From positions 1 through 64,000 of the forward strand of contig MPNM01000015.1 in NCBI GenBank assembly GCA_002239025.1: 64,000 nt of DNA. Direction: 5' to 3'. A model generated the notes under the pieces. That model searched no databases, was not told the origin of the DNA, and saw only the letters and a list, made by a program, of their open reading frames with translations. Source of the DNA: Chloroflexi bacterium bin125. GTDB taxonomy: Bacteria > Chloroflexota > Dehalococcoidia > Bin125. The position numbers were made by a program, and so were the translations under genes. Below, in pieces: positions 1-64,000 of this stretch; within the stretch, counting starts at the first letter, position 1; every line of letters begins with the position of its first letter.

Positions 1-84
1 ATCCATCACTCCGAGCATCCCTCTCTCCCGACCGGTGTCGGCGCCCGCCGATCACAGGTTCGGGCTTGGCCACCAAGTGGTCTG

Positions 85-122
85 GTTTTAGACCGATCAC
101 TGGCCGAGTTTTAGAGCGATCA
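85..122. repeat. Two direct repeats, possible insertion-sequence end remnant
   Basis: The 15-mers GTTTTAGACCGATCA (85-99) and GTTTTAGAGCGATCA (108-122) differ at one base and lie 23 bp apart. Paired internal repeats of this kind occur at the ends of some insertion sequences such as the IS21 group, but no transposase is next to them, so the assignment is weak. The rest of 1-450 holds no convincing gene; short open frames there have no ribosome-binding site or recognisable product. Confidence 0.35.
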
Positions 123-450
123 ATACACCAGCGGCCATGCTCGTCGTACCAGCTAACCCCTGGCAGCCGGCTGGAGTGAGTGGCCAAGTCTCATAAGGAG
201 GCTGTTTCCTGGCATGCAACCGCCTTCGGGCCAGTTCACTTGACTCGAGCTCGAACTGGCCCACATCCGTCGGCAGGGATCTGTGTTCTTGGTTACGGGA
301 CCCGATGGAGGCAAAAGACAGGCGACTTTCCTCCGGAGGAGGGTTGGCCTCGCATTGACTCTCTAGTTTGCAAGGAACTTCGCAAGCTCGTGCCTCAGAT
401 TTGTCTCCGACGGCTCAATAGGGCACACTGGTAGACAGGGGAGTTGTCCA

Positions 451-1311
451 GTGGAACTTGGAGAGTACCAAGAGCGTTCGGCTAAGACGGATCTTCGTGC
501 GGACCCTGCTGACATTGCTTTTCCGCTGCTCGGGCTTGCTGGTGAGGTGGGCTCCCTGGTCGCGGAATACAAGAAGCACCTCAGAGCCAACACGCCCCGA
601 GAACAATTCGTGCAAGAGGCCCGCGAAGATCTGGGCGACCTTCTCTGGTACTTGGCAGCGCTGTCTCGAACACTCGATCTCTCCCTTGACGACGCCGCCC
701 GAGAAAATCTTCAGAAGATTTCCGCCGTCTGGGGCAATGACTTACCGCTTGCCACCGAATACGACGGCGAGTTTCCCATCGCGCAAAGGCTACCCCGGTC
801 CTTCATCATCCAGTTCAGGACCTATGAACATGCAGGACTCCACCACGTCGCAATGTACCTTGGCGACGCGGCTGTTGGTGACCCCCTAAACGACAACGCT
901 TACGTCGATGACGACTACCGCTTCCATGACGCCTTTCACTTGGCCTGCGCTGCCGTACTCGGTTGGTCACCAATTCTGCGTCATTTGTTGGGATGTAAGC
1001 GAAAACAGAACGATGACGTCGACCGCATAGAGGACGGAGCCCGCGCGAGGGCGATTGAAGAAGCGCTTGCGGCGTATGTGTACTCCGTGGGTCGCGGCTT
1101 CAACTACTTCCATGGAGCCAAGCGTGTCGATTGGGAACTGCTAAAGACCGTTCGTCGCATGACAGAACACCTAGAAGTGAAGAACGAGCCGCCTGTTGCC
1201 TGGCAACGTGCAATATTGCAGGCATACGAAGTCTGGAATGCTCTCGCGGAAAACGGTGGCGGCACTGTCGAAGGCAATCTTGACCAACGAACACTGAAGT
1301 TCATTTCCTAA
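451..1311 (+). CDS. MazG-like nucleotide pyrophosphohydrolase with MazG_C-type C-terminal domain
   Basis: The protein has 286 residues and a GTG start preceded by AGGGGAG about 8 bases upstream. Residues about 25-85 resemble the all-alpha MazG-like NTP pyrophosphohydrolase fold: LGLAGEVGSLVAEYKK followed by EDLGDLLWYLA. The ExxD half of the metal site is present, but the usual GExGE becomes GEVGS, so one of the expected acidic metal ligands is a serine. Residues about 150-270 form a helical domain resembling the MazG_C domain found in predicted conflict systems. MazG enzymes hydrolyse NTPs or dNTPs to NMP and PPi. The next gene, 48 bases downstream on the same strand, is a dCTP-deaminase-fold membrane protein, so a nucleotide-pool defence role is inferred. 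Activity is uncertain because of the altered motif. Confidence 0.7.
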   Translation: MELGEYQERSAKTDLRADPADIAFPLLGLAGEVGSLVAEYKKHLRANTPREQFVQEAREDLGDLLWYLAALSRTLDLSLDDAARENLQKISAVWGNDLPLATEYDGEFPIAQRLPRSFIIQFRTYEHAGLHHVAMYLGDAAVGDPLNDNAYVDDDYRFHDAFHLACAAVLGWSPILRHLLGCKRKQNDDVDRIEDGARARAIEEALAAYVYSVGRGFNYFHGAKRVDWELLKTVRRMTEHLEVKNEPPVAWQRAILQAYEVWNALAENGGGTVEGNLDQRTLKFIS

Positions 1312-1359
1312 GAACGAGAGTACGCGCGCACGTACCGATACCTTTCGGAAGGGGCACTC

Positions 1360-2175
1360 ATGGCCGTTCTGGGTAGTAGAGAAATCCTCAATCGATTGGC
1401 AAATGGGGACGTCTTCGCCCCCGAAACATGGAAGCTTGAGAACATCAAGGAAGCGTCATATGCTCTATCTTTAGCTTGGGATGGCCTTGTTGTTGATGGG
1501 AAGCCCTACCCGCCCGGATCCTGCTATCCCGAAGAGCAAATACGCATAGATCCGGGGAAGATTGCAATCCTCTCAACTGAAGAGAAGCTTCAAATGCCAG
1601 CGGATCTATCAGGTAAAGTAGGGGTGCGACTTGAGTTTGCCGCTGTGGGACTGCTGGGACTGATGGGCATTCAAGTGGATCCATATTACGGCTTCGGACA
1701 TGAGGAAGAGAGGCTGTACTTCAGGGTCGCAAACGTGAGCAACGAAACGATACGTCTTCAAAGAACCGATCATGTCTTTAACATCGAGCTGCTCCATGCC
1801 GTCGGCGCTGTCAGGCCTGCGGTGCGCAAGGAGGATGGGTGGCAGCGAATGCAGCGCATGATTAGGAATCAGCATGATACGAGTTGGACATACATTACAC
1901 GGCTGAAACAAGATGTGGATGATATTGAAGAGCGGTTTCAGAACCTCATTCTGTTTGGAGTGCTACTCGTCGCGGTGACGATTCTCGGGGTCATTAGTGC
2001 CGTAATGATTACTGCTGATGCAACCAGTGCCCCGGCGTGGTTCGCGAGTTGGGGATGGGTCATACTATTGGTAACGTTTGCCGCCGGCGGAATCGCGACT
2101 GCCACATTGGTCGGTATGGAAGCATGGCATCGCGGCGTCAAGGCCTTGGCGGCTACCAAGAGGCTGCTGAGGTAG
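1360..2175 (+). CDS. dCTP deaminase/dUTPase-fold protein with two C-terminal membrane helices
   Basis: The protein has 271 residues, an ATG start and AAGGGG 8 bases upstream. Residues about 10-150 follow the trimeric dCTP deaminase/dUTPase beta fold (LSGKVGVRLEFAAVGLLG, then IQVDPYYGF and LYFRVANVSNETIRL). By eye-alignment with E. coli Dcd, the RSS motif region reads KVG and the position of the catalytic glutamate reads arginine, so deamination is unlikely. Residues about 165-195 may be coiled coil. Two hydrophobic helices follow at about 197-220 (LFGVLLVAVTILGVISAVMI) and 228-250 (WVILLVTFAAGGIATATLVG). A pool enzyme would be soluble, so the membrane tail suggests a nucleotide sensor coupled to a membrane effector. 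It is paired with the preceding MazG-like gene. Confidence 0.65.
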   Translation: MAVLGSREILNRLANGDVFAPETWKLENIKEASYALSLAWDGLVVDGKPYPPGSCYPEEQIRIDPGKIAILSTEEKLQMPADLSGKVGVRLEFAAVGLLGLMGIQVDPYYGFGHEEERLYFRVANVSNETIRLQRTDHVFNIELLHAVGAVRPAVRKEDGWQRMQRMIRNQHDTSWTYITRLKQDVDDIEERFQNLILFGVLLVAVTILGVISAVMITADATSAPAWFASWGWVILLVTFAAGGIATATLVGMEAWHRGVKALAATKRLLR

Positions 2176-2634
2176 TCGCATAGATGCCAGGCTAAGGTAG
2201 AACTGGGACTACATTGTGGACGGAGCTGTCAGTCTGATCAAGAAATGGAAGTCGGAAACGATATAGTAGATGTGCTGTATTGGCGACCAGCGCCATTGCT
2301 GGTCCGCTAAGCCATTCACTCCTATGCTCAAGATGCGGCAACACGTGCCCTTTTCGCTCAACAGGCTGCTGGAGAACGGAAGTATGAGATCGTGGCAGGA
2401 GTGTGGAACCGATAGACGAGGAGGGTTTGGGGTGACTGGCGAGCCAGAGCGGCCAGCGACGATGATGCTGGGGCTGTCGCTGGGCGGCTTCATCCCAATG
2501 CGCCACCCGATGCGCCGGATCGAATCGCTGGGCGACTCCGCTATGAACCGGAAGTCGCCCAAGTCTGATCAGTTCCAGACGGCGGGCGGCCATTCCTCGA
2601 TCCCACATGAGCATCTACACAAGTCAAGCCTCTA
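2176..2634. other. Intergenic stretch without a supported gene
   Basis: Open frames occur on both strands, but none has a ribosome-binding site or recognisable domain. It lies between the membrane dCTP-deaminase-like gene and a decayed transposase and is probably insertion-sequence debris. Confidence 0.5.
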
Positions 2635-3493
2635 GATGGCCCTTTACACGATCCGCTTGGACCAGCAGGTCTGCAGGCAGTTGCGCTACGTTCTCCCCTT
2701 CTAGTGGTTATTGGACGTCAACATCGAGGGCGAACCGTTCCATCCGACGACGGGCGTGAAGAACCGTGAACGGCTGCTGGATGTTGATGCGACGCGTGAC
2801 CTGCTCTTGGAGGCGGTCTAGGAAACCAAGAGTCGGCAACTCTTCTCAGCTGTTCATCTCACGTTCGACGGCACACTGGTGGATGCCTGAGCCTCGCACA
2901 AGAGCTACCGTTCGCGCGACTAGGAATCGCCTCCAGGCGGTGGACGGAACCAGTCGCCGCAACTTGCACTGTGAGCATCGCCGGTGGGAGATGCATCACC
3001 CAACCCGCGTCCCTGAAACGTGCCTGTTTCGCGATGGCCCTCAGCACGAAGCGCGGCTCTGGGAACTCGGACATGTGCTGAGCGAAAACCGTCACCACCT
3101 AGACGTCGATGCCTAGCTTACCGTGGCTAACAACCACGACAAACTCGGAGCGACGTTGGCGATACTCGAACGCAGCGTCAAATGGCGGGCCACACTCGGA
3201 GCAGACCGTGCCTACGACACGCGCGATTTCGTCTGGGACCTGCGCGCGCTGGGGTGACGCCCCATGTCGCACAGAACGAACTAGGCCGGCGCAGCGCGAT
3301 CGACGGTCGAACGACCAAACATCCAGGCTTTCCCCGAACCCAGCGTCGGTGCAAGCAGGTCGAAGAGGTCTTCGGCCGGATCAAGACGGCAGGGGCGGGC
3401 GGCGAGCCGCACTACATCGGCCAGACCCGCGACAAGTTCTGATTCAAACTCTCCGCGGCGGCCTACAACCTCACACGCCAGGCCAACATCTAG
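2635..3493 (+). pseudogene. Decayed IS5-type transposase
   Basis: Fragments of an IS5-family (DDE) transposase can be read in order across several frames. The start is MALYTIRLDQQ, interrupted by TAG at 2701. Then come VNIEGEPFHPTTGVKNRE and a second TAG at 2818, followed by LFSAVHLTFDGTLVDA, a middle block around 2950-3115 and GADRAYDTRDFVWDLRALG. The C-terminal block is VTPHVAQNELGRRSAIDGRT, with RCKQVEEVFGRIKT and AAAYNLTRQANI near the end. At least four stops or frameshifts make it non-functional. No intact terminal repeats were recognised. It shows that mobile DNA has decayed between the nucleotide-pool pair and the restriction locus. Confidence 0.8.
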
Positions 3494-3662
3494 GCGGTCG
3501 CCGCATAACCGAACGGCGCCGACGCGTTCTTGGGCACCGAAACCGCGACCCGACCTCGCACCCTCAGGCCTTCAAGACGCCAGCCGTTGTCCGCGGTCCG
3601 CCACAAAACAGCCTTCAATCACGGGGTCATCCGGCTGCGACCATCAATGTTTCAGGAGCCAG

Positions 3663-6600
3663 CTAAGCGTCTGGCGACCCGACAGGGTACCGCGGTTTCT
3701 CTTCTGTCCTGGCACTGACCGCCTCGTGAATCTCACGGACTAAGCCAGTAAGCACGATCTCTTGGAAGTCCTGCTCATTCATGAATCTCGACACTAGCGC
3801 GTCATTCTCGCTCATGCGCTCGTACATGAGGTGCTGAATCCGAGGACTGATGACTAGCTTGAAGTTGTCCAGGGAGTTTGCCAGAGCCGTCTGGCGAATC
3901 TGCTCGTTCTCGACAGCGCTCTCTTTGATTTGCTCGAAGAACAGCCGGTCCGCATCTGTAAACTCAGTGCCGAATCGGTCGTTGAGATTCTCGATGATCT
4001 CCGAGAGCGGCGCACGCTCTTCTTCTGGATTTGCGGTGCCGACCTCGGTCGGGCTGCTGACGTACTCGAGCGGTCCCTCGGCGATAGAGATTGCTCCTGA
4101 AGACTGGCGGGTGAGTCGGTAGAACTCAAGCTCCACATCGTCGCCAATGTCGATGATGTCCTCTCTATTTGGACGCACCTGTGGGAGAAGCGCGCGACCG
4201 AATGCGGAGAGTCGCTCGTAGTCGTGATCGCCGTAGGGAATGATCTGACTGAGGAAGGAGTATAGATTCACGAATGCCTGCAAGCGGTCGCGAAACTCCT
4301 TCTGTCCGTCATCTTCCAATTCACGGAATCGTTCGACTGTTGGTTGCAGCAGGCCGGCTAGTTGGGCATGGACGCTCTTCGCCCCTCCAGGGCCAGCCGA
4401 GAAGAATGCTTGCGCGAACGCTTCGACTTCGCTCCAGTGGTAGACCTGCGTCTGATCGAGTTGATGCTTCAGTTCTTCCAGCCGGTAGGGATCAGATTCC
4501 TCCAAGAGCTGGGTCTGGTCGTAGTAGGGCTTGAATGCAGCGCGAATGTCCTCGGGATCGTTGACGAAATCGAGAACGAAGGGCGGCTGTTTCCCGGTTG
4601 CGGTGCGGTTGAGACGTGAGAGTGTCTGCACCGCCTGGACGCCGTCGAGGCGCTTGTCGACGTACATGGCCTGGAGCAGCGGCTGGTCGAATCCGGTCTG
4701 GTACTTTTCGGCAACGAGGAGGACGTTGTAGTCGGACGAGGCAAATCGTGCCGGCAGTGCCGACTCGCCGATTGGCTTGCCGCTAACGACATCAGTGTTC
4801 ATGCTGGGCTCGGTGAAATCCTCACCAGTGTCCGGATCGTTGACCGTTCCGCTAAAGGCCACCAACGGACGAACGTCGTCGTAACCCCGTTCGGCGATGT
4901 ACTTCTTGAACGCGTTCATGTAACGCACTGCGTGTAGACGCGACGATGTGACCACCATCGCCTTGGCTCGGCCGCCCATGAGAAATCGCACGTTGTTGCG
5001 GAAGTGCTCAACGATCACCTCCGTCTTTTGTGCGATGTTGTGTTCGTGCAGGTGCGCGAACTTGGCAATCGCCGTCGAGGTGCGACGCTTGGGCAGTTCC
5101 GGATCGTCTTCGGCGTCCTTGACGAGCTTGAAGTAGGCATCGTAGTCGATGTAGTGCTGGAGCACGTCGAGGATGAACCCCTCCTCGATCGCCTGGCGCA
5201 TGCTGTAGAGATGGAACGGGATTGGGGTCGCATCTGGCGCTGCCTTGCGGCCGAATAGCTCCAGCGTCTTGCCCTTGGGGGTAGCCGTAAAGGCAAAGAA
5301 CGATAGGTTCGGTTGCGGGCCGCGTGACTCTACTACCGCGTTGAGCACATCCTCTCCGTCCTCGCTCGCCTCAAGCGCCTCTTGTGCCCGTGAACCGAGG
5401 ACGCCTTTCATCTCGCGCGCGGATTCGCCCGATTGACTGGAGTGCGCCTCATCGACGATGACTGCGTACTGGCGCATCGCGATGTGTTTGCGCCACTCTA
5501 TCTGTCGCTCAAGATCGGACTCGGACGGAGCGTCGACAGAGTCTGCGCCCGCCACTGCCAGGAGGCCCCTCATGACAAACGGGAACTTCTGCAGCGTTGT
5601 GATCACAATCTTGGTGCCGTCAACCAGTGCCTCAGCCAGTTGACGCGAGTCCTGGTCGATCGGCTTGACGACACCTTGGGCGTGTTCGATCTGGTAGATG
5701 GCGTCTTGGAGCTGCCGATCGAGCACTCGGCGGTCGGTGATCACGATCACACAATCGAAGACCTTCTCGTCCGCATCAGTATGCAAACTCGCCAGACGAT
5801 GCGAGAGCCAGGAGATACTGTTCGTCTTGCCGCTGCCGGCGGAGTGCTGGATCAGGTAGTTGTGGCCCGACCCTTCGGCTTTCGCCGTTGCGACAAGCCG
5901 GTTGACCGAATCGAGCTGGTGATAGCGCGGGAAGATTACCGATTCGCTCTTAACGGTTCGCGCTCCCTTCTCGTCCTCAATCTTCTCCTCGCGGGTCTCG
6001 GTGAAGATGTACGAGCCGATGATGTCGAGGAACCGCTCTCTGCCCAGCACTTCCTGCCAGAAGTAGCTCGTCCGATATCCGGAAAGGTTCGGTGGGTTGC
6101 CGGCGCCGCATTCGATACCGCCAGGGTTGCTGCCCCGATTGAAGGGGAGGAAGCGAGTCTTCTCGCCTTGCAGCCGCGTGGTCATGTGGACTTCGTCCGT
6201 GTCGGCGGCGAAGTGGACGAGGGCGCGCTTCTGGAATCGGAACAGCGGCGCGTTGGGATCGCGGTCCTGCTGATACTGGCGGATGGCGCTCTTCCAGGTC
6301 TGGCCAGTCATCGGATTCTTGAGCTCGCAGGTCGCGACCGGGATGCCGTTGAGCGCGAACAACAGGTCAATCTCGTGGCCCTGGCTGGGATGGCAGCGCG
6401 CTTGACGAGTCACCGAGAGTTCATTGCGTTCGAATCGCTTCAGCGCGTCCTCGTTGAGACCGTGTGCAGGCTTGAAGTAGGCCAGCCGGAAGGTCTGGCC
6501 GAAGAACTTGAACCCATGACGCAGTACGTGCAGCGAGCCCTTGTTGTCGAGCTCCTTCAGCAACACCTCGATGATTCGAGTTTCGAGGTCATTCTTGTGC

Positions 6601-6779
6601 AGCGCACGCATCTTGTTCCACTGCTCAGGCTGCGTGTCGCGCATGAACGCGATTGCGGGTTCGGCGAACAGCGCGTGGTTGGTATCCCAATCTTCCCGGA
6701 CGCCTTTCACCCAGCCGGCATCGAGCAGCATCGACTCGATGGTCGCCTCGTACGCCTGCTCTTTGGTCTGGGTGGCCAT
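3663..6779 (-). CDS. hsdR: Type I restriction enzyme R subunit (HsdR)
   Basis: The protein has 1,038 residues when started at the ATG at 6779 (MATQTKEQAYEATIESMLL); an in-frame extension upstream is Arg-rich and unlike HsdR. HsdR cuts and translocates DNA as the motor-nuclease subunit of the HsdRMS complex. A PD-(D/E)XK nuclease lies at about 135-155 (EIDLLFALNGIPVATCELKN). The superfamily 2 motor follows with Walker A SAGSGKT near 315, DEAH near 443 and FTATPKGKTLE near 510. The length is normal for the family. The cognate hsdS and hsdM lie about 1 kb downstream in coordinates on the same strand, separated by a toxin-antitoxin pair on the other strand. No disruption is visible. Confidence 0.95.
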   Translation of the reverse strand: MATQTKEQAYEATIESMLLDAGWVKGVREDWDTNHALFAEPAIAFMRDTQPEQWNKMRALHKNDLETRIIEVLLKELDNKGSLHVLRHGFKFFGQTFRLAYFKPAHGLNEDALKRFERNELSVTRQARCHPSQGHEIDLLFALNGIPVATCELKNPMTGQTWKSAIRQYQQDRDPNAPLFRFQKRALVHFAADTDEVHMTTRLQGEKTRFLPFNRGSNPGGIECGAGNPPNLSGYRTSYFWQEVLGRERFLDIIGSYIFTETREEKIEDEKGARTVKSESVIFPRYHQLDSVNRLVATAKAEGSGHNYLIQHSAGSGKTNSISWLSHRLASLHTDADEKVFDCVIVITDRRVLDRQLQDAIYQIEHAQGVVKPIDQDSRQLAEALVDGTKIVITTLQKFPFVMRGLLAVAGADSVDAPSESDLERQIEWRKHIAMRQYAVIVDEAHSSQSGESAREMKGVLGSRAQEALEASEDGEDVLNAVVESRGPQPNLSFFAFTATPKGKTLELFGRKAAPDATPIPFHLYSMRQAIEEGFILDVLQHYIDYDAYFKLVKDAEDDPELPKRRTSTAIAKFAHLHEHNIAQKTEVIVEHFRNNVRFLMGGRAKAMVVTSSRLHAVRYMNAFKKYIAERGYDDVRPLVAFSGTVNDPDTGEDFTEPSMNTDVVSGKPIGESALPARFASSDYNVLLVAEKYQTGFDQPLLQAMYVDKRLDGVQAVQTLSRLNRTATGKQPPFVLDFVNDPEDIRAAFKPYYDQTQLLEESDPYRLEELKHQLDQTQVYHWSEVEAFAQAFFSAGPGGAKSVHAQLAGLLQPTVERFRELEDDGQKEFRDRLQAFVNLYSFLSQIIPYGDHDYERLSAFGRALLPQVRPNREDIIDIGDDVELEFYRLTRQSSGAISIAEGPLEYVSSPTEVGTANPEEERAPLSEIIENLNDRFGTEFTDADRLFFEQIKESAVENEQIRQTALANSLDNFKLVISPRIQHLMYERMSENDALVSRFMNEQDFQEIVLTGLVREIHEAVSARTEEKPRYPVGSPDA

Positions 6780-6896
6780 AAAGACCGTCTCCGTTCGCAC
6801 TATCGAACTGTGACCACAATACCGCCGACCGGCTCGGCGTCTTGACGACGTGGATCGCCCACGCGACACTTGCCTCTAAGGGATAGAGTGACCGCC

Positions 6897-7451
6897 ATGA
6901 TGAGATTTGTCTTCGACGAACACCGTGCGGCCCAAGCCGCTTCGATCCTTCTGGACCGCGCTGGCGGCTCGATGGAGTACATCAAGCTGATCAAGCTGCT
7001 CTACCTTGTCGATCGCGCTGCACTGATCGAGACCGGATCACCGATCACCGGTGACCACTACGTCTCAATGAAACACGGCCCTGTCCTGAGCAAGGTGCTC
7101 AACCTGATCAAGCAATCTTTGCCACGTGAAGATTCAATCTGGCACAAGTACGTCCAGCGACAGCACTTTAACGTCAAGCTTGTCGACACTGCGGCCTCCG
7201 ACCAGCTTGCGGAGTACGACAGCGACCTGCTGAACAGCATCTTCGACTCCTACGGCAGCTGGAGGTCCTGGGCAGTAGTCGACCACACGCACTCCTTGCC
7301 TGAGTGGACGGACCCTGGCGAGACTTCGATCCCGATCGATCCCGCGGACATTCTTCGCTACGCGGGCTTCGACTCAAATGAACTCCGCTTGGCGGTTGAG
7401 CAAGCGGAGGCTGCCTACTCCATGCGCACTCAGCTGGCGATGGCCGAGTGA
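6897..7451 (+). CDS. Panacea-domain (SocA-like, DUF4065) antitoxin
   Basis: The protein has about 184 residues from the ATG at 6897; an alternative ATG lies three bases later, and an upstream in-frame TTG is less likely. The N-terminal part (AASILLDRAGGSMEYIKLIK, then LLYLVDRAAL, SPITGDHYVSMKHGPVLSKV) is typical of the Panacea/SocA family, which neutralises unrelated toxins encoded next to it. It overlaps the next gene by four bases (GTGA), as expected for a co-translated antitoxin-toxin pair. It is divergent from hsdR with a 117-bp shared promoter region, so it sits inside the restriction locus but is transcribed independently. Family assignment is by sequence recognition; the toxin pairing is inference from overlap. 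Confidence 0.85.
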   Translation: MMRFVFDEHRAAQAASILLDRAGGSMEYIKLIKLLYLVDRAALIETGSPITGDHYVSMKHGPVLSKVLNLIKQSLPREDSIWHKYVQRQHFNVKLVDTAASDQLAEYDSDLLNSIFDSYGSWRSWAVVDHTHSLPEWTDPGETSIPIDPADILRYAGFDSNELRLAVEQAEAAYSMRTQLAMAE

Positions 7452-7831
7452 ACCCAGGCGACACGCTCACCGGCCTCGACGCACAGAATCACCTTTGGAT
7501 TGTCTTGGCTGTTTCAGTCGCAGATGGAACCGCTGTCGTCGCGAATCTCACAACACACGATCAGCCCGGCAAGACCTTTTGTAGCCGTGACTGTGTAGTC
7601 GTTCGACCGGGCGAACATCCCTACCCATCGCACGACTCGTGCGTCTTCTATCGCGACGCGTTCCTAACCCGATTAGACGTGCTTCAACGAGGCTTGGACA
7701 ACAGCACCTATTCCCTCGATGACCCACTCTCGGAAGCATTGCTGGCGCGAATTCAACAGGGCGCCCTCAGATCGCGGCTCGTTAATCAACCGGTCAAGGC
7801 TGCGATTCGGCAGGGCCTCGGTCAGAGCTAG
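7448..7831 (+). CDS. Putative toxin partner of the Panacea antitoxin, PemK/MazF-like barrel
   Basis: The protein has 127 residues and starts with a GTG that overlaps the antitoxin stop. The N-terminal half, with HLWIVLAVSVADGTAVVANL and then CVVVRPGEHPYPSHDSCVFY, resembles small SH3-like beta-barrel proteins related to PemK/MazF toxins, which cleave RNA. No catalytic set can be assigned with certainty, so the ribonuclease role is a guess and the toxin role rests mostly on position behind a Panacea gene. Its last 38 bases overlap the 3-prime end of hsdS tail to tail, so transcripts from the two strands would be partly antisense to each other. Confidence 0.6.
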   Translation: MNPGDTLTGLDAQNHLWIVLAVSVADGTAVVANLTTHDQPGKTFCSRDCVVVRPGEHPYPSHDSCVFYRDAFLTRLDVLQRGLDNSTYSLDDPLSEALLARIQQGALRSRLVNQPVKAAIRQGLGQS

Positions 7832-9173
7832 CGGTCTCACGAACATCGATCTTGCCCGTCACCGCAGCTGTGATGAGTGCGGTTCGATACTCCTGTTGGC
7901 GCTCGATTGCCCTACTGATGCGGGCCAACAAGCCGTCAATTCCGCTAACTCGGGTCTCAAGGAAAGATACGATTGAGCTTTGTTCTTGCCGAGGAGGGAC
8001 CGGAAACTGAAGTGCGCCGACAGTCGTCGTTTCAAGTCGCCGAGTACCATGTGCAGACTCATCAGTGAGCCTCACCAGCCGATCGCCGAATCCAATCAAG
8101 GCCCAATACAGATAGTGCTGCACAACATCACTCTTCGATCTCAACGCCTTCATGTCTTGATTAATCGCCAGTGGCGCACCAGTCATGGCCACTGGGAATG
8201 AGTGGGCGAGAATCATACCTCGAACAACAATCAACACCGTCTCAAGCGGAAGAATGTTCACCGACGACTCCCTGACAGCCGCCAAGGAGATGTGATCCTC
8301 GGCGTCAATCAGTTCCGCCCGTTTCATGTCCTTGGGCGAAACCCAAGGGATGTCGCCATCCCAGAAGTCGTCTCGGGCCTTTGATGGTGTCGCCCCTGAT
8401 TGAAGCGAAACGAGCCTCTTCAGACATTGCACATCCCAATGCTCCGGGACGTCTCCCAACCACTCCACGCCTGAGGGCTTGAGGCGGGGCGATGGGTCGA
8501 GGCCGGCGGCGCGGGCGGCCTCGGGCGGGAGACCGCGCGTCACTGTGCGCGTGATCAACGCCGTCCGATACTCCTGCAGCCGCTCAATCAGCAACCGCTT
8601 CTTCGCAATCAGCGAGTCAATCCGCTCCGTCTCCCGGTCAAGGAAGGCGGCAATGTCGCGCTGCTCGTCGAGGGGTGGGAGAGGAAGAGGCACGCTTCCC
8701 AGATTCGCTGGGGTTAGTTCCATGAACGTGGAGCCTTGGCCAAGCGATTCGAGCACCTGGCGCGCAGATTCCACAGCGTAGTAGCCAAAGGTGCTGTCGA
8801 TCTGCGGGCCAGGGACAAGTGTCCGACAACCCTGATTGGTCGCAGCATTTGTTGCCGTAATCGCCAAGTGTCCGATCGGGGCCCTCGTAGACACTACAAG
8901 GGAACCCTTCGGACACAAGGATGCGCTACAACTCTGCAACCCAGCGACGGTGATCATTCGGCGACCGCCTTCAATTCGATGGCCCTGATTCTGCCCAAGA
9001 TCCTCGGGAGTAAGCCAGACGACTTCACCGTCCCAGTACTCCCCGACGCTACTCTGCGGTGTGCCGCCATTCACGATCCTGAACCATCGCTTAGCATGGC
9101 CAGCATCCCAGTGCACCGGTATCTTGCCAAGCCACTCGACGCCAGAATCGTTGTAGTCCGAGTATCGTTGCAT
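7794..9173 (-). CDS. hsdS: Type I restriction specificity subunit (HsdS)
   Basis: The protein has 459 residues from the ATG at 9173, two bases after the stop of the preceding NTPase gene; a TTG at 9179 would overlap that stop. HsdS recognises the bipartite DNA target and scaffolds HsdM and HsdR. Two target-recognition halves are visible, each introduced by the same conserved element: DSGVEWLGKIPVHW at about 10-24 and PSGVEWLGDVPEHW near 235. Each half ends in a helical conserved region (LPPLDEQRDIAAFLDRETER and VPPRQEQSSIVSFLETRV). The length and two-fold repeat are normal, so specificity appears intact. Confidence 0.93.
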   Translation of the reverse strand: MQRYSDYNDSGVEWLGKIPVHWDAGHAKRWFRIVNGGTPQSSVGEYWDGEVVWLTPEDLGQNQGHRIEGGRRMITVAGLQSCSASLCPKGSLVVSTRAPIGHLAITATNAATNQGCRTLVPGPQIDSTFGYYAVESARQVLESLGQGSTFMELTPANLGSVPLPLPPLDEQRDIAAFLDRETERIDSLIAKKRLLIERLQEYRTALITRTVTRGLPPEAARAAGLDPSPRLKPSGVEWLGDVPEHWDVQCLKRLVSLQSGATPSKARDDFWDGDIPWVSPKDMKRAELIDAEDHISLAAVRESSVNILPLETVLIVVRGMILAHSFPVAMTGAPLAINQDMKALRSKSDVVQHYLYWALIGFGDRLVRLTDESAHGTRRLETTTVGALQFPVPPRQEQSSIVSFLETRVSGIDGLLARISRAIERQQEYRTALITAAVTGKIDVRETASSDRGPAESQP

Positions 9174-9175
9174 TT

Positions 9176-10600
9176 TCAATACGCATCAGGTTGGGCGTAG
9201 AGTTCAATAAGTCCAGCAATGTAATTGCGATTAAGCAGATGGCGAGAGTTGTTGTCCCTGTAACTCTGCATTCGTTCAAGAATCCATGACACGAATTCTT
9301 GACTCTCGTTTTGTCGAGCGCGCTGTGACAAAACAGCGGATTTGCCCATGTTCTGCGAGCGTTTGTTCGAGGAGAGCTTCTGCGTGATCGTCGTGAAGTC
9401 GTCTATGCAGTAGATTGCGGCTTCTATCCAAACCCTCGTTGCGTCATTGTCGCCAAGCCATCTCGCTCTTCCTTCCCCTACTGGTGCTTGTCGCTCATAG
9501 ATGTAGTCGATAATGGCAGCGCCTGCGACTTCTCCGGACATAAAGCCCCGATACAGTTCGATATTGGCGATCTTGGTTGAGATCAGCGCAACAAGGGCAT
9601 AGGGAAAGAGGGTGCGTCCGGGCGCAAGTCCTCGCGTCGCGAGTGCTAGGACTCGTAGGCAATAGTCCATATCGCGCAGCGATAGGCCAAGCTGGCCGAA
9701 AAACTGGTGCAACTGCTCTGCAATGGCACTGTACTCGTCCGCAGCACTGTTGATCCCAATCACCGGCGGTGAATCGCGAAAGTGAGGCCACAGATCGTAT
9801 CGTTGTAGAAGGTGTAGACAGAACTTCTCAGGATTCACCTCAGGGAGAACGAACTCCATGTCGAAGAATCTTCTCAGATAGACGCTGGCCTCGATGTTGC
9901 CGTATATCGACTGAACCGATTTCGTCAGTTCAGCCCGATTTAGCCCGAAGACGAAGACGATGTTCGGCACATCGAAGATGTGCTTGACCCGCTCCAGCAG
10001 CTCAATGGCGAAAGTCGGGCGGCATCTGTCCAGTTCGTCGATAATGAAGACGAGCGGCTTACCGCTGTCGCGTTTCACCTTTGCGGCTAACGCCTGAATC
10101 TCGGCCTTCAACTGCTCTTTCGTGCGGCGCTGCCGATGATAGCCATCGAGAATGCTCTCCGGCTTGAGGTCTGTGAAATCGACCGCCGTTCCGGTGAGCT
10201 GCTTTGTCAACAGACCTACACCAAAGCCGGCGATATTCAGGGCGACATCCTTGAACTTGCCATCCTCGAAGTGTTCTGAGAGCTGCCCAATGATTGAAAG
10301 GAGAGGATCATCGCAAAAGTCGTCCTCCCACGCGTTGAAGTAGATAGCCTGAAACTGCTTGTTCTGCAGCTCCTGTCGCCAGCGCTTGAGCAGGAATGTC
10401 TTGCCCGTGCCCCAGCGTCCGTCCAGGCTGATTACGAACGGCGCTTCCTGGTCCTCAATGACCTTCGTCAAACGATTCGCGATCTTCTGACGATCGAGCT
10501 CGTCGTCGGTCCAGGGAGTTACAACGTTGATCTTCGCCTCTTCCACCTTGAGCGGCGGCAGGGCCGGGCCTGCTTCCTTTTGCACAGATTCGGTGACCAT
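9176..10600 (-). CDS. KAP-family P-loop NTPase inside the type I restriction operon
   Basis: The protein has 474 residues and an ATG start at 10600. Walker A is LDGRWGTGKT near residue 61-70 and Walker B is VFIIDELDRCRP near 185-196, both typical of KAP NTPases of the STAND-related P-loop group. A weakly hydrophobic stretch (ALNIAGFGVGLLT) lies near residue 120, so membrane attachment is possible but not clear. It lies between hsdM and hsdS, two bases before the hsdS ATG, so it is co-transcribed with them. KAP NTPases are often found in defence loci; a role as a sensor or accessory of this restriction system is inferred from position only. Confidence 0.85.
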   Translation of the reverse strand: MVTESVQKEAGPALPPLKVEEAKINVVTPWTDDELDRQKIANRLTKVIEDQEAPFVISLDGRWGTGKTFLLKRWRQELQNKQFQAIYFNAWEDDFCDDPLLSIIGQLSEHFEDGKFKDVALNIAGFGVGLLTKQLTGTAVDFTDLKPESILDGYHRQRRTKEQLKAEIQALAAKVKRDSGKPLVFIIDELDRCRPTFAIELLERVKHIFDVPNIVFVFGLNRAELTKSVQSIYGNIEASVYLRRFFDMEFVLPEVNPEKFCLHLLQRYDLWPHFRDSPPVIGINSAADEYSAIAEQLHQFFGQLGLSLRDMDYCLRVLALATRGLAPGRTLFPYALVALISTKIANIELYRGFMSGEVAGAAIIDYIYERQAPVGEGRARWLGDNDATRVWIEAAIYCIDDFTTITQKLSSNKRSQNMGKSAVLSQRARQNESQEFVSWILERMQSYRDNNSRHLLNRNYIAGLIELYAQPDAY

Positions 10601-10696
10601 TGATCAGACCCTCACAATCTCGCTCAGCAGTCCGACGATTTCCTGCTCCAACGACTGAATGTCCGCCTCAATCTCCTCCAGCTGACGGGGCGGCTC

Positions 10697-12721
10697 CTAG
10701 ACGTAGAAATGGCGGTTGAGCGGAATCTCGTAGCCGATCTTGGTTTTGCTCTCGTCGACCCAGGCATCCGGTACGTGCGGCAGGACCTCGCGCGCCATGT
10801 AGTCGTCGATCTCCTCGTAAAGCGGCACGTTCTCGGTGTCGCGCAGTTCGGGATCCGGTTCGGGATTACCGTGACGGTCGCGGCAGATTTCGGCGTCCGG
10901 GTCGCGCTCGGAGAGGGCCACGAGGACCGCCTTGCGCTCAGCCGCCGACAGCTTCATTCCGCACTCTTTGACCACATCGGTCAACGCTGAAGTGAACATC
11001 TCGCTGTCGTCGTATACAGCGCCGTCAGTCGCTTCCTGGAGTGCCTTGAGCAGCTCGCGAATCTCCTGTTGGCGTGCCAGGCCGGCGGCTACCTCGTCGT
11101 TATGCGCAAGACCGTCCCGCTTCTTAATCTTGGCCAGATTCTGGAAGGCCTTTTCGTCCTCAAGTCGTGACATGCGCTCAGGAACGGCGGCGAAGTTGAG
11201 CCGCAGCGGTCGTTCAACTGTGATCTTCTGATAGCCGAAGTCCTCGTTGGCGAAGACCTTGCTCACGATTCGCGGTCGCAAGCGCATCTCGTGTGTGACC
11301 GGGTCTTCGTGGGGCAGGTCGAGAGTTTCGGCGTGCTGGAAGTTCCCGTGGATTCGAGTCAAGTCAGCAATCTGTTCCGGCGACAACTCGTTGCGCTTGT
11401 TGCCCAGGCTTTTGCGCATCTTGACGAAGAACTGGCGGCCGTCGATGAGTTGCACTTTGCCGCGCCGCCGTTCCTCCTTGCGATTGGTCAGAATCCAGAT
11501 GTAGGTCGAGATGCCCGTGTTGTAGAAGAGTTGGTCGGGCAGCGCGACGATCGCTTCGAGCCAGTCTTTCTCGATAATCCACCGCCTGATGTTGCTCTCG
11601 CCGCTGCCCGCGTCGCCGGTGAACAGGGGCGAGCCATTGAACACGATCGCAATCCGGCTGCCGCCCTCGCCTTTCTCGTCAACGGGCTGCATCTTCGAGA
11701 TCATGTGCTGCAGGAACAGCAGCGACCCGTCATTGATGCGTGGCAATCCGGCGCCGAAGCGACCCTCGTATCCAAGCGTGTCTCGCTCCTGTTCAATCAG
11801 ACGACGCTGTTGCTTCCACTCCACCCCAAACGGCGGATTGGCGAGCATGTAGTCGAAGGTCCACTTCGTGCCGTTCTGTTGGCGCTTGAAGTGGTCATTC
11901 GTGAAAGTGTCGTCGAGAATGATGTTCTCAGCGTTCTCTCCTTTGATCAGCATGTCCGACCTACAGACGGCCCACGACTCGTCGTTGTAGTCTTGGCCGA
12001 AGAGGATTGGCAGTGAGTCCGCGTTGTGGTCGCGCAGGAACTCCTCCGCCACGGAGAGCATGCCGCCGGTGCCGCAGGCAGGGTCATATATCTTCTTGAC
12101 GACGTGGCTACGGCCCAAATCCGGCTCGTCCGATAGAAGCAGACTCACCATCAGTCGTATCACCTCTCGCGGGGTGAAATGCTCCCCCGCCTCCTCATTC
12201 GCCTGCTCAGACCCGATCCGGATCAGCTCCTCGAAGACGTATCCCATCTGAACGTTGTCAACGCGCTCGGGCGAGAGGTCGACCTTGGGATCGCAGAATG
12301 CCTGCACGACCTGGAAGAGCAAGTTCTTGTCATCCATCCTCAGAATCTGCTCACTGAATGCGAAGCGCTCCAGCACAGTCCGCACGTTCTCAGAGAACCC
12401 TGCGATGTAGGCATTCAGGTTCTGGGCGATGAGATTCGGATCGTCGAGCAGGCGCTGGAGATCAAGCCGGGATGTGTTGTAGAAATCGTGGCGTGACGCG
12501 CCTTTCAGCGCGATGTCCCGCATGGTCTGACTTTGGCCCTTTGCCTTCTCGGCGGCCGCGAGCACATCATCCTTGTTCTCCGCAAGAATGCAGTCGAAGC
12601 GCCGCACCACTGTCAACGGGAGGATGACCTTGCGGTACTCATTGCGCTTGTACGGCCCGCGCAAGAGGTTGCAGATGCTCCAGATGAAGTTGGCCAGCTC
12701 AGCGTGTGTCCGGACGTTCAT
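10697..12721 (-). CDS. hsdM: Type I methyltransferase subunit (HsdM), truncated by an in-frame amber codon
   Basis: The protein has 674 residues from the ATG at 12721. It has the N-terminal HsdM_N helical domain and the N6-adenine methyltransferase core: motif I YDPACGTGGML near 215 and motif IV ANPPFG near 297. It methylates host DNA and with HsdS forms the modification enzyme. The frame stops at TAG (10697-10699) right after NRHFYV. The same frame continues with EPPRQLEEIEADIQSLEQEI and more to a TGA at 10604-10606, three bases before the KAP NTPase start. HsdM proteins normally have this coiled-coil tail, usually with an aromatic residue at the stop position. This looks like a recent nonsense mutation or sequencing error. 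Confidence 0.9.
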   Translation of the reverse strand: MNVRTHAELANFIWSICNLLRGPYKRNEYRKVILPLTVVRRFDCILAENKDDVLAAAEKAKGQSQTMRDIALKGASRHDFYNTSRLDLQRLLDDPNLIAQNLNAYIAGFSENVRTVLERFAFSEQILRMDDKNLLFQVVQAFCDPKVDLSPERVDNVQMGYVFEELIRIGSEQANEEAGEHFTPREVIRLMVSLLLSDEPDLGRSHVVKKIYDPACGTGGMLSVAEEFLRDHNADSLPILFGQDYNDESWAVCRSDMLIKGENAENIILDDTFTNDHFKRQQNGTKWTFDYMLANPPFGVEWKQQRRLIEQERDTLGYEGRFGAGLPRINDGSLLFLQHMISKMQPVDEKGEGGSRIAIVFNGSPLFTGDAGSGESNIRRWIIEKDWLEAIVALPDQLFYNTGISTYIWILTNRKEERRRGKVQLIDGRQFFVKMRKSLGNKRNELSPEQIADLTRIHGNFQHAETLDLPHEDPVTHEMRLRPRIVSKVFANEDFGYQKITVERPLRLNFAAVPERMSRLEDEKAFQNLAKIKKRDGLAHNDEVAAGLARQQEIRELLKALQEATDGAVYDDSEMFTSALTDVVKECGMKLSAAERKAVLVALSERDPDAEICRDRHGNPEPDPELRDTENVPLYEEIDDYMAREVLPHVPDAWVDESKTKIGYEIPLNRHFYV

Positions 12722-12853
12722 GCCGCTCCTACGTTTCTTCCGAGAGAAGGTTACGGCAGGACGCGAGACTTGCGATTCTCGGTCTCGATTCGATCCGCGA
12801 AGTGTGGCAACTTCGGAAGTTGTCGGATTTCGCCAAGTGGTCTTGTTGATCGC

Positions 12854-14503
12854 TCACAAAGGATCACCGAGAGCCGCGAGCGGAAAGTCCGGTATGACAC
12901 GGTTGGGAGACCGCCAGGCCGGGCCGAGCGGGCCATGCCGCTCAACGCTCGCGGCATCCGAGACCTTCAGAGGAATCGAAACACTTGCCTGGGACATCAC
13001 CTGTTCGGCGACCCGCAGGAATTGATCGGCAGCCAGTTCATCCTCGAACACGACTAACAGCGTCGGCTGCGTGCCGTGATCGTCGGTCGGGCGAGGGGTG
13101 CGGTAGTAGCGCAGGTAGGGGGCGAGGCGGGCGGCCATTGTGGTGGGGCGTACGGCTCTCCGTTCCCACTCGAGGAACAGGGCTTGTTGCTGGTTGTCTC
13201 GACTCACGACTGCAAACGCATCTGGTTGGATTGAGCGGATGCTTCCGTCGTTATGGCGGAAGTAGCGGGAGGCTCGATGGGGCGGGTCGAGTTGCTCCAG
13301 GCGCCAGGAGTTGGCGCGGGTTTGTTCGGCCAGCGATGCGACGAACTCGTGCACCGATTGGGTGTGAGTGATGTGTCGCAAGAGCTGGCGGTTTCGGGCG
13401 CCTGAGACGTTGCGCCAACCGACCGGTGCCTCAGAGTTGAGGGGTTCAACGCTCCAGCGCTGCCGAGCGGCGCCGACGGCGGTCCGGTCTCGGCGTACGA
13501 GGCAGGCGATGCCGCGGTCTGTGAGCGCCAACCGTGAGCGTCCCGCAAACCTGTGAACTGAGACAAGCTCGAGCTCGGTGAGTCGGCCGAGCAGTTGCGA
13601 GAGGCGGGCACGCTCAACGCCGAGCAGTGAGCCGAGGTGAACAGGTGTGATCCAGGGCCAGTCGCCGATCAGGTCGAGGGTGCGCTTCTCGGCAGCAGAG
13701 AGCAGCGATGCGAGCGGCCTGCCGGTTGCGGTGATGTCCGCAGCGAGCCAGCGCTTCGTTAGCGGACGCTCGCGCGGCCACTCACGGCCGGCGCCGGCGT
13801 AGCCGAGCGCTTCTCTCAGGCTGAGCCTCGCCGATCCAGACGCCGCTCTCCAGATCGAATCAGTTGCACCGGCTTGAGCGGCGTCTGCCTCCAACGTAAG
13901 AGCACAGAACCTTGGCGCTCCCTGGAGCAGTCGGCGAACCTGCCTGAGCCGGGTTTCGTCGGGCGCGAGTAGCAGCAGGACGCTGGTCAGATCGCCCTCC
14001 CAGAGTCGGCGTATGCGCTTGGCAAACGCCGTGCGTTCGGCCGTGATACCGCGCCGGATGATGCCGACGCTGCGGCCATCTGGCAATGTGATAGCGGCGT
14101 CCAACGGGTGGGCTCGGTACCAGCGGAAGCGGATCGGATGCGCGGCTTCGGTCAGGGCGGAAGCGACGCGATAGATGCTTGATACGCCGTCCAATCGCTG
14201 GAGCAGCAGGCGCCGCTCTTGCTGAGAGACCCGATAGCGGCGCATCAGGTCGGCGAGGCTGACGCCCTCATCGCGGGCGAGCCAGGCGAGGCCCTTCTGA
14301 GTGAGATAGAACCGCATCGTGCGCGGCGCCAGCGTGGAGGCGTGGGTGAACGAACCGACCAGCCCCTCGCGCTGCAGACGGTTGAGCGTGGGGTAGACCG
14401 CGCCACGTGACCAGCCGGAGATGGCGACCAGTTCCAGCCGGTCGAGGAACGGCAGCTCCGCCAGCCGGCGCATCAGCTCGGTTCGGCAGCGGGAGCGACT
14501 CAT
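12854..14503 (-). CDS. Replication-relaxation family protein with winged-helix domains
   Basis: The protein has 549 residues. Its ATG overlaps the stop of the upstream coupling ATPase (ATGA), so it is the last gene of the conjugation operon. The N-terminus (residues 1-75) is a winged-helix domain of PadR/MarR flavour (GWSRGAVYPTLNRLQREGL). A second HTH lies near 270-340 and a C-terminal domain near 400-500 contains QPDAFAVV and FLEWERR. This arrangement resembles the replication-relaxation family (PF13814), found on conjugative elements next to VirD4/TraG ATPases and thought to help initiate plasmid replication or transfer. No standard relaxase was found in the window, so this is the best candidate for the DNA-processing role, which is inference. 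Confidence 0.65.
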   Translation of the reverse strand: MSRSRCRTELMRRLAELPFLDRLELVAISGWSRGAVYPTLNRLQREGLVGSFTHASTLAPRTMRFYLTQKGLAWLARDEGVSLADLMRRYRVSQQERRLLLQRLDGVSSIYRVASALTEAAHPIRFRWYRAHPLDAAITLPDGRSVGIIRRGITAERTAFAKRIRRLWEGDLTSVLLLLAPDETRLRQVRRLLQGAPRFCALTLEADAAQAGATDSIWRAASGSARLSLREALGYAGAGREWPRERPLTKRWLAADITATGRPLASLLSAAEKRTLDLIGDWPWITPVHLGSLLGVERARLSQLLGRLTELELVSVHRFAGRSRLALTDRGIACLVRRDRTAVGAARQRWSVEPLNSEAPVGWRNVSGARNRQLLRHITHTQSVHEFVASLAEQTRANSWRLEQLDPPHRASRYFRHNDGSIRSIQPDAFAVVSRDNQQQALFLEWERRAVRPTTMAARLAPYLRYYRTPRPTDDHGTQPTLLVVFEDELAADQFLRVAEQVMSQASVSIPLKVSDAASVERHGPLGPAWRSPNRVIPDFPLAALGDPL

Positions 14504-17052
14504 CCGGTGGCCCGCTCCCGCTTACTGCGCTGTTTCGAGCGTCTGGATTTGGCGGGTTGCGCGGTCAGCGACGGCGCAGACGAGTCTCCTTCGCGCAGCT
14601 CTTCCAACCCTTGCTGATAGGCGGCCAGACGGCGTTGGCGCTCGACATTCTGCGCCTGGATCGTCTCCGTCGGTGTGACGTAGGCGGAGGCGGCGGCGCG
14701 GAGCCGAGCTGCCCGTTCGGGGTCGCCGAACTCTGGCTTGCGCACGGTCATCGAGAACGCAGGCAGGCGCTCTGTGCCGACCGAGGCGCGGATGTAGCAG
14801 TGATGCACGGGCTGTCCGACGATGTCGTCTTCGGAGAGCCGCTCGCGGCCCAGTTCCCAGACCAGCTCGCGCGCGTCGCGGCCCGAGACCTGGAACGCGG
14901 CTAGGCAACCGACGTTGGCCAGCAGCGTGTCGCGCATGGTCGGCGAGAGGTCGTCCAGCTTGCGCAGGCTCTGGGTGGCGAGCACGAACGAGGCCCCGAA
15001 CTTGCCCAGTTCGGAGAGCATCGACTCAAACTCGACGCCGGGAATCGTCTGCATCTCGTCGACGACGACCAACGCACCGCGGCGCTGTTCGAAGGGCAGT
15101 CGCTCCTGCTCGCGGATCACGGAGTCGACCAGGTTGAGCAGCGAAGCGCCGATTAAGGCGGCCACGTCTCGGCCGACCGTGCCCTGGGCCGTCGAGACGA
15201 GCAGGACGCCGCCATCGAGGATGGTGCGTCGCAGGTCGATCGTGGAGCGCGACTGTCCCAGAATCGCTCGCGCCCGGAGCGAGGACGCATAGTAGGTCAA
15301 GCGGGTCTGGACGGGCGCGAGCGCCTCAGCCCGGTACTCGCGGCGCCAGCCGCCGAAGTCGCGCGACCACCATTCGAGCAGATAGGGATCGCGCAGTTTG
15401 GCCAGCACGGGGCGGCGAAACTTCTCGTCGGTGAGCAGCCTCAGTCCGTCCAGAATCGTGTACTGATCCTCAGCCTCCACGTGCGGATAGCTGTTGGCCT
15501 CATGCAGCGTCTTGACTGTTTGCTCAAGGATCGACTGCATCCTCGGTCCCCATTGCTCCCATAGGCCGCGCGCGACGCGGACGACTGAGTCGGCGGTGCG
15601 ATCGCGGTCCGCGAAGATGCGTGTGTCGAGCAGGTTGATCCCGGGCGCGCCGCGGTCGTCGGCCAGGTCGATTAGCCGGACATCGCTGGCGAGCGACTCC
15701 GGCACCTGTTCCAGCAGCGACGCAACCAGGTCAGCGTGCGGGTCGACTACAACGATGGCGTCGCGGTCGCGGCCTGCCGCCTTCTCGGCCAGCTTGTGCG
15801 CGACGATGTGGCGCATCAGGGTCGATTTGCCCATCCTCGTCCGGGCCACATACAGGTGGTGGCGGCGCAAGAGGTCGTCGGGGAAACGGATCTCGCGCGC
15901 CTGGTCGGCGGTCGTCTCGCCGACGTACGCCCCCTCCCCGAGCGCCCGCGCGGGCGGCGGCAGCGCCTTCGAACCCGTGCGCTCGACCTCGTGCGTCTCG
16001 TCGCCTGAGCCAGGAGGATGCCAGAGCGCGGCGACTTCGCGTACGCCGAGCACGCTGCGCTGTCCGAACAGACCGGCCGGACGCGGCTGCAGCGATACCG
16101 GAGCCGGTTCGAGTGGGCAGACCTTGCCGGCCCTGAACTGGGCGCCGGCGGGATGGTCGTAATGGCGATAGGCGGAGGCGACCTGTTCCAGCAGTTCGGC
16201 CGCTCGTTCGGGCTCAGCCGACTGGGGCAGAATCGCTACGAGCACCAGTTCGCCTTCGAACGCGACCCGCGAGACCTTCTCCTTGATCAGCTGCGGGTCG
16301 TAGAAGCGCTGGCGGGACCCTTGCCAACGCCGCCAGGCCCATCCGCCGCCGAGCAAGGCGACGGCGACCCCGGCGCAAAGCGCGACCAGGTTCCAGATCT
16401 CGCCGGCCTGGAGCCAGGTGTAGCCCTGGAAGGCGGCCAACGCGAGCAGACCGAGCACGCTTAGCGCCAGCGGGTCGACGCCCTCGGTCGCTGGCCGATG
16501 AGCATAGGACGGCGCCCGTTCCGGCTGGCCCGGTCGCTCATGCGCCTTCTCCTGGTAGCCGCGCGACCAGTCGGGGCCGAGCGAGCGCAGCAGCAGTCGC
16601 GCCACCACTCGCTCGCCCGGCTTGAGGCCGGACAGCGCGCCCAGGGGAGCGAGCAGCGGATCGGAGCCGGGGTCGAGGAGGTCGTCATCGCGGAACACGC
16701 GCAACGGCACATAGTCGGGGCCGCCGGAACGTATAGTCATGCTCCAGCCCCGTTCACCCTCCGCCATCCGCAGCGGATCACTGAGCGGATCGAGCTGGCG
16801 GATCCGGGCCTGCGGGTAGTGAACGCCGATCTGACCGCGCACGACTTCGCCGTCGAGGCAACGCGCCATCAGGGTCACGCCCTCGTGATCGCCGGCCAGT
16901 TCCAGCGAGAACGGCTCGGGTACGGCGATCGACTGGAGCAGGTTCTCCACCCCGAGCAAGGTGCGCTGTCCGGTGCGCGGCGGAGTCACCGCCAGCAGCA
17001 CCGGTTCAGGGGGCGCCCCGCTGCGGAACAGATTGAGCGGGTTCAGCTTCAT
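14500..17052 (-). CDS. VirD4/TraG-like type IV secretion ATPase (coupling protein)
   Basis: The protein has 850 residues from the ATG at 17052, which overlaps the virB4 stop (ATGA). It has two transmembrane helices near 205-265 (LSVLGLLALAAFQGYTWL and LVALCAGVAVALLGGGW). The ATPase domain has a variant Walker A, ARTRMGKST, near 410; Walker B AIVVVDPHADL; and a second acidic strand, ALVVVDEMQTI, near 680. The C-terminus is Lys/Arg-rich. It resembles HerA/FtsK-type conjugative ATPases that feed DNA to the mating channel. The replacement of the first Walker A glycine by alanine is unusual but occurs in this group. Neighbours (VirB4 upstream, replication-relaxation protein downstream) support conjugation. 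Confidence 0.82.
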   Translation of the reverse strand: MKLNPLNLFRSGAPPEPVLLAVTPPRTGQRTLLGVENLLQSIAVPEPFSLELAGDHEGVTLMARCLDGEVVRGQIGVHYPQARIRQLDPLSDPLRMAEGERGWSMTIRSGGPDYVPLRVFRDDDLLDPGSDPLLAPLGALSGLKPGERVVARLLLRSLGPDWSRGYQEKAHERPGQPERAPSYAHRPATEGVDPLALSVLGLLALAAFQGYTWLQAGEIWNLVALCAGVAVALLGGGWAWRRWQGSRQRFYDPQLIKEKVSRVAFEGELVLVAILPQSAEPERAAELLEQVASAYRHYDHPAGAQFRAGKVCPLEPAPVSLQPRPAGLFGQRSVLGVREVAALWHPPGSGDETHEVERTGSKALPPPARALGEGAYVGETTADQAREIRFPDDLLRRHHLYVARTRMGKSTLMRHIVAHKLAEKAAGRDRDAIVVVDPHADLVASLLEQVPESLASDVRLIDLADDRGAPGINLLDTRIFADRDRTADSVVRVARGLWEQWGPRMQSILEQTVKTLHEANSYPHVEAEDQYTILDGLRLLTDEKFRRPVLAKLRDPYLLEWWSRDFGGWRREYRAEALAPVQTRLTYYASSLRARAILGQSRSTIDLRRTILDGGVLLVSTAQGTVGRDVAALIGASLLNLVDSVIREQERLPFEQRRGALVVVDEMQTIPGVEFESMLSELGKFGASFVLATQSLRKLDDLSPTMRDTLLANVGCLAAFQVSGRDARELVWELGRERLSEDDIVGQPVHHCYIRASVGTERLPAFSMTVRKPEFGDPERAARLRAAASAYVTPTETIQAQNVERQRRLAAYQQGLEELREGDSSAPSLTAQPAKSRRSKQRSKRERATG

Positions 17053-19322
17053 CCGGAGCCTCCAGCATCTGCCGGTTTGGTATGAGCGCCGGGCCGCCAC
17101 TCGATCACTTCGGTCTCCTCCGGCGTCGCTTCGATCCGGATTGGGAAGCGCTCGCCCTTGGCCAGGAGCAGGCCGTCGCCGCGCGGGCAGGAGACCAGCC
17201 AGCGCTGCAGGTCCTCGGGCAGGTCGAACGCGTCTGCCACGGTGGAGATCGCAGCGGCGTCCTGCTGCAGCAAGAGCTTGAACGCGGCGTTCTGCAGGAG
17301 GGCCCGGCCGGAGTGCCCCGTGATCGTGCGCGAGGTGTCCTCGGAGAGCAGGTCCTGAACGTCCTGGGTGATGAACTGCAGACCGAGCCGGTGCTTGCGG
17401 GCGCGCTTGGCCATCGAGACCATGAACGCGGCACCCTCCGGGTGCTGCATGATCGACCAGACCTCGTCCACGACCAGGAGACGGGGACGAGGGTCGCGGG
17501 CGGCCGCCGCCCAGACGGTCTCCGTGCAGACCATGGCGGCCGCGGGTCTCAGTTCCGGTTCGAGCAGCCTGAGGTCGAACACGGTGACCAGCGCCTCGTT
17601 GTGCAGCAGGTCGTCGCCCTCGTCCGAAAGCAGATGCCTGAGGCTGCCGGTCGCGAACGGCCGCAGGAGCTTGGACAGGCCCTCGGGATCGTTTTCCTCA
17701 AGGAAGCGGTAGAAGTCGCGGAATCCGGTCCGCTCGCGCGGTTGGGCGTAGTAACCGGCCAGCGCGTGGTCCAGGGCGGCGCGACGCTCGGCCCCCAGCC
17801 GTTCGCCGACCATTACCTCGATCAACCGTCTGAGTGAACCGATCCGCTGGAGCAGCTCCTCGGGATCGGTCTGGTCGAGCACGAACGGGTTCATGCCCTG
17901 CCCCGCGACCCCGGGCGAGAGCACGCGACCGCCGGCCGAGCGGGCCATGTCGGCGTACTCGCCCTCGGGGTCGATCACGTAGGCGACCACGCCCCGGCAG
18001 ATTCCGCGCAAGACGCCCAGCTTGGTCGCGAACGATTTACCCGAGCCGGAGCGGGCCAGCACCGCCGTGTTGGCGTTGAGGTGTGTGCCGTCCCAGGGGT
18101 CGTAGACGATCGGTGCGCAGGCGCGCATGTCGATCCCGTAGAGCGCGCCCGAGCGCGTGTCGAGGTCGGGCGGCGAGAAGGGGAAGCAGCGGGCGACCGA
18201 GGAGGTGTCGAGCGTGGTCCAAGCGGCGACCGCGTTGAGCGCCAACGGCTGGGTCGAAAGCAGACCCTCGCGCTGGCGGAAGGGCAGCGGATCGAGCTTG
18301 CCCAGGGCGGCAGCGAAGTGGGCCGAGGCGCGCTGGGTCAGCTCCTTAAGCGTCTCGGGGTCGTCCGCGTGCAGGGTCAGCGAGAGCGAGGCGTGGAACA
18401 GCCGCTCACGTCCGCGCTGCACATCGTCCCTGAGGCGGCTGACATCTTCGAGCGCGATCTCGGCTTCGGGCGACATCGTCTTGCCGCGCCTCACAGAGAG
18501 CGAGCGGGCCGACTCGAACCTGACCTTCTGCCACTCCAGCTGGCGCGCAGCCTGCTCTGAGGGGATCGGCCCCAGGTGCAGAGCGATGTCCATCGGCGCG
18601 CCGGTCGCCATCAGTTGCTGCAGGAAGCCGGGCGCCAACGAGCGCGGCCACTTGGCCAAGTGCAGCGAGCGGGCCAGACGGCCGCCGAGCTTGACGTCAT
18701 GGTGGTTGAACTCGACCTCGACCGACCCCTCGCGCTGGCGCTGGGCTGGCGACCCACCCAGCGCTGAGGCGATCACGAGCCGTTGCAGGGTCTCGCCTTC
18801 GAGCGGATGGATCGATAGTCCCGAGCGCGAGAGCAGGCCGCGCAGCTCCTGGGCGTGCTCCTGTTCGCAGACGGCGTAGAAGCGCCGGTCGAGGATGCCT
18901 TCACGCGACTCCAGCTCGCTCAGCAGTCGGCGCTGCGACTCCGCCGCATCGCGCGTCTGTTCCGGCAGGTCGCCGGGTTGCGCCTGCTCCAGTTCGCGCC
19001 GCATCCGCTCCAGGTCGGGCGGATGCTGGCGGACCAAGAGTTGGAGCGGGAAATCGCAGGCGTTGAGCATGCCCGCGAAGGCGCCCAGCTTGGGCGCATC
19101 CAACTCGAGCCCCATCAGTTCGGTCAGACACAGCTTGACCCCGTCCAGGCGCACCGGACCGTCGGGTTCGACGTGGGAGAGCATGAAGCAGAGCGGGAGT
19201 TGGGGCAGCGGTTTTGGCGGCGGAGGCTGCTCGGCGGCAGGAGGAAACGGGGCGACGTCACCTGAACCGGGTGGCGCCGCCTGTTGGTTGAGCCGTTGGA
19301 TCGTGGGAATCAGTCGTTTCAT
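17049..19322 (-). CDS. virB4: VirB4/TraC-like type IV secretion ATPase
   Basis: The protein has 757 residues from the ATG at 19322, chosen because GGAG lies 11 bases upstream; an in-frame TTG at 19340 has none. Walker A is LARSGSGKSF near 423, Walker B LLVVDEVWSI near 635, and VIDPEGEYADMA follows the P loop, all typical of VirB4/TraC. A Pro-rich stretch lies at about 20-45. VirB4 powers pilus assembly and substrate transfer at the inner membrane. It is co-directional with the coupling ATPase, pilin-like and VirB6-like genes, with stop/start overlaps that indicate one transcript. Confidence 0.92.
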   Translation of the reverse strand: MKRLIPTIQRLNQQAAPPGSGDVAPFPPAAEQPPPPKPLPQLPLCFMLSHVEPDGPVRLDGVKLCLTELMGLELDAPKLGAFAGMLNACDFPLQLLVRQHPPDLERMRRELEQAQPGDLPEQTRDAAESQRRLLSELESREGILDRRFYAVCEQEHAQELRGLLSRSGLSIHPLEGETLQRLVIASALGGSPAQRQREGSVEVEFNHHDVKLGGRLARSLHLAKWPRSLAPGFLQQLMATGAPMDIALHLGPIPSEQAARQLEWQKVRFESARSLSVRRGKTMSPEAEIALEDVSRLRDDVQRGRERLFHASLSLTLHADDPETLKELTQRASAHFAAALGKLDPLPFRQREGLLSTQPLALNAVAAWTTLDTSSVARCFPFSPPDLDTRSGALYGIDMRACAPIVYDPWDGTHLNANTAVLARSGSGKSFATKLGVLRGICRGVVAYVIDPEGEYADMARSAGGRVLSPGVAGQGMNPFVLDQTDPEELLQRIGSLRRLIEVMVGERLGAERRAALDHALAGYYAQPRERTGFRDFYRFLEENDPEGLSKLLRPFATGSLRHLLSDEGDDLLHNEALVTVFDLRLLEPELRPAAAMVCTETVWAAAARDPRPRLLVVDEVWSIMQHPEGAAFMVSMAKRARKHRLGLQFITQDVQDLLSEDTSRTITGHSGRALLQNAAFKLLLQQDAAAISTVADAFDLPEDLQRWLVSCPRGDGLLLAKGERFPIRIEATPEETEVIEWRPGAHTKPADAGGSG

Positions 19323-19347
19323 GTTGTTGGACTCCTTCAATCAGCGG

Positions 19348-19677
19348 TTAGATCAGTGGGGCGGGGATGGGGATGACGCCGCTTGAGATCAACATCGCCA
19401 GGCCTTTGGCCGAGAGCGCCAGCGCCGGACCGGCGACAGTCAAGAAGACGGCCGCTCGGCCGCGGGCGCTGCGCCCCTCGGCGCCGTCGGCCATCAGCAG
19501 GAAGCCGGCCCAGACCAGGCCGAACAGGGCCAGCCCGGAGGCGGCGACCGCGATGGCGGTGAGCGCGGCGTCGAAGGCGTCGAGCATCTCCTGCTCCGCG
19601 AGCTCGACGGCCGGCGCGGCGGCCGTGCAGAGCAGCGCCGCCGCGCCCAGGGAGATGATGCTGAGCAACGATCGCAT
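19348..19677 (-). CDS. Small membrane protein, TrbC/VirB2 pilin-like
   Basis: The protein has 109 residues from the ATG at 19677, overlapping the previous stop in TGATG; a GTG one codon earlier is possible. It has an N-terminal signal peptide (LLSIISLGAAALLCTAAAPA) and two further hydrophobic helices at about 40-62 and 80-102. This size and arrangement matches VirB2/TrbC pilins, and it lies directly upstream of virB4 in the transcript. Small pilins diverge rapidly, so the assignment rests on topology and position. Confidence 0.6.
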   Translation of the reverse strand: MRSLLSIISLGAAALLCTAAAPAVELAEQEMLDAFDAALTAIAVAASGLALFGLVWAGFLLMADGAEGRSARGRAAVFLTVAGPALALSAKGLAMLISSGVIPIPAPLI

Positions 19678-21482
19678 CACGGCAACCCCCCACCGAGCAG
19701 GATCAGCAGATCTTGCAGGTCGTCCTCCGAGACCCGGGTCTGGACCGAGGCCGAGCGTTCCGGTTCCTGATCGGGAACGACCAGGGTTCGGTAGTTGTCG
19801 TCCGAGCCGATCCCAGCCCCCAACGACAACTCTTCGGTCCGCGTCTTGCTCAGCGCCGGGCGACTGACCAGTTGGGAGCGGACATGCTCCTCGTGCTCGA
19901 TCTCCAGGGTCACCTGCTTTTGCACAATCGCTGAGGGAATCGACAGGTAAGCCGACACTGTGTGCGACGATGTGTTGCCCTCACCATCGGTCCAGCTGAC
20001 GGTCTCGGAGACGTACTGGCCGGTGCCCGGCCGCTGCAGGCTGACCGTCTCCGTGCGCCGCTCCAGCCGGTACGGCTGGAGCGTGAGCCGGACCAAAGGC
20101 GGTAACTCGATCGTGAGATGCGCCGTCAACGCCGCAGTCAAATCGACTGTGAAGATCTCCCTGCCTGCTCCTGTCGCCAGCTCAAACAGCGTCGCGCCGT
20201 CCGCCAGCAAGGGAGCGCTCGACTGTCGCCCGCCCGCCGAGACCGTTAGCGTGCCTGTCACCTGAGTCACTTCGGCTGGCAAGAGCGCTGTATGACTCAG
20301 GTTGACGTGGCCGGCTGCGGTCTCGAGCTCGACCGGCTCTTCGAGACGGCTCGGGCAATCTGAATCAACCGAACCGTCAATCGCTCCGCTCCGCCAACTC
20401 AGGCGGACGAGACGCAGGTCGCAGACCTCGCCGGAGACGTCGGGCAAGGGGTAGGGCAGCTGATTGCCCGAGAGCGAGATCGCGCCGGCCTGACCGTGCT
20501 CGTCCCGCCAGGAAAACGTGAACGACGGCACAGGTCCGTCGAGCGGCATCAGGTAGCTCGAGCGCCCGCCTTGACCCAACGTGTCGTCGCGCTGGAACTT
20601 CGGCTCGCGCCCATCCGGGCCGCCGAAGGCGCGAGCTTCAACTTCGAGGTTGGCCGCCGCCTTGAGCACGACCGTGGCCGCTTCGCGAGTCACGGTCAGG
20701 CGCTCGATGAACAGCCGCCGTCCCGGGATCAAGGGCGGTGGGTCGAACTCGATCTCGTCCGAGGTCCAGCTCTCCTGCTCGCCGTCGTCGGCCAACGCCG
20801 AAGGGGGCGTACAGACGGCGACCGAGGCGACGACCGCGAGCGCGGAGGCCGCGCCCAGGAGCGCGGGCCACCGCATGCTGCGGTGTTCCTTCTGCTCCTG
20901 GGCTTCGCATTCGTCCCGCGGGCGGGCCAGGGCCTGGCGCGCCTCGTCGAACTCGCGTTTCGGCTGCCGCTTGCGGTCTCGCTTGCGAAACCAGTCACGC
21001 GGCTTGAACGGCATCCGTTCGCCCCGCGTGCGCGGGCGCGACGAGCGCTTCAGATTGGCCAGCTTGCGCGCGCCGCGGCGGACCGGACCGGGTCCCTTGG
21101 CGGCGTGCTGCGTGATCGCGGCATCCGGTTCGAGGCGGTCTTTGCCGACCCCTGCCTTGACCGGTTGCGCGGGCGGCTCCGACCGGACCAGTTGGGCCGG
21201 CGGGCCCTGGAAGCGCCGCGGCCCGAAGCCGAAGCGCATCAGGTCGGCCGCGACTGCCGGCAGGCGGCGGCCGTTGACCTTGCCCGCGACCATCGCGATG
21301 CCGACCAGGGCGAAGCCCAGCGCCAGCACGATCCGGACCGCCTCCGCGCCTACCGGAATGAAGTGGTAGACGCCGTAGGCCAGCGCCGCTACGGCGGTCA
21401 GAGCCACGATCTGCGGGAAGGTGAACCAGAGCAGGACGCGGTCCTCGGCCTGCACGTGGGTCGGCACCTCGTGTTCATCCAT
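19677..21482 (-). CDS. PrgI-like membrane protein fused to a long secreted beta-rich domain
   Basis: The protein has 601 residues, with AAAGGAGG 9 bases before the ATG. Residues 1-85 resemble PrgI/VirB3-type proteins, with a short cytoplasmic head (EVPTHVQAEDRVL) and two membrane helices (FPQIVALTAVAALAYGVYHF and VRIVLALGFALVGIAMVAG). A basic, charged linker follows at about 90-205. A third hydrophobic helix near 208-228 is followed by about 370 residues of Ser/Thr-rich, predicted beta-rich sequence. PrgI-like and VirB3 proteins partner VirB4. The long outer domain is unusual and may take the place of separate surface proteins in a monoderm mating channel. Confidence 0.6.
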   Translation of the reverse strand: MDEHEVPTHVQAEDRVLLWFTFPQIVALTAVAALAYGVYHFIPVGAEAVRIVLALGFALVGIAMVAGKVNGRRLPAVAADLMRFGFGPRRFQGPPAQLVRSEPPAQPVKAGVGKDRLEPDAAITQHAAKGPGPVRRGARKLANLKRSSRPRTRGERMPFKPRDWFRKRDRKRQPKREFDEARQALARPRDECEAQEQKEHRSMRWPALLGAASALAVVASVAVCTPPSALADDGEQESWTSDEIEFDPPPLIPGRRLFIERLTVTREAATVVLKAAANLEVEARAFGGPDGREPKFQRDDTLGQGGRSSYLMPLDGPVPSFTFSWRDEHGQAGAISLSGNQLPYPLPDVSGEVCDLRLVRLSWRSGAIDGSVDSDCPSRLEEPVELETAAGHVNLSHTALLPAEVTQVTGTLTVSAGGRQSSAPLLADGATLFELATGAGREIFTVDLTAALTAHLTIELPPLVRLTLQPYRLERRTETVSLQRPGTGQYVSETVSWTDGEGNTSSHTVSAYLSIPSAIVQKQVTLEIEHEEHVRSQLVSRPALSKTRTEELSLGAGIGSDDNYRTLVVPDQEPERSASVQTRVSEDDLQDLLILLGGGLP

Positions 21483-21508
21483 GAGGCGCCCTCCTTTCTG
21501 ACTGCGGC

Positions 21509-21784
21509 CTAGCTGCTTGAGGGATCGGGCGGCGTGTCGATCTCGACGACCGGGTTGGCGACCGCGTCGATGACCAGTTCGACCACGCCGAACGCGACCA
21601 TCGCGAGCACGATCCCGGCCAGCGCGGTGAGCATCGCCGTCTTGCCGCGCTCCATCTGATGCGGCGCGCCGGAGGCGGTCAGGTACTGGTAGGCGCCGAA
21701 GACGAAGTAGCCCACGCCGACCGCGCCGACCACGCCCAACAGAATCCCGACCAGGTTGGAGATGGTTTGAGTGAGATCACCCAT
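21509..21784 (-). CDS. Small two-helix membrane protein, conjugative pilin-like
   Basis: The protein has 91 residues, with AAAGGAAC upstream of its ATG. It has two hydrophobic helices, ISNLVGILLGVVGAVGVGYF at about 9-28 and AMLTALAGIVLAMVAFGVVE at about 50-69, and a short acidic C-terminus. It resembles TrbC/VirB2-like pilins of Gram-positive conjugative elements, in which the two-helix hairpin is typical. It sits between the VirB6-like and PrgI-like genes. Together with the gene at 19348 the operon would have two candidate pilins. Confidence 0.6.
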   Translation of the reverse strand: MGDLTQTISNLVGILLGVVGAVGVGYFVFGAYQYLTASGAPHQMERGKTAMLTALAGIVLAMVAFGVVELVIDAVANPVVEIDTPPDPSSS

Positions 21785-21939
21785 AGGTGGTGTTCCTTTC
21801 TGGGAACGGGCCCCGGATCGGTTCCGGGAGCCTGCCCCGCACTTGATGCGGGGCGATTGATTGGCGGTGTCCCACTTGGGACTGGTCAGTGGTCAGCACA
21901 TGGCGCTCCTCCTCCTTCGCTGCGGGACTCGCAGGTCCG

Positions 21940-22920
21940 CTATTCGCTCTGGCTTCGCGGACCGCGACCGCCCTGTTCTCCGCCCGAAGAGGGCGTCGAG
22001 AGCTCCGCCGCCGAGCGGGTCGCCCCGCCCACGCCGGAAGTCGCGCCGGAACCTTGCTGTCTGATCGCCGAGCGGGCTGCCGATCCACCGGCGGCACCCG
22101 CGCCCAGCGCGGCCACCGAGCCGATCGAACGGGCCATGTTGGCGGGTAGCGAGAAACCGAAGTAGAGCGTTTGCAGCCAGGCGTCGAAGGGACTCGCGTT
22201 GCCCAACATCGACGGCACCCGCGTCGCCATGTAGATGAAGGCGACCGACATGAGCAGCTTCCAGATCAGATCCCGGGCCGGCTCGAATAGCGAAATCGTG
22301 GCCAGCTCGCCGAGGAAGCCAATGCCCAGGGCCAGCGCGATCAGCTGAACCGCCTGCTGGAACACCGTGGTCATGAACAGACGCAGCCAGTGCCGGCTCC
22401 AGCCCGACGTGTGCGGCAGGATCCAGAGGCCCATCGCCGCCGGCGCCAGGGCCAGTAGCACGTCGATCAGAGCCAAGCGCAAGACCATCTGCATCAACAG
22501 GTAGAGGCAGAAGAAGCCGTAGATGAGATAAATCAAGGCCAGCAGCAACGCGAGGCCAACCGAACCGCCTCGGACTGCCGTCAGCAGCGTCTCGACCGGC
22601 GCTCTGAGCAGGTCGGAGGGAGTCACCTCGAGCGTTGCGGCGATGAATCCCGAGACGGCGTGCGCCACGTCGATCACGAGGGCGCACCACCAGAGCGAGG
22701 CGGCGGCCGCGACCACGCCGAGGATCAGCCTCGGGATCAGTTCGCGCCAACCGGCCTGTCGGGCGCCCAACGGTTCCTGAACGATCAGCGCGAGGCCGAT
22801 CCAGCCGATGATGAACGCGAGCGCGGCCGAGGTCACGATCCAGACCGCGAGCCAGGCTTCCTGGACCAGCCAGTGACCGTAGGTCAATTCGAACGGGGTT
22901 CCGGTGATGATGTCTGACAC
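21940..22920 (-). CDS. VirB6/TrbL-like polytopic membrane protein
   Basis: The protein has 326 residues, a GTG start, and GAGGAG 9 bases upstream overlapping the end of the preceding gene. At least six hydrophobic helices are visible between residues 20 and 240, for example AWLAVWIVTSAALAFIIGWI and GLALLLALIYLIYGFFCLYL. The C-terminal 70 residues are Gly/Ser/Ala-rich and soluble. VirB6/TrbL proteins form the inner membrane channel of type IV secretion systems. The topology and operon position fit; sequence identity to known families is too low to name it further. Downstream, 21834-21853 holds the small hairpin GCCCCGC-acttgat-GCGGGGC. Confidence 0.7.
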   Translation of the reverse strand: MSDIITGTPFELTYGHWLVQEAWLAVWIVTSAALAFIIGWIGLALIVQEPLGARQAGWRELIPRLILGVVAAAASLWWCALVIDVAHAVSGFIAATLEVTPSDLLRAPVETLLTAVRGGSVGLALLLALIYLIYGFFCLYLLMQMVLRLALIDVLLALAPAAMGLWILPHTSGWSRHWLRLFMTTVFQQAVQLIALALGIGFLGELATISLFEPARDLIWKLLMSVAFIYMATRVPSMLGNASPFDAWLQTLYFGFSLPANMARSIGSVAALGAGAAGGSAARSAIRQQGSGATSGVGGATRSAAELSTPSSGGEQGGRGPRSQSE

Positions 22921-22926
22921 GGCGGG

Positions 22927-23547
22927 TTACTCCTCGACCCGGCAACTGACGGGCTCGTCGCCGGTCAGTTCGGTCAGCACGCCGCAGAGCGTGCCGTGCA
23001 CGCCCTCGATCACCCAGCCGGCGGCGGCCTTGGCCCAGCCGTCCGGGTCGAGCACGCGCAAGAGGCTGCCCAAGAGACCGCCCGGTTGATGCAAGGGGAT
23101 GACGGCGTAGAACGTGGTCGGAGTCGGCTGGCGAGGGGTCGCGGCCAGGATCACCATCAGATAGGTCTTGTCCGGGTCGATCGGCTCGTGCTCGTCCAAG
23201 GCGGGGTAGTCAAACTCGTACTCCCAGCCCTCGTCGCGCTCTTTCTCCCCGCCCGAGACGCGGTACATGGCGGTCAGCCACTCGCCCGTGTCGGAATCGC
23301 GGATGCCGTAGTAGAGCGTCGAGAGCTGCTGGTTGAAGATCGGCCGGGCTCGAAACTCGCCGTGCTTCTTGCGCTCGATCCAGTCCTCGTCCTCGTTGAC
23401 CCATTCGAGCTGGGTTCCCGAGGGCGGCGCCTGGGCCTGGACGGCCTGCCAAGCTGCGATTGCCGCTACCGCGAACGCGAGTAGTGCGAAAGCTGTTGCT
23501 TTTGTGCTCGCACGCCGCACCCGTTCAGTCTTCGATTGCGGTTGCAC
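22927..23547 (-). CDS. Signal-anchored extracytoplasmic protein of the conjugation operon
   Basis: The protein has 206 residues from the GTG at 23547, chosen for GGGAG seven bases upstream; an in-frame ATG 26 codons earlier lacks one. A basic N-terminus is followed by a hydrophobic helix (AFALLAFAVAAIAAWQAVQA) that is a signal peptide or anchor. The rest is acidic with YRVSGGEKERDEGWEYEFDY near 105 and two cysteines near the C-terminus (GTLCGVLT and PVSCRVEE) that could form a disulphide. It is the first gene of the minus-strand conjugation transcript, next to the divergent control region. No family was recognised. Confidence 0.65.
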   Translation of the reverse strand: MQPQSKTERVRRASTKATAFALLAFAVAAIAAWQAVQAQAPPSGTQLEWVNEDEDWIERKKHGEFRARPIFNQQLSTLYYGIRDSDTGEWLTAMYRVSGGEKERDEGWEYEFDYPALDEHEPIDPDKTYLMVILAATPRQPTPTTFYAVIPLHQPGGLLGSLLRVLDPDGWAKAAAGWVIEGVHGTLCGVLTELTGDEPVSCRVEE

Positions 23548-23616
23548 GTTGTCTCCCGTCGCACATGAGTTCTCTGGTGATGAACAAAAGTGTGTTTGGC
23601 GGCGGGATGTGAAGTA

Positions 23617-23660
23617 ATGGCTCATAAGGGGTGACGCCGGCGTCGCCCCTTATGAGCCAT
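23617..23660. promoter_or_regulatory. 44-bp near-perfect palindrome between divergent operons
   Basis: ATGGCTCATAAGGGG (617-631) is followed by its exact reverse complement (646-660). The 14-base centre TGACGCCGGCGTCG is also self-complementary except for one T/G pair. It lies upstream of the minus-strand conjugation operon and the plus-strand HTH gene. It could be an operator for a dimeric repressor, a bidirectional terminator, or a transfer-origin hairpin. No T run follows on either side, which argues against a simple terminator. Confidence 0.75.
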
Positions 23661-23712
23661 GGCCGTTCAAGGGCTCTCTGTGATGTCATGGGCGTGTACA
23701 GGAATCGAGGAA

Positions 23713-23837
23713 CGATTGCACAGTGCAATCGGGCCTCTGCAAGCAGGAAAAACAGGGGCGAACCGGGTTGAGCGCGGTGCAATCGGCAAGCGATCTACTT
23801 CCACCTCTGGTTCACGATTGATTGCACTCGATTGCAC
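23713..23837. repeat. Cluster of five GATTGCAC iterons
   Basis: The 9-mer CGATTGCAC or a close variant occurs at 23713-23721 (+), 23723-23731 (-), 23777-23785 (-), 23819-23827 (+, TGATTGCAC) and 23829-23837 (+). The first two form the perfect palindrome CGATTGCACAGTGCAATCG, and the last two are 10 bp apart. This resembles the binding region of a replication initiator or element regulator. A related cluster is at 26996-27035. The adjacent HTH gene (23889) is the natural candidate for the binding protein. Confidence 0.7.
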
Positions 23838-23888
23838 TGGATGACACACCGCGCGAGGAGGCTGATTCGGTGAATGGAGGGGGGGCAG

Positions 23889-24677
23889 GTGGACAACGGA
23901 AGTGAGCAGGACGCGGTCCGGCAGGCAGGGGCGGGGCGGCTGGGCGCCCTCCTACAGGACCTCACCCACACGCATGGCCGAGTGCAGGCGGCGGAGCTGC
24001 TGGGGGTGAACTACCGCACGCTGGCGCGCTCTCTGGAGTCGGGGGAGCTGACCGCAACGATGCAGCAAGCGCTGGAGCGATACGAAGGTGAGTTGCCAGG
24101 GGACGGGGACGTGCCGGATGTGGTCACGACCGACGACACACAGGACGGCAACAGGGACGATGACGACGAACTTGAGCTGCTCAGACAGGAGGTGGCGGCC
24201 TTGCGCGGGGAGGTCGCACAGGCCGTCGGGCGCTTCGACGAGCAGCTGGATCGACTAGAGCGGGGTGCTGCGGGTCAATCACAGGCTGCTTCGGCACCTC
24301 CCCAACCCGACCCTTCAAGAGCCAGATTCCATCCACAGGTGGTCACGGCGGAGCCGGGGGAGGACGAGGAGCGGGTCTACCGGGGAGCGCTGCCGCTGCT
24401 TGCCGAGTGGCGGGCGATGCGGGAGCGGATGGCCGGAGCTGCGTACACGCTGGACTACCTCAAGGCCGAGGAACGACTGCTGGAGTTGGAGATCGAGTTG
24501 GCCGGCGAGCACCGCCTCACCCTGCCGCCCGACAGCTACCCCTGGGACGGAATCCGCCGGCACGCGGAGTTGCGCCTGCGTCACCGGGTGCTGCTGCGGG
24601 TGCGTCGGGAACGACGTTGGACGTGGCTGCTGAACTGGTCGGCTCGGCTGCTAACGCTGGGACTGTGGGGGCGGTAG
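23889..24677 (+). CDS. Helix-turn-helix protein with coiled coil, possible element regulator or initiator
   Basis: The protein has 262 residues from the GTG at 23889, with GGAGG eight bases upstream; an ATG at 23874 is the alternative. Near residues 20-55, GALLQDLTHTHGRVQAAELL followed by GVNYRTLARSLESGEL reads as a Fis/HTH_8-like helix-turn-helix. An acidic linker follows, then a coiled coil around 85-125 (LELLRQEVAALRGEVAQAVG). The C-terminus is helical and very Arg/Trp-rich (RHRVLLRVRRERRWTWLL). It starts the plus-strand side of the divergent region next to five iterons, so it may bind them. No named family was recognised, and the regulatory role is inference. Confidence 0.65.
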   Translation: MDNGSEQDAVRQAGAGRLGALLQDLTHTHGRVQAAELLGVNYRTLARSLESGELTATMQQALERYEGELPGDGDVPDVVTTDDTQDGNRDDDDELELLRQEVAALRGEVAQAVGRFDEQLDRLERGAAGQSQAASAPPQPDPSRARFHPQVVTAEPGEDEERVYRGALPLLAEWRAMRERMAGAAYTLDYLKAEERLLELEIELAGEHRLTLPPDSYPWDGIRRHAELRLRHRVLLRVRRERRWTWLLNWSARLLTLGLWGR

Positions 24678-24762
24678 CGGGAACCGACAAACTGGGGCTG
24701 GGGCAGCGTGGGTTGGAGCGGCGCCTACAGGACGTGGAGCAGCAGCAACTGGTTGGCTGGCT
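24599..24762 (+). repeat. First copy of a roughly 160-bp duplicated segment
   Basis: The end of the HTH gene and the bases after it (24599-24762) recur in degraded form at 26037-26198. Shared blocks include CGTCGGGAACGACG, GCGGGAACCGACAAACT and GAGCAGCAGCAACTGG. The interval 24763-26036 holds the DUF6602-like cargo gene. After this copy, 24763-24969 has no supported gene. Confidence 0.75.
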
Positions 24763-24969
24763 GGCCGTCTCGAGTCCGTGCGGGGGAAACCGGCGAGTTG
24801 CGCAAGCAGGTCCGAGGAGTAGGCCGGGCAGAAACCTGCCTTGGTAGTTCAGTAGCGACGACGGGTGCTGCAGGGGAGTGAGGGCTGAAATGTTCCGGAG
24901 AACTCGGACAATGTCGAGGTATGGTCACGCCAAGCATGTGTGGAAGATCGTCAAGAGGAGTCAGGTTGT

Positions 24970-25908
24970 ATGGATTGGAATGAGGACTTGCCAGACGTCG
25001 ATTCCTGGAAGCCAACGTCAGACAACGATGAGACATTGCGCAATGCGCTGATGGTGAGCTGTCAGATTGCGCAATCTCGGATTGTCTCTCGCGCCCACGC
25101 TGAAGTTCGGTTCAATCTGCACAACTTCGACGCGGGCTTGAGTGTGGAAGAGATTATCCGCGACGAGCTTCACGCGATTCTTCCCACCCGTTACACCGTT
25201 TCGCCCGGCGTGATCAGCGACCGGATGGGACAGACGGCCGGAGAGGCCGATGTCGTGATTCGGGACGCGACCTGGTCGCCAGTGATCAAGCCGAGAGCAA
25301 CGAGTGAGTCTCGCCGTATTCACTTACCGATCGAGTCCGTCTACGCAGTTGCCGAAATCAAACGAACCCTGGGCTTTAGCGAACTTGACGATGCAATGAG
25401 GAAGCTTGTTTTGGCGTCACGGCTGGAAAGACCGGTCAACCCATTCGGGCACATCACGGAAAACCAGCATCTTCAGAGTCTCGATCAGCCGGACAAGATG
25501 CTGAATCCACTTCACACCACGGTGTTCGCGACCAGACTGCAAAACGGCATAAACTTCGAGAGATTGGCGAAGCGTTTCGGAAAAATTAACTCAGGACTCA
25601 ATCGCGACCACATGGTCAAGATGCTCTGCGTGTTGGAGGCGGGTACGGCCTGGTATTCGGTCGAAAGCGGCTCCCCGTTCAACGCGACCTACATGCTCGA
25701 CCGGGATCAGCCGCTCATCCTTCAGATCAACTGCGACGAGCCGGAGAATGCCTTCTACCGCTTCTTTGTCGAGACCCTAGGGCACTTGACCCGGTCTGTG
25801 CTCGGTCTCACAGACATCGCAGACAGCTACGGCACTTCACCGCCACCCAGGAAAGTCATCCAATACCCATCCGCAGTGTTCAACCAGAGAGCCTCTCCGC
25901 AGAACTGA
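24970..25908 (+). CDS. DUF6602-like predicted nuclease, probable cargo gene
   Basis: The protein has 312 residues from the ATG at 24970, with GAGGAG nine bases upstream; a longer in-frame start at 24940 lacks one. The central part (VEEIIRDELHAILPTRYTVS, then GEADVVIRD and ESVYAVAEIKRTLG) matches the DUF6602 pattern. The aspartate in EADVVI and the ExK in AEIKRTL form a PD-(D/E)XK-like nuclease signature. Many such proteins accompany restriction or defence genes, but the function of this one is unproven. Its base composition looks lower in G+C than the flanking operons, and it lies between two copies of a duplicated fragment, which suggests later insertion. Confidence 0.65.
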   Translation: MDWNEDLPDVDSWKPTSDNDETLRNALMVSCQIAQSRIVSRAHAEVRFNLHNFDAGLSVEEIIRDELHAILPTRYTVSPGVISDRMGQTAGEADVVIRDATWSPVIKPRATSESRRIHLPIESVYAVAEIKRTLGFSELDDAMRKLVLASRLERPVNPFGHITENQHLQSLDQPDKMLNPLHTTVFATRLQNGINFERLAKRFGKINSGLNRDHMVKMLCVLEAGTAWYSVESGSPFNATYMLDRDQPLILQINCDEPENAFYRFFVETLGHLTRSVLGLTDIADSYGTSPPPRKVIQYPSAVFNQRASPQN

Positions 25909-26036
25909 ATGCTGAAGTCGAGCGAGCATCTAACGAGGACTCCAGCAAAGAGCGCGTGACACTTACCAGGTGTCTTTCCCTGGACGGCAATGGTCGGGAT
26001 GCAGAGCCTGGCCAGCGTCAACGCTTGTTCAGGCCC

Positions 26037-26198
26037 GTGCGTCGGGAACGACGCTGGACATAGCTGCTGCACTGTTGCGGCGCGGCTGATCATCCATTGG
26101 CTGTGGGGGCGGAAGCGGGAACCGACAAACTAGGGTTGAGGACGTGGAGGCTGGAGGGGCGCCTACCGGACGCGGAGCAGCAGCAACTGGCTGGTTCA
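26037..26198 (+). repeat. Second, degraded copy of the roughly 160-bp duplicated segment
   Basis: This repeats 24599-24762 in the same orientation with substitutions and small indels: GCGTCGGGAACGACGCTGGAC, GGAAGCGGGAACCGACAAAC and GAGCAGCAGCAACTGGCTGG. No intact coding frame spans it. It marks the right border of the DUF6602 insertion. Confidence 0.75.
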
Positions 26199-26272
26199 GG
26201 AGCGTGTGCGAAGAACTGGCGGGGTTGCGGGAGAAGGTTTGGACCAACAGCCGTCGGGGCAGCGTCGATCCA

Positions 26273-26527
26273 TCAGCCGGCGGCCGGTCGCGTCAGCAGC
26301 GCCAGTTGGGAGACGTGACAGGTCTCGCACCAAAACGACCAGCGCAACACGCGCGGGTCGCCGTAGAACGGGACCACGCGCTCCAATGAGACCTCATGAC
26401 CGGCGTGACCCCAGGCGGCCAGTTCGTTGTTGGCGCGCTCCGCCACCAGGGACAGGCCACTCGGCGAATAGCTGCTGTGGGGTTCGACCAGCTCGAGCGC
26501 GAGCTGGACCTGCTGCAGGGTGATCAA
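26273..26527 (-). CDS. Small CxxC protein of unknown function
   Basis: The predicted product has 84 residues with a TTG start preceded by GGAGG at eight bases. It contains SSYSPSGLSLVAERANNELA and, near the C-terminus, RWSFWCETCHVSQLALL with a CxxC pair. Amino-acid composition is protein-like, but no family was recognised and TTG starts are uncertain. It is transcribed against the surrounding operons and may be a remnant. The span 26528-26995 holds no other supported gene. Confidence 0.35.
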   Translation of the reverse strand: MITLQQVQLALELVEPHSSYSPSGLSLVAERANNELAAWGHAGHEVSLERVVPFYGDPRVLRWSFWCETCHVSQLALLTRPAAG

Positions 26528-26995
26528 GGTGACAGCCTCCGCTCAAGAGCGTAAAGGCGCTCGAAAGTGGGCGGCGCGGCCAGCCAGATTGTTGTGACAT
26601 CCGAGCAAGCAATCCGGCAGCGGCGTCCACCGCACCGTTGCCATCGAGGCCTCGTGGACGTACTACTGAGGGTGGTTTCCGGCTTTTGCCAGTAGTTCTT
26701 GCCTAGAAAACTGGTGGGTTCGTCTCCGACCCGAGTCTGACCAGCGGATTGAGCCTCGCTCTCCCGATGGTCCGGCTCACTGAGAGACAAGCGCATCCGC
26801 TGCGTGAACTGGTTGAGGGATTGAGCCTGGCTCTCCTGAGACTCGTTCGAACTGCGGGACTGGTCTCCGAGTTCGCATCGACGACTCGTTGACCACAGAG
26901 TGGACAACTGACCGGACTGCCATCGCGTGATCAAGTGATGCGCAGCCCGGTCGCTTCGTGTCCAAACTGCCCCTGAGCACCCGCCGATCCGAGCG

Positions 26996-27035
26996 CAATT
27001 GCACCAGATTGCAAGCCGATTGCGCTCGATTGCAG
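26996..27035 (+). repeat. Second iteron cluster (four degenerate copies)
   Basis: Same-orientation variants of the upstream 9-mer occur as CAATTGCAC (26996-27004), AGATTGCAA (27006-27014), CGATTGCGC (27017-27025) and CGATTGCAG (27027-27035). They are spaced 10-11 bp apart, one DNA helical turn. They lie about 185 bp before the first gene of the replication/recombination operon. A replication origin or an operator for that operon is the likely role. Confidence 0.6.
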
Positions 27036-27219
27036 TGCTCCACCCCTCTGTTCGCGCTTCGTCTCACACCTGTCCGGCATTCGACCGTGGGCGGAGTGCG
27101 CTAGAGATCATCCACCCAGTCACACCATCAACCGCGACGAACCGCGCCCTGAATGCCAGGCGGGTTCACCATCCACAACGTCCCGCCCAAGCACACAGCT
27201 CAAGTGAAAGGAGCTCACG

Positions 27220-27768
27220 ATGAGGGATAAGAACGAGACGAATGGAACGCGAACGACAGGACGCTACGTCGGCCCCACGGCCGCGCGGATCGCCGAACTG
27301 ATCGCGCCCCGGCAGCGGGTGCGCTTCGAGCGCGGCTGGTACTGGACCGCGGCCGCCTGTCACGGATCGGAGCAGGACTTGCTTGCCTTCCGTCAACGGC
27401 CGGACGGCGACGGAATCGACGTCCACTGCAAGTCCGCAGGCTGCTCCCGCGAGCAGATCATCCGATGGCTGGAGACGCTCGGCAACGAGTCGATCTGGTC
27501 GGCTTACTGCGCGGAGGACGTGCCGGGCCCGGCATCCGCGAGTCCTGCTACCGAGGCAATGCCGGCACCGAACGTCACAGGCGGACGCTCCTGGCGAATC
27601 GCGCTGCTGCCGATCCTGCTGCTCTTGCTAGCCGCTCCGGTCGCGCTCGGCTACGACCTCCAAGTCGTAGCGCTGAACGCCTTCGGCCTCGGTTGGACCG
27701 GCTGGCTCGCGCATCGGATCGTGCTTGGCCGCATGATCTCGGTGGCTCGCGCCGGGCGTCGCCGCTGA
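27220..27768 (+). CDS. Primase-type zinc-finger-like protein with two membrane helices
   Basis: The protein has 182 residues, with AAAGGAG about 8 bases before the ATG. Residues 45-88 (CHGSEQDLLAFRQRPDGDGI, then VHCKSAGCSREQIIRWLE) resemble the CHC2-type zinc-binding region of phage and plasmid primases, with ligand candidates C47, H48, H79, C80 and C85. The C-terminal 60 residues contain two hydrophobic helices (IALLPILLLLLAAPVALGY and LNAFGLGWTGWLAHRIVLG). A nucleic-acid-type zinc finger tethered to the membrane is unusual. It is the first gene of the replication/recombination operon; its role is unknown. Confidence 0.7.
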   Translation: MRDKNETNGTRTTGRYVGPTAARIAELIAPRQRVRFERGWYWTAAACHGSEQDLLAFRQRPDGDGIDVHCKSAGCSREQIIRWLETLGNESIWSAYCAEDVPGPASASPATEAMPAPNVTGGRSWRIALLPILLLLLAAPVALGYDLQVVALNAFGLGWTGWLAHRIVLGRMISVARAGRRR

Positions 27769-27794
27769 CCGAGCATCCCCATCCATCCACATGC

Positions 27795-27820
27795 AAGGGC
27801 CGCCTTCCGGGGCGGCCCTT
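27795..27820 (+). terminator. GC-rich intergenic hairpin
   Basis: AAGGGCCGCC (795-804) pairs perfectly with GGCGGCCCTT (811-820) around a six-base loop, followed by CCTCGTT. It is the first of a series of similar hairpins between genes of this operon and probably acts as a partial terminator or RNA-processing boundary. Confidence 0.65.
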
Positions 27821-27864
27821 CCTCGTTAAATCGCAGTCGCACGTCGACAAGGAAAGGAGACTTC

Positions 27865-28314
27865 ATGACTGCAACCACCACCACCGAGACCGCTCTCCGG
27901 CCCACACTGGAGGAACTGGTCGACCGACTCATCGACGCCATCTTCGGCAACGACGCGCCGACGCCACCCCGCACCTCGCTCGCGCGAGGCGTTCACGAGG
28001 CGCGCCGGTTGCGCCGCGCCGGAGACCTTGACTCCGCCCTCGCCGTCTTCGCCAGGTTGGAGACGGAGGGCGCCACCGACGGTGAACGGCGCTGGGCTTA
28101 TGCCGAGTTCCTCGACCTGGCCAGGCGGCGATTCCGAGACGACGACGCTCTGGTCTACCACCCCGGCTCTGGACGCGCTGCCCTCCTTACCCCTTGCGGC
28201 GAGGTAACGTTCGAAGTCCGCGCCGTGCTGGGCATGCGCTGGCGACCGGGCAAGCGGGTCTCGCGGCGCAGCCTCCGCGGACTGAAGCCGGTCGCCAAGA
28301 GGCGCGCGTCATGA
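27865..28314 (+). CDS. Uncharacterised protein upstream of primase
   Basis: The protein has 149 residues, with AAGGAG before the ATG. The middle part (SLARGVHEARRLRRAGDLDS) is helical and Arg-rich, perhaps one tetratricopeptide-like helix pair. The C-terminus is strongly basic (RWRPGKRVSRRSLRGLKPVA), which suggests nucleic-acid contact. Its stop overlaps the primase start (ATGA), so the two are translationally coupled. No family was recognised. Confidence 0.65.
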   Translation: MTATTTTETALRPTLEELVDRLIDAIFGNDAPTPPRTSLARGVHEARRLRRAGDLDSALAVFARLETEGATDGERRWAYAEFLDLARRRFRDDDALVYHPGSGRAALLTPCGEVTFEVRAVLGMRWRPGKRVSRRSLRGLKPVAKRRAS

Positions 28315-29357
28315 CCGTCGCGCACGCCAACATCGACATCGGCGCGCTCAAAGCCCGCTACCCGCTGGGCGGCGTAGTCGAAGCCTCGGGCGTCAAGCTG
28401 CGCGGCCGCGGCCGCGTGCGCCAGGGCGTCTGCCCGTTCCACGAGGAGACCGAAGGCAGCTTCACGGTCTTCGCCGACACCCAGCGCTGGTACTGCTTCG
28501 GCTGCGGCCTGGGCGGCGACGTGCTGGACTTCATCCAACGCACGGACGGCGTTGATCTGCCCGAGGCGATTCGCCGCTTGCAGGGCGCTGTTCCACCATC
28601 GCCCGACGCTCAATCCTGCGACCCAACGCCAGCCCCGGAATCGCCGTCCACGGTCAGAGACCCAGCGATCTTGACGGCGGCGATGCGCTGCTACCAGCGC
28701 CAGCTGCAGCTCAGCCAGGCCGCCCAGGCTTACCTCGCCGGTAGGGGCATCAGCCCGCGGGCCGCGCAGCGGCTGGGGCTGGGCTATGCCAGCGGACACG
28801 GGCTGCGCGATTGGCTCAAGCAGGCACGTTTCGACGACCGGCGAATCCTGAGCAGCGGTCTGATTGGCGAGCGCCGGGAGCGGTTCCGCGGGATGATCGT
28901 CGTCCCCGAACTGGTCGCGGATGGGGTCCACTGGCTCGCCGGTCGAGCGATCTGGCCCGAGGTTAGTCCCAGGTTCCAGGCCTTGCCCGGCCCCAAACCG
29001 GTGCTCGGCCTGCGCCGGCTGGACTGCCAGACCCCCTGGATCGTTGTCGCGGAAGGGCTGTTCGACTGGCTCCTCTTGAGCGCCTGGGGCCTACCCGCCT
29101 GCGCCGCGCTCGGCACCCAGGGGATGGACAAGCTGGCTTCCTCGCTACAGGGACGCCCTCGCATCTTCCTCGCGTTCGACGCCGATGAGGCCGGACGCGC
29201 CGCGGGAGACGAGCTCGCCGGACTGCTCGGCGCTCGCCGGGCCGCAATCGTGGACCTGCCTCAGGGCATCTGCGACGTTAGCGAGCTGGGCGCTCGCCCG
29301 GACGGCCGCGCCGTCTTCCTCGACCAACTCAGGCGAGCGGCAACCGCCGCTCGCTAG
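28311..29357 (+). CDS. DnaG-like primase (CHC2 zinc finger plus TOPRIM)
   Basis: The protein has 348 residues from the ATG at 28311, coupled to the previous stop. The CHC2 zinc finger is CPFHEE...WYCFGCG near residues 40-66. The TOPRIM core contains IVVAEGLFDWLLLSAWG near 245 and FLAFDADEAGRAAG near 288, supplying the catalytic glutamate and DxD. It is much shorter than chromosomal DnaG (about 600) and lacks the C-terminal helicase-binding domain. It would make RNA primers for element replication or for the complementary strand after conjugative transfer. Confidence 0.88.
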   Translation: MTVAHANIDIGALKARYPLGGVVEASGVKLRGRGRVRQGVCPFHEETEGSFTVFADTQRWYCFGCGLGGDVLDFIQRTDGVDLPEAIRRLQGAVPPSPDAQSCDPTPAPESPSTVRDPAILTAAMRCYQRQLQLSQAAQAYLAGRGISPRAAQRLGLGYASGHGLRDWLKQARFDDRRILSSGLIGERRERFRGMIVVPELVADGVHWLAGRAIWPEVSPRFQALPGPKPVLGLRRLDCQTPWIVVAEGLFDWLLLSAWGLPACAALGTQGMDKLASSLQGRPRIFLAFDADEAGRAAGDELAGLLGARRAAIVDLPQGICDVSELGARPDGRAVFLDQLRRAATAAR

Positions 29358-29527
29358 CGACGCCGCTCCCACAGGGACCCGTCCCGCCGCCACCCAACAA
29401 CCCCATCGGACAACGAGACGGAGGGCCTGCCTATGGCCTCTAGCTGACCGTGCCTGGAGCGCGGCGCACGGTTGCCCCTGGCAACCGCACTCACCAACCA
29501 AGAACACCACGGAACAAGGAGCACGAC

Positions 29528-30454
29528 ATGAGCAGCAGAAACGGCAACGGCAACGGGACCGCGACGGCGGTTCGCAGCAACGGAAACGGCAACGGAAACA
29601 GCCTGGCCCCGGCCCGAACGGGGGGCAACGGAGCGCGCCCGCACTTCGCCCCGCAGACGGTCTCCGCGCAGGCGGCGACGGAGGCGCTGCACTGGGACGC
29701 GCTGGCGCCGCGCGTCACGCAGGCGCTGGGGCAACCACTCGACCCGCAGCTGATCTCGCAGCGCAAGGGCCGCGGCGGCCGCAAGTTCGATTACATCGAG
29801 GGCCACACGGCGATTGACCAGGCCAACCGGATCTTCGGGTTCGGCGGCTGGGGCTATGAGCTGGTCGGCGACGTGACCCTGCGCGAAATCGACCAGACCG
29901 ACTCGCGCAGCGGCGAAATCACTCGCTCGGTCGCGTACTCGGCCATGGTCCGGGTCACTGTGCCGGGCGCGCCCTCGCGCACCGACGTCGGCTTCCAGGC
30001 GGTCACGGACGAATCGGCCGAGGGCCACGAAACGGCGTTCAAGGGCGCCGTGACCGATGCGCTCAAGCGAGCCTTGCGCAGCTTCGGCGACCGCTTCGGC
30101 AACGGCCTCTACGGCGATCCACCGACCAACATCCGCAACAGCCGACCACCAGGACCGGCCCCAGAGCCACACCAGCAGCCGCAACCTGAGCGCCGCACGG
30201 AGCCGCCGGCTCGGCGCCGGGTCGTTCAGCCGACGGCCGAATCAGCCGGCATCGACGAGCGCGACGCCGCGAACCTGCGCGCCCAGCTGATCGAGTTGAG
30301 CGCACAGCAGGGCTTCTCCGAGCAGCAGGTCCGCGAGGCGGTCAAGGCGAAGACCGGTCGCCCGCTGGACAACCTGGGTCCGGACGAGATCAACCCGCTA
30401 ATCGCCTCCGCCGCCGAGAAGCTCGAACAGCGGCAGCGGTCTGAACAGAGCTGA
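29528..30454 (+). CDS. Rad52/Rad22-family single-strand annealing protein
   Basis: The protein has 308 residues from the ATG at 29528, with AAGGAG eight bases upstream. A low-complexity Asn/Gly head (residues 1-30) precedes the Rad52 domain (about 60-195): FDYIEGHTAIDQANRIFGF, GGWGYELVGDV, and AFKGAVTDALKRALRSFGDR before GNGLYG, all hallmark motifs. A Pro/Gln-rich linker leads to a small helical C-terminal domain (about 245-300). It anneals complementary single strands coated by SSB. The nuclease and three SSB genes that follow complete a Red-like recombination module as in phages and SXT-type elements. Confidence 0.88.
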   Translation: MSSRNGNGNGTATAVRSNGNGNGNSLAPARTGGNGARPHFAPQTVSAQAATEALHWDALAPRVTQALGQPLDPQLISQRKGRGGRKFDYIEGHTAIDQANRIFGFGGWGYELVGDVTLREIDQTDSRSGEITRSVAYSAMVRVTVPGAPSRTDVGFQAVTDESAEGHETAFKGAVTDALKRALRSFGDRFGNGLYGDPPTNIRNSRPPGPAPEPHQQPQPERRTEPPARRRVVQPTAESAGIDERDAANLRAQLIELSAQQGFSEQQVREAVKAKTGRPLDNLGPDEINPLIASAAEKLEQRQRSEQS

Positions 30455-30544
30455 GCAAGCTCAGCCAACCAACTGGAGCGGGGCCGCGGACCTGAGTCGC
30501 GGCCGCGCGCTTCCTCCCTACAGGTATCCCGAAAGGAACCCACC

Positions 30545-31609
30545 ATGACCCTCAGCAATCCTCCCCTGACCCCGAGCCGCTCTCGCGTCTTCGACCGCCC
30601 TGCCGCCCGGTTCACCGACGACGGCCGGCTCGAAGTCCGCGCTTCGGCCCTGGGCCAGTGCCGCCGCGCCCTCTGGTACGCGGCCACCGAACAGGAGGTG
30701 ACCAACCCGATGACGGACGAGACCAAGCTGGTGCTCGAGGCCGGACAGGCGCTCGAACCGGTCGTCGTGCGAGCGATGCAGCGCCGCTTCTGGTCCGTCA
30801 CCCCGGCCGATCCCGACGCGCCGCTGCGGGTCGAGGTCGAGGTCATACCGGGACTGACCGTGACCGGCCATCCTGACGCGACCGGCGCGATCGAGCTGTT
30901 CGGCGACGAACGAGTGATCGAGGTCAAGACGCGCGGTCCCGAAGCGTTCAAACGCTGGCAGACCCTGGGCGCCGAGCGCAGCCACCCCGAGTCGGTGGCC
31001 CAGGCGGCTTGCTACACGCTCGGCCTCTACGGCGACTTCCGCGAGACGGTGATCGCCACGCTCGACACCGGCTCGCGGCGCTGGGATTACGAAGTGATCC
31101 CCGCAGACCGCGTCGAGCGAGCCTGGGACCGCGCCTGCGAACGGCTCGCCCCGCTGGCCGAACACTACGAGGTGCACGGCGCCGACCCCGACGCCCTGCC
31201 GGAACGCGACTTTGCGGGCTCGGACTGGCAGTGCCAGCGCTGCTCCTACCTCAACGCCTGCCAACCCGGGGAGGCGGCCGAAGTAGAGGACGAAGCCGAG
31301 ACTGAGCCGGTTGACCTCGTCTCCGACGACGACGCGCGAGCGGCGCTGCACGAGTACGAGCGGATCCAGCAGCAACTGAAGTCGCTCGACGCCGACAAGC
31401 GCGGAGCGCTCAAGACCCTCCAGCACTGGCTCACAGGGAAAGGGGAAGCCAAAGCCAGGCTGGAGGGCTCGGCCAAGGCCCGCACCGTGGGCATGGTCAC
31501 GAGCTGCCGCTACTCGGTCGACCACAAGCGTCTGAACGCGCTGCTCGCACCCGAACAGCGGGCCGAGATCGTGACCGAGCAGACCTCGGAGTACCTCCGG
31601 GTCAGCTAG
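30545..31609 (+). CDS. PD-(D/E)XK (RecB/Cas4-like) exonuclease
   Basis: The protein has 354 residues, with AAAGGAAC upstream of the ATG. The nuclease core shows the EAGQALEP helix near 75, GHPDATGAIEL near 108-118 and VIEVKTRG near 125, giving the D...ExK catalytic set, with a later helix ESVAQAACYTLGLYG. A cysteine near 40 (GQCRRALWY) plus CQRCSYLNAC near 232-241 could bind an iron-sulphur cluster, as in Cas4 and AddB. The C-terminal 90 residues are helical. It probably resects DNA ends for the Rad52 protein encoded just upstream. Confidence 0.82.
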   Translation: MTLSNPPLTPSRSRVFDRPAARFTDDGRLEVRASALGQCRRALWYAATEQEVTNPMTDETKLVLEAGQALEPVVVRAMQRRFWSVTPADPDAPLRVEVEVIPGLTVTGHPDATGAIELFGDERVIEVKTRGPEAFKRWQTLGAERSHPESVAQAACYTLGLYGDFRETVIATLDTGSRRWDYEVIPADRVERAWDRACERLAPLAEHYEVHGADPDALPERDFAGSDWQCQRCSYLNACQPGEAAEVEDEAETEPVDLVSDDDARAALHEYERIQQQLKSLDADKRGALKTLQHWLTGKGEAKARLEGSAKARTVGMVTSCRYSVDHKRLNALLAPEQRAEIVTEQTSEYLRVS

Positions 31610-31662
31610 ACGACCCCTCTGCAGAGCGGTCGCAACACCCCGCATCAAGCGCGGGGCAGGCA

Positions 31663-31693
31663 GGGCCGGTCTCCACTCACTGGAGGCCGGCCC
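31663..31693 (+). terminator. 13-bp-stem hairpin after the exonuclease gene
   Basis: GGGCCGGTCTCCA (663-675) pairs along its whole length with TGGAGGCCGGCCC (681-693), one pair being G-T, with loop CTCAC. It is followed by CCGCTTTCGTTT. A smaller hairpin (CCCCGC...GCGGGG) lies just before it near 31638-31656. Confidence 0.7.
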
Positions 31694-31761
31694 CGCTTTC
31701 GTTTCACCCAAACCGGCGCGGGAGTTCCGCGCCGAAACGCTCTTTGAAAGGAGCACGAAGA

Positions 31762-32142
31762 ATGTCACGCACGATCAACCGAATCGAACTGCTGGGCCGG
31801 GTCGGGACCGACCCCGAACTGCGCCAGACCCGCAGCGGCACGGCCGTCTGCCGCCTGCGGCTGGCGACCGACCGCCGCAACTCGGGTGGGGACACCCAGA
31901 CCGACTGGCACAACCTCGTCTGCTGGGGCAAGACCGCCGAGGCGGTCGCCGAGTACGTCCGCAAGGGCGACCGGATCTACGCCTCAGGTCGGCTCGGCTA
32001 CGACGACTGGGAGGGCCAGGACGGCCAGCGCCGTCTGTCGACCGAGGTTCACGCGAACGAGGTCGTCTTCCTCGACAGCCGCAGTAGCAACGGCAACGGT
32101 CGCCGCAACGACAGCGACAACGACGGGGACCAGCCCTTCTAG
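31762..32142 (+). CDS. ssb: Single-stranded DNA-binding protein, first of three
   Basis: The protein has 126 residues from the ATG at 31762, with GAAAGGAGC 9 bases upstream. The OB fold is complete (MSRTINRIELLGRVGTDPEL, DWHNLVCWGKTAEAVAEYV, GDRIYASGRLGY). The Ser/Asn-rich tail ends in the acidic tip DNDGDQPF used to recruit partner proteins. It coats single-stranded DNA during replication, transfer and Rad52 annealing. Two very similar genes follow in tandem, each with its own ribosome-binding site and hairpin. Confidence 0.92.
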   Translation: MSRTINRIELLGRVGTDPELRQTRSGTAVCRLRLATDRRNSGGDTQTDWHNLVCWGKTAEAVAEYVRKGDRIYASGRLGYDDWEGQDGQRRLSTEVHANEVVFLDSRSSNGNGRRNDSDNDGDQPF

Positions 32143-32184
32143 TCACGCACCACGCCGACCGACGCCTCTCCAGAGGCGCATCTC

Positions 32185-32219
32185 GGGGCCGCTCTCCCAT
32201 CAACGCGGAGAGCGGCCCC
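32185..32219 (+). terminator. 13-bp-stem hairpin after the first ssb
   Basis: GGGGCCGCTCTCC (185-197) pairs perfectly with GGAGAGCGGCCCC (207-219), followed by GCTTCGTT. The stem is almost the same as that after the third ssb. Confidence 0.7.
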
Positions 32220-32309
32220 GCTTCGTTCTAGCACACCGGCGCGGGCAGTCCCCCGATCGAGTCGGGGGCAGGTTGCGCCGTCTCACGCTCTTTGAAAGCA
32301 GCACGACGA

Positions 32310-32675
32310 ATGTCACGCACGATCAACCGAATCGAACTGTTGGGCCGGGTCGGGACCGACCCCGAACTGCGCCAGACGAAGAACGGCACGGCCGTCTGCC
32401 GCCTGCGGCTGGCGACCGACCGCCGCAACGGCTCGGGCGAGAGCCAGACCGACTGGCACAACCTCGTCTGCTGGGGCAAGACCGCCGAGGCGGTCGCCGA
32501 GTACGTCCACAAGGGCGACCGGATCTACGCCTCGGGTCGGCTCGGCTACGACAGCTGGGAGGACCAGGACAGCCAGCGCCGTCAGACGACGGAGGTTCAC
32601 GCGAACGAGGTCGTCTTCCTCGACTCAACGGGAGGCCGGCGCTCGGACAACGGAACGGAGGACGCACCCTTCTAA
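32310..32675 (+). CDS. ssb: Single-stranded DNA-binding protein, second of three
   Basis: The protein has 121 residues from the ATG at 32310, which is preceded by GAAAGCAGC, a weaker ribosome-binding site than in the other two copies. The OB fold is nearly identical to the first copy, differing for example in RQTKNGTA, GESQTDWHN and SWEDQDSQRRQ. The tail is shorter and ends in EDAPF. The conserved fold and tip indicate all three copies are functional, with differences concentrated in the tail. Confidence 0.92.
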   Translation: MSRTINRIELLGRVGTDPELRQTKNGTAVCRLRLATDRRNGSGESQTDWHNLVCWGKTAEAVAEYVHKGDRIYASGRLGYDSWEDQDSQRRQTTEVHANEVVFLDSTGGRRSDNGTEDAPF

Positions 32676-32723
32676 CGGACCCGAGATCACCGAGCCACGA
32701 CGCTCGCGAGACGGGCGCACCCC

Positions 32724-32756
32724 AGGGCCGCCTTCCTGCGAACGGAGGGCGGCCCT
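32724..32756 (+). terminator. 13-bp-stem hairpin after the second ssb
   Basis: AGGGCCGCCTTCC (724-736) pairs with GGAGGGCGGCCCT (744-756) with one G-T pair, followed by GCTTGTTT, a modest T-rich tail typical of a GC-rich rho-independent terminator. Confidence 0.72.
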
Positions 32757-32844
32757 GCTTGTTTAAGCCACTGGTGCGGTCTGCCCCCGACTTGATCGAG
32801 GGACGAACCGCGCCATCACACGCTCTTTGAAGGGAGCAAGACGA

Positions 32845-33213
32845 ATGTCACGCACGATCAACCGAATCGAACTGTTGGGCCGGGTCGGGACCGATCCCGA
32901 GCTGCGCCGGACCAAGCAGGGAACCGCCGTCTGCCGGCTGCGGCTGGCGACCGACCGCCGCAACGGGTCGGGCGACACCCAGACCGACTGGCACAACCTC
33001 ATCTGCTGGGGCAAGACCGCCGAGGCCGTCGCCGAGTACGTCCGCAAGGGCGACCGGATCTACGCCTCGGGCCGGCTCGGTTACGACGAGTGGGAAGACC
33101 AGGACGGCCAGCGCCGCCAGACGACCGAAGTCCACGCCAACGAGGTCGTCTTCCTCGACAACCGGAACGGACATGCCAACGGACGCCAGTCCGATGGCGA
33201 CAAGCCCTTCTAG
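32845..33213 (+). CDS. ssb: Single-stranded DNA-binding protein, third of three
   Basis: The protein has 122 residues from the ATG at 32845, with GAAGGGAGC upstream. The OB fold matches the other two (RRTKQGTAVCRLRLATDRRN, LICWGKTAEA). The tail has an Asn/Gly-rich stretch and the acidic tip SDGDKPF. Nucleotide similarity to the other copies extends upstream into CACGCTCTTTGAA, so whole gene-plus-leader units were duplicated. Confidence 0.92.
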   Translation: MSRTINRIELLGRVGTDPELRRTKQGTAVCRLRLATDRRNGSGDTQTDWHNLICWGKTAEAVAEYVRKGDRIYASGRLGYDEWEDQDGQRRQTTEVHANEVVFLDNRNGHANGRQSDGDKPF

Positions 33214-33250
33214 CGACTCACTCATCCGACGCCTCCGACAAGGCGCATCA

Positions 33251-33287
33251 CAGGGCCGCTCTCCCACCAAAGCGGAGAGCGGCCCTG
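33251..33287 (+). terminator. 14-bp-stem hairpin after the third ssb
   Basis: CAGGGCCGCTCTCC (251-264) pairs perfectly with GGAGAGCGGCCCTG (274-287), followed by TTTAGTT. It is the best rho-independent terminator candidate in the operon and lies 32 bases before radC. Confidence 0.75.
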
Positions 33288-33318
33288 TTTAGTTCCCAGA
33301 ACCCGAAAGGACCCAGAG

Positions 33319-33837
33319 ATGACCACCTTGACCCAACCCGAACTCGCCAAGACCGAACAGCAGGCCCTGCTCGACGCCCTGCGCCAGAACCTCAACCTCC
33401 TGGGCGAACTCGCGATCCGCTACGAGGTCGAGACCAAGCCCGAGCGGCCCCTCGACATGCCGACCATCTACCGGCCCGAGACTGTGGTTGACCTGCTCGC
33501 CGACGAGATGTCGCAGCTGGCCCAGGAACAGGTCCGAGTGCTGCTGTTGGACCGCAAGAACCGGGTCGTTGGCCAACGCACGATCTACCAGGGCAACGGC
33601 TACGCCGCGCTGGTCCGCCCGGCCGAGGTCTTCCGCCCGGCCGTGATCGAGGCCGTGCCGCACATCGTCGTGGTCCACAACCACCCGTCCGGCGACCCGG
33701 AACCGAGCCGTGAGGACATCAAGCTCACCAAGGATCTGGCCGAGGTCGGCCAGCTGCTCGGCATCGAACTCCTGGACCACGTCGTGATCGGCTCCGACGG
33801 CTGGGTCTCGCTCAAAGGTCAGGGCCTAATCGACTGA
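33319..33837 (+). CDS. radC: RadC-like JAB-domain protein
   Basis: The protein has 172 residues, with GAAAGGAC upstream of the ATG. The JAB/MPN metal site is clear: VVVHNHPSGDPEPSRED near residues 118-134, preceded by GQRTIYQGNG. Mobile-element RadC proteins of this short type lack the N-terminal HhH domain of chromosomal RadC. Their biochemical role is unresolved; they are often found with anti-restriction and recombination genes on conjugative elements. Here it follows three ssb genes. Confidence 0.9.
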   Translation: MTTLTQPELAKTEQQALLDALRQNLNLLGELAIRYEVETKPERPLDMPTIYRPETVVDLLADEMSQLAQEQVRVLLLDRKNRVVGQRTIYQGNGYAALVRPAEVFRPAVIEAVPHIVVVHNHPSGDPEPSREDIKLTKDLAEVGQLLGIELLDHVVIGSDGWVSLKGQGLID

Positions 33838-33879
33838 GCCCTGCGTACCCCGACACCGCATTCCACGAAAGGACGAGCC

Positions 33880-34530
33880 ATGCTCGACACCCCCACCACG
33901 CCTCCTTCGGGAGACGACCACGCAACCCAGCTCTACACGATCACGGCGGGCGGCTTCTCCGCCACCTGCGACGCATTCGCCTCCGACCCCGAGCAAAACC
34001 ACCTCTGGTTCGTCTCGATGGTCGGCGCCCAGACCTCGCTCAAGGCGATCTGGGCGGCGCTGCTCAACTCGCCGCCTCAACCGGCGTTCCTGATCAAAGG
34101 CGCCGCGGACGACGTGCACGAGGGCGGCTACGAACGCTGCCAGATCCCCGAGCACAGTATCGGCACCTGGAAGACGACGATCGCGCGGTTGCCGCAAGCC
34201 GGCGCTTACCACGCGATGGTCTACACGCAGATGGCCGAGCTCTCGTTCGAGCGCGACGCGTTCCTGCTGCTGACCCCGGATGCTTCAGAGGCACCGGCCC
34301 TGCACCTGCGCTTCCTCAACCAGCGCACCGAGTTGCCAATCCACCACAGCTGGGCCGACTGGCTGTGGGAGCAAGGCCTGGAGCACGAGGCGATCCGGCC
34401 GCTCAAGTCGGTCGGTCTCAACGCCTGGTCCTGCTACCACGACCCGCAGCTGCTCGAGACCGAACTCTCGGCAGCCGTCAGGTACGGCGCGCTCAAGCTG
34501 CCCAGCGACCTGAACGGAGGATCGGCATGA
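33880..34530 (+). CDS. Uncharacterised element protein
   Basis: The protein has 216 residues, with GAAAGGAC 10 bases before the ATG. It looks globular and soluble with no membrane segment; recognisable stretches include NHLWFVSMVGAQTSLKAIWA and LPIHHSWADWLWEQGLEHEA. Its stop overlaps the start of the next small gene (ATGA), beginning a run of four translationally coupled genes to 35922. No family was recognised. Position between radC and a DUF6094-like methyltransferase suggests an accessory DNA-processing or establishment role. Confidence 0.65.
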   Translation: MLDTPTTPPSGDDHATQLYTITAGGFSATCDAFASDPEQNHLWFVSMVGAQTSLKAIWAALLNSPPQPAFLIKGAADDVHEGGYERCQIPEHSIGTWKTTIARLPQAGAYHAMVYTQMAELSFERDAFLLLTPDASEAPALHLRFLNQRTELPIHHSWADWLWEQGLEHEAIRPLKSVGLNAWSCYHDPQLLETELSAAVRYGALKLPSDLNGGSA

Positions 34531-34718
34531 GTCATCGCTACGTGACCGTCACGGTCGAAACCCGAGCGGGCGAAGACGACATCGCCGGCGAGGAGATCAC
34601 GGCGATTTACAACTTCGACCTCGAAGAGGACGGCTGTCAGATCGAGGAGGGCGTCCACAAAGACATCCACGACCACTTGCTCAACCTGCTTGAGCAGTAC
34701 CGAGAGGAGCACCCATGA
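34527..34718 (+). CDS. Small acidic protein
   Basis: The product has 63 residues and is acidic (EEITAIYNFDLEEDGCQIEE). Both ends overlap neighbours by four bases (ATGA at 34527 and at 34715). Codon use resembles the rest of the operon and the tight coupling supports a real gene. Function is unknown. Confidence 0.6.
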   Translation: MSHRYVTVTVETRAGEDDIAGEEITAIYNFDLEEDGCQIEEGVHKDIHDHLLNLLEQYREEHP

Positions 34719-34897
34719 CCGAACCCTCGGACGACCAGATCATCGTCAGCGTCCGCCGCGGTCCAGACGAGACGGCCCGCTGGTGGCTCCAACCCGAGGA
34801 GTCCGGCTGGCAGATTGCGCAGATCGCCGCAGACCTCGAAGACCACCTGATCGGCCTCGTCGAGGCCGACAACCAACAAAAGGAAGACACCCAATGA
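34715..34897 (+). CDS. Small acidic protein, coupled to methyltransferase
   Basis: The product has 60 residues with a Trp pair (ARWWLQPEESGWQIAQIAAD). Its stop overlaps the start of the methyltransferase gene (ATGA), so it may be a partner of that enzyme. No family was recognised. Confidence 0.6.
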   Translation: MTEPSDDQIIVSVRRGPDETARWWLQPEESGWQIAQIAADLEDHLIGLVEADNQQKEDTQ

Positions 34898-35922
34898 GAC
34901 TCAGCGGACAATTGAAGGGCGGCTACTACCCGACGCCGCCGCGCGTGGTCGACTACATCCGCTCGCTGCTGATGGCGCCGATCCGCTACGGCCGCCAGCG
35001 TGACGACATCGTGCGCCTGCTCGACCCCTGCTGCGGCCCGGGCGACGCCCTGTCGCAGCTGGCGGGGTCGATGAACCGCCACGGCACGGTTGAGACCTTC
35101 GGGGTGGAACTGCACCAGGAGCGAGCGCAAGAGGCGGCCGAGCGGCTCGATCACGCGCTCTCCAGCGACCTGTTCCGCTGCTCGATCGCCAACCGCGCGT
35201 TCAACTTGCTCTGGCTCAATGCCCCGTACGACCACGACCGCGAAGACAAGCGGGTCGAGCACGCATTCCTCACCCACTGCTCGCGCTACCTGGAGCCGGA
35301 CGGGGTGCTGGTCTACATCATCCCGCGACCTCAGATCGCGACCTCGGCGCGGTTCCTGACGACGAACTACCGGCGGGTCCGGGCGTGGGCCTTCCCCGAG
35401 CCCGAGCGCGAGGCGTTCGACCAGGTCGTTGTCATCGGCGTGCGCAAGCCGCAACCGCGGCCCGACGTGCGAGCGATGGCCGACCTGGTTGCGGGCATCG
35501 AAGGACTGGAACCGCTGCGGCACGACCTGCGGCCCGAGTACGACGTCGGGATGTCACCTCCGGGTCCGGTGATGTTCACGACCCGGGAGATCGACTTCCA
35601 CAAGGCGGTCGCCGAAGCGCGTAAGCGCGGGCTCTGGACCCAGGACGAGATCACGGACGCCTTCTGGCCGCCCACCGACCGCTCCACGCGCCCCTTGATG
35701 CCCCTGCGCAAGGGACACCTGGCGATGCTCGTCGCGGCCGGCTTCCTCGACAACCTCGAACTGGAAACGCCGGGTTCCCGCGTCCTGGTCAAGGGACGCA
35801 CGACCAAGGAGATGGTCCTGGTCGAGGAAGGCGAGACGCACGATGTCTACCGCGAGCAGCTCTGCACCAGCGTGGTCACGCTCGACCTTGACACCGGCCG
35901 GATCGAACGGATCGAGGCGTAG
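34894..35922 (+). CDS. DUF6094-like SAM-dependent DNA methyltransferase
   Basis: The protein has 342 residues from the ATG at 34894, coupled to the previous gene. It has QLKGGYYPTPPRVVDYI near the N-terminus, the SAM-binding motif LLDPCCGPGDAL near 43-54, and the catalytic-type motif LLWLNAPYD near 107, an NPPY-like variant (NAPY). The pattern matches the DUF6094 family of predicted N6-adenine methyltransferases on mobile elements. The C-terminal third looks like a winged or helical domain. It could protect element DNA from host restriction or replace methylation after transfer. Confidence 0.78.
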   Translation: MRLSGQLKGGYYPTPPRVVDYIRSLLMAPIRYGRQRDDIVRLLDPCCGPGDALSQLAGSMNRHGTVETFGVELHQERAQEAAERLDHALSSDLFRCSIANRAFNLLWLNAPYDHDREDKRVEHAFLTHCSRYLEPDGVLVYIIPRPQIATSARFLTTNYRRVRAWAFPEPEREAFDQVVVIGVRKPQPRPDVRAMADLVAGIEGLEPLRHDLRPEYDVGMSPPGPVMFTTREIDFHKAVAEARKRGLWTQDEITDAFWPPTDRSTRPLMPLRKGHLAMLVAAGFLDNLELETPGSRVLVKGRTTKEMVLVEEGETHDVYREQLCTSVVTLDLDTGRIERIEA

Positions 35923-36013
35923 CGGGCCCGAACGAACCCAAGCTCACAACCCAGCGTGGCCGGTCAGACGCGCACCAACACCAACACCGCCCAGACCTGA
36001 ATGGAGACCCACC

Positions 36014-36190
36014 ATGCCCCGACTCAGAGTCCACTACGCCTGCGACCGTTGCGGGCGCACGTCGTCCGCCGAGTACTTCGACTACCGCTACCACGAGACC
36101 GAAGTCGTCCGAATTCCCTGCAGCGGCTGCAGCTACATGACGCAGCACACGCCCCAGAGCGCTCGGCGGATCACGGACGACGACTGCTAG
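36014..36190 (+). CDS. Small zinc-ribbon protein
   Basis: The product has 58 residues with two CxxC knuckles (ACDRCGRTSS and PCSGCSYMTQ) that would bind one zinc ion. The ATG lies 12 bases after a GGAG. It is followed by a 12-bp-stem hairpin. Such proteins often contact nucleic acid or partner proteins, but no specific role is visible. Confidence 0.6.
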   Translation: MPRLRVHYACDRCGRTSSAEYFDYRYHETEVVRIPCSGCSYMTQHTPQSARRITDDDC

Positions 36191-36217
36191 CCGAAAGAGC
36201 ATCCGCGAAATCAAGCG

Positions 36218-36248
36218 AGCGGGCGAGGGACGACACCCCTCGCCCGCT
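36218..36248 (+). terminator. 12-bp-stem hairpin
   Basis: AGCGGGCGAGGG (218-229) pairs perfectly with CCCTCGCCCGCT (237-248) around the loop ACGACAC. There is no T run. It belongs to the series of intergenic hairpins of this operon and may mark an RNA-processing boundary rather than full termination. Confidence 0.65.
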
Positions 36249-36272
36249 CTAGTCACACAAGGAGAGCGTGAC

Positions 36273-36506
36273 ATGACCCAGACTACCCAGTGCGGTTTCT
36301 GCCGCGAGACCTACGAAGTCGGCGACCAGACGTACACGCCTGACGCCGATGCCCTGCCGCTCAATGAGTGCGCGACCTGCGCCCGGCGAGAAGCCCGCGG
36401 CTGCCGCGAGCGCGACTACCCGATGTTCGACTGGCAGTCCGAGGACCGGGTCGAGCTGGTCGACTGGCAACCCAGCGACCTGGTTTGGCTGGCGTCAGAT
36501 GCCTGA
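36273..36506 (+). CDS. Small zinc-ribbon protein
   Basis: The product has 77 residues, with AAGGAGAG before the ATG. Two cysteine pairs (QCGFCRETYE and ECATCARREA) form a likely zinc ribbon. The C-terminus is acidic and Trp-rich (DYPMFDWQSEDRVELVDW). It overlaps the next small gene by eight bases. Function is unknown. Confidence 0.6.
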   Translation: MTQTTQCGFCRETYEVGDQTYTPDADALPLNECATCARREARGCRERDYPMFDWQSEDRVELVDWQPSDLVWLASDA

Positions 36507-36690
36507 GCGCACGACACCGCTGCCGGACTTCAACGCCTACGTCACGATCGGTCAGGTGATCACCGCGCTGTTCGAGCTCGAATGGATCGACCTGGACGAC
36601 TTCGCCGACCGCGACTCCGCCCGCGTCTTGGCCGAGCGCCTTGACGCCGTCGCCCCCGAACGGCAGTTAACGCTCGCGCTCACGGCCTAG
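36499..36690 (+). CDS. Small helical acidic protein
   Basis: The product has 63 residues (DFNAYVTIGQVITALFELEW and so on) and is predicted mainly helical and acidic. It starts at the ATG at 36499, eight bases before the previous stop. Coupling supports expression; no family was recognised. Confidence 0.5.
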   Translation: MPERTTPLPDFNAYVTIGQVITALFELEWIDLDDFADRDSARVLAERLDAVAPERQLTLALTA

Positions 36691-36747
36691 ACCATCACAA
36701 CTCGCCCGACATGCCCTGCGCAGGTCTGGCTAGAACGGAACACGACC

Positions 36748-36933
36748 ATGAACCACTGGATCAACGACCGCGGCTGCCACATCTACCTCGACAAGAACGT
36801 GCCGATCGACGAGCACGGCGACGAGACCGGCAAGGGCACCTTCTCCTGGTGGTGCGCCTGCAACCGCAGCCAGGTCGACTACGAGAGCCTGCCCGACTGC
36901 GTCCGCGACGCCCGGGCCCACATCGAGGAGTAA
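36748..36933 (+). CDS. Small Cys-containing protein, first of a tandem pair
   Basis: The product has 61 residues. It shares with the next gene the pattern W-NDRGC-I...IDEHG...SWWC-C...Y..LP.CV.DARAHIEE, so the two are tandem duplicates. Four conserved cysteines could bind zinc. They sit immediately before the helicase gene. Function is unknown. Confidence 0.6.
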   Translation: MNHWINDRGCHIYLDKNVPIDEHGDETGKGTFSWWCACNRSQVDYESLPDCVRDARAHIEE

Positions 36934-36939
36934 ACGCCT

Positions 36940-37125
36940 GTGAACCCCTGGAACAACGACCGGGGCTGCGAGATCTTCTTCGAGGAACTCGTCGCCATTG
37001 ACGAACACGGCAACCAGACCGCCGGCCGCAGCTACAGCTGGTGGTGCCGGTGCGGTCTGTACCGGGACCAATATGAACGACTGCCCGGCTGCGTCCAGGA
37101 CGCGCGGGCCCACATCGAGGAGTAA
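36940..37125 (+). CDS. Small Cys-containing protein, second of a tandem pair
   Basis: The product has 61 residues and a GTG start six bases after the stop of its paralogue. NPWNNDRGCEIFFEELVAID and the ending CVQDARAHIEE align with the first copy without gaps. The helicase GTG follows three bases after the stop, which ties the pair to the helicase. Confidence 0.6.
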   Translation: MNPWNNDRGCEIFFEELVAIDEHGNQTAGRSYSWWCRCGLYRDQYERLPGCVQDARAHIEE

Positions 37126-37127
37126 CC

Positions 37128-39482
37128 GTGAACCTGTCCGATTTCATCGACACCTACCGCGAAGCGATCACGAAGCGGATCGTCCACAGCTATCCACCGA
37201 AGTACCGTCCGGCCGCGGACGACCGCCCGATGCCTCAGCTCAAGCGCCGCCCGATGGGCGCCCAGGAGACCGCGATTCGCGGCGCCGCACAGAGCTTGAC
37301 CGAGCAGCGCGGCACGACCGTGGTCGGCGAGATGGGCGTGGGCAAGACGTTCATCGCCATCGCCGCCGCACAGCTGGCCGGCTTCCGCCGCGTGCTCGTG
37401 CTCTGCCCACCGCACCTGGTCGGCAAGTGGAAGCGCGAGATCGAGGACACGATCCCGCTGGTCCGCACCGGCATCGCCGACTCGATCACCGACCTGGAGC
37501 AGCTGCGCCGCCAGGAGGGCTCCGGCCCGCAGTACGTCGTCATGTCGCACTCGCGAGCCAAGCTGGGCCACCGCTTCCGGCCCGCCTATTGGATGCGCCG
37601 GCTCAAGGATGAGGACGGCAACCCGGTCCGCGACGAAGAGACCGGCGAGTTCGTCATGACTCCGGCCTGTCCCGACTGCACCCAGCAGATCGTGGACGCA
37701 GAAGGCGTCCCCGTCCCGCACAAGCAGTTGGACAAGAAGCGTCACAAGTGCCCCAACTGCGGGACGCCCCTGTGGACGGCGGAGGCGCGGCCGGTACAGA
37801 CCGTAACGACCGACTACAACGCCGGTCTGATGGCTCGCCGGACTCCCGGCCAAGGGCCGCGCAAGTATCCCCTGGCCGACTACGTCAAGCAGCACATGCG
37901 CGGCTACTTCGACCTCTTGATCGTGGACGAGGTGCATGAACACAAGGGTCGCGGCTCGGCCCAGGGCGTCTCGGCCGGCATCCTGGCCGATGCCTGCGGC
38001 AAGTCGCTGGCGCTGTCGGGCACCCTCATGGGCGGCTACGCCTCGACGCTGTTCCACCTGCTCTACCGGTTCTCTCCAGAGATCCGCTCGGAGTTCGGGC
38101 GGTCGGACGAGCACAAGTGGGTCGAGCGCTACGGATTCCTCGAACAGCGCGTGCGCCACGACCGCGACGACGACCCGACCGAGGACGGCTCGGTCTCGCG
38201 CCGGCGCAACTACCGCAAGCAGGTCAAAGAGCGGCCGGGGATGGCGCCGGCGGCGCTGTTCCACATCATCGGCCACTCGCTCTTCCTCAGATTGGCCGAT
38301 GTCGCTTCGGGACTGCCCGCCTACGAGGAGCAAATCCAGGTTGCGAACATGGACACCGAGGAAGGGATCCAAGGCCTCTCGCAGGCTTCGGCCTACCGGA
38401 TCCTCGCCACGGACCTCAAGCGCGCCCTGCTGCAGGCGATCGAGCGCGGCTCAGCGCGGCTGCTCTCGACCTACCTGCAGGCGCTGCTGGCCTATCCCGA
38501 GGGCTGCACCAGGGGCGAGTCCGTGTTCGACCCGGATACCGGCGACCTGATTGTGCAACTGCCGCCCCTTGACGCAGTGCGTGTCTATCCCAAGGAGCAG
38601 CAGCTGATCGACCTGGTCGCCCAAGAGCGCCTGGCCGGACGGCGAGTGCTGGTCTACGCCACCCACACGGGGACGCGCGACATCACCGGCCGCCTCGAGG
38701 CCCTGCTCAGCCGGCACGGGTTCAAGACGGCCGTGATGAAGGCCGACCGGGTGGAGCCGAAACAGCGCGAGGCCTGGGTCGCGAAGCGGGTCAAGGAGGG
38801 CGTTGACGTGCTCATCTGCCATCCGCGCCTGGTCCAGACCGGGCTCGACCTGATCGCCTTTCCGACGATCTGCTGGTACGAGACCGACTACTCGGTCTAC
38901 ACCATGCGTCAGGCCTCGCGCCGCAGCTGGCGCATCGGCCAGACCCAGCCGGTCAAGGTCGTGTTCATGGCCCATCGGAACACGCTGCAGGCCGACGCGC
39001 TCAAGCTGGTCGCGCAGAAACTACAGAGTTCGCTGGCGGTCGAGGGCGAGCTGCCCGAGGACGGGCTGGCCGCTTACGGCGACACCGGCGACGACCTGAT
39101 GATGGCCCTGGCCCGCAAGCTGGTCTCGGGGGAAACCGACGACGAACCGGTGGAGGTCATCTTCACCCAGGCCCAGCAGGTCGCCGCCCAGGCCGAGCAA
39201 CTGTTGGTTGACGCCGATTGGCAGCGGCCGGTTCCTGATAATGAGGCGCCCATTGCCGCGCTCCCGTCCGGGCGCGAGGAACCGGCCAATCGGCTCGTTC
39301 CTTGCAGCGGGCATCACAGCGCGCCGGGGGCGCAGCCAACCCTGTTCAGCTGGGCCGAGTTCCTGGCGGAGCAACCAGAGCAGCCGAAACCGCGCGGTCG
39401 CAACCCGCGACCCTCGGGACCGTCACTCTTCGATTGGGCGCTAGGGCAACAGCAGGGCGCGAGTCGCGCCGCTGCGGGATAG
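37128..39482 (+). CDS. SNF2/DEAD-type superfamily 2 helicase with zinc-finger insert
   Basis: The protein has 784 residues from the GTG at 37128. Motif I is VVGEMGVGKT near 65-75, Ia VLVLCPPHLVGKWKRE near 88, and the DExH box LLIVDEVHEHKG near 264. Motif III is ALSGTLMGG and motif VI YTMRQASRRSWRIGQ near 600, characteristic of SNF2-like translocases. A zinc-finger insert lies near 185-220 (CPDC and CPNCG). The C-terminal 100 residues are low-complexity. It is the last gene of the operon, before a strong terminator, and probably acts as a DNA translocase in element replication or defence evasion. Confidence 0.88.
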   Translation: MNLSDFIDTYREAITKRIVHSYPPKYRPAADDRPMPQLKRRPMGAQETAIRGAAQSLTEQRGTTVVGEMGVGKTFIAIAAAQLAGFRRVLVLCPPHLVGKWKREIEDTIPLVRTGIADSITDLEQLRRQEGSGPQYVVMSHSRAKLGHRFRPAYWMRRLKDEDGNPVRDEETGEFVMTPACPDCTQQIVDAEGVPVPHKQLDKKRHKCPNCGTPLWTAEARPVQTVTTDYNAGLMARRTPGQGPRKYPLADYVKQHMRGYFDLLIVDEVHEHKGRGSAQGVSAGILADACGKSLALSGTLMGGYASTLFHLLYRFSPEIRSEFGRSDEHKWVERYGFLEQRVRHDRDDDPTEDGSVSRRRNYRKQVKERPGMAPAALFHIIGHSLFLRLADVASGLPAYEEQIQVANMDTEEGIQGLSQASAYRILATDLKRALLQAIERGSARLLSTYLQALLAYPEGCTRGESVFDPDTGDLIVQLPPLDAVRVYPKEQQLIDLVAQERLAGRRVLVYATHTGTRDITGRLEALLSRHGFKTAVMKADRVEPKQREAWVAKRVKEGVDVLICHPRLVQTGLDLIAFPTICWYETDYSVYTMRQASRRSWRIGQTQPVKVVFMAHRNTLQADALKLVAQKLQSSLAVEGELPEDGLAAYGDTGDDLMMALARKLVSGETDDEPVEVIFTQAQQVAAQAEQLLVDADWQRPVPDNEAPIAALPSGREEPANRLVPCSGHHSAPGAQPTLFSWAEFLAEQPEQPKPRGRNPRPSGPSLFDWALGQQQGASRAAAG

Positions 39483-39497
39483 GCGCCATGGGGTTCG

Positions 39498-39532
39498 GGG
39501 AGGTCACTGGCGAGATGCCGGTGACCTCCCCG
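39498..39532 (+). terminator. Strong terminator-like hairpin closing the plus-strand operon
   Basis: GGGGAGGTCACTGGC (498-512) pairs with GCCGGTGACCTCCCC (518-532), 15 pairs including one T-G, with loop GAGAT. It lies 15 bases after the helicase stop. It coincides with a drop in G+C and the end of gene-dense DNA. Confidence 0.75.
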
Positions 39533-40442
39533 CGGCCTCATGTGTGTGGCCCTTTTTTCGTGACCGGATTCGGAGGACTTCCAGGCCAGCCGTGGCATCT
39601 CTCGGCCCGAAAGGGACGACGAGGGTACCGGCACGACCGCGAGAATGCCCTCGCCTTGATCACATTGACTATGGGGACTTGATCTAATGGCCACTACTAA
39701 AGCACACAAGTTGAGCCTGTCCGTCTCAAATGCACTTTCGTGTTTCTGAGGTCGGTGATGGCTCGAAAGGTCGATATGAAAGCTTCGGCATTGAACGTGG
39801 TTCTGCGGTAGCTCTCGTTAGCCGTTCACGAGGCTTAAACTAATGCTTCATGGGATTGCTTCTGAGCAGTTGTGCCGATGAAAGCAAAGGGAAGGCCGCT
39901 TCGGATTGGCCAGCATCTGACGGCATGCAAACAGTGTCTAAATCAATAGCATCTGACAGCCAAAGAGCCGCCTCCTATCGCCATAATGAGCTGTCCGAAT
40001 TGGGACGTTCAGTCAAAGATCTCTTGCCTGTTTTGGTCCTGTTATTGGCTTCGCGTGGCTGTTTGATTCGTTCGATTCTTGCCATATCAGAGCAAGTGAT
40101 TGCGCTGATCGCCCTCCTTAACGAGTTTCAGATCATTGTTTGAGTGTGAATTCGGTGCTTAGATTGGCGCCCCATTGACCACCAGTTCTGCTCTCGAGCG
40201 CTGCTCGGTTCGGCTGGCGCAGTAGCGGAGCGGTGGAGTTGAGAGGAATGACCGTTGCTGAGACCACCCCGGCGGCCCGTGGTGCAGCACCGTCGGCGAC
40301 AGGTCGGGCAACGATTGCCGGCGCAGTTCATGGCCCGTTCGTTCAGGGTTCATGCACAGCGCTAGCACAGCCAGGGCGAGCTGATTCAAGCGAGCGCGCC
40401 CCATGCGAACGGCAGCGGATGTCGACAGAAAGAGGGCATGGC
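39533..40442. other. Lower-G+C gene-poor stretch
   Basis: No convincing gene is seen. A 97-codon open frame at 39850 has no ribosome-binding site or domain, and several short minus-strand frames are also unsupported. The change in composition suggests the boundary of a separately acquired segment. Confidence 0.5.
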
Positions 40443-40685
40443 ATGGGGCGGAGACGAGCCTCCCAGCGTGTGCTACTCAAGCCGGAGGCGGTCTGGGAGC
40501 ACATTAACCGTCGCAACTTGAGCCAGAATGAGCTGGCTCGGAAGTGCGGGATCTCGTCCGGCTACCTCTCCCAGCTGATCACAGGAACGCGAAGCCCGTC
40601 GGCGGAGGTCCGCAGGCGGCTCCAGTCTGAACTCGGCGCAGAACACTTCGACGATCTGTTCGTCCTGCAGCGATCGCAGGAGTAG
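40443..40685 (+). CDS. XRE-family helix-turn-helix regulator
   Basis: The product has 80 residues from the ATG at 40443; a start at 40425 (MSTERGHG) is an alternative. The HTH reads NRRNLSQNELARKCGISSGY then LSQLITGTRSPSAEVRRRLQ, a clear XRE/Cro-type domain. It is a close paralogue of the minus-strand gene at 49038 (shared LKPxAVWExINRRNLSQNEL), so this segment carries related regulators at both ends in opposite orientation. It probably represses a nearby promoter. Confidence 0.75.
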   Translation: MGRRRASQRVLLKPEAVWEHINRRNLSQNELARKCGISSGYLSQLITGTRSPSAEVRRRLQSELGAEHFDDLFVLQRSQE

Positions 40686-41027
40686 GCAAAACTTCGGTTC
40701 AAGCACGGCCGCCCCGTAGATGCGGTAGGCGGGCCTCTCCTCGACAGCACCGCGGGGCCGCGAATCCCGAGGCTTGCTCTGTTGGCGCGTCGGGATTCGC
40801 CCGAGCCCATGTTGCGTCAATGAAGCAGCAGTTCGATCGACACTATCGAATCGGCCTATAACGCAAGTCTAAGCCAACAACACATTTGTTACATCACTTG
40901 TTACTGTTCACCGTCTCAGGCACGTTCCACAAAATAATCGACGACATGCCGTCTTCAATGCCACAGCTTGTCGCCATTACTTCCATCGATAGCAGGGCCT
41001 GCAGGGAGGAGCGAAAAACCGTGGATA

Positions 41028-41043
41028 AATGCAGTTATACACG
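41028..41043 (+). repeat. Left arm of a perfect 16-bp inverted repeat around the tyrosine recombinase
   Basis: AATGCAGTTATACACG is the exact reverse complement of 42365-42380. The pair encloses 1.3 kb containing only the recombinase gene. The stretch 40686-41128 around it is A/T-rich and holds no other supported gene. Confidence 0.85.
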
Positions 41044-41128
41044 ATTTGTCTCCTTCTCATTCCGAGCATCATAGCGACACCGAGGAGGCACTGGCAAGGC
41101 CGCGAAAATGGCAGGACTAGCGGCAGCC

Positions 41129-42295
41129 CTATGCCGACAGACCGGGACGGGAGGCGTAGTACTGCGCCACTGCGCCACGCGCGGCCGTTTCGTTTCGGGT
41201 GTAGCGAGCCGGCATTGACGAGCTGCGCCAGCGGCCGGCCGTCATCAGGCTGGTCAGTTCAGTCCCGGCGCGAGCTAGGTCCTGAGCCATCCCGACCCTT
41301 GGCGAGTGGCCGCTGAAACCCTTCCCCAGCCCGGCGGACATGGCCGCTTGCCTGATCCGCTTGGTGATCTGGTTGGGCCGCAGGCCGAAGATCGTCGAAT
41401 CGATCTGAGCCGCGCTGCGCCAGCGATCAAGCGCGGCCATTGTCTCGACTGAGACGAACAGAACGACGCCCTCGCCTTCGGAATCCGTCTTCGAACGCCG
41501 GACCAGCAGTCGTCCGCTGCCGTCGCCGACGGCCTCGATGTCCTGCCAGGTCAGATCAGCCACCTCCGACACACGGAGCATCGCGTCACGCATCAAGCTG
41601 ATCACGGCGATGTCTTGCAGGCCGCGTGCGAGCGCGGTCTCCGGACGTTCCCGTCGTCCGCCTCGCCCCCTGCGAGGTTGGCAAACCGTCAATCGTATCT
41701 GGTCGAAGGCAGCCTCCGTCAGCGGCCTAGCTTGCCGCTGCGCGTGTCCGAGCTTACGCCCGGCGGCGCGCAATGTGCGTTTGACCTCTTCAGCGGTACA
41801 CGGATCCGGGACCCCTGCGGTGCGGTGCACGAACGCGATCGCTGACGCCGCAACCCGCACCGTGGCCAGCTTGTGTTGGTGCCGCTCTATCCGCTCGGCC
41901 AGATATGCAGCCACCTGTCTAGGGTCGGCCGGCAGCGGGCTGACCCGCCTGGCCTGCGCCCATTTTCTGAACCGGTTCCATTGGCATCGGTAGTTTCTCA
42001 CGGTGTTGGCCGCAAACTCATGCTCAAGCACAGCTTGCAGATTCTCCAGATCGCCAGCCTCAAGGGCGGAATCGACCCTTTGGAACAGCGGGGGGAAGGA
42101 TGAAGCGGTTGGTGTTTCGCGAAGCTTGTGACGATCGGGTTCCTGGATCGCGCCCTGGAGCAGTAGGCCCTTGGCGGCGTCGGTAAGGGGTCGCTTGGGA
42201 CCGGAGATGGCTTCGGTTGAGATCGCCAATCCTGATCGTCCAGCCCGTGGGGTCTGACCAGCATGGGCCGCCGGAGTAGGGATTCTGTGTTTCAT
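41129..42295 (-). CDS. Tyrosine recombinase (phage-integrase family)
   Basis: The protein has 388 residues from the ATG at 42295. The N-terminal SAM-like core-binding domain (NTVRNYRCQWNRFRKWAQAR) precedes the catalytic domain. All expected residues are visible: arginine in DAMLRVSEVADLTW, lysine in RRSKTD, HxxR in GHSPRVG, tryptophan in GRWRSSS, and the nucleophile tyrosine in ARYTRNE. The protein appears intact. Its first about 70 residues are an extra extension. The perfect inverted repeat 70-100 bases outside each end of the gene is the likely recombination site pair. It could mobilise this 1.35-kb unit or invert it. Confidence 0.9.
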   Translation of the reverse strand: MKHRIPTPAAHAGQTPRAGRSGLAISTEAISGPKRPLTDAAKGLLLQGAIQEPDRHKLRETPTASSFPPLFQRVDSALEAGDLENLQAVLEHEFAANTVRNYRCQWNRFRKWAQARRVSPLPADPRQVAAYLAERIERHQHKLATVRVAASAIAFVHRTAGVPDPCTAEEVKRTLRAAGRKLGHAQRQARPLTEAAFDQIRLTVCQPRRGRGGRRERPETALARGLQDIAVISLMRDAMLRVSEVADLTWQDIEAVGDGSGRLLVRRSKTDSEGEGVVLFVSVETMAALDRWRSAAQIDSTIFGLRPNQITKRIRQAAMSAGLGKGFSGHSPRVGMAQDLARAGTELTSLMTAGRWRSSSMPARYTRNETAARGAVAQYYASRPGLSA

Positions 42296-42364
42296 ATAGA
42301 GAGTGCGAATGGATTGACAAGGATATAGATGCTCTGCTTGTAGCCATCGAGCTCATCGATAAAG

Positions 42365-42380
42365 CGTGTATAACTGCATT
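42365..42380 (-). repeat. Right arm of the 16-bp inverted repeat
   Basis: CGTGTATAACTGCATT matches 41028-41043 in reverse complement with no mismatch. It lies 70 bases upstream of the recombinase ATG, inside its probable promoter region. The following 42381-42806 holds no supported gene and should contain the promoter of the large surface protein. Confidence 0.85.
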
Positions 42381-42806
42381 CGTCAATCCTGTTGCCGTCT
42401 GCTCACCGGAACCAACCTTGCTCTGTCGAGCCAATCGGTCTTCGACAGAGGTCGCCCGCTATCTCAGATTCCGTCTCGCGACCCCAGAGGTCCGCTTGCG
42501 TCCTTTGCATTCAAGGGCCGCGCAGGCTTGATCGGCGAGTGGGTCTGGCAGGAAGAATCCTGTTCTCTGACGAACCACTCAACCCTGGTTGATTGCCAGC
42601 ATCTCGCCAGTTGCACCACCACTCTCGCCAGTGCGGCTCTAAGGGGTGTAGCGCCCCACGTGGTCGGAATGGGAACGGAGGCGAGGCACCTCCGCCCTTC
42701 CCTTGGGCATTTCCAAACGCACTCCAGAAAGCGCTAAGGGCCCCCTTCAACGCTGAGGGACAGGTGGAACCACAACAGGGACCACCCACCGAGAGGACAT
42801 TTCGTG

Positions 42807-45800
42807 ATGAGCAAAGAGAGCCTTGCACAAGACTTGACCCGCGGCCGACGAAGAACTGCAGTCGCTATCTCGGTTCTATTCCTCACCCTGGTGGTGTGCC
42901 TGACTAACTCCGACGACACTGTCCGAGCCCAGGGGGCTCCTCACCTTGTCTGGTCTGCGACGATGACGACGGAAGAGGTGTATCAGGACTTCGGCTTTAG
43001 CAATCTCGGCGGGCATCGAAGAGGCTCCCTGACGGCTGACAGCTTCGTCGTCGACGAAGTCACCTACACGGTGAAGTTGATCGAGGCCTCTGGCTGGTTC
43101 TACATCGGCCTCGATAAAGAGGTCCCGTTCACATTCTCGCTCGAGGTTGACGGCGTCGTGCTGCGATCAGGCGACGCAGACCGATGGTCGTATAGCTCTG
43201 CCAAAGTTCTCTGGTGGTCGGATCAGGATGTGTACTGGGGTGATGGCGACCGGGTGAAACTCGCTCTGTACACCAGCGGCGAGGGTTCTGAATCCACCGC
43301 TGCGACGGGCAGTCCGACCATCACCGGGACCGTGCAGGTCGGCCAGACGCTGACTGCGGTCACGTCTGGGATCTCCGACGAAGATGGCCTGACTAACGTC
43401 TCGTACACCTACCAGTGGATTCGGAACGACGGAGACACTGACACCGACATCACTAGTGCGACATCTTCGACCTACACCGTGGTCGATGCCGACGAGGGCA
43501 AGTACATCAAGGTGAAGGTGAGCTTCACCGACGATGGCGGCAACGACGAGGAGCTGACCAGCGACGCATCCGATGCAGTTGCGGCGAGGCCGAACCGACC
43601 AGCCACGGGAGCGCCGACGGTCAGCGGCACTGTCACTGTCGGTCAAACGCTGACTGCGGTCACGTCCGGGATCTCCGACGCCGACGGCCTAACCAACGTG
43701 TCCTACGCCTACCAGTGGATTCGGAACGATGGGACGACCGACACGGACATCAATAGTGCGACATCTTCGACCTACACCTTGGTCGAGCCCGACCAGGGCA
43801 AGTACATCAAGTTGAAGGTGAGCTTCACCGACGACGCAGACAACAACGAGGAGCTGACCAGCGACGCGACCGCCGCCGTCGCGGCGAGGCCGAACCGACC
43901 AGCTACGGGAGCGCCGACGATCAGCGGCTCGGCCAAGGTAGGCCAGACGCTGACTGCGGATACCTCGGGCATCTCCGACGCCGACGGTCTGACCCACGCC
44001 TCCTACAGCTACCAGTGGATCGCGAACAATGGAAGCTCGGACACCGAAATCACGGGAGCGACCGCCTCGACCTTCTTCGTCCTGGCCGCGTACGAGGACC
44101 AGACGATCAAGTTGCGCGTCTCGTTCACGGACGACGCCGGCCACTCGGAGTCCCTGACCAGCGCTGCGACCGACGCGGTGGCGCTGTCGACCCAGGCGCA
44201 GCAGGCCAACACCGCTGCAACAGGCGCGCCGACGGTTAGCGGCACAGCCCAGGTCGGTCAGACTTTGACGGCGGACACGTCCGGGATCTCCGACGCCGAC
44301 AGCCTGACAAATGTGTCTTATGCCTACCAGTGGATCCGCAACGATGGAACGACGGACACGGACATCACTGGCGCGACATCCTCGACCTACACGCTGGTCG
44401 ATGCCGACCAAGGCAAGCACATCAAGGTGAAGGTGAGCTTCACCGACGACGCGGGACACAGCGAGACCCTGACCAGCGCGGTCACCGGCAGAGTTGCTGC
44501 CAGGCCCAACCGGCCCGCCACGGGAGCGCCAACAATCACTGGAACGGCCAAGGTGGGACAGACGCTGACTGTGGATTCGTCAGGCATCTCCGACGCCGAC
44601 GGGCTGACCAGCGTCTCATACACCTATCAATGGATTGCGAACGATGGAACTACCGACACTGGCATTCAGAACGCCACGGGGTCAACGTACACCATTCTGG
44701 CCGCCTATGAGGGAGACACCATCAAGGTGAAGGTGAGCTTCACCGATGACGCTGGACACAGCGAGAGCCTGACCAGCGAGGCCACGGATGTGGTCTCCCT
44801 AGCTACCCAGGAACAACAATCGAACAACGCGCCCACAGGAACCCCGACGATCAGCGGTACGGCGCAGGTGGGGCAGACGCTGACTGTGGATACGTCGGGC
44901 ATTGCCGATGTTGACGGGCTGACCGAGGTGTCCTACACCTACCAGTGGATTGCCAATGATGGAACGACTGACACTGACATCTCAGGCGCCACTAGTTCCA
45001 GCTATGCGCTGGTCGAGTCGGACGAGGGCAAATACATCAAGGTGAAGGTGAGTTTCACTGACGACACCGACAATGACGAGGAACTGACAAGCGAGGCGAC
45101 GGCAGCGGTGATGCCACCGCCGCCAGGTTATATTACTGTCGCGGTGATGGAGGACACCTCGGTCCCGGACAACATCGTCACCAACTTAAATGTGAGCTGG
45201 AACGACACGAGGTCATGCTCAGCCGAATACAACGCCTACCTAAATGTCGAACCAAGTAGTCAGAGCGGGAGCGAGACGTTAGGAACGCAGCAACACCTAG
45301 GCTCGGCGGCCAAGGAAAGCGATCAGGTTAGCAAGAGCCTCACGGGAATAATGGGCGGGTACCTAGGGTTCACTGTAGAAGTGTTTTGCGGAACAGATGA
45401 ATCAGGACGGATGGTCTCTCAAGTTTCTATTCCCTACTCGTACGGACGACAACCCAAGCCAGGTACATACTCGTCGGAGCCCTCCCTGAGTGCGCTTGCC
45501 GTGAGCCATGGCACATTGACACCCTCATTCAACAGCTACACCTTCGAGTACAAGGTCCCTGACGTGGCCAATGGAGACACCCGAACCACCATCACCGCAA
45601 CCCCCAAAGAGGGTTACTCTGTCGAATTCTTTGAGGCGTCCGACTTATGGGTGTCCGGATTCATGGTCGTTCCATACGGGCCCAATGGTCCTGCAGCGGG
45701 ACAAGACGAAGACTGTAAGCCAGCCTGGCAAGATTCATTGGGCCTACTGTACAAGCTCACTGACGCAGACCCTGATAGCCCAGGCTTCCAGGTAGACTTG

Positions 45801-48374
45801 TACGACGGTACTAACTACCTGATGGTCAACATCCGGCCTATTCTCTATTGCGACTTTGGAGAGAAATACGAAATAGCCATAAGTCGTGCCGACGGCGACG
45901 TGACTCTGACTCGACCTAATAGACCTGTCGGTGGTGATGTACGCATTCTAGGCGGGCCTTGGCGTGGGCCGCTTGTTGGCACCACCCTAAGTGCGAATGT
46001 TTCCGACGTCTGGGACCGCGATGGATGGGATGTAGCAAGCTTCAGCTACCAGTGGCTTGCTGACGATGTCGCCATAACAGGTGCGAACGCTTCCAGTTAC
46101 ACGGTGACCGAGGAGGAGCTGGGTAAAGCCCTGACAGTACGCGTGTCCTTTACTGATGGTCGGGGAGCCGAGGAAACCCTGACGAGTAGTGCAACGACGA
46201 TTGTGCGTTGGTCCAGGCGAACCCCGATAGGGACGCCAGTTGTTGGCGGGAACGTGGAAGTAGGTCAGACGCTAACTGCTGAAACGTCGGCAATCGCTGA
46301 CGACGACGGCCAGACCAATGTGTCCTTCGAGTACCAGTGGATCAGGAACGATGGAGCGACGGATACAGACATCTTCGACGCGACATCTAAGACCTACGCG
46401 CTAGTCGACGCCGACAAGGGCAAGTACATCAAGGTAAAGGTGAGCTTCACCGACGACGCTAACAATGTCGTGACCCTGACCAGCGCCGCCACCGACGCCG
46501 TCCGGGCCAGGCCGAACCGACCAGCCACAGGAGCGCCGACGATCAGCGGCTCGGCCAAGGTTGGCCAGACACTGACTGCGGTCACGTCCGGAATCTCCGA
46601 CGCCGACGGCTTAACCAACGTGTCCTACGAGTACCAGTGGATCCGGAACAATGGAACGACGGACTCGGACATCTCGAACGCTACGAGTTCCACCTACGAC
46701 CTTCTAGCGGCCGACGAGGGCGACACTATCAAGGTGAAGGTGAGTTTCACCGACGACGCCGGACACGGCGAGACCCTGACAAGTGAAGCGACTGAGGCGG
46801 TTTCCCTGGCAACCCAGCAGCAACGATCCAACAGCACGGCGACAGGAGCGCCGACGATCTCTGGTACCGCTCAGGTTGGACAGACGCTCTCAGCCAACAC
46901 GTCGGGAATCTCTGACGCAGATGGGCTGACCAGCGTTTCCTACGAGTACCAGTGGGTGCGGACCGACAGCACTGGCGACATGGATATCTCGGGAGCCACG
47001 GGCAGCACATACATCCTGGTCGACGCCGATCAGGGCAAGACCATCAAGGTGAAGGTGAGCTTCACCGATGACGCCGACAACGACGAGAAGCTGACCAGCG
47101 CCGCGACCGGCACGGTCGCCGCGAGGTCGAATCGACCAGCCACGGGAGCGCCCACGATCAACGGCTCGGCCAAGGTCGGCCAGACGCTGACCGCGGATAC
47201 CTCCGGCATCGCCGATGACGACGGTCTGACGGGCGTGTCATACGAGTACCAGTGGATCGCGAACGATGGAACCTCGGATACCGAAATCACGGGAGCGACG
47301 GCCTCGACCTTCTTCGTCCTGGCCGCGTACGAGGACCAGACGATCAAGTTGCGCGTCTCGTTCACGGATGACGTCGGCCACTTGGAGTCGCTGACCAGCG
47401 CTGCGACCGACGCGGTGAAGCTGTCGGCTCAGGCGCAGCAGTCCAACAGCGCTGCAACAGGCGCGCCGACGATTAGCGGCACAACCCAGGTCGGTCAGAC
47501 GTTGACGGCGGACACGTCCGGGATCTCCGACGCCGACGGCCTGACCAACGTGTCCTACGCCTACCAGTGGATGCGGAACAACGGGACGACCGACACGGAC
47601 ATCACCGGCGCGACATCCTCGACCTACACGCTGGTCGATGCCGACCAGGGCAAGTTCATCAAGGTGAAGGTGACCTTCACCGATGATGCCGACAACGACG
47701 AGCAGCTGACCAGTGCCGCGACCGGCACCGTAGCTGCCAGACCGAATCGGGTAGCCACGGGATCTCCGGCGATCAGCGGCACTGCGCAGGTCGGGCAGAC
47801 ACTGTCTGCGGACACCTCAGGCATCTCCGACGCCGACGGTCTGACAAACGCGTCCTACGCCTATCAGTGGATCCAGAACGATGGATCGACGGACTCGAAC
47901 ATCTCCGGCGCGACATCCTCTACCTACACGCTGGTCGACGCCGACAAGGACAAGAACATCAAGGTGAAGGTGAGCTTCACCGATGACGAGGGCAATAGCG
48001 AGAATCGGACCAGTCAGCCGACGGGGACGGTCGCTCCGCCGCCGCTCACGGTCCGGCTTGAGAAACCTGCCGCCTCGCACGATGGTTCCAGTGCCTTCAC
48101 CTTCGAGATCCGGTTCAGCGAGGAGTTCAAGCTCAGCTTCCGCACGCTCAAGTTCCATGCCTTTGATGTGACCGGCGGGACCATCCTGAAGTCGAAGCGC
48201 GCCGAAACGGGCAGCAACATTCACTGGAGGATCACGGTAGAGCCGCAATCCGCCGGCGATGTCAGCGTCTTCCTGCCCGCCACGACGGACTGCACAGCCC
48301 AGGGAGCCATCTGCACCGGCGACGGCAGGAAACTGTCCAACCGGCTCGCTTTCACCGTTTCCGGGCCCAGTTAG
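42807..48374 (+). CDS. Giant secreted protein with 13 Ig-like repeats
   Basis: The protein has 1,855 residues from the ATG at 42807, with GAGAGGAC eight bases upstream (GTG one codon earlier is possible). A signal peptide (AVAISVLFLTLVVCLTNSDD) is followed by a unique N-terminal domain to about 160. Thirteen roughly 100-residue repeats follow (VGQTLTADTSGISDADGLT... YQWIRNDG... IKVKVSFTDD): six at about 166-770, a divergent one near 1035-1137, and six at 1138-1741. Between the blocks lies a unique region with a cadherin-like beta domain (LSALAVSHGTLTPSFNSY, near 891). There is no obvious sortase or membrane anchor at the C-terminus. A surface adhesin or self-contact role is inferred. Convergent terminator follows. 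Confidence 0.88.
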   Translation: MSKESLAQDLTRGRRRTAVAISVLFLTLVVCLTNSDDTVRAQGAPHLVWSATMTTEEVYQDFGFSNLGGHRRGSLTADSFVVDEVTYTVKLIEASGWFYIGLDKEVPFTFSLEVDGVVLRSGDADRWSYSSAKVLWWSDQDVYWGDGDRVKLALYTSGEGSESTAATGSPTITGTVQVGQTLTAVTSGISDEDGLTNVSYTYQWIRNDGDTDTDITSATSSTYTVVDADEGKYIKVKVSFTDDGGNDEELTSDASDAVAARPNRPATGAPTVSGTVTVGQTLTAVTSGISDADGLTNVSYAYQWIRNDGTTDTDINSATSSTYTLVEPDQGKYIKLKVSFTDDADNNEELTSDATAAVAARPNRPATGAPTISGSAKVGQTLTADTSGISDADGLTHASYSYQWIANNGSSDTEITGATASTFFVLAAYEDQTIKLRVSFTDDAGHSESLTSAATDAVALSTQAQQANTAATGAPTVSGTAQVGQTLTADTSGISDADSLTNVSYAYQWIRNDGTTDTDITGATSSTYTLVDADQGKHIKVKVSFTDDAGHSETLTSAVTGRVAARPNRPATGAPTITGTAKVGQTLTVDSSGISDADGLTSVSYTYQWIANDGTTDTGIQNATGSTYTILAAYEGDTIKVKVSFTDDAGHSESLTSEATDVVSLATQEQQSNNAPTGTPTISGTAQVGQTLTVDTSGIADVDGLTEVSYTYQWIANDGTTDTDISGATSSSYALVESDEGKYIKVKVSFTDDTDNDEELTSEATAAVMPPPPGYITVAVMEDTSVPDNIVTNLNVSWNDTRSCSAEYNAYLNVEPSSQSGSETLGTQQHLGSAAKESDQVSKSLTGIMGGYLGFTVEVFCGTDESGRMVSQVSIPYSYGRQPKPGTYSSEPSLSALAVSHGTLTPSFNSYTFEYKVPDVANGDTRTTITATPKEGYSVEFFEASDLWVSGFMVVPYGPNGPAAGQDEDCKPAWQDSLGLLYKLTDADPDSPGFQVDLYDGTNYLMVNIRPILYCDFGEKYEIAISRADGDVTLTRPNRPVGGDVRILGGPWRGPLVGTTLSANVSDVWDRDGWDVASFSYQWLADDVAITGANASSYTVTEEELGKALTVRVSFTDGRGAEETLTSSATTIVRWSRRTPIGTPVVGGNVEVGQTLTAETSAIADDDGQTNVSFEYQWIRNDGATDTDIFDATSKTYALVDADKGKYIKVKVSFTDDANNVVTLTSAATDAVRARPNRPATGAPTISGSAKVGQTLTAVTSGISDADGLTNVSYEYQWIRNNGTTDSDISNATSSTYDLLAADEGDTIKVKVSFTDDAGHGETLTSEATEAVSLATQQQRSNSTATGAPTISGTAQVGQTLSANTSGISDADGLTSVSYEYQWVRTDSTGDMDISGATGSTYILVDADQGKTIKVKVSFTDDADNDEKLTSAATGTVAARSNRPATGAPTINGSAKVGQTLTADTSGIADDDGLTGVSYEYQWIANDGTSDTEITGATASTFFVLAAYEDQTIKLRVSFTDDVGHLESLTSAATDAVKLSAQAQQSNSAATGAPTISGTTQVGQTLTADTSGISDADGLTNVSYAYQWMRNNGTTDTDITGATSSTYTLVDADQGKFIKVKVTFTDDADNDEQLTSAATGTVAARPNRVATGSPAISGTAQVGQTLSADTSGISDADGLTNASYAYQWIQNDGSTDSNISGATSSTYTLVDADKDKNIKVKVSFTDDEGNSENRTSQPTGTVAPPPLTVRLEKPAASHDGSSAFTFEIRFSEEFKLSFRTLKFHAFDVTGGTILKSKRAETGSNIHWRITVEPQSAGDVSVFLPATTDCTAQGAICTGDGRKLSNRLAFTVSGPS

Positions 48375-48392
48375 CATCAGCCGGACTGAACC

Positions 48393-48426
48393 GGATACCG
48401 GAAGGCGATTCCGCCTTTCGGTATCC
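48393..48426. terminator. Bidirectional terminator between convergent genes
   Basis: GGATACCGGAAGGCG (393-407) pairs with CGCCTTTCGGTATCC (412-426), 15 pairs including one G-T. It lies 19 bases after the giant-protein stop and 36 bases after the end of the minus-strand XRE operon (in its direction), so it can serve both. Confidence 0.75.
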
Positions 48427-48462
48427 AGACGCCTTATCCCGACCATACAGAGAGAGTGCTGA

Positions 48463-48753
48463 CTAAGGTGGCTTTCTGTCAGGTTGCGGAGTCGATGGTT
48501 GCGAGGCGCAAGGCAATAGAGTGTCCAGCTTGCCTCGGTCGGCAGCGAGCGCCAGAAGCGAGAGCAGGTGACCGGCATCGGGTTTGGCGCCGCGGCGCCA
48601 TCGGTGCACGGTGCGGACATTGACGCGAAGTTTTCGCGCCAACTCTCGCCAGGACAGGCCGGCGGCCTGGCGGAACTCGTCCAGGCGTTGGGGAAAATCG
48701 ACTGGAAACTGCGACGGCTCGAGAACGTAAACAGACTGCTGGCGCCGACCCAT
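48463..48753 (-). CDS. XRE-like helix-turn-helix protein
   Basis: The product has 96 residues from the ATG at 48753, with GGAG about 10 bases upstream, overlapping the previous gene region. The HTH is FPQRLDEFRQAAGLSWRELA then RKLRVNVRTVHRWRRGAKPD. It resembles the next gene upstream (FPERL...GLSWERMA...LHRWRRG), so the two are duplicated regulators. It is the last gene of a four-gene minus-strand operon. Target unknown. Confidence 0.7.
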   Translation of the reverse strand: MGRRQQSVYVLEPSQFPVDFPQRLDEFRQAAGLSWRELARKLRVNVRTVHRWRRGAKPDAGHLLSLLALAADRGKLDTLLPCASQPSTPQPDRKPP

Positions 48754-48757
48754 CGTC

Positions 48758-49048
48758 TCAACTCCGCTTCCTCCGGATGACCAGCAACTCCTCATCCAGC
48801 AGCGTGCCGAGTCCTTCCGGCATGAACGTGGCCAGGCGCACGAGCGCCAGCATGGCCGGACCGTTGGGTACCGTGCCGCGTCGCCAGCGATGTAGCTGCC
48901 GCCCGTCGACGCCCATCGCGGCAGCCATCCGCTCCCAGGACAGCCCGGTCATCTCTTTGATCGCTTGCAAGCGCTCGGGAAAGTCGTCCGGCAACAGCGC
49001 TATACCCGGGCGCAACATCAGCTCGGGACCATTTCGCCTAGTTCTCAT
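48758..49048 (-). CDS. XRE-like helix-turn-helix protein
   Basis: The product has 96 residues from the ATG at 49048, which overlaps the upstream XRE gene by 11 bases; a GTG one codon earlier is possible. The HTH is LSWERMAAAMGVDGRQLHRW. It stops four bases before the start of its paralogue at 48753, so the two are co-translated. Confidence 0.7.
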   Translation of the reverse strand: MRTRRNGPELMLRPGIALLPDDFPERLQAIKEMTGLSWERMAAAMGVDGRQLHRWRRGTVPNGPAMLALVRLATFMPEGLGTLLDEELLVIRRKRS

Positions 49049-49283
49049 CACAGCGCTCCAGCACGAACAGGCAATCGAAGTTCGGAGTGTCGAGTGCCGA
49101 CTGCAGGCGCCTGCGAACCTTCGCCGACGGACTACGCCGACCGCCGATCAGCTGGGACAGATAACCGGGCGAGACATTGGTCAAGCGGGCCAGCTCGTTC
49201 TGACTGAGATTGCGCCGATTAATCTGTTCCCACACCGCATCGGGCTTCAGCTTCACCCTGGCGTATGGTCGTCTCCGTTTCAT
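49038..49283 (-). CDS. XRE-family helix-turn-helix regulator, paralogue of the gene at 40443
   Basis: The product has 81 residues from the ATG at 49283, overlapping the stop of the preceding small gene (ATGA). The XRE HTH reads INRRNLSQNELARLTNVSPG then YLSQLIGGRRSPSAKVRRRL, about two-thirds identical to the plus-strand regulator at 40443. The N-terminus is very basic (MKRRRPYARVKLKP). Three successive HTH genes in one operon suggest layered control of the neighbouring surface protein or recombinases, which is inference. Confidence 0.75.
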   Translation of the reverse strand: MKRRRPYARVKLKPDAVWEQINRRNLSQNELARLTNVSPGYLSQLIGGRRSPSAKVRRRLQSALDTPNFDCLFVLERCDEN

Positions 49284-49492
49284 GTTTCCTTACCTTCCTC
49301 GTTCGGGTCGCCGATGTCGCCATCAGACTCAGGCCAGCTGCTACTCCTGAAACCACCGTCGTGCGATCCATTCGCGCGTTCGTAGATCTCGGGGTGAGCC
49401 AGGTAGTGACGGGCGATAATCCGCGCCAGAATGCGCAGGCCGTCTCGCCGGGTTGTTTCCTCTGCCGCACTCAGCAGGGGTTGTTCGATCAT
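49280..49492 (-). CDS. Small protein leading the XRE operon
   Basis: The product has 70 residues from the ATG at 49492, with GAAGGAGG seven bases upstream, the best ribosome-binding site of the operon. It starts MIEQPLLSAAEETTRRDGLR and has an acidic, Ser/Gly-rich C-terminus. No family was recognised. Its stop overlaps the next start. Confidence 0.6.
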   Translation of the reverse strand: MIEQPLLSAAEETTRRDGLRILARIIARHYLAHPEIYERANGSHDGGFRSSSWPESDGDIGDPNEEGKET

Positions 49493-49975
49493 GAACGCCT
49501 CCTTCTCGGGCTCCAGCACTCCCTGCACCTAGCGGTTGGCGAGATAGAACCCTTGTATTTTTCGGCGCAAAAGTATCAACGAGCGCCCGCGATCTACAAC
49601 GTCTCTGCCCGCCAATCCGCGCCCAGATTCCTCAATCACTTGCTGAGATGTAGCCGCGTTGTGGCTGTATCACGCCAGTGGGTGCTAGTGAGCGACCACG
49701 TGGGGCGCTGCATGCCGGCTTTCGGTCCGGCCAAACGGAGATATGCACATTGGGCTCGCACCGTGCCAGCTGATGGCGGAGCGGCTGTCGGCAACGCGGC
49801 AAACGCCGAGCATGTAACACCGTGCTCAGTTCAGGGCTGCAGGCCATTGGGAAAACCAAGCCAACTCACTATGGTGTTCCGAACAAGGAACTAGGAGTGG
49901 TGTGACGTGACTAGCCAGCGACGTTCGTCCAACTAGCAACGCGATGTCTGAGCACAGCCCGAAAAGAGGCAACAA
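49493..49975. other. Intergenic region between divergent XRE operon and serine recombinase
   Basis: About 480 bases hold no supported gene. Promoters for the minus-strand XRE operon and the plus-strand serine recombinase must lie here. A T-rich patch, TTGTATTTTTCGGCGC, near 49551 stands out. No recombinase binding palindrome was recognised by eye. Confidence 0.5.
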
Positions 49976-51685
49976 GTGTCAATCCAAACAGAACTGACCC
50001 CCGCCGCGCTCTACGCGCGCGTCTCCAGCGACCGCCAGGACGTCGACCTCTCGGTCGCCGCTCAGTTGCGCGCGCTGCGAGACTTCGCCGAGCGCAGCGG
50101 CTACGTCATCGCGCGCGAATACATCGACGAAGCCGAGAGCGGCCGGATCGCCAACCGCCCCCAGTTCCAGCGGATGCTGGATGAGGCCAGAGCGCCGGAC
50201 GCCCCCTTCCAGGAGATCCTGGTCTGGAAGTTCTCCCGCTTCACGCGCAAGCGAGAGCACGCCGTCGCCTTCAAGTCGATGCTCCGGCGGCGCGGCATCC
50301 GCGTTACGTCAATCACCGAGCACGCCGACGACACCCCCACCGGCAAGCTGATGGAGGCGATCATCGAGAGCGTCGATGAGTTCTACTCCGAGAACCTCGC
50401 CCAGGAAGTGACCCGCGGCATGCGCGAGGCTGCCTCGCGCGGCTTCTGGGTCGCCACCTGGGCGCCTTACGGCTACCGCAAGGTCCACGTCCCCGACGGC
50501 GCCAAGACCCGCCCCAGGCTGGAACTCAACTCGCCTGCCGACGCCGTCATGCGGCGCATCTTCGACGATGCGCTGTCCGGTAAGAGCGTGCTCGACATCA
50601 CCCGCGCGCTCAACGCCGACGGCATTCCTACGACCAACGGCAAGCCCTGGCTCAAGACCACCGTGCACCGCTTGCTCACCAACGAGGCCTACACCGGCAC
50701 CCTCGTCTGGGGCCTCAACGCCAAGGACGGCGCCCCGCCGGTGCGGGTCGAGGACGCCTTCCCCGCCATCGTCTCGCGCCCCGAGTTCGAGCGGGTCGGG
50801 CAGCTGATGCAAGCGCGCCGACCCGAGCGCGCCCATCCCAGGCGAATCGCCAGCCGCTACCTGCTCTCCGGCCTCGTCCGCTGCGGCTCATGCCGCCGGG
50901 CGCTGACCGCCGCCGAAGCCAAGAGCGGCAAGTACACCTACTACGTCTGCCAATCGAAAATCAAGAAGGGTTCGGAAACCTGCGACACGCCCCGTCTAGC
51001 GGCCAAGCAGTTCGAGCAGTTGATTATCGACCAACTCCGCGAGCACGTCTTGACCCAGAGCAACATACGATCCTTGGTCACACTTGTCGACGAGGAAATG
51101 GACGGCCAGGCTCACGAGCAGCGCCAGAAGCTGGAGACGATCGAACTACAACTCGCGGAGGTCCAGCACCGCCTGGACCGGATCTGGCAGGTCATCGAGA
51201 CCTCCAACCTCGATGCCGCCGACGCGGGTGATCGCATCCGCGAGCACAAGCAGCGCCAGGAACAGCTCGAAATTGCCGCCGTCAAGGCTCGGAACGTCCT
51301 GGCCGAGCGTCGCCAACTGCTGGACAGGGCCGATGTCATCGCCGTCTTCGCGGCGCAGATGAGCGAGTTCCTGCTGACCAGCCAACTCACCGAGACGAAG
51401 GCGTTCATCAATTCATTCGTCAAGCGGATCACGGTTCGGCCCGGCCGGGCCGTGATCCGCTACGCCATCCCCATGCCCGAAGACAGCCCCATCGGGCCCG
51501 CTGACGCCGCGGAGGTTGGCCTAACTGAAGGAATTATGAGTACGGTACGTGTTGGTACGCCCGGAGGGACTCGAACCCCCGACCCCCAGGTCCGAAGCCT
51601 GGTGCTCTATCCGCTGAGCTACGGGCGCACGATGTCAGCTTACCCCGGTCGCCTCGGATGTTCGTATGGCCAAACGTACGCCTAG
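49976..51685 (+). CDS. Large serine recombinase (integrase), frame continues through tRNA-Arg
   Basis: The open frame has 569 codons with a GTG start. The resolvase domain has the nucleophile serine in LYARVSSDRQD (near residue 18) and FSRFTRKREHAVAFKSMLRR. A recombinase domain (TTNGKPWLKTTVHRLLTNEA), a zinc ribbon (RCGSCRRALTA...YYVCQ) and a coiled coil near 385-450 follow. Large serine recombinases integrate and excise elements with a directionality factor. The last about 50 codons (GTPGGTRTPDPQVRSLVLYP) are simply the antisense of the tRNA-Arg gene at 51553-51628, so they are not original recombinase sequence. The natural C-terminus was probably changed by integration next to the tRNA. Confidence 0.9.
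   Translation: MSIQTELTPAALYARVSSDRQDVDLSVAAQLRALRDFAERSGYVIAREYIDEAESGRIANRPQFQRMLDEARAPDAPFQEILVWKFSRFTRKREHAVAFKSMLRRRGIRVTSITEHADDTPTGKLMEAIIESVDEFYSENLAQEVTRGMREAASRGFWVATWAPYGYRKVHVPDGAKTRPRLELNSPADAVMRRIFDDALSGKSVLDITRALNADGIPTTNGKPWLKTTVHRLLTNEAYTGTLVWGLNAKDGAPPVRVEDAFPAIVSRPEFERVGQLMQARRPERAHPRRIASRYLLSGLVRCGSCRRALTAAEAKSGKYTYYVCQSKIKKGSETCDTPRLAAKQFEQLIIDQLREHVLTQSNIRSLVTLVDEEMDGQAHEQRQKLETIELQLAEVQHRLDRIWQVIETSNLDAADAGDRIREHKQRQEQLEIAAVKARNVLAERRQLLDRADVIAVFAAQMSEFLLTSQLTETKAFINSFVKRITVRPGRAVIRYAIPMPEDSPIGPADAAEVGLTEGIMSTVRVGTPGGTRTPDPQVRSLVLYPLSYGRTMSAYPGRLGCSYGQTYA
51553..51628 (-). tRNA. tRNA-Arg (anticodon TCG)
   Basis: The minus-strand sequence folds as a tRNA: acceptor GCGCCCG with CGGGCGT (first pair G-T), D arm GCTC...GAGC, anticodon stem CCAGG/CCTGG with loop CTTCGGA, T arm with GGTTCGAGTCC, discriminator A and encoded CCA (51553-51555). 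Its 3-prime end faces the serine recombinase, the usual orientation for an element integrated at a tRNA end. The G1-T72 wobble at the acceptor top is uncommon and could reflect a rebuilt 3-prime end. Confidence 0.95.
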
Positions 51686-53063
51686 TCAACACGCTCGCTC
51701 TTCAACAGGTAGCGCGATCGGCTCCGAACCGTCGACCGCCGTCTGGGATGTCGTCGCGCGCGTCGATGCGGGAGAGCTTGCCGCAGCAGCGGCCCAGCTC
51801 CACAATCTGCACCCCGCTGATCAAGCCGACGCGCTCGCCGCACTTGATCGCGACGAGCGCCGACGCCTGCTCGACCGGATCGATTCGCACACGCTCGCCG
51901 AGCTACTGCCGTTCTTGACCCATGAAGAACTCGAGCATGTCGCGCCCGATGTCGCGCTGCCGCAACTGACGGCCGCCCTCGACGGGAGCCCAGCGCAACT
52001 CGGCGCCGACGTCCTTCACGCGATTCCGGAAGGCGACGCGGAGCTGATTCTCGATCGCCTGCCCAATGCCGAGCTCGTCGGTCCGCTGCTCGCGCACGAT
52101 GACGATTCGGCCGGCGGCATCATGGCGCCCGAGCTGATGGTCCTGGGGCCGCATCTCGCCGCCGACCAGGCGCTTTCGCTGCTTCGCGCCGCTGCTCCGG
52201 CGTCCACAGTGCGAGACACCGTCTTCATCGTCGACACCGAGGGCGTACTGCTGGGATCGGTCGGGCTGCATACTGTCGTGTTCGCCTCGCCGATGACGGC
52301 CTTGCGCGACCTCATGGAACCAATCGGACCGACCGTCACCACAGACATGGACCAGGAAGACGCGCTGAAGATTCTGCAGCGCTACGGACTCCATGCCTTG
52401 CCTGTGCTTGACGGCGACGGACGCCTCGTCGGCGTCACCACTTCCGATGATCTACTCGACATCGCCCAACAGGAGGCGACCGAGGACATGTACCGCCTTG
52501 TCGGACTAGTTGACGACGAGGCACTGACGGCTCCAATTGTCACTGCTCTACGCAGACGGCTGCCCTGGCTGTTGCTCAATCTGGCGACCGCGTTCGCCGC
52601 CGCTGCTGTCGTGGCTGCGTTCGAAGACACCCTGACGCGCGTCGCCGCGCTGGCGATCTTCCTGCCGATCATCGCCGGCCAGGGCGGCAACGCTGGGATG
52701 CAGGTCACGACGCTCGCCGTCCGAGCCATGGCGCTGGGCGAGTTCGACCGTCACTTCACACGCCTGGTGTTACCGCGTGAGATGATGATCGGCATCACGT
52801 CTGGGATCGCCTTCGGACTCCTGGTCGGGGTGATCGGCTGGGTCTGGCAGGACAATCCGTGGCTCGGAGTCGCGATCGGCACGGCTCTGCTCGGCACCAT
52901 GGTCGTCGCAGGACTGTTCGGATTGCTGATCCCAATCGTCCTCAGACGGTTGGGCGCCGACCCGGCGTTGGCCGCCAGCATCTTCGTCACGACTGCCACC
53001 GACATGCTGGGCTTTCTCTTCTTCCTCGGTCTGGCCGCGCTGCTGATCGACCGGATCGCCTGA
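51666..53063 (+). CDS. mgtE: Magnesium transporter MgtE
   Basis: The protein has 465 residues from the ATG at 51666, divergent from tRNA-Arg. The MgtE N-domain (about 20-135: HPADQADALAALDRDERRRL), a CBS pair (about 140-265: DDSAGGIMAPELMVLG and YGLHALPVLDGDGRLVGVTT) and five C-terminal membrane helices (about 290-465) are present. The signature LPIIAGQGGNAGMQVTTLAV lines the magnesium pore. MgtE is a gated dimeric Mg2+ channel closed when internal Mg2+ occupies the N and CBS domains. This is the first clear chromosomal gene right of the mobile region. Confidence 0.95.
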   Translation: MAKRTPSQHARSSTGSAIGSEPSTAVWDVVARVDAGELAAAAAQLHNLHPADQADALAALDRDERRRLLDRIDSHTLAELLPFLTHEELEHVAPDVALPQLTAALDGSPAQLGADVLHAIPEGDAELILDRLPNAELVGPLLAHDDDSAGGIMAPELMVLGPHLAADQALSLLRAAAPASTVRDTVFIVDTEGVLLGSVGLHTVVFASPMTALRDLMEPIGPTVTTDMDQEDALKILQRYGLHALPVLDGDGRLVGVTTSDDLLDIAQQEATEDMYRLVGLVDDEALTAPIVTALRRRLPWLLLNLATAFAAAAVVAAFEDTLTRVAALAIFLPIIAGQGGNAGMQVTTLAVRAMALGEFDRHFTRLVLPREMMIGITSGIAFGLLVGVIGWVWQDNPWLGVAIGTALLGTMVVAGLFGLLIPIVLRRLGADPALAASIFVTTATDMLGFLFFLGLAALLIDRIA

Positions 53064-53197
53064 GCATGGTGTTCAAGCGACTTTGAACGGCCTTGAACAG
53101 CTTGATCTGGTTGACAGTCCCGCCCACGCGTCGGTGATACTCTGATTTGACGTGGACCTGGCTCTCTTTGAGCTTGGCTCGCGCAATCGTTACGCGT

Positions 53198-53275
53198 GGT
53201 GGGCGTCGCCTAGAGGCCTAAGGCGCCAGGTTGTGGCCCTGGTATTCGTGGGTTCGAATCCCACCGTCCACCCCA
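53198..53275 (+). tRNA. tRNA-His (anticodon GTG)
   Basis: Acceptor GTGGGCG (53199-53205) pairs with CGTCCAC (53265-53271). G at 53198 (position -1) is opposite discriminator C at 53272, the identity pair of tRNA-His. The anticodon stem CCAGG/CCTGG has loop TTGTGGC; the T arm contains GGTTCGAATCC; CCA is encoded at 53273-53275. Confidence 0.95.
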
Positions 53276-53297
53276 CCGAACGGCCGATTCCTGTTCC

Positions 53298-53378
53298 GTC
53301 GTTCCTGCGAGGGCGGGAATCTCGACTCGCGAGTGCGACGGTGACAGTTCATCGAGATTCCCGCGACACGGGAACGAC
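53298..53378. repeat. Long imperfect inverted repeat (REP-like)
   Basis: GTCGTTCC...GGGCGGGAATCTCGA (53298 to about 53325) is followed by the complementary TCGAGATTCCCGC...GGGAACGAC (53352-53378). The arms are about 27 bases with few mismatches. The shape matches dispersed intergenic palindromes common in bacterial genomes. It lies between tRNA-His and a lipoprotein gene and could also serve as a terminator. Confidence 0.65.
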
Positions 53379-53392
53379 GAAAAAGGACTTCG

Positions 53393-53896
53393 ATGGCTCG
53401 TCTACCGCTCGTCCTGCTGCTGTCGCTGATCTTCATTGGCGGTCTCGGTGCGGCTTGCACCAATCAGGACGACGAAGAACGGCTCGCCGCCCAGCGCCTG
53501 TTCCGTACCTACCTGCTGCAATCCGACCGCACGGCTATCGCCGATGTCCGCGTGCAGGGTCTGGTCGACGAGCTGCCGCCCGGTTTCCCCGAACATGACG
53601 AGCTCAATCTGCTCGGTTCCGCGTTCAGCGACACCGAGACTCGCCGCGAGCTAATCGTCGGTTGGCAGACCGAGGACGAACGGGCCGACGATCTCTTTAG
53701 CTGGTTCCGCTCCAGGCTCGACACCGATCCCTGGCGAGTGACCGCCGATCCGCAACGCGCTGGCGTCGATTTCATCACATTCCGCGACGCCGACAATCCC
53801 GCCTTCAAGGGAGAGCTGCGAATCGCACAAGAAGGCGACCGAGCCATCGTCGTCCTCGTCGCCACGGAGACGCTCACTGTTGATGACGGCGCATAG
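53393..53896 (+). CDS. Putative lipoprotein
   Basis: The protein has 167 residues. The signal peptide LVLLLSLIFIGGLGAAC carries a lipobox (LGAAC), so the mature protein starts at a lipidated cysteine near residue 22. The mature part is acidic (FPEHDELNLLGSAFSDTETR and RVTADPQRAGVDFITFRDAD) with no recognised domain. It stands alone between tRNA-His and a minus-strand secreted protein. Function unknown. Confidence 0.75.
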   Translation: MARLPLVLLLSLIFIGGLGAACTNQDDEERLAAQRLFRTYLLQSDRTAIADVRVQGLVDELPPGFPEHDELNLLGSAFSDTETRRELIVGWQTEDERADDLFSWFRSRLDTDPWRVTADPQRAGVDFITFRDADNPAFKGELRIAQEGDRAIVVLVATETLTVDDGA

Positions 53897-54110
53897 AGCC
53901 TGTTTGTATAGCTGCCAAGAGTTCGTGCTAAACGAACGAACACTCCCTGTGCCCTGAGCAAGCGCGCCCATTCCGCTATTGCCGCGCTCCGACGCAGCCT
54001 GCCCTGCACTTGATGCGGGGGCAATCTCGACGCAACCAACGCCAACGCCTGTGCTCGAATCAGCGAGATATCCGTGACGAGCGTGGGTATGACGGAGTTT
54101 TGGCGGCCCG

Positions 54111-56519
54111 CTACGGATTTTGCAGTTCGGCATCCCTCGTGGCCCTGATCCAGAGCACCGGCAGATTCCACTGACCGGGATCCCATGCGCCACGCAGTCG
54201 CGGCCAGATCAACTGCCACGAACTCCCATCCCATTGCCAGGCGCTGCCGATCACGCCCGGCTGCACACGGTCGATTTCGGCCAGCGCGTCGAGGGCATCG
54301 ACTCTCCCGCCAGGCCAGGTAACGCTGTTGAATCCTTGCTTGACCACAATGGCCGGCTCGCTGGCCGTCTCGCCACCGGCAGGCAGGAACCAGTCGGGCG
54401 GAGGTCGCCCGCTGAGCCTCATCACTACCACGTCGCCTGGATCAAGCCGCTCCAGCGTTCCTCGGCGGCCGGTTGAATCTGTCGATAAGTGCGGCGACCA
54501 ACCACGCCAACCGACATCCGGAGACTTCCACACCCACACGGTCCGCACCCAACGCAGCACCGGCGACATCGCCTGCTCAATCGCCATTGGGGGTCCACTC
54601 CAGGCGAACCAGTGCGTGCCGGGGCGCAGCCTGAGCCGCTGGGATGGTTGGAAACTGGGAGAGAACTCGGAAGTCGCCCCCGCCGATAGCGTGGCGAGCG
54701 CGCGAAGCTGCCCCGACGGGACCTCCACCGTCGTTGCCGTCCAGGTGCCGTCGCCTCTGGTTCGACCACTCCTTGCAATACGACGCTCAGTCGATCCCTC
54801 GCTGACGTAGATCTGCACAAACGAACCGGGCGTGGCCCGACCGGTAATGGTCGAGCGCAGTTGCGTGTCGCTGATTCGAGCTACCTCGTGATCGACAATG
54901 CTCGGATGATTGAGAAGCTGATTCGGTCCCCGATCCCGATCGCCGGGGTCATTGATCGTGCGCCCGTCGGCGCCGAGATCGATATCAATCCCGTTGCGGG
55001 CAAACTGATTCCCATCCAGGGAATTGTCTTGCGCCGACGCGCCGACCACCGAGATCGCAGCAAGTGAAGCGTCAACGATCTGATTGTTACGCACTCTGGT
55101 ACGAATCGATCCGTCATCGAGCCGGATCCCCCAGCGCATCTGGTCGTCGCTGTCGAAGGTGACCCGATTGGCGACTCCCGCACCGATGGCATTGGCACTG
55201 ATCGACGCCTCTTCGGTGTTCGCGAGACGAATGCCGAACTCCGCGCCGCAGATCTCGTTGCCGTAGCCCTTCTCGCCGCCGATGGAAATCTCGGTGCCGG
55301 CCTGAATGTCGATCGCCGCCGTCGTCGGTCCCTCGCGAGAACCAGCGATCACGTTACGCGTCAGGCTGACTCTGGTCGTATTCGAATCCGCGACGATGAT
55401 GCCCAGATCGCCGGCTGCCACTACGTTGTTGCGCACCAGGATTTCGGCGGCGCCGGAAATGATCGAGATGCCCTTCTGGCGGTTGGGCCGGACCAGCGCA
55501 CGTGGCAGCTCGGACGCCACCAGTTGTAATGAGGCATCGGCCGGCGCTAGCCCAATCCAGTTGTTCTCGATCACCGACTCCCGCGCGCCTTGCTCGACTG
55601 CGATGCCAACCCGATTGCCCGCGATCACGTTCGCATTCCGCCTGCCAATCATCGCGTCCACCGAACCGTCGCCGAGAAAGACCCCTACATCGTTCGACGC
55701 TAGCCCGGCGTCACGCCGGAGCCCGATCCTGTTGCCATCGATCTGGATTGGCAGCCGGGTCTCGCGCAGTTCGACGCCCGCGACCTTGCTGTTGCCAATC
55801 GTGTTGCCAACGATGCTCGCTTGCGCCGAGTCGACAACCAGGATGCCATCGTCGTTGGGTGCGGGCGTTCCGTCCTGAGCGATGCCGATCACGTTGCCCG
55901 AAATGACGGCATCAACGCTGCCGCCGCCGCCAACGACTACGCCATGACCAGTGCGACCGGCCGCGCTATTGCCGCCGATCCGGTTCTCCAGGATCTGAGC
56001 GCCGCGAGCGCCACCAATCACAGCGATTCCGCTCAGACGATTCGCTGCCTGCCCGCCGTTGGAGGTCAGGCCAACCCAGTTTCCCTCGATCAGCGCATCG
56101 CTCGCCGAGGCGCCAATCACGCCAATCCCATAGCGCCCAAAGCCAGACACGCCCAGCCCGCGAACAACCCCTCTCGCCGCGATCAGCTCAAGTCCGGCGG
56201 TATCTCCGGCCTGAGAGCCGTCCAGCCAGATCCGCGTCCGAATATCGGGTGAGGCCTCGCCGTTCGAGCCATCAATCGTGATTCCGTTGTCCTCAAGCGC
56301 GGGTAGTGGCGACCGAGGTCGGATCGTCATTGCAGACCGAAAGCGAATCAGATCGTCGCCGGAGGACTCGTTGGCCTGCTCGATCGCTGCCCGCAACGTC
56401 CCGGCTCCGACGTCGCCGTCCGACACGACCCAGATCTCCGAGGTCGATTGCCCGGACGCGGACATCCACAGAACCGCCAGCGCGGCCAGCGCAACAGCAA
56501 CTGCTGTCCAGAACTTCAC
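54111..56519 (-). CDS. Secreted right-handed parallel beta-helix protein
   Basis: The protein has 802 residues with a GTG start. A signal peptide (FWTAVAVALAALAVLWMSAS) is followed by a CSLREA-like opening (GAGTLRAAIEQANESSGDDL). The central 500 residues show regular beta-helix turns (for example GNWVGLTSNGG, IGIAQDGTPAPNDDGI, VIENNWIGLAPAD), the NosD/pectate-lyase-like fold. The C-terminal about 180 residues hold two Trp-rich modules (RWVRTVWVWKSPDVGWRGWS and GSAWQWDGSSWQLIWP) that recur in the next protein. It is secreted and probably surface-bound or carbohydrate-binding. Confidence 0.82.
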   Translation of the reverse strand: MKFWTAVAVALAALAVLWMSASGQSTSEIWVVSDGDVGAGTLRAAIEQANESSGDDLIRFRSAMTIRPRSPLPALEDNGITIDGSNGEASPDIRTRIWLDGSQAGDTAGLELIAARGVVRGLGVSGFGRYGIGVIGASASDALIEGNWVGLTSNGGQAANRLSGIAVIGGARGAQILENRIGGNSAAGRTGHGVVVGGGGSVDAVISGNVIGIAQDGTPAPNDDGILVVDSAQASIVGNTIGNSKVAGVELRETRLPIQIDGNRIGLRRDAGLASNDVGVFLGDGSVDAMIGRRNANVIAGNRVGIAVEQGARESVIENNWIGLAPADASLQLVASELPRALVRPNRQKGISIISGAAEILVRNNVVAAGDLGIIVADSNTTRVSLTRNVIAGSREGPTTAAIDIQAGTEISIGGEKGYGNEICGAEFGIRLANTEEASISANAIGAGVANRVTFDSDDQMRWGIRLDDGSIRTRVRNNQIVDASLAAISVVGASAQDNSLDGNQFARNGIDIDLGADGRTINDPGDRDRGPNQLLNHPSIVDHEVARISDTQLRSTITGRATPGSFVQIYVSEGSTERRIARSGRTRGDGTWTATTVEVPSGQLRALATLSAGATSEFSPSFQPSQRLRLRPGTHWFAWSGPPMAIEQAMSPVLRWVRTVWVWKSPDVGWRGWSPHLSTDSTGRRGTLERLDPGDVVVMRLSGRPPPDWFLPAGGETASEPAIVVKQGFNSVTWPGGRVDALDALAEIDRVQPGVIGSAWQWDGSSWQLIWPRLRGAWDPGQWNLPVLWIRATRDAELQNP

Positions 56520-56544
56520 GATCTCACTCTAGGACGGGATCGCT

Positions 56545-58191
56545 CTAGCGACGCTCGACGTTCTGTAGCAATGCGGCGGAATTCAAGACGAGATGGAATG
56601 TGTCGCCCGGCATCAGCACGAAGTCGACGGCGCCCGGCACATTGCCCGAGAACCAGGCCTGCCATCCCGTTGCGCTCGACCAACGCCAGGCCGCCGACAC
56701 AACGTGCTGGATGTCCGACACTGCCTCGCTAACAGTCGTCTCCTGGCTGCGCCAGACGAGGTCGTTCCAACTCGCCTGAAGCGGCAGTCCGTCTCCCAAC
56801 AGATCGGCGATCAACCCGTTGTTGTTCACATGTGCTTTCGCCATCAACAGCGCCTGCGCCCATGTCGAGTCCGTCTGCGCAACACCATCGATGTGCTCCA
56901 AATCGAAAATGGCAGTAGCCACGCCTCCCTGGGTCACGCTGATCTGCGGATACACCTGCGCTTCGGCATTGACCACCAACGGACGCCACAACACGCGATA
57001 TCCACCAGCAACAGGCTGCCCCAACCGATCCACAACTTCGGCCTGCAGTCGGTAGCGGGTTGAAGATACGTACTCCTCAATCAACACTTCCTCGACATCG
57101 GCCAGAGACAACTGGGCGCTCAGATACAGGGCTACCGGCGTACCAGTCACCTTGATGGTCTGTTCATCACTCAGCGATCTGCCGTCACCAGCCCAGGCAG
57201 CGCTCAGACTGGCCGAACCGAGTCTCGCGCTGCGGCTGTCCAGATGGACACGCGCAGCGCCTGAATCATCAGTGGTCTGCGACTCGCCATCGCCTTCCCA
57301 TGAGACCACCAGGCCCCCGCCGGCAGCGAACGTGATCCGTTGGTTGGGCACGCCTTGCCCACGCTCGTCGACCAGCAGCGCCTGGATTGATCCGGGGGCG
57401 CCAACCTTGCCGAACTCCATCGATGCACCGGAAATCGGTACGAGACGAAGCGCCTTCGGTTCGCCGTACAGCTCGAACTCCATCGTCAGCGAGGCCGATC
57501 CACTGGTCGCGCGGATGCGCACGACGCCCGGCTCCGAGCTGAGCAAGGCAGTCGCCTCGCCCGTCTGCGATGTTCTGACAGTGAGTTCCGATGTCGATGA
57601 CGTGATACCGCTACGCAACTGCGCTCCTGATGGAGCGGCAAGAATCTGCAATGAAACTTGTGAACCGGGCGAGGCAATTCCGGTTTCATCGACCGCGATC
57701 AGCCTGATGCGATGCTGGGCGGATGCGTCCAGTCGCGCGTTCGCGGCCGGTTGAGCCAGACGCAAACTCGACGTCTCGCCAACGAATCGAACTGTCACGG
57801 TGTCCAGCAGCGACCCGACCTGGGCTGTGACGACGGTAGCGCCGCTGCGGCCGTCGGCGACCAACTTTACATTGGCGCCAAGGGTATCGTTGCCCACATC
57901 GAAGAGCGTCGATTGAATTCGAGCGGGACCGCTGGCCGCTGTAAACGCGCCCAGTTCGGTCGATAGTGTCACTCGAGTCGCGTTCTCGGCAGCGGCAGCC
58001 GGAAGCCGAACCGTAATCGTCGATTCGCCGCCCTGAGCCGACACTGCCCGTGGATAGGCAGTCACCGAGAGCACACGCTGAGATGAAGCATCAATTGCTG
58101 TCGCCCATGCCAACATAGCCAATGTCGACAAAAGCAACACGGCTGAGAGGGCGGCCCACCGCACGCGGAAACGCCATTTCTGGCTCTTCAT
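56545..58191 (-). CDS. Secreted Ig-like (Big_1/invasin-type) protein with Trp-rich C-terminus
   Basis: The protein has 548 residues from the ATG at 58191 (a GTG one codon earlier is possible). A signal peptide (VRWAALSAVLLLSTLAMLAW) is followed by repeated bacterial Ig-like domains, for example VTAYPRAVSAQGGESTITVR near 42 and LVDERGQGVPNQRITFAAGG near 275, the invasin/intimin Big_1 pattern. The C-terminal module (SAAWRWSSATGWQAWFSG then MPGDTFHLVL) resembles the Trp-rich modules of the neighbouring beta-helix protein. Both genes are on the minus strand 25 bases apart and are probably co-transcribed. Confidence 0.78.
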   Translation of the reverse strand: MKSQKWRFRVRWAALSAVLLLSTLAMLAWATAIDASSQRVLSVTAYPRAVSAQGGESTITVRLPAAAAENATRVTLSTELGAFTAASGPARIQSTLFDVGNDTLGANVKLVADGRSGATVVTAQVGSLLDTVTVRFVGETSSLRLAQPAANARLDASAQHRIRLIAVDETGIASPGSQVSLQILAAPSGAQLRSGITSSTSELTVRTSQTGEATALLSSEPGVVRIRATSGSASLTMEFELYGEPKALRLVPISGASMEFGKVGAPGSIQALLVDERGQGVPNQRITFAAGGGLVVSWEGDGESQTTDDSGAARVHLDSRSARLGSASLSAAWAGDGRSLSDEQTIKVTGTPVALYLSAQLSLADVEEVLIEEYVSSTRYRLQAEVVDRLGQPVAGGYRVLWRPLVVNAEAQVYPQISVTQGGVATAIFDLEHIDGVAQTDSTWAQALLMAKAHVNNNGLIADLLGDGLPLQASWNDLVWRSQETTVSEAVSDIQHVVSAAWRWSSATGWQAWFSGNVPGAVDFVLMPGDTFHLVLNSAALLQNVERR

Positions 58192-58357
58192 CACAAGCTC
58201 AGTGTACGCATCGGCCTATCACTGGCCCTCTTCGCCAACCGACCATCGTCCCGATTCGGCGTGGTTTTACTGTCGCTTCACGCATCGGCCTACACTTCCC
58301 AACGAGTAATTCTTACCTGACCGCACTGACCTGCGCTGAATCCAGAAAGGCTGCAAC

Positions 58358-59185
58358 ATGTCGAATCATGAATCTTGGCCCGATGCGCCAACTCCGCTCG
58401 CCGATGGAGAATGGCAGGTCACCGTCTGGGACATCACCGACAATGGCGTCCTGGCAATCACGCTCAACCGTCCCGAGCGGCTCAACGCGCTCTCCTTCAG
58501 ACTACTGAGAGAACTGCAGGCACTCGTTGACTTCGCCGCGGCCCGGCCCGACATCCGTGTGGTCACGCTGCGCGGCTCCGGTCAGCAGGCATTCTGCTCC
58601 GGCGACGACCTGTACGGTATGGAGCCGACGCCCGGCATCGACTCCTCAATCACGGTGCATCACCCATTCCTCATGTCGATCCGCGAGCTGAAAAAGCCGG
58701 TCGTAGCGCTCATTAGCGGCTGGGCTCTGGGCCACGGCTGGGAGATCGCCTGCGCCTGCGACATCCGCCTCTGCGCCGACAACATGGAAGTCGGTGACCA
58801 CCGCGTCCAACGAGCGATCGGTATGAACGGCGGCACAACCTGGTTCGCGCCGCGCATCATGGGTCGTGGCCGAGCGATGGAACTCCTGATTACGGGCCGT
58901 CACATGTTCGCCGAGGAAGCGCTGCAATGCGGCTGGGCCAATCTGGTCTGGCCGCTGGAGGACTTCGACACCGAGGCGCAGACCTACATCGATAACCTGG
59001 CCAGTCTGCCCACGCTCAACCTCTCCGCCTTCAAGGAGATGATCGACTACTCCTCTGAGCACTCCCTCCGGGACAGCCTCGCGCACGAGGTCGAAGTCTC
59101 CGACCGCTATCGCTACAGCGACGACGCCCAGGAAGGTCGCCGGAGCTGGAGAGAGAAGCGCTCGCCCATCTTCCGCGGTTACTGA
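58358..59185 (+). CDS. Enoyl-CoA hydratase/isomerase (crotonase) family enzyme
   Basis: The protein has 275 residues from the ATG at 58358, with AGAAAGG nine bases upstream. The crotonase fold is clear: LTLNRPERLNALSFRLL near 30, oxyanion-hole FCSGDDLYGME near 75-86 and SGWALGHGWEIACACDIRLC near 110-130. The second catalytic region is GMNGGTTWFAPRIMGRGRAM near 150. These enzymes hydrate enoyl-CoAs or catalyse related CoA chemistry. It begins a plus-strand cluster with a PaREP1-like protein and a thiolase. Confidence 0.9.
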   Translation: MSNHESWPDAPTPLADGEWQVTVWDITDNGVLAITLNRPERLNALSFRLLRELQALVDFAAARPDIRVVTLRGSGQQAFCSGDDLYGMEPTPGIDSSITVHHPFLMSIRELKKPVVALISGWALGHGWEIACACDIRLCADNMEVGDHRVQRAIGMNGGTTWFAPRIMGRGRAMELLITGRHMFAEEALQCGWANLVWPLEDFDTEAQTYIDNLASLPTLNLSAFKEMIDYSSEHSLRDSLAHEVEVSDRYRYSDDAQEGRRSWREKRSPIFRGY

Positions 59186-59213
59186 CGTATTACGCTGACC
59201 ACCGGAGGAGTCG

Positions 59214-59564
59214 ATGACAACTCAGACCTACCACGATGCCGCGCTTCATTTGCTGGGCCAGGCCGAATCCGAGCTCGAACTCGGGGACGCGCGGCAGGCT
59301 TCCGAGAAGGGATGGGGAGCTGCGACACAGATCCTCAAGGCGATCTGCGAGAGTCGTGGCTGGCAACATCGCAACTACAAGGCGTTAGCACGAGCTGTGA
59401 AACGGCTCGAACAAGAGACCGGCGATATGGAGATCCGACCTCTGTTTCGTAGCGCCAATCTGCTCCACGTCAACTTCTATGAGGATGCGGAAGAACCGCA
59501 GATTGTCGCCGACGGACTGGGAGACGTACGTCGCTTCATCGACAAACTCGACGCCCTGTCCTGA
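59214..59564 (+). CDS. PaREP1/HEPN-like small helical protein
   Basis: The protein has 116 residues; ACCGGAGGAG precedes the ATG. The sequence (YHDAALHLLGQAESELELGD, then RQASEKGWGAATQILKAICE, HRNYKALARAVKRLEQETGD) is helical throughout and resembles the PaREP1/HEPN fold. It lies between a crotonase and a thiolase, 29 and 37 bases from each, so it is co-transcribed with them. HEPN proteins often bind nucleotides or RNA, but the role here is unknown. Confidence 0.65.
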   Translation: MTTQTYHDAALHLLGQAESELELGDARQASEKGWGAATQILKAICESRGWQHRNYKALARAVKRLEQETGDMEIRPLFRSANLLHVNFYEDAEEPQIVADGLGDVRRFIDKLDALS

Positions 59565-59601
59565 TATCCTGCCTCACAAGCACAGCCAACCAGGAGTGAA
59601 C

Positions 59602-60828
59602 ATGCCCAAGACCTACATTCTCGGCGGATTCCAGACCGACTTCGCCCGCAACTGGCGCAAGGAAGAGCACAATCTTCGCGATGTGATGGCCGAGGCCGTC
59701 AATGGCGCGCTCGACTCTGCCTCAATGGAACCCGGCGACATCGACACCGCGCACGTCGGTAACTTCGCCGGCGAGCTCTATGCCAAGCAGGGACAACTCG
59801 GCGGATTCTTCGCCGAGATCAACCCCGACTTCGGTGGTCTGCCGACCTCGCGGCACGAGGCCGCCTGCGCCTCCGGCAGCATTTCCATCCTGATGGCCTC
59901 GGCCGAGCTTGAGGCTGAGCGCTACGGCACCGCGCTGATCCTCGGCGTCGAGCAGATGAAGACCGTCAGCCCAGTTGAGGGCGGCGACTTCCTTGGTACC
60001 GCGGGCTGGTACGAACTCGAGGCGGACGGCGTCGAGCTGCCCTTCCCCAAGCTGTTCGGTCGCCTCGGCGACGTCTACGACGACCGCTACGGCCTCGACC
60101 CGGCCCACCTGCAGCGCCTGGCCGAGATCAACTACGAGAACGCACAGCGCAACCCGGCAGCGCAGACCCGCGCTTGGCTCGGCGATGTCAAGACCGACCT
60201 CGACGCTGGCAAGTACGTCGCGCCGATCACCGGTCGCCTGCTGCTGCGAGACTGCTCGCAGATCACCGACGGCGCCGCCGCGCTGGTCCTCGCCAACGAG
60301 GATCGAGCAGCCGAGTGGGCCGAGGCTCGCGGCATCGACCTGGCCGACGTGCCCACGATCCAGGGCTGGGGACACCACACCGCCGCGCTGACCTTCGACG
60401 AGAAGATCGCGCAAGCCCAGGGCGACGACTACATCCTGCCGCACACCCGCCGGGCAATCACGGACGCCTACGAGCGAGCCGGCATCGACGGCGTCGAAGA
60501 TGTTGACGTGATCGAAACGCACGACTGCTTTACGACCAGCCACTACATGGCGATCGACCACTTCGGCATCACCGCGCCTGGCCAGAACTACGAAGCGATC
60601 GAGGATGGCCGGATCGACTTCGACGGCGACATCCCGATGAACCCGTCCGGCGGCCTGATCGGCGGCGGACACCCGGTCGGCGCGACCGGCGTCCGCCAGG
60701 CGCTCGACGCCTGGAAGCAGGTAACGGGCAAAGCCGGCGATTTCCAGGTCGAAGGCGCAGAACGAGCCGCGACACTGAACATCGGCGGTTCCGGCACGAC
60801 CTCAGTCTCACTGGTGATCGGCCGTTAG
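59602..60828 (+). CDS. Acetyl-CoA acetyltransferase/thiolase family enzyme
   Basis: The protein has 408 residues from the ATG at 59602, with AGGAG seven bases upstream. The active-site region SRHEAACASGSISILMASAE near 90 contains the nucleophile cysteine. IETHDCFTTSHYMAIDHFGI near 305 replaces the usual NEAFA loop, and GGGHPVGATGVRQ near 355 holds the catalytic histidine. This pattern is that of SCP2-type thiolases (acetyl-CoA acetyltransferase), involved in cleavage or condensation of acyl-CoAs. A clear terminator follows. Confidence 0.9.
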   Translation: MPKTYILGGFQTDFARNWRKEEHNLRDVMAEAVNGALDSASMEPGDIDTAHVGNFAGELYAKQGQLGGFFAEINPDFGGLPTSRHEAACASGSISILMASAELEAERYGTALILGVEQMKTVSPVEGGDFLGTAGWYELEADGVELPFPKLFGRLGDVYDDRYGLDPAHLQRLAEINYENAQRNPAAQTRAWLGDVKTDLDAGKYVAPITGRLLLRDCSQITDGAAALVLANEDRAAEWAEARGIDLADVPTIQGWGHHTAALTFDEKIAQAQGDDYILPHTRRAITDAYERAGIDGVEDVDVIETHDCFTTSHYMAIDHFGITAPGQNYEAIEDGRIDFDGDIPMNPSGGLIGGGHPVGATGVRQALDAWKQVTGKAGDFQVEGAERAATLNIGGSGTTSVSLVIGR

Positions 60829-60854
60829 CGCCTCAGAGCACGGGAAACCTCATC

Positions 60855-60883
60855 AAGAGGGGCGGCCAATGGCCGCCCCTCTT
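60855..60883 (+). terminator. Perfect 13-bp-stem terminator after thiolase
   Basis: AAGAGGGGCGGCC (855-867) pairs with GGCCGCCCCTCTT (871-883) around AAT. The rest of 60884-61150 holds no supported gene; it is an A/T-richer leader to the small membrane-protein gene with a minor hairpin (CGCATCG/CGATGCG) near 61107-61124. Confidence 0.8.
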
Positions 60884-61150
60884 CGTGTATCACCGCTATC
60901 TCGAGCTATGAAGTACCTGATCCGGCAGGGGTGACTGACTGTCTCTTTACACCCCGACTCCAGGAGAAACCTGAGATACCAAGAACTGGATGCATCGATA
61001 ACTGGTGATTGCTGTCCGATTTGACAGTCGCTAACTGCCTGGCTCAGGCCCATTGGATCATTGAGTTTTGAGGCGTAAGTTTGCTGTCAAGCCGACAGGG
61101 GAACCGCATCGAGGCGATGCGACTGTCGGACAAGACGAGGAGAGCGGACG

Positions 61151-61477
61151 ATGACCACCAGCGAGAGGACTCACAAGTACAGCTGCCGAACATTCTTCAC
61201 GGAGAACAGGCTCCTCATCCTGACCGGCGTCGCCATGGCGGCGCTGCTCATCGGGGCGGTGTTCGCGAATGGGTCAATCTTCAATCCCGGAGATCCGCCA
61301 ACAGCGACTGCCGCCAGCGTGCAAGTGGACGAACCAACGGAGATCTGGCTGGCCGACGATGATTGTCCGTTCATGAACAACAGCAGCTACTCAGGCCAGG
61401 CAGTAGCGAGTTTCGGAGGGCACCCGGTCAAGGAGGAGACGTCGAGCGCTTGCCTGCTTCCAGGAATCCCCTGCTAG
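61151..61477 (+). CDS. Small membrane-anchored protein with cysteine-containing C-terminus
   Basis: The product has 108 residues, with GAGGAGAGCGG before the ATG. One membrane helix (RLLILTGVAMAALLIGAVFA) lies at about 20-40, and the outside part has three cysteines (DDDCPFMN, SSACLLP, GIPC at the end). The last residues resemble a peptide with C-terminal Cys. No family was recognised. A terminator follows. Confidence 0.6.
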   Translation: MTTSERTHKYSCRTFFTENRLLILTGVAMAALLIGAVFANGSIFNPGDPPTATAASVQVDEPTEIWLADDDCPFMNNSSYSGQAVASFGGHPVKEETSSACLLPGIPC

Positions 61478-61492
61478 CCGATGGATCCATGT

Positions 61493-61517
61493 AGGGGCGC
61501 CCCTTGTGGGCGCCCTT
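61493..61517. terminator. Terminator hairpin between convergent genes
   Basis: AGGGGCGCCC (493-502) pairs with GGGCGCCCTT (508-517), one G-T, followed by CTTCGTC. It lies between the small membrane-protein gene and the end of the CaiB/BaiF gene and may serve both. Confidence 0.7.
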
Positions 61518-61544
61518 CTTCGTCAATTTCGGCTGACCGGTCGA

Positions 61545-62771
61545 CTAACCAATCACTCCATCAGCCGACAACTCCGCCAGCTCATCCTCAGACAACCCCA
61601 GACGTTCCTGCAACACCTCGCCAGAATGCTCACCAAGCTCCGGAGCATCCCGACGCAGCGTTGCCGGCTGGCCGTGCAGCATGACTGGATGCGTCAGCGT
61701 CGGCAATGGACCGTAATGCCGATGATCATGTTGGACCAGGTATTCGTTCGCGATCACGGCAGGATCACTGGTCAGATCGCCTATCTGCTGCACCCGCGTA
61801 AAGATCAAGTTCGGTTCGGTCAGCAGCCGCTGTTCCCACTCTTCGCGCGGCGCGGATGCGAACCGTTCTTCCAGCAACGCGATGAGCACTTCGCAATGCT
61901 CGCCCATCGCCGAGAGCGTCGTGAATCGCTCATCGTCAACAATCTCTTCCAGCCCGACAGCGCGACAGAAGGACGCCCAATCGCGCTCAGCCTCCAGAAT
62001 GCCGAGCATGAGCCACTTGTCGTCGCCGCAGCGATACAGGTTCCAGAGCGGATTGGCCGCCTTCGATCGGTCGAATCGGGGCCACAGGTCCAGCCCCTGC
62101 ATCAACCCCACGCCGATGCCCCAGAACTGCAGCCACATCGTCGCCATGATGTGGGAGACCTCGATCCGCTGACCCTGACCGCCGTTCAGCTCTCGACCGG
62201 CGATCGCAGCCAGCACGCCGTAGGCCAGGCAGGTCGCGCCCATCACATCGGCAATGCCCAGGGTGTTCCAGTTCGGAGGATCAGCAGGACCGCCGCCTGA
62301 GTACATGAACCCGCCGCGCGCCTGGCCGACGGCGTCCAACGCCGGCAAATGCGATTCGTCGCCTTTGAATCCGTAGCCGGCCGTCGCTGCGTGGACCAGC
62401 CCAGGATTGATCTCCATCAGCGCCTCGGTCGAGAGTCCCAGCTTCTCAAACGTACCGGGGCGATAGTTCTCGATGAATACGTCAGTGTCGACGATCAGTT
62501 TGCGGAACAGTTCCTGTCCACGCTCGGACTTGAGATCGAGCGCCAACGACCGCTTGTTGCGATTGACTGCCTCAAACAGCGCCGAATGACCATCGGGCAT
62601 CATGTTCGGAATCCCGGCGACCGACTCAACGAATCTTGCGGCGTCGGGACGAGTCGGCGACTCAATCTTGATGACATCGGCGCCAAGATCGCCCAGCATC
62701 ATCCCACCGATCGGCCCAAACCCCCACGTCGAGCACTCCAACACCTTGATTCCATCAAGCGGTCCAGCCAT
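61545..62771 (-). CDS. CaiB/BaiF family (class III) CoA-transferase
   Basis: The protein has 408 residues from the ATG at 62771. Family features are clear: MAGPLDGIKVLECSTWGFGP at the start, LGDLGADVIKIESP near 27-40, NRNKRSLALDLKSERGQEL near 70, and the catalytic-type aspartate in LPALDAVGQARGG near 145. These enzymes move CoA between organic acids through an acyl-enzyme anhydride on Asp. The substrate cannot be told. Crotonase, thiolase and methylmalonyl-CoA mutase genes nearby suggest acyl-CoA degradation. Confidence 0.92.
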   Translation of the reverse strand: MAGPLDGIKVLECSTWGFGPIGGMMLGDLGADVIKIESPTRPDAARFVESVAGIPNMMPDGHSALFEAVNRNKRSLALDLKSERGQELFRKLIVDTDVFIENYRPGTFEKLGLSTEALMEINPGLVHAATAGYGFKGDESHLPALDAVGQARGGFMYSGGGPADPPNWNTLGIADVMGATCLAYGVLAAIAGRELNGGQGQRIEVSHIMATMWLQFWGIGVGLMQGLDLWPRFDRSKAANPLWNLYRCGDDKWLMLGILEAERDWASFCRAVGLEEIVDDERFTTLSAMGEHCEVLIALLEERFASAPREEWEQRLLTEPNLIFTRVQQIGDLTSDPAVIANEYLVQHDHRHYGPLPTLTHPVMLHGQPATLRRDAPELGEHSGEVLQERLGLSEDELAELSADGVIG

Positions 62772-62783
62772 TACGGGGTCCTT

Positions 62784-63638
62784 TCAGGAGCAGGCGACGA
62801 TCAGATCACCGAGCATCGTTCGATCAATCTTGTATTGGGGGTTCGTATCGGCCATGCGCGTCGCCGTTTCTAGAGGAAGATGCCAGGTTTCAGGGAGCCG
62901 AACGCGCAAGACAAACCCACCGTTCTCACGCGGGGGAAAGATACGAGGTTCTCCTCTCCCCAATTTGGTTGCCGTCCATGCATCACTCAGGTCGACCTCA
63001 AAGCCGGGAACCACATCCTCCCCACTCAGAAACAGGGGCTTCTCGATTGTCTGCATCTTTCGGCCCGCACGATAGACATAGACGCGTTGGTCCCATGCGT
63101 CGACCAACCAGCCGAGCAGCACTCCGTTGGCGATGTACTGTTCCATCTTGCGATGCATCCGTTCGGGCGAATCGTTGCAGCTGCAATGTTCGACCACAAA
63201 CGTCGGATTTGACTCGATACTGTCCCACCACGGCTTGACATCCCGCGGTGGCAAGAGTTCAGGTGGGATCCAGCTCAGCGAGGGCGACATGATCGACGTG
63301 TCCGGAAAATCAAACATGCTCTTGGAGGTGAACACGAGTCCACGCGAGAAAGGATCATCGGGCTCTCGCTGCCGATAGAGCTGAAAGAGGATGGAGTCAG
63401 TGAGCTGCGACTCTATGAACGGCGCGGCCCTGAGCGAAATGACCAACTCGCCCGACGCCGAGCGCTCATACTTGTAGATCTCATTGAGCACTCGCGCCCG
63501 CTCAAGACTGTCGAAATCGATTGTCCATTCCTCTGGGACTCGAAGCGTCGCCTCTTGCCGGCCGTAAGTGTCGTGGCGATAGTACTCCGGCCATTTCCAG
63601 TAGCGGACAGCCAGTTCCTCCTCCGAGAGCAGTTCCAT
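62784..63638 (-). CDS. Uma2-like (PD-(D/E)XK fold) protein
   Basis: The protein has 284 residues from the ATG at 63638; an in-frame TTG at 63656 is less likely. The C-terminal half has DTSIMSPSLSWIPPELLPPR, PTFVVEHCS, ERMHRKMEQYIANGVLLGWL and VDAWDQRVYVYRAG, the layout of the Uma2 family (DUF820), a PD-(D/E)XK nuclease-like fold of unknown function. The ExK of most family members reads VEHC here, so the site may be degenerate. It lies 12 bases upstream of the CaiB/BaiF gene, probably in one transcript. Confidence 0.65.
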   Translation of the reverse strand: MELLSEEELAVRYWKWPEYYRHDTYGRQEATLRVPEEWTIDFDSLERARVLNEIYKYERSASGELVISLRAAPFIESQLTDSILFQLYRQREPDDPFSRGLVFTSKSMFDFPDTSIMSPSLSWIPPELLPPRDVKPWWDSIESNPTFVVEHCSCNDSPERMHRKMEQYIANGVLLGWLVDAWDQRVYVYRAGRKMQTIEKPLFLSGEDVVPGFEVDLSDAWTATKLGRGEPRIFPPRENGGFVLRVRLPETWHLPLETATRMADTNPQYKIDRTMLGDLIVACS

Positions 63639-63688
63639 TGATGAGCGCCCATCCAATTGCGGCGGCGCGCCGTCGCGAATCGCCCAGC

Positions 63689-64000
63689 CTAGAGCACCAC
63701 GTGCTCCTGATGCTCACCAAAGACGTCTCGCATCGTGTTCATGATTTCGCCCAGCGTGCAATAGCTGCGCACCGCGTCGAGCATCTGCGGCATCGAGTTC
63801 GCCCGCGGATCACGACAGACATTTGCCAGCGCCTGCAGAGCCGAGTCGGCCTGGTCTGGATCGCGTTCGGCACGCGTCCGTCGTAGACGCTCCAGGTGCC
63901 GAGCCTCGCCCTGCGGATCCATCTTCAGAATCGGAATCTCGATCGGCTCTTCGATCTCAAAGTCGTTGACCCCGACGATTGTCCGCTCACCGCGCTCAAT
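63689..64000 (-). CDS. Methylmalonyl-CoA mutase, large-subunit N-terminal domain (partial, 5-prime end beyond window)
   Basis: Only the last about 103 codons are inside the window; the gene continues past position 64000. The visible part (GERTIVGVNDFEIEEPIEIP, then ANSMPQMLDAVRSYCTLGEI and MNTMRDVFGEH) is the C-terminal end of the TIM-barrel substrate-binding domain of adenosylcobalamin-dependent acyl-CoA mutases. It ends where a separate B12-binding subunit usually begins, so the two domains are probably encoded by separate genes. It would interconvert methylmalonyl-CoA and succinyl-CoA or a similar acyl-CoA pair. Confidence 0.88.
   Translation of the reverse strand: MERGERTIVGVNDFEIEEPIEIPILKMDPQGEARHLERLRRTRAERDPDQADSALQALANVCRDPRANSMPQMLDAVRSYCTLGEIMNTMRDVFGEHQEHVVL

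Follow-up and report, generated by a model that had tools for sequence, protein, structure and literature searches.

A probable invertible genetic switch carrying its own Cre-family recombinase, with relatives beside restriction genes

A recombinase gene between inverted repeats

Within the 64-kb stretch of Chloroflexi DNA analysed here, which we call the window, two copies of the 16-bp sequence AATGCAGTTATACACG stand in inverted orientation and enclose a 1.35-kb unit whose sole clear gene encodes a Cre-family tyrosine recombinase (Table 1). An earlier note, made from these letters alone, had described a perfect inverted repeat around a recombinase with an intact catalytic set, and both points are borne out: the two copies are exact, and the R-K-H-R-W-Y set of Cre-type tyrosine recombinases is complete. 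The open reading frame matches the Phage_integrase and SAM-like Pfam domains, and its only matches among solved structures are Cre (E 3.5e-16) and the engineered Cre derivative Tre. The window copy of the unit looks intact, and we infer that it still works, with the recombinase acting on the two proposed sites.

Table 1. Features of the recombinase unit and its immediate surroundings in the window.
Feature	Position	Strand	Remarks
27-codon frame MATSCGIEDGMSSIILWNVPETVNSNK	40894..40977	-	Takes the place of the relatives' first restriction gene; possibly a remnant
21-codon leader frame	40977..41042	-	GTG start in the repeat, crosses the left site; putatively coding
Left 16-bp inverted repeat copy, AATGCAGTTATACACG	41028..41043	+	Core of the B-type (palindromic) recombination site, 41020-41043
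Ribosome-binding-like sequence, AGAAGGAG	41050..41057	-	Just inside the left site
Outward promoter-like site, TTGCCA-N18-TATGAT (10/12)	41068..41097	-	Unit 3' end, reads across the left site; prediction only
Cre-family tyrosine recombinase, 388 aa	41129..42295	-	Catalytic set R241 K269 H330 R333 W356 Y365
Right 16-bp inverted repeat copy	42365..42380	-	A-type (half-palindromic) recombination site, upstream of the recombinase gene
123-codon open frame	42366..42737	+	Starts in the right repeat copy; codon GC pattern not clearly coding
1856-aa repeat surface protein (ZirU family, Ig-like repeats)	42804..48374	+	Divergent from the recombinase, A side

When up to three mismatches are allowed, AATGCAGTTATACACG has three matches in the window against 0.12 expected. 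The third is the left copy's own palindrome (41020-41035), so that the left site is a 24-bp near-palindrome, CGTGgATAAaTGCAgTTATaCACG (41020-41043); the outer side of the right copy is not palindromic. On extension the pair matches at 20 of 22 bases, where ten shuffles reach at most 18. The earlier note had proposed looking for the 16-mer elsewhere in the genome, and a search of the 3.68-Mb assembly returned only two exact copies, both at the unit, the nearest further match being a single one with two mismatches in unrelated sequence. Exact searches of viral contigs gave 44 single matches to the 15-mer and 10 to the 16-mer, never two per stretch, numbers that by our own rough estimate are about those of chance. 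A chance origin of the window repeat is best excluded by conservation, since related repeats occupy similar positions in relatives.

The two sites differ in their arms beyond the repeat, for which relatives show two kinds, A (GGGGAC-AATTGCC) and B (GTGTGA-AATTGCC). Judged by these outer arms the window unit appears to be in what we call below the ON-type orientation, an assignment of A and B that draws on short similarity (CACGG, GTC). At the B side the promoter-like site, which is the only such match in 40600-42900, is followed by the ribosome-binding-like sequence and by the leader frame, whose stop overlaps the next ATG (TAATG). The 27-codon frame has no family match in PADLOC, and the B-side sequence of the window has no homologue outside its own genome among 61 genomes searched. 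As the window has no recognisable B-side target, its unit may be an orphan. On the other side the right repeat copy lies, as the earlier note had it, between the recombinase gene and that of the surface protein, which are divergent, with 420 bp between the unit and the surface gene. A candidate hairpin or terminator on this A side was rejected, its folding test not being significant. Directly after the surface protein gene come two small helix-turn-helix-like genes on the minus strand (48463-49051).

The unit lies within the cargo region of an element whose backbone ends near 39480 and recurs in the same genome. The helicase gene of the element (37128-39482) has three more full-length copies (91-92%) and a contig-edge copy (96%) in this genome and many copies in the genus, and the similarity stops near 39480, where variable cargo begins. 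At its 3' end, the reading frame for a large serine recombinase/integrase (49976-51685) overlaps a tRNA-Arg(TCG) gene (51553-51628), pointing to the tRNA gene as the place where the surrounding element is integrated. Three successive single-strand-binding protein genes stand in tandem at 31744-33213.

Relatives of the unit and their orientation

A scan of genome contigs for related recombinases yielded 35 loci, the closest six of which (L043-L048) come from Acidimicrobiia metagenome-assembled genomes and have about 60% recombinase identity. All close relatives are metagenome-assembled genomes, and those with the unit are sponge-associated bacteria. In all of these six for which both flanks are available (5/5, L043-L047) a perfect inverted repeat of 15-19 bp encloses the recombinase gene; L048, where the contig breaks off on the upstream side, is included in the tree and left out of this count. 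The repeat of the five, AATTGCCGTTATCCC(TCAC), is related to that of the window and lies at a similar distance from the gene ends, giving units of 1.24-1.34 kb, and AATTGCCGTTATCCC occurs exactly twice in each of the five genomes, both times at the unit. The same arrangement, with a 15-bp repeat, surrounds the recombinase gene of L146 (59% recombinase identity). In the recombinase tree the window, L043-L047, L146 and L048 form one branch (94/99), which is separate from 13 distant relatives with a segment of about 350 bp upstream of the recombinase, most of these segments lying between two copies of a similar core in inverted orientation. An inverted repeat enclosing the recombinase gene was not found in the Gemmatimonadota, Bryobacterales and alphaproteobacterial relatives.

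Several of these loci have features of their own. In L146 (1-3541) the recombinase unit, with repeat TATAAGTTGCGTTAT, adjoins a candidate defence pair (PADLOC PDC-M30/M41), and the end of the contig holds another, incomplete copy of the site. A MITE-like insert of about 100 bp with 17-bp terminal inverted repeats, CAGGCTGCTGAAAAAGT, adjoins the recombination site in L046 (4759-4860). Among the distant relatives, ten loci (L066, L067, L072-L074, L076, L140, L141, L142 and L144) have their segments of about 350 bp, upstream of the related recombinase, bounded by inverted copies of a ATGCCGTTAT-like core that is up to 23 bp long, often beside a divergent fn3 surface-protein gene and seen in a single orientation; genome G578 has five recombinase copies. 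These segments probably constitute a second, fim-like type of switch. On Methylobacterium plasmids, loxP-like 13-8-13 palindromes lie about 40 bp upstream of Cre-like genes (L027, 3785-3818; L028, 3899-3932).

The units of the five relatives occupy one common hotspot, apparently chromosomal. The start of the recombinase gene adjoins the A arm in L106, L107 and L108 and the B arm in L109 and L110. With all loci turned so that B is on the right, L106, L107, L108 and L109 are mutually collinear upstream in long stretches, as is L110 with L108, and the unit has the same direction in L106, L107 and L108 and the opposite one in L109 and L110. In the best pair, L106 and L109, the flanks are collinear on both sides and the unit between them is reversed. 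The comparison of orientation, which the earlier note had proposed for related strains, here finds three units one way and two the other. Relatives, compared genome with genome, accordingly carry both orientations between the same flanks, in a segment bounded by inverted repeats with identical cores, as in known invertons. Inversion of the unit is strongly supported, because opposite orientations at the same chromosomal place are what inversion between two sites predicts. Judging from the contig names (k141_), the words used in assembly probably exceeded the repeat in length, which makes an orientation artefact caused by the repeat unlikely.

Restriction genes at the B arm and the proposed switch

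The first gene beyond the B arm of the five relatives points away from the unit, with about 37-70 bp between the site and its start. This gene is part of a type IIG system in L107 and L108 and of a type III system in L106 and L109, and in L110 it encodes a large Mrr_cat_2+ResIII restriction protein. At its 3' end the unit of these relatives has AGGGGGAC (GGGGGG in L110), followed by a GTG or TTG start at the repeat edge. From just inside the site a leader frame, (V/L)RDNGN.., crosses into the B flank in all five, and in each of them (5/5) the restriction gene has an NTGACC start that overlaps the leader stop; in L106 and L109 the overlapped start is TTG, with another in-frame start nine bases later. 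Such an overlap of stop and start occurs at 6.9% of comparable positions, which for three independent gene types corresponds to a chance probability of about 3e-4. When the 5' end of the unit is joined to the leader frame instead, no start with a ribosome-binding site results. A sigma-70 promoter scan at the threshold used for the window gave no match in the four relative units scanned. As a ribosome-binding site and start for this frame are present only at the 3' end of the unit, the orientation with this end facing B would be ON and the reverse OFF. In the relatives the unit thus probably switches the neighbouring restriction genes on and off; their A side has no consistent gene.

Taken together, the arrangement makes it probable that the 1.35-kb unit is an invertible genetic switch carrying its own Cre-family recombinase. 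The recombinase would act on the two inverted sites and turn the unit round, and the outer arms, the palindromic B type near the regulated gene and the A type, would stay fixed. At its 3' end the unit would supply a promoter that reads outwards, together with a ribosome-binding site and with a start codon situated at the repeat. With this end facing B, transcription and the short leader frame would cross the site, and translation of the first downstream gene, whose start the leader stop overlaps, would be coupled to that of the leader (ON); with this end facing A, the downstream gene would lose its promoter and translation start (OFF). Promoter function and ON/OFF expression are what we infer from these signals. 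On balance, and with less assurance, we lean towards a wider proposal, that entire restriction operons are gated by a portable Cre-family inversion cassette, which moves the promoter, the ribosome-binding site and the start codon as one, with a leader coupled to the restriction gene that happens to follow, and which stays at a defence hotspot while the operons are exchanged. Restriction systems protect against phage, yet they can harm the cell and block gene uptake. If the proposal is true, an ON/OFF cassette with its own recombinase, serving different restriction operons, would let populations hedge immunity against openness, and the cassette would be a ready-made tool for switching genes.

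In the window itself the regulated gene could be that of the giant surface protein. The present orientation would then be OFF, and inversion would turn the promoter and leader towards the frame at 42366-42737 and the surface gene at 42804; the inversion mechanism is the same and only the target differs. Such a target, which we consider possible though doubtful, would suit a gene that has a repeat copy between itself and the divergent recombinase gene, that has no promoter-like match on the plus strand in 42380-42900, and that follows, at a distance of 67 bp, a 123-codon frame whose start falls exactly in the right repeat and which would join the promoter and leader start of the unit after inversion. 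Distant relatives also pair such recombinases with fn3 or SdrD-type surface genes, in some cases through the segments of about 350 bp bounded by inverted copies of a similar core. However, relatives with the window-type unit have their restriction genes at B and nothing consistent at A, the coding signature of the 123-codon frame is weak, and the surface gene is separated from the unit by the 420-bp gap with its candidate hairpin about 40-70 bp from the site. The region upstream of the surface gene has no homologue outside its own genome among 41 genomes searched. The earlier note's idea of phase variation was the right one, but control of the surface protein by the unit is only possible, the regulated side in relatives being B; a change of promoter for this protein fits less well, as its gene lies on the A side and the sole promoter-like site in 2.3 kb points away from it.

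Three other readings do without a switch. The earlier note had also allowed for movement of the unit as a 1.35-kb element, and a small mobile element with the inverted repeat as its ends would explain why the unit is enclosed by inverted repeats and stands beside different genes in different genomes. Yet each genome has one unit and two sites, rather than the several copies or the movable unit with flank-independent ends of an insertion sequence or transposon, and five relatives have the unit at the same hotspot, with conserved outer arms and a leader frame that fits the adjacent gene, so that movement is disfavoured and this reading is very improbable. A Cre-lox-like module for dimer resolution, with the palindromic left site as resolution site and the right half site as an operator in the recombinase promoter, is hardly more plausible: in its favour are the Cre-like recombinase, the loxP-like palindromes upstream of related plasmid genes and the sequence TTGACG-N17-TTTATC across the right site, but the two sites have a common core and enclose the gene in inverted orientation, both orientations of the unit exist in relatives, and the five units of the latter lie in a shared, apparently chromosomal hotspot. 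It is also unlikely that the repeats serve only as regulatory binding sites, for the recombinase or another protein, in a window copy that does not invert; the single assembly of this genome does show no alternative orientation, whereas the intact catalytic residues and the two orientations in relatives argue for inversion.

Comparison with known switches

In a literature search, the descriptions of promoter inversion concerned surface structures, and restriction systems were reported to vary by hsdS shuffling or repeat-tract switching. No paper on a recombinase-carrying inversion cassette upstream of restriction operons was found within the part of the literature covered, which is weak evidence of novelty. 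The Salmonella Hin system is a flagellar switch of the form hixL-hin-promoter-hixR (reviewed in PMC11868660). Like it, the unit proposed here to be a switch is a segment of about 1 kb with its own recombinase gene and an outward promoter-like site between inverted sites, and the ON/OFF control of an adjacent operon proposed from sequence would be of the same kind. Unlike Hin, which is a serine recombinase, the enzyme of the unit has only tyrosine recombinase domains, of the Cre family; the end that would be switched also has a ribosome-binding site, with a start codon at the repeat, and restriction operons would be the targets in relatives. Tyrosine recombinases, inverted sites and promoter switching are shared with the invertible promoters of the fim type (FimB/FimE, RecV, Mpi/Tsr and others). 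Systems of this kind mostly control surface structures, and as a rule the gene for the recombinase is not part of the segment that inverts. The segments of about 350 bp in distant relatives resemble this type more than the window-type unit does.

With Cre/loxP of phage P1 the unit shares its closest solved recombinase and sites with partly palindromic arms. In P1, loxP serves cyclisation and dimer resolution. The unit differs in that inverted sites flank the recombinase gene itself. Restriction-modification varies within populations in phase-variable restriction systems as well (PMC4948785, PMC7096588, PMC7394358). In some of these, inversion at hsdS, as by pneumococcal PsrA, reassorts the specificity genes; in others, a repeat tract puts type III or type IIG genes in or out of frame. 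In contrast to these, the cassette proposed here would switch a whole operon from upstream, and different operons share it.
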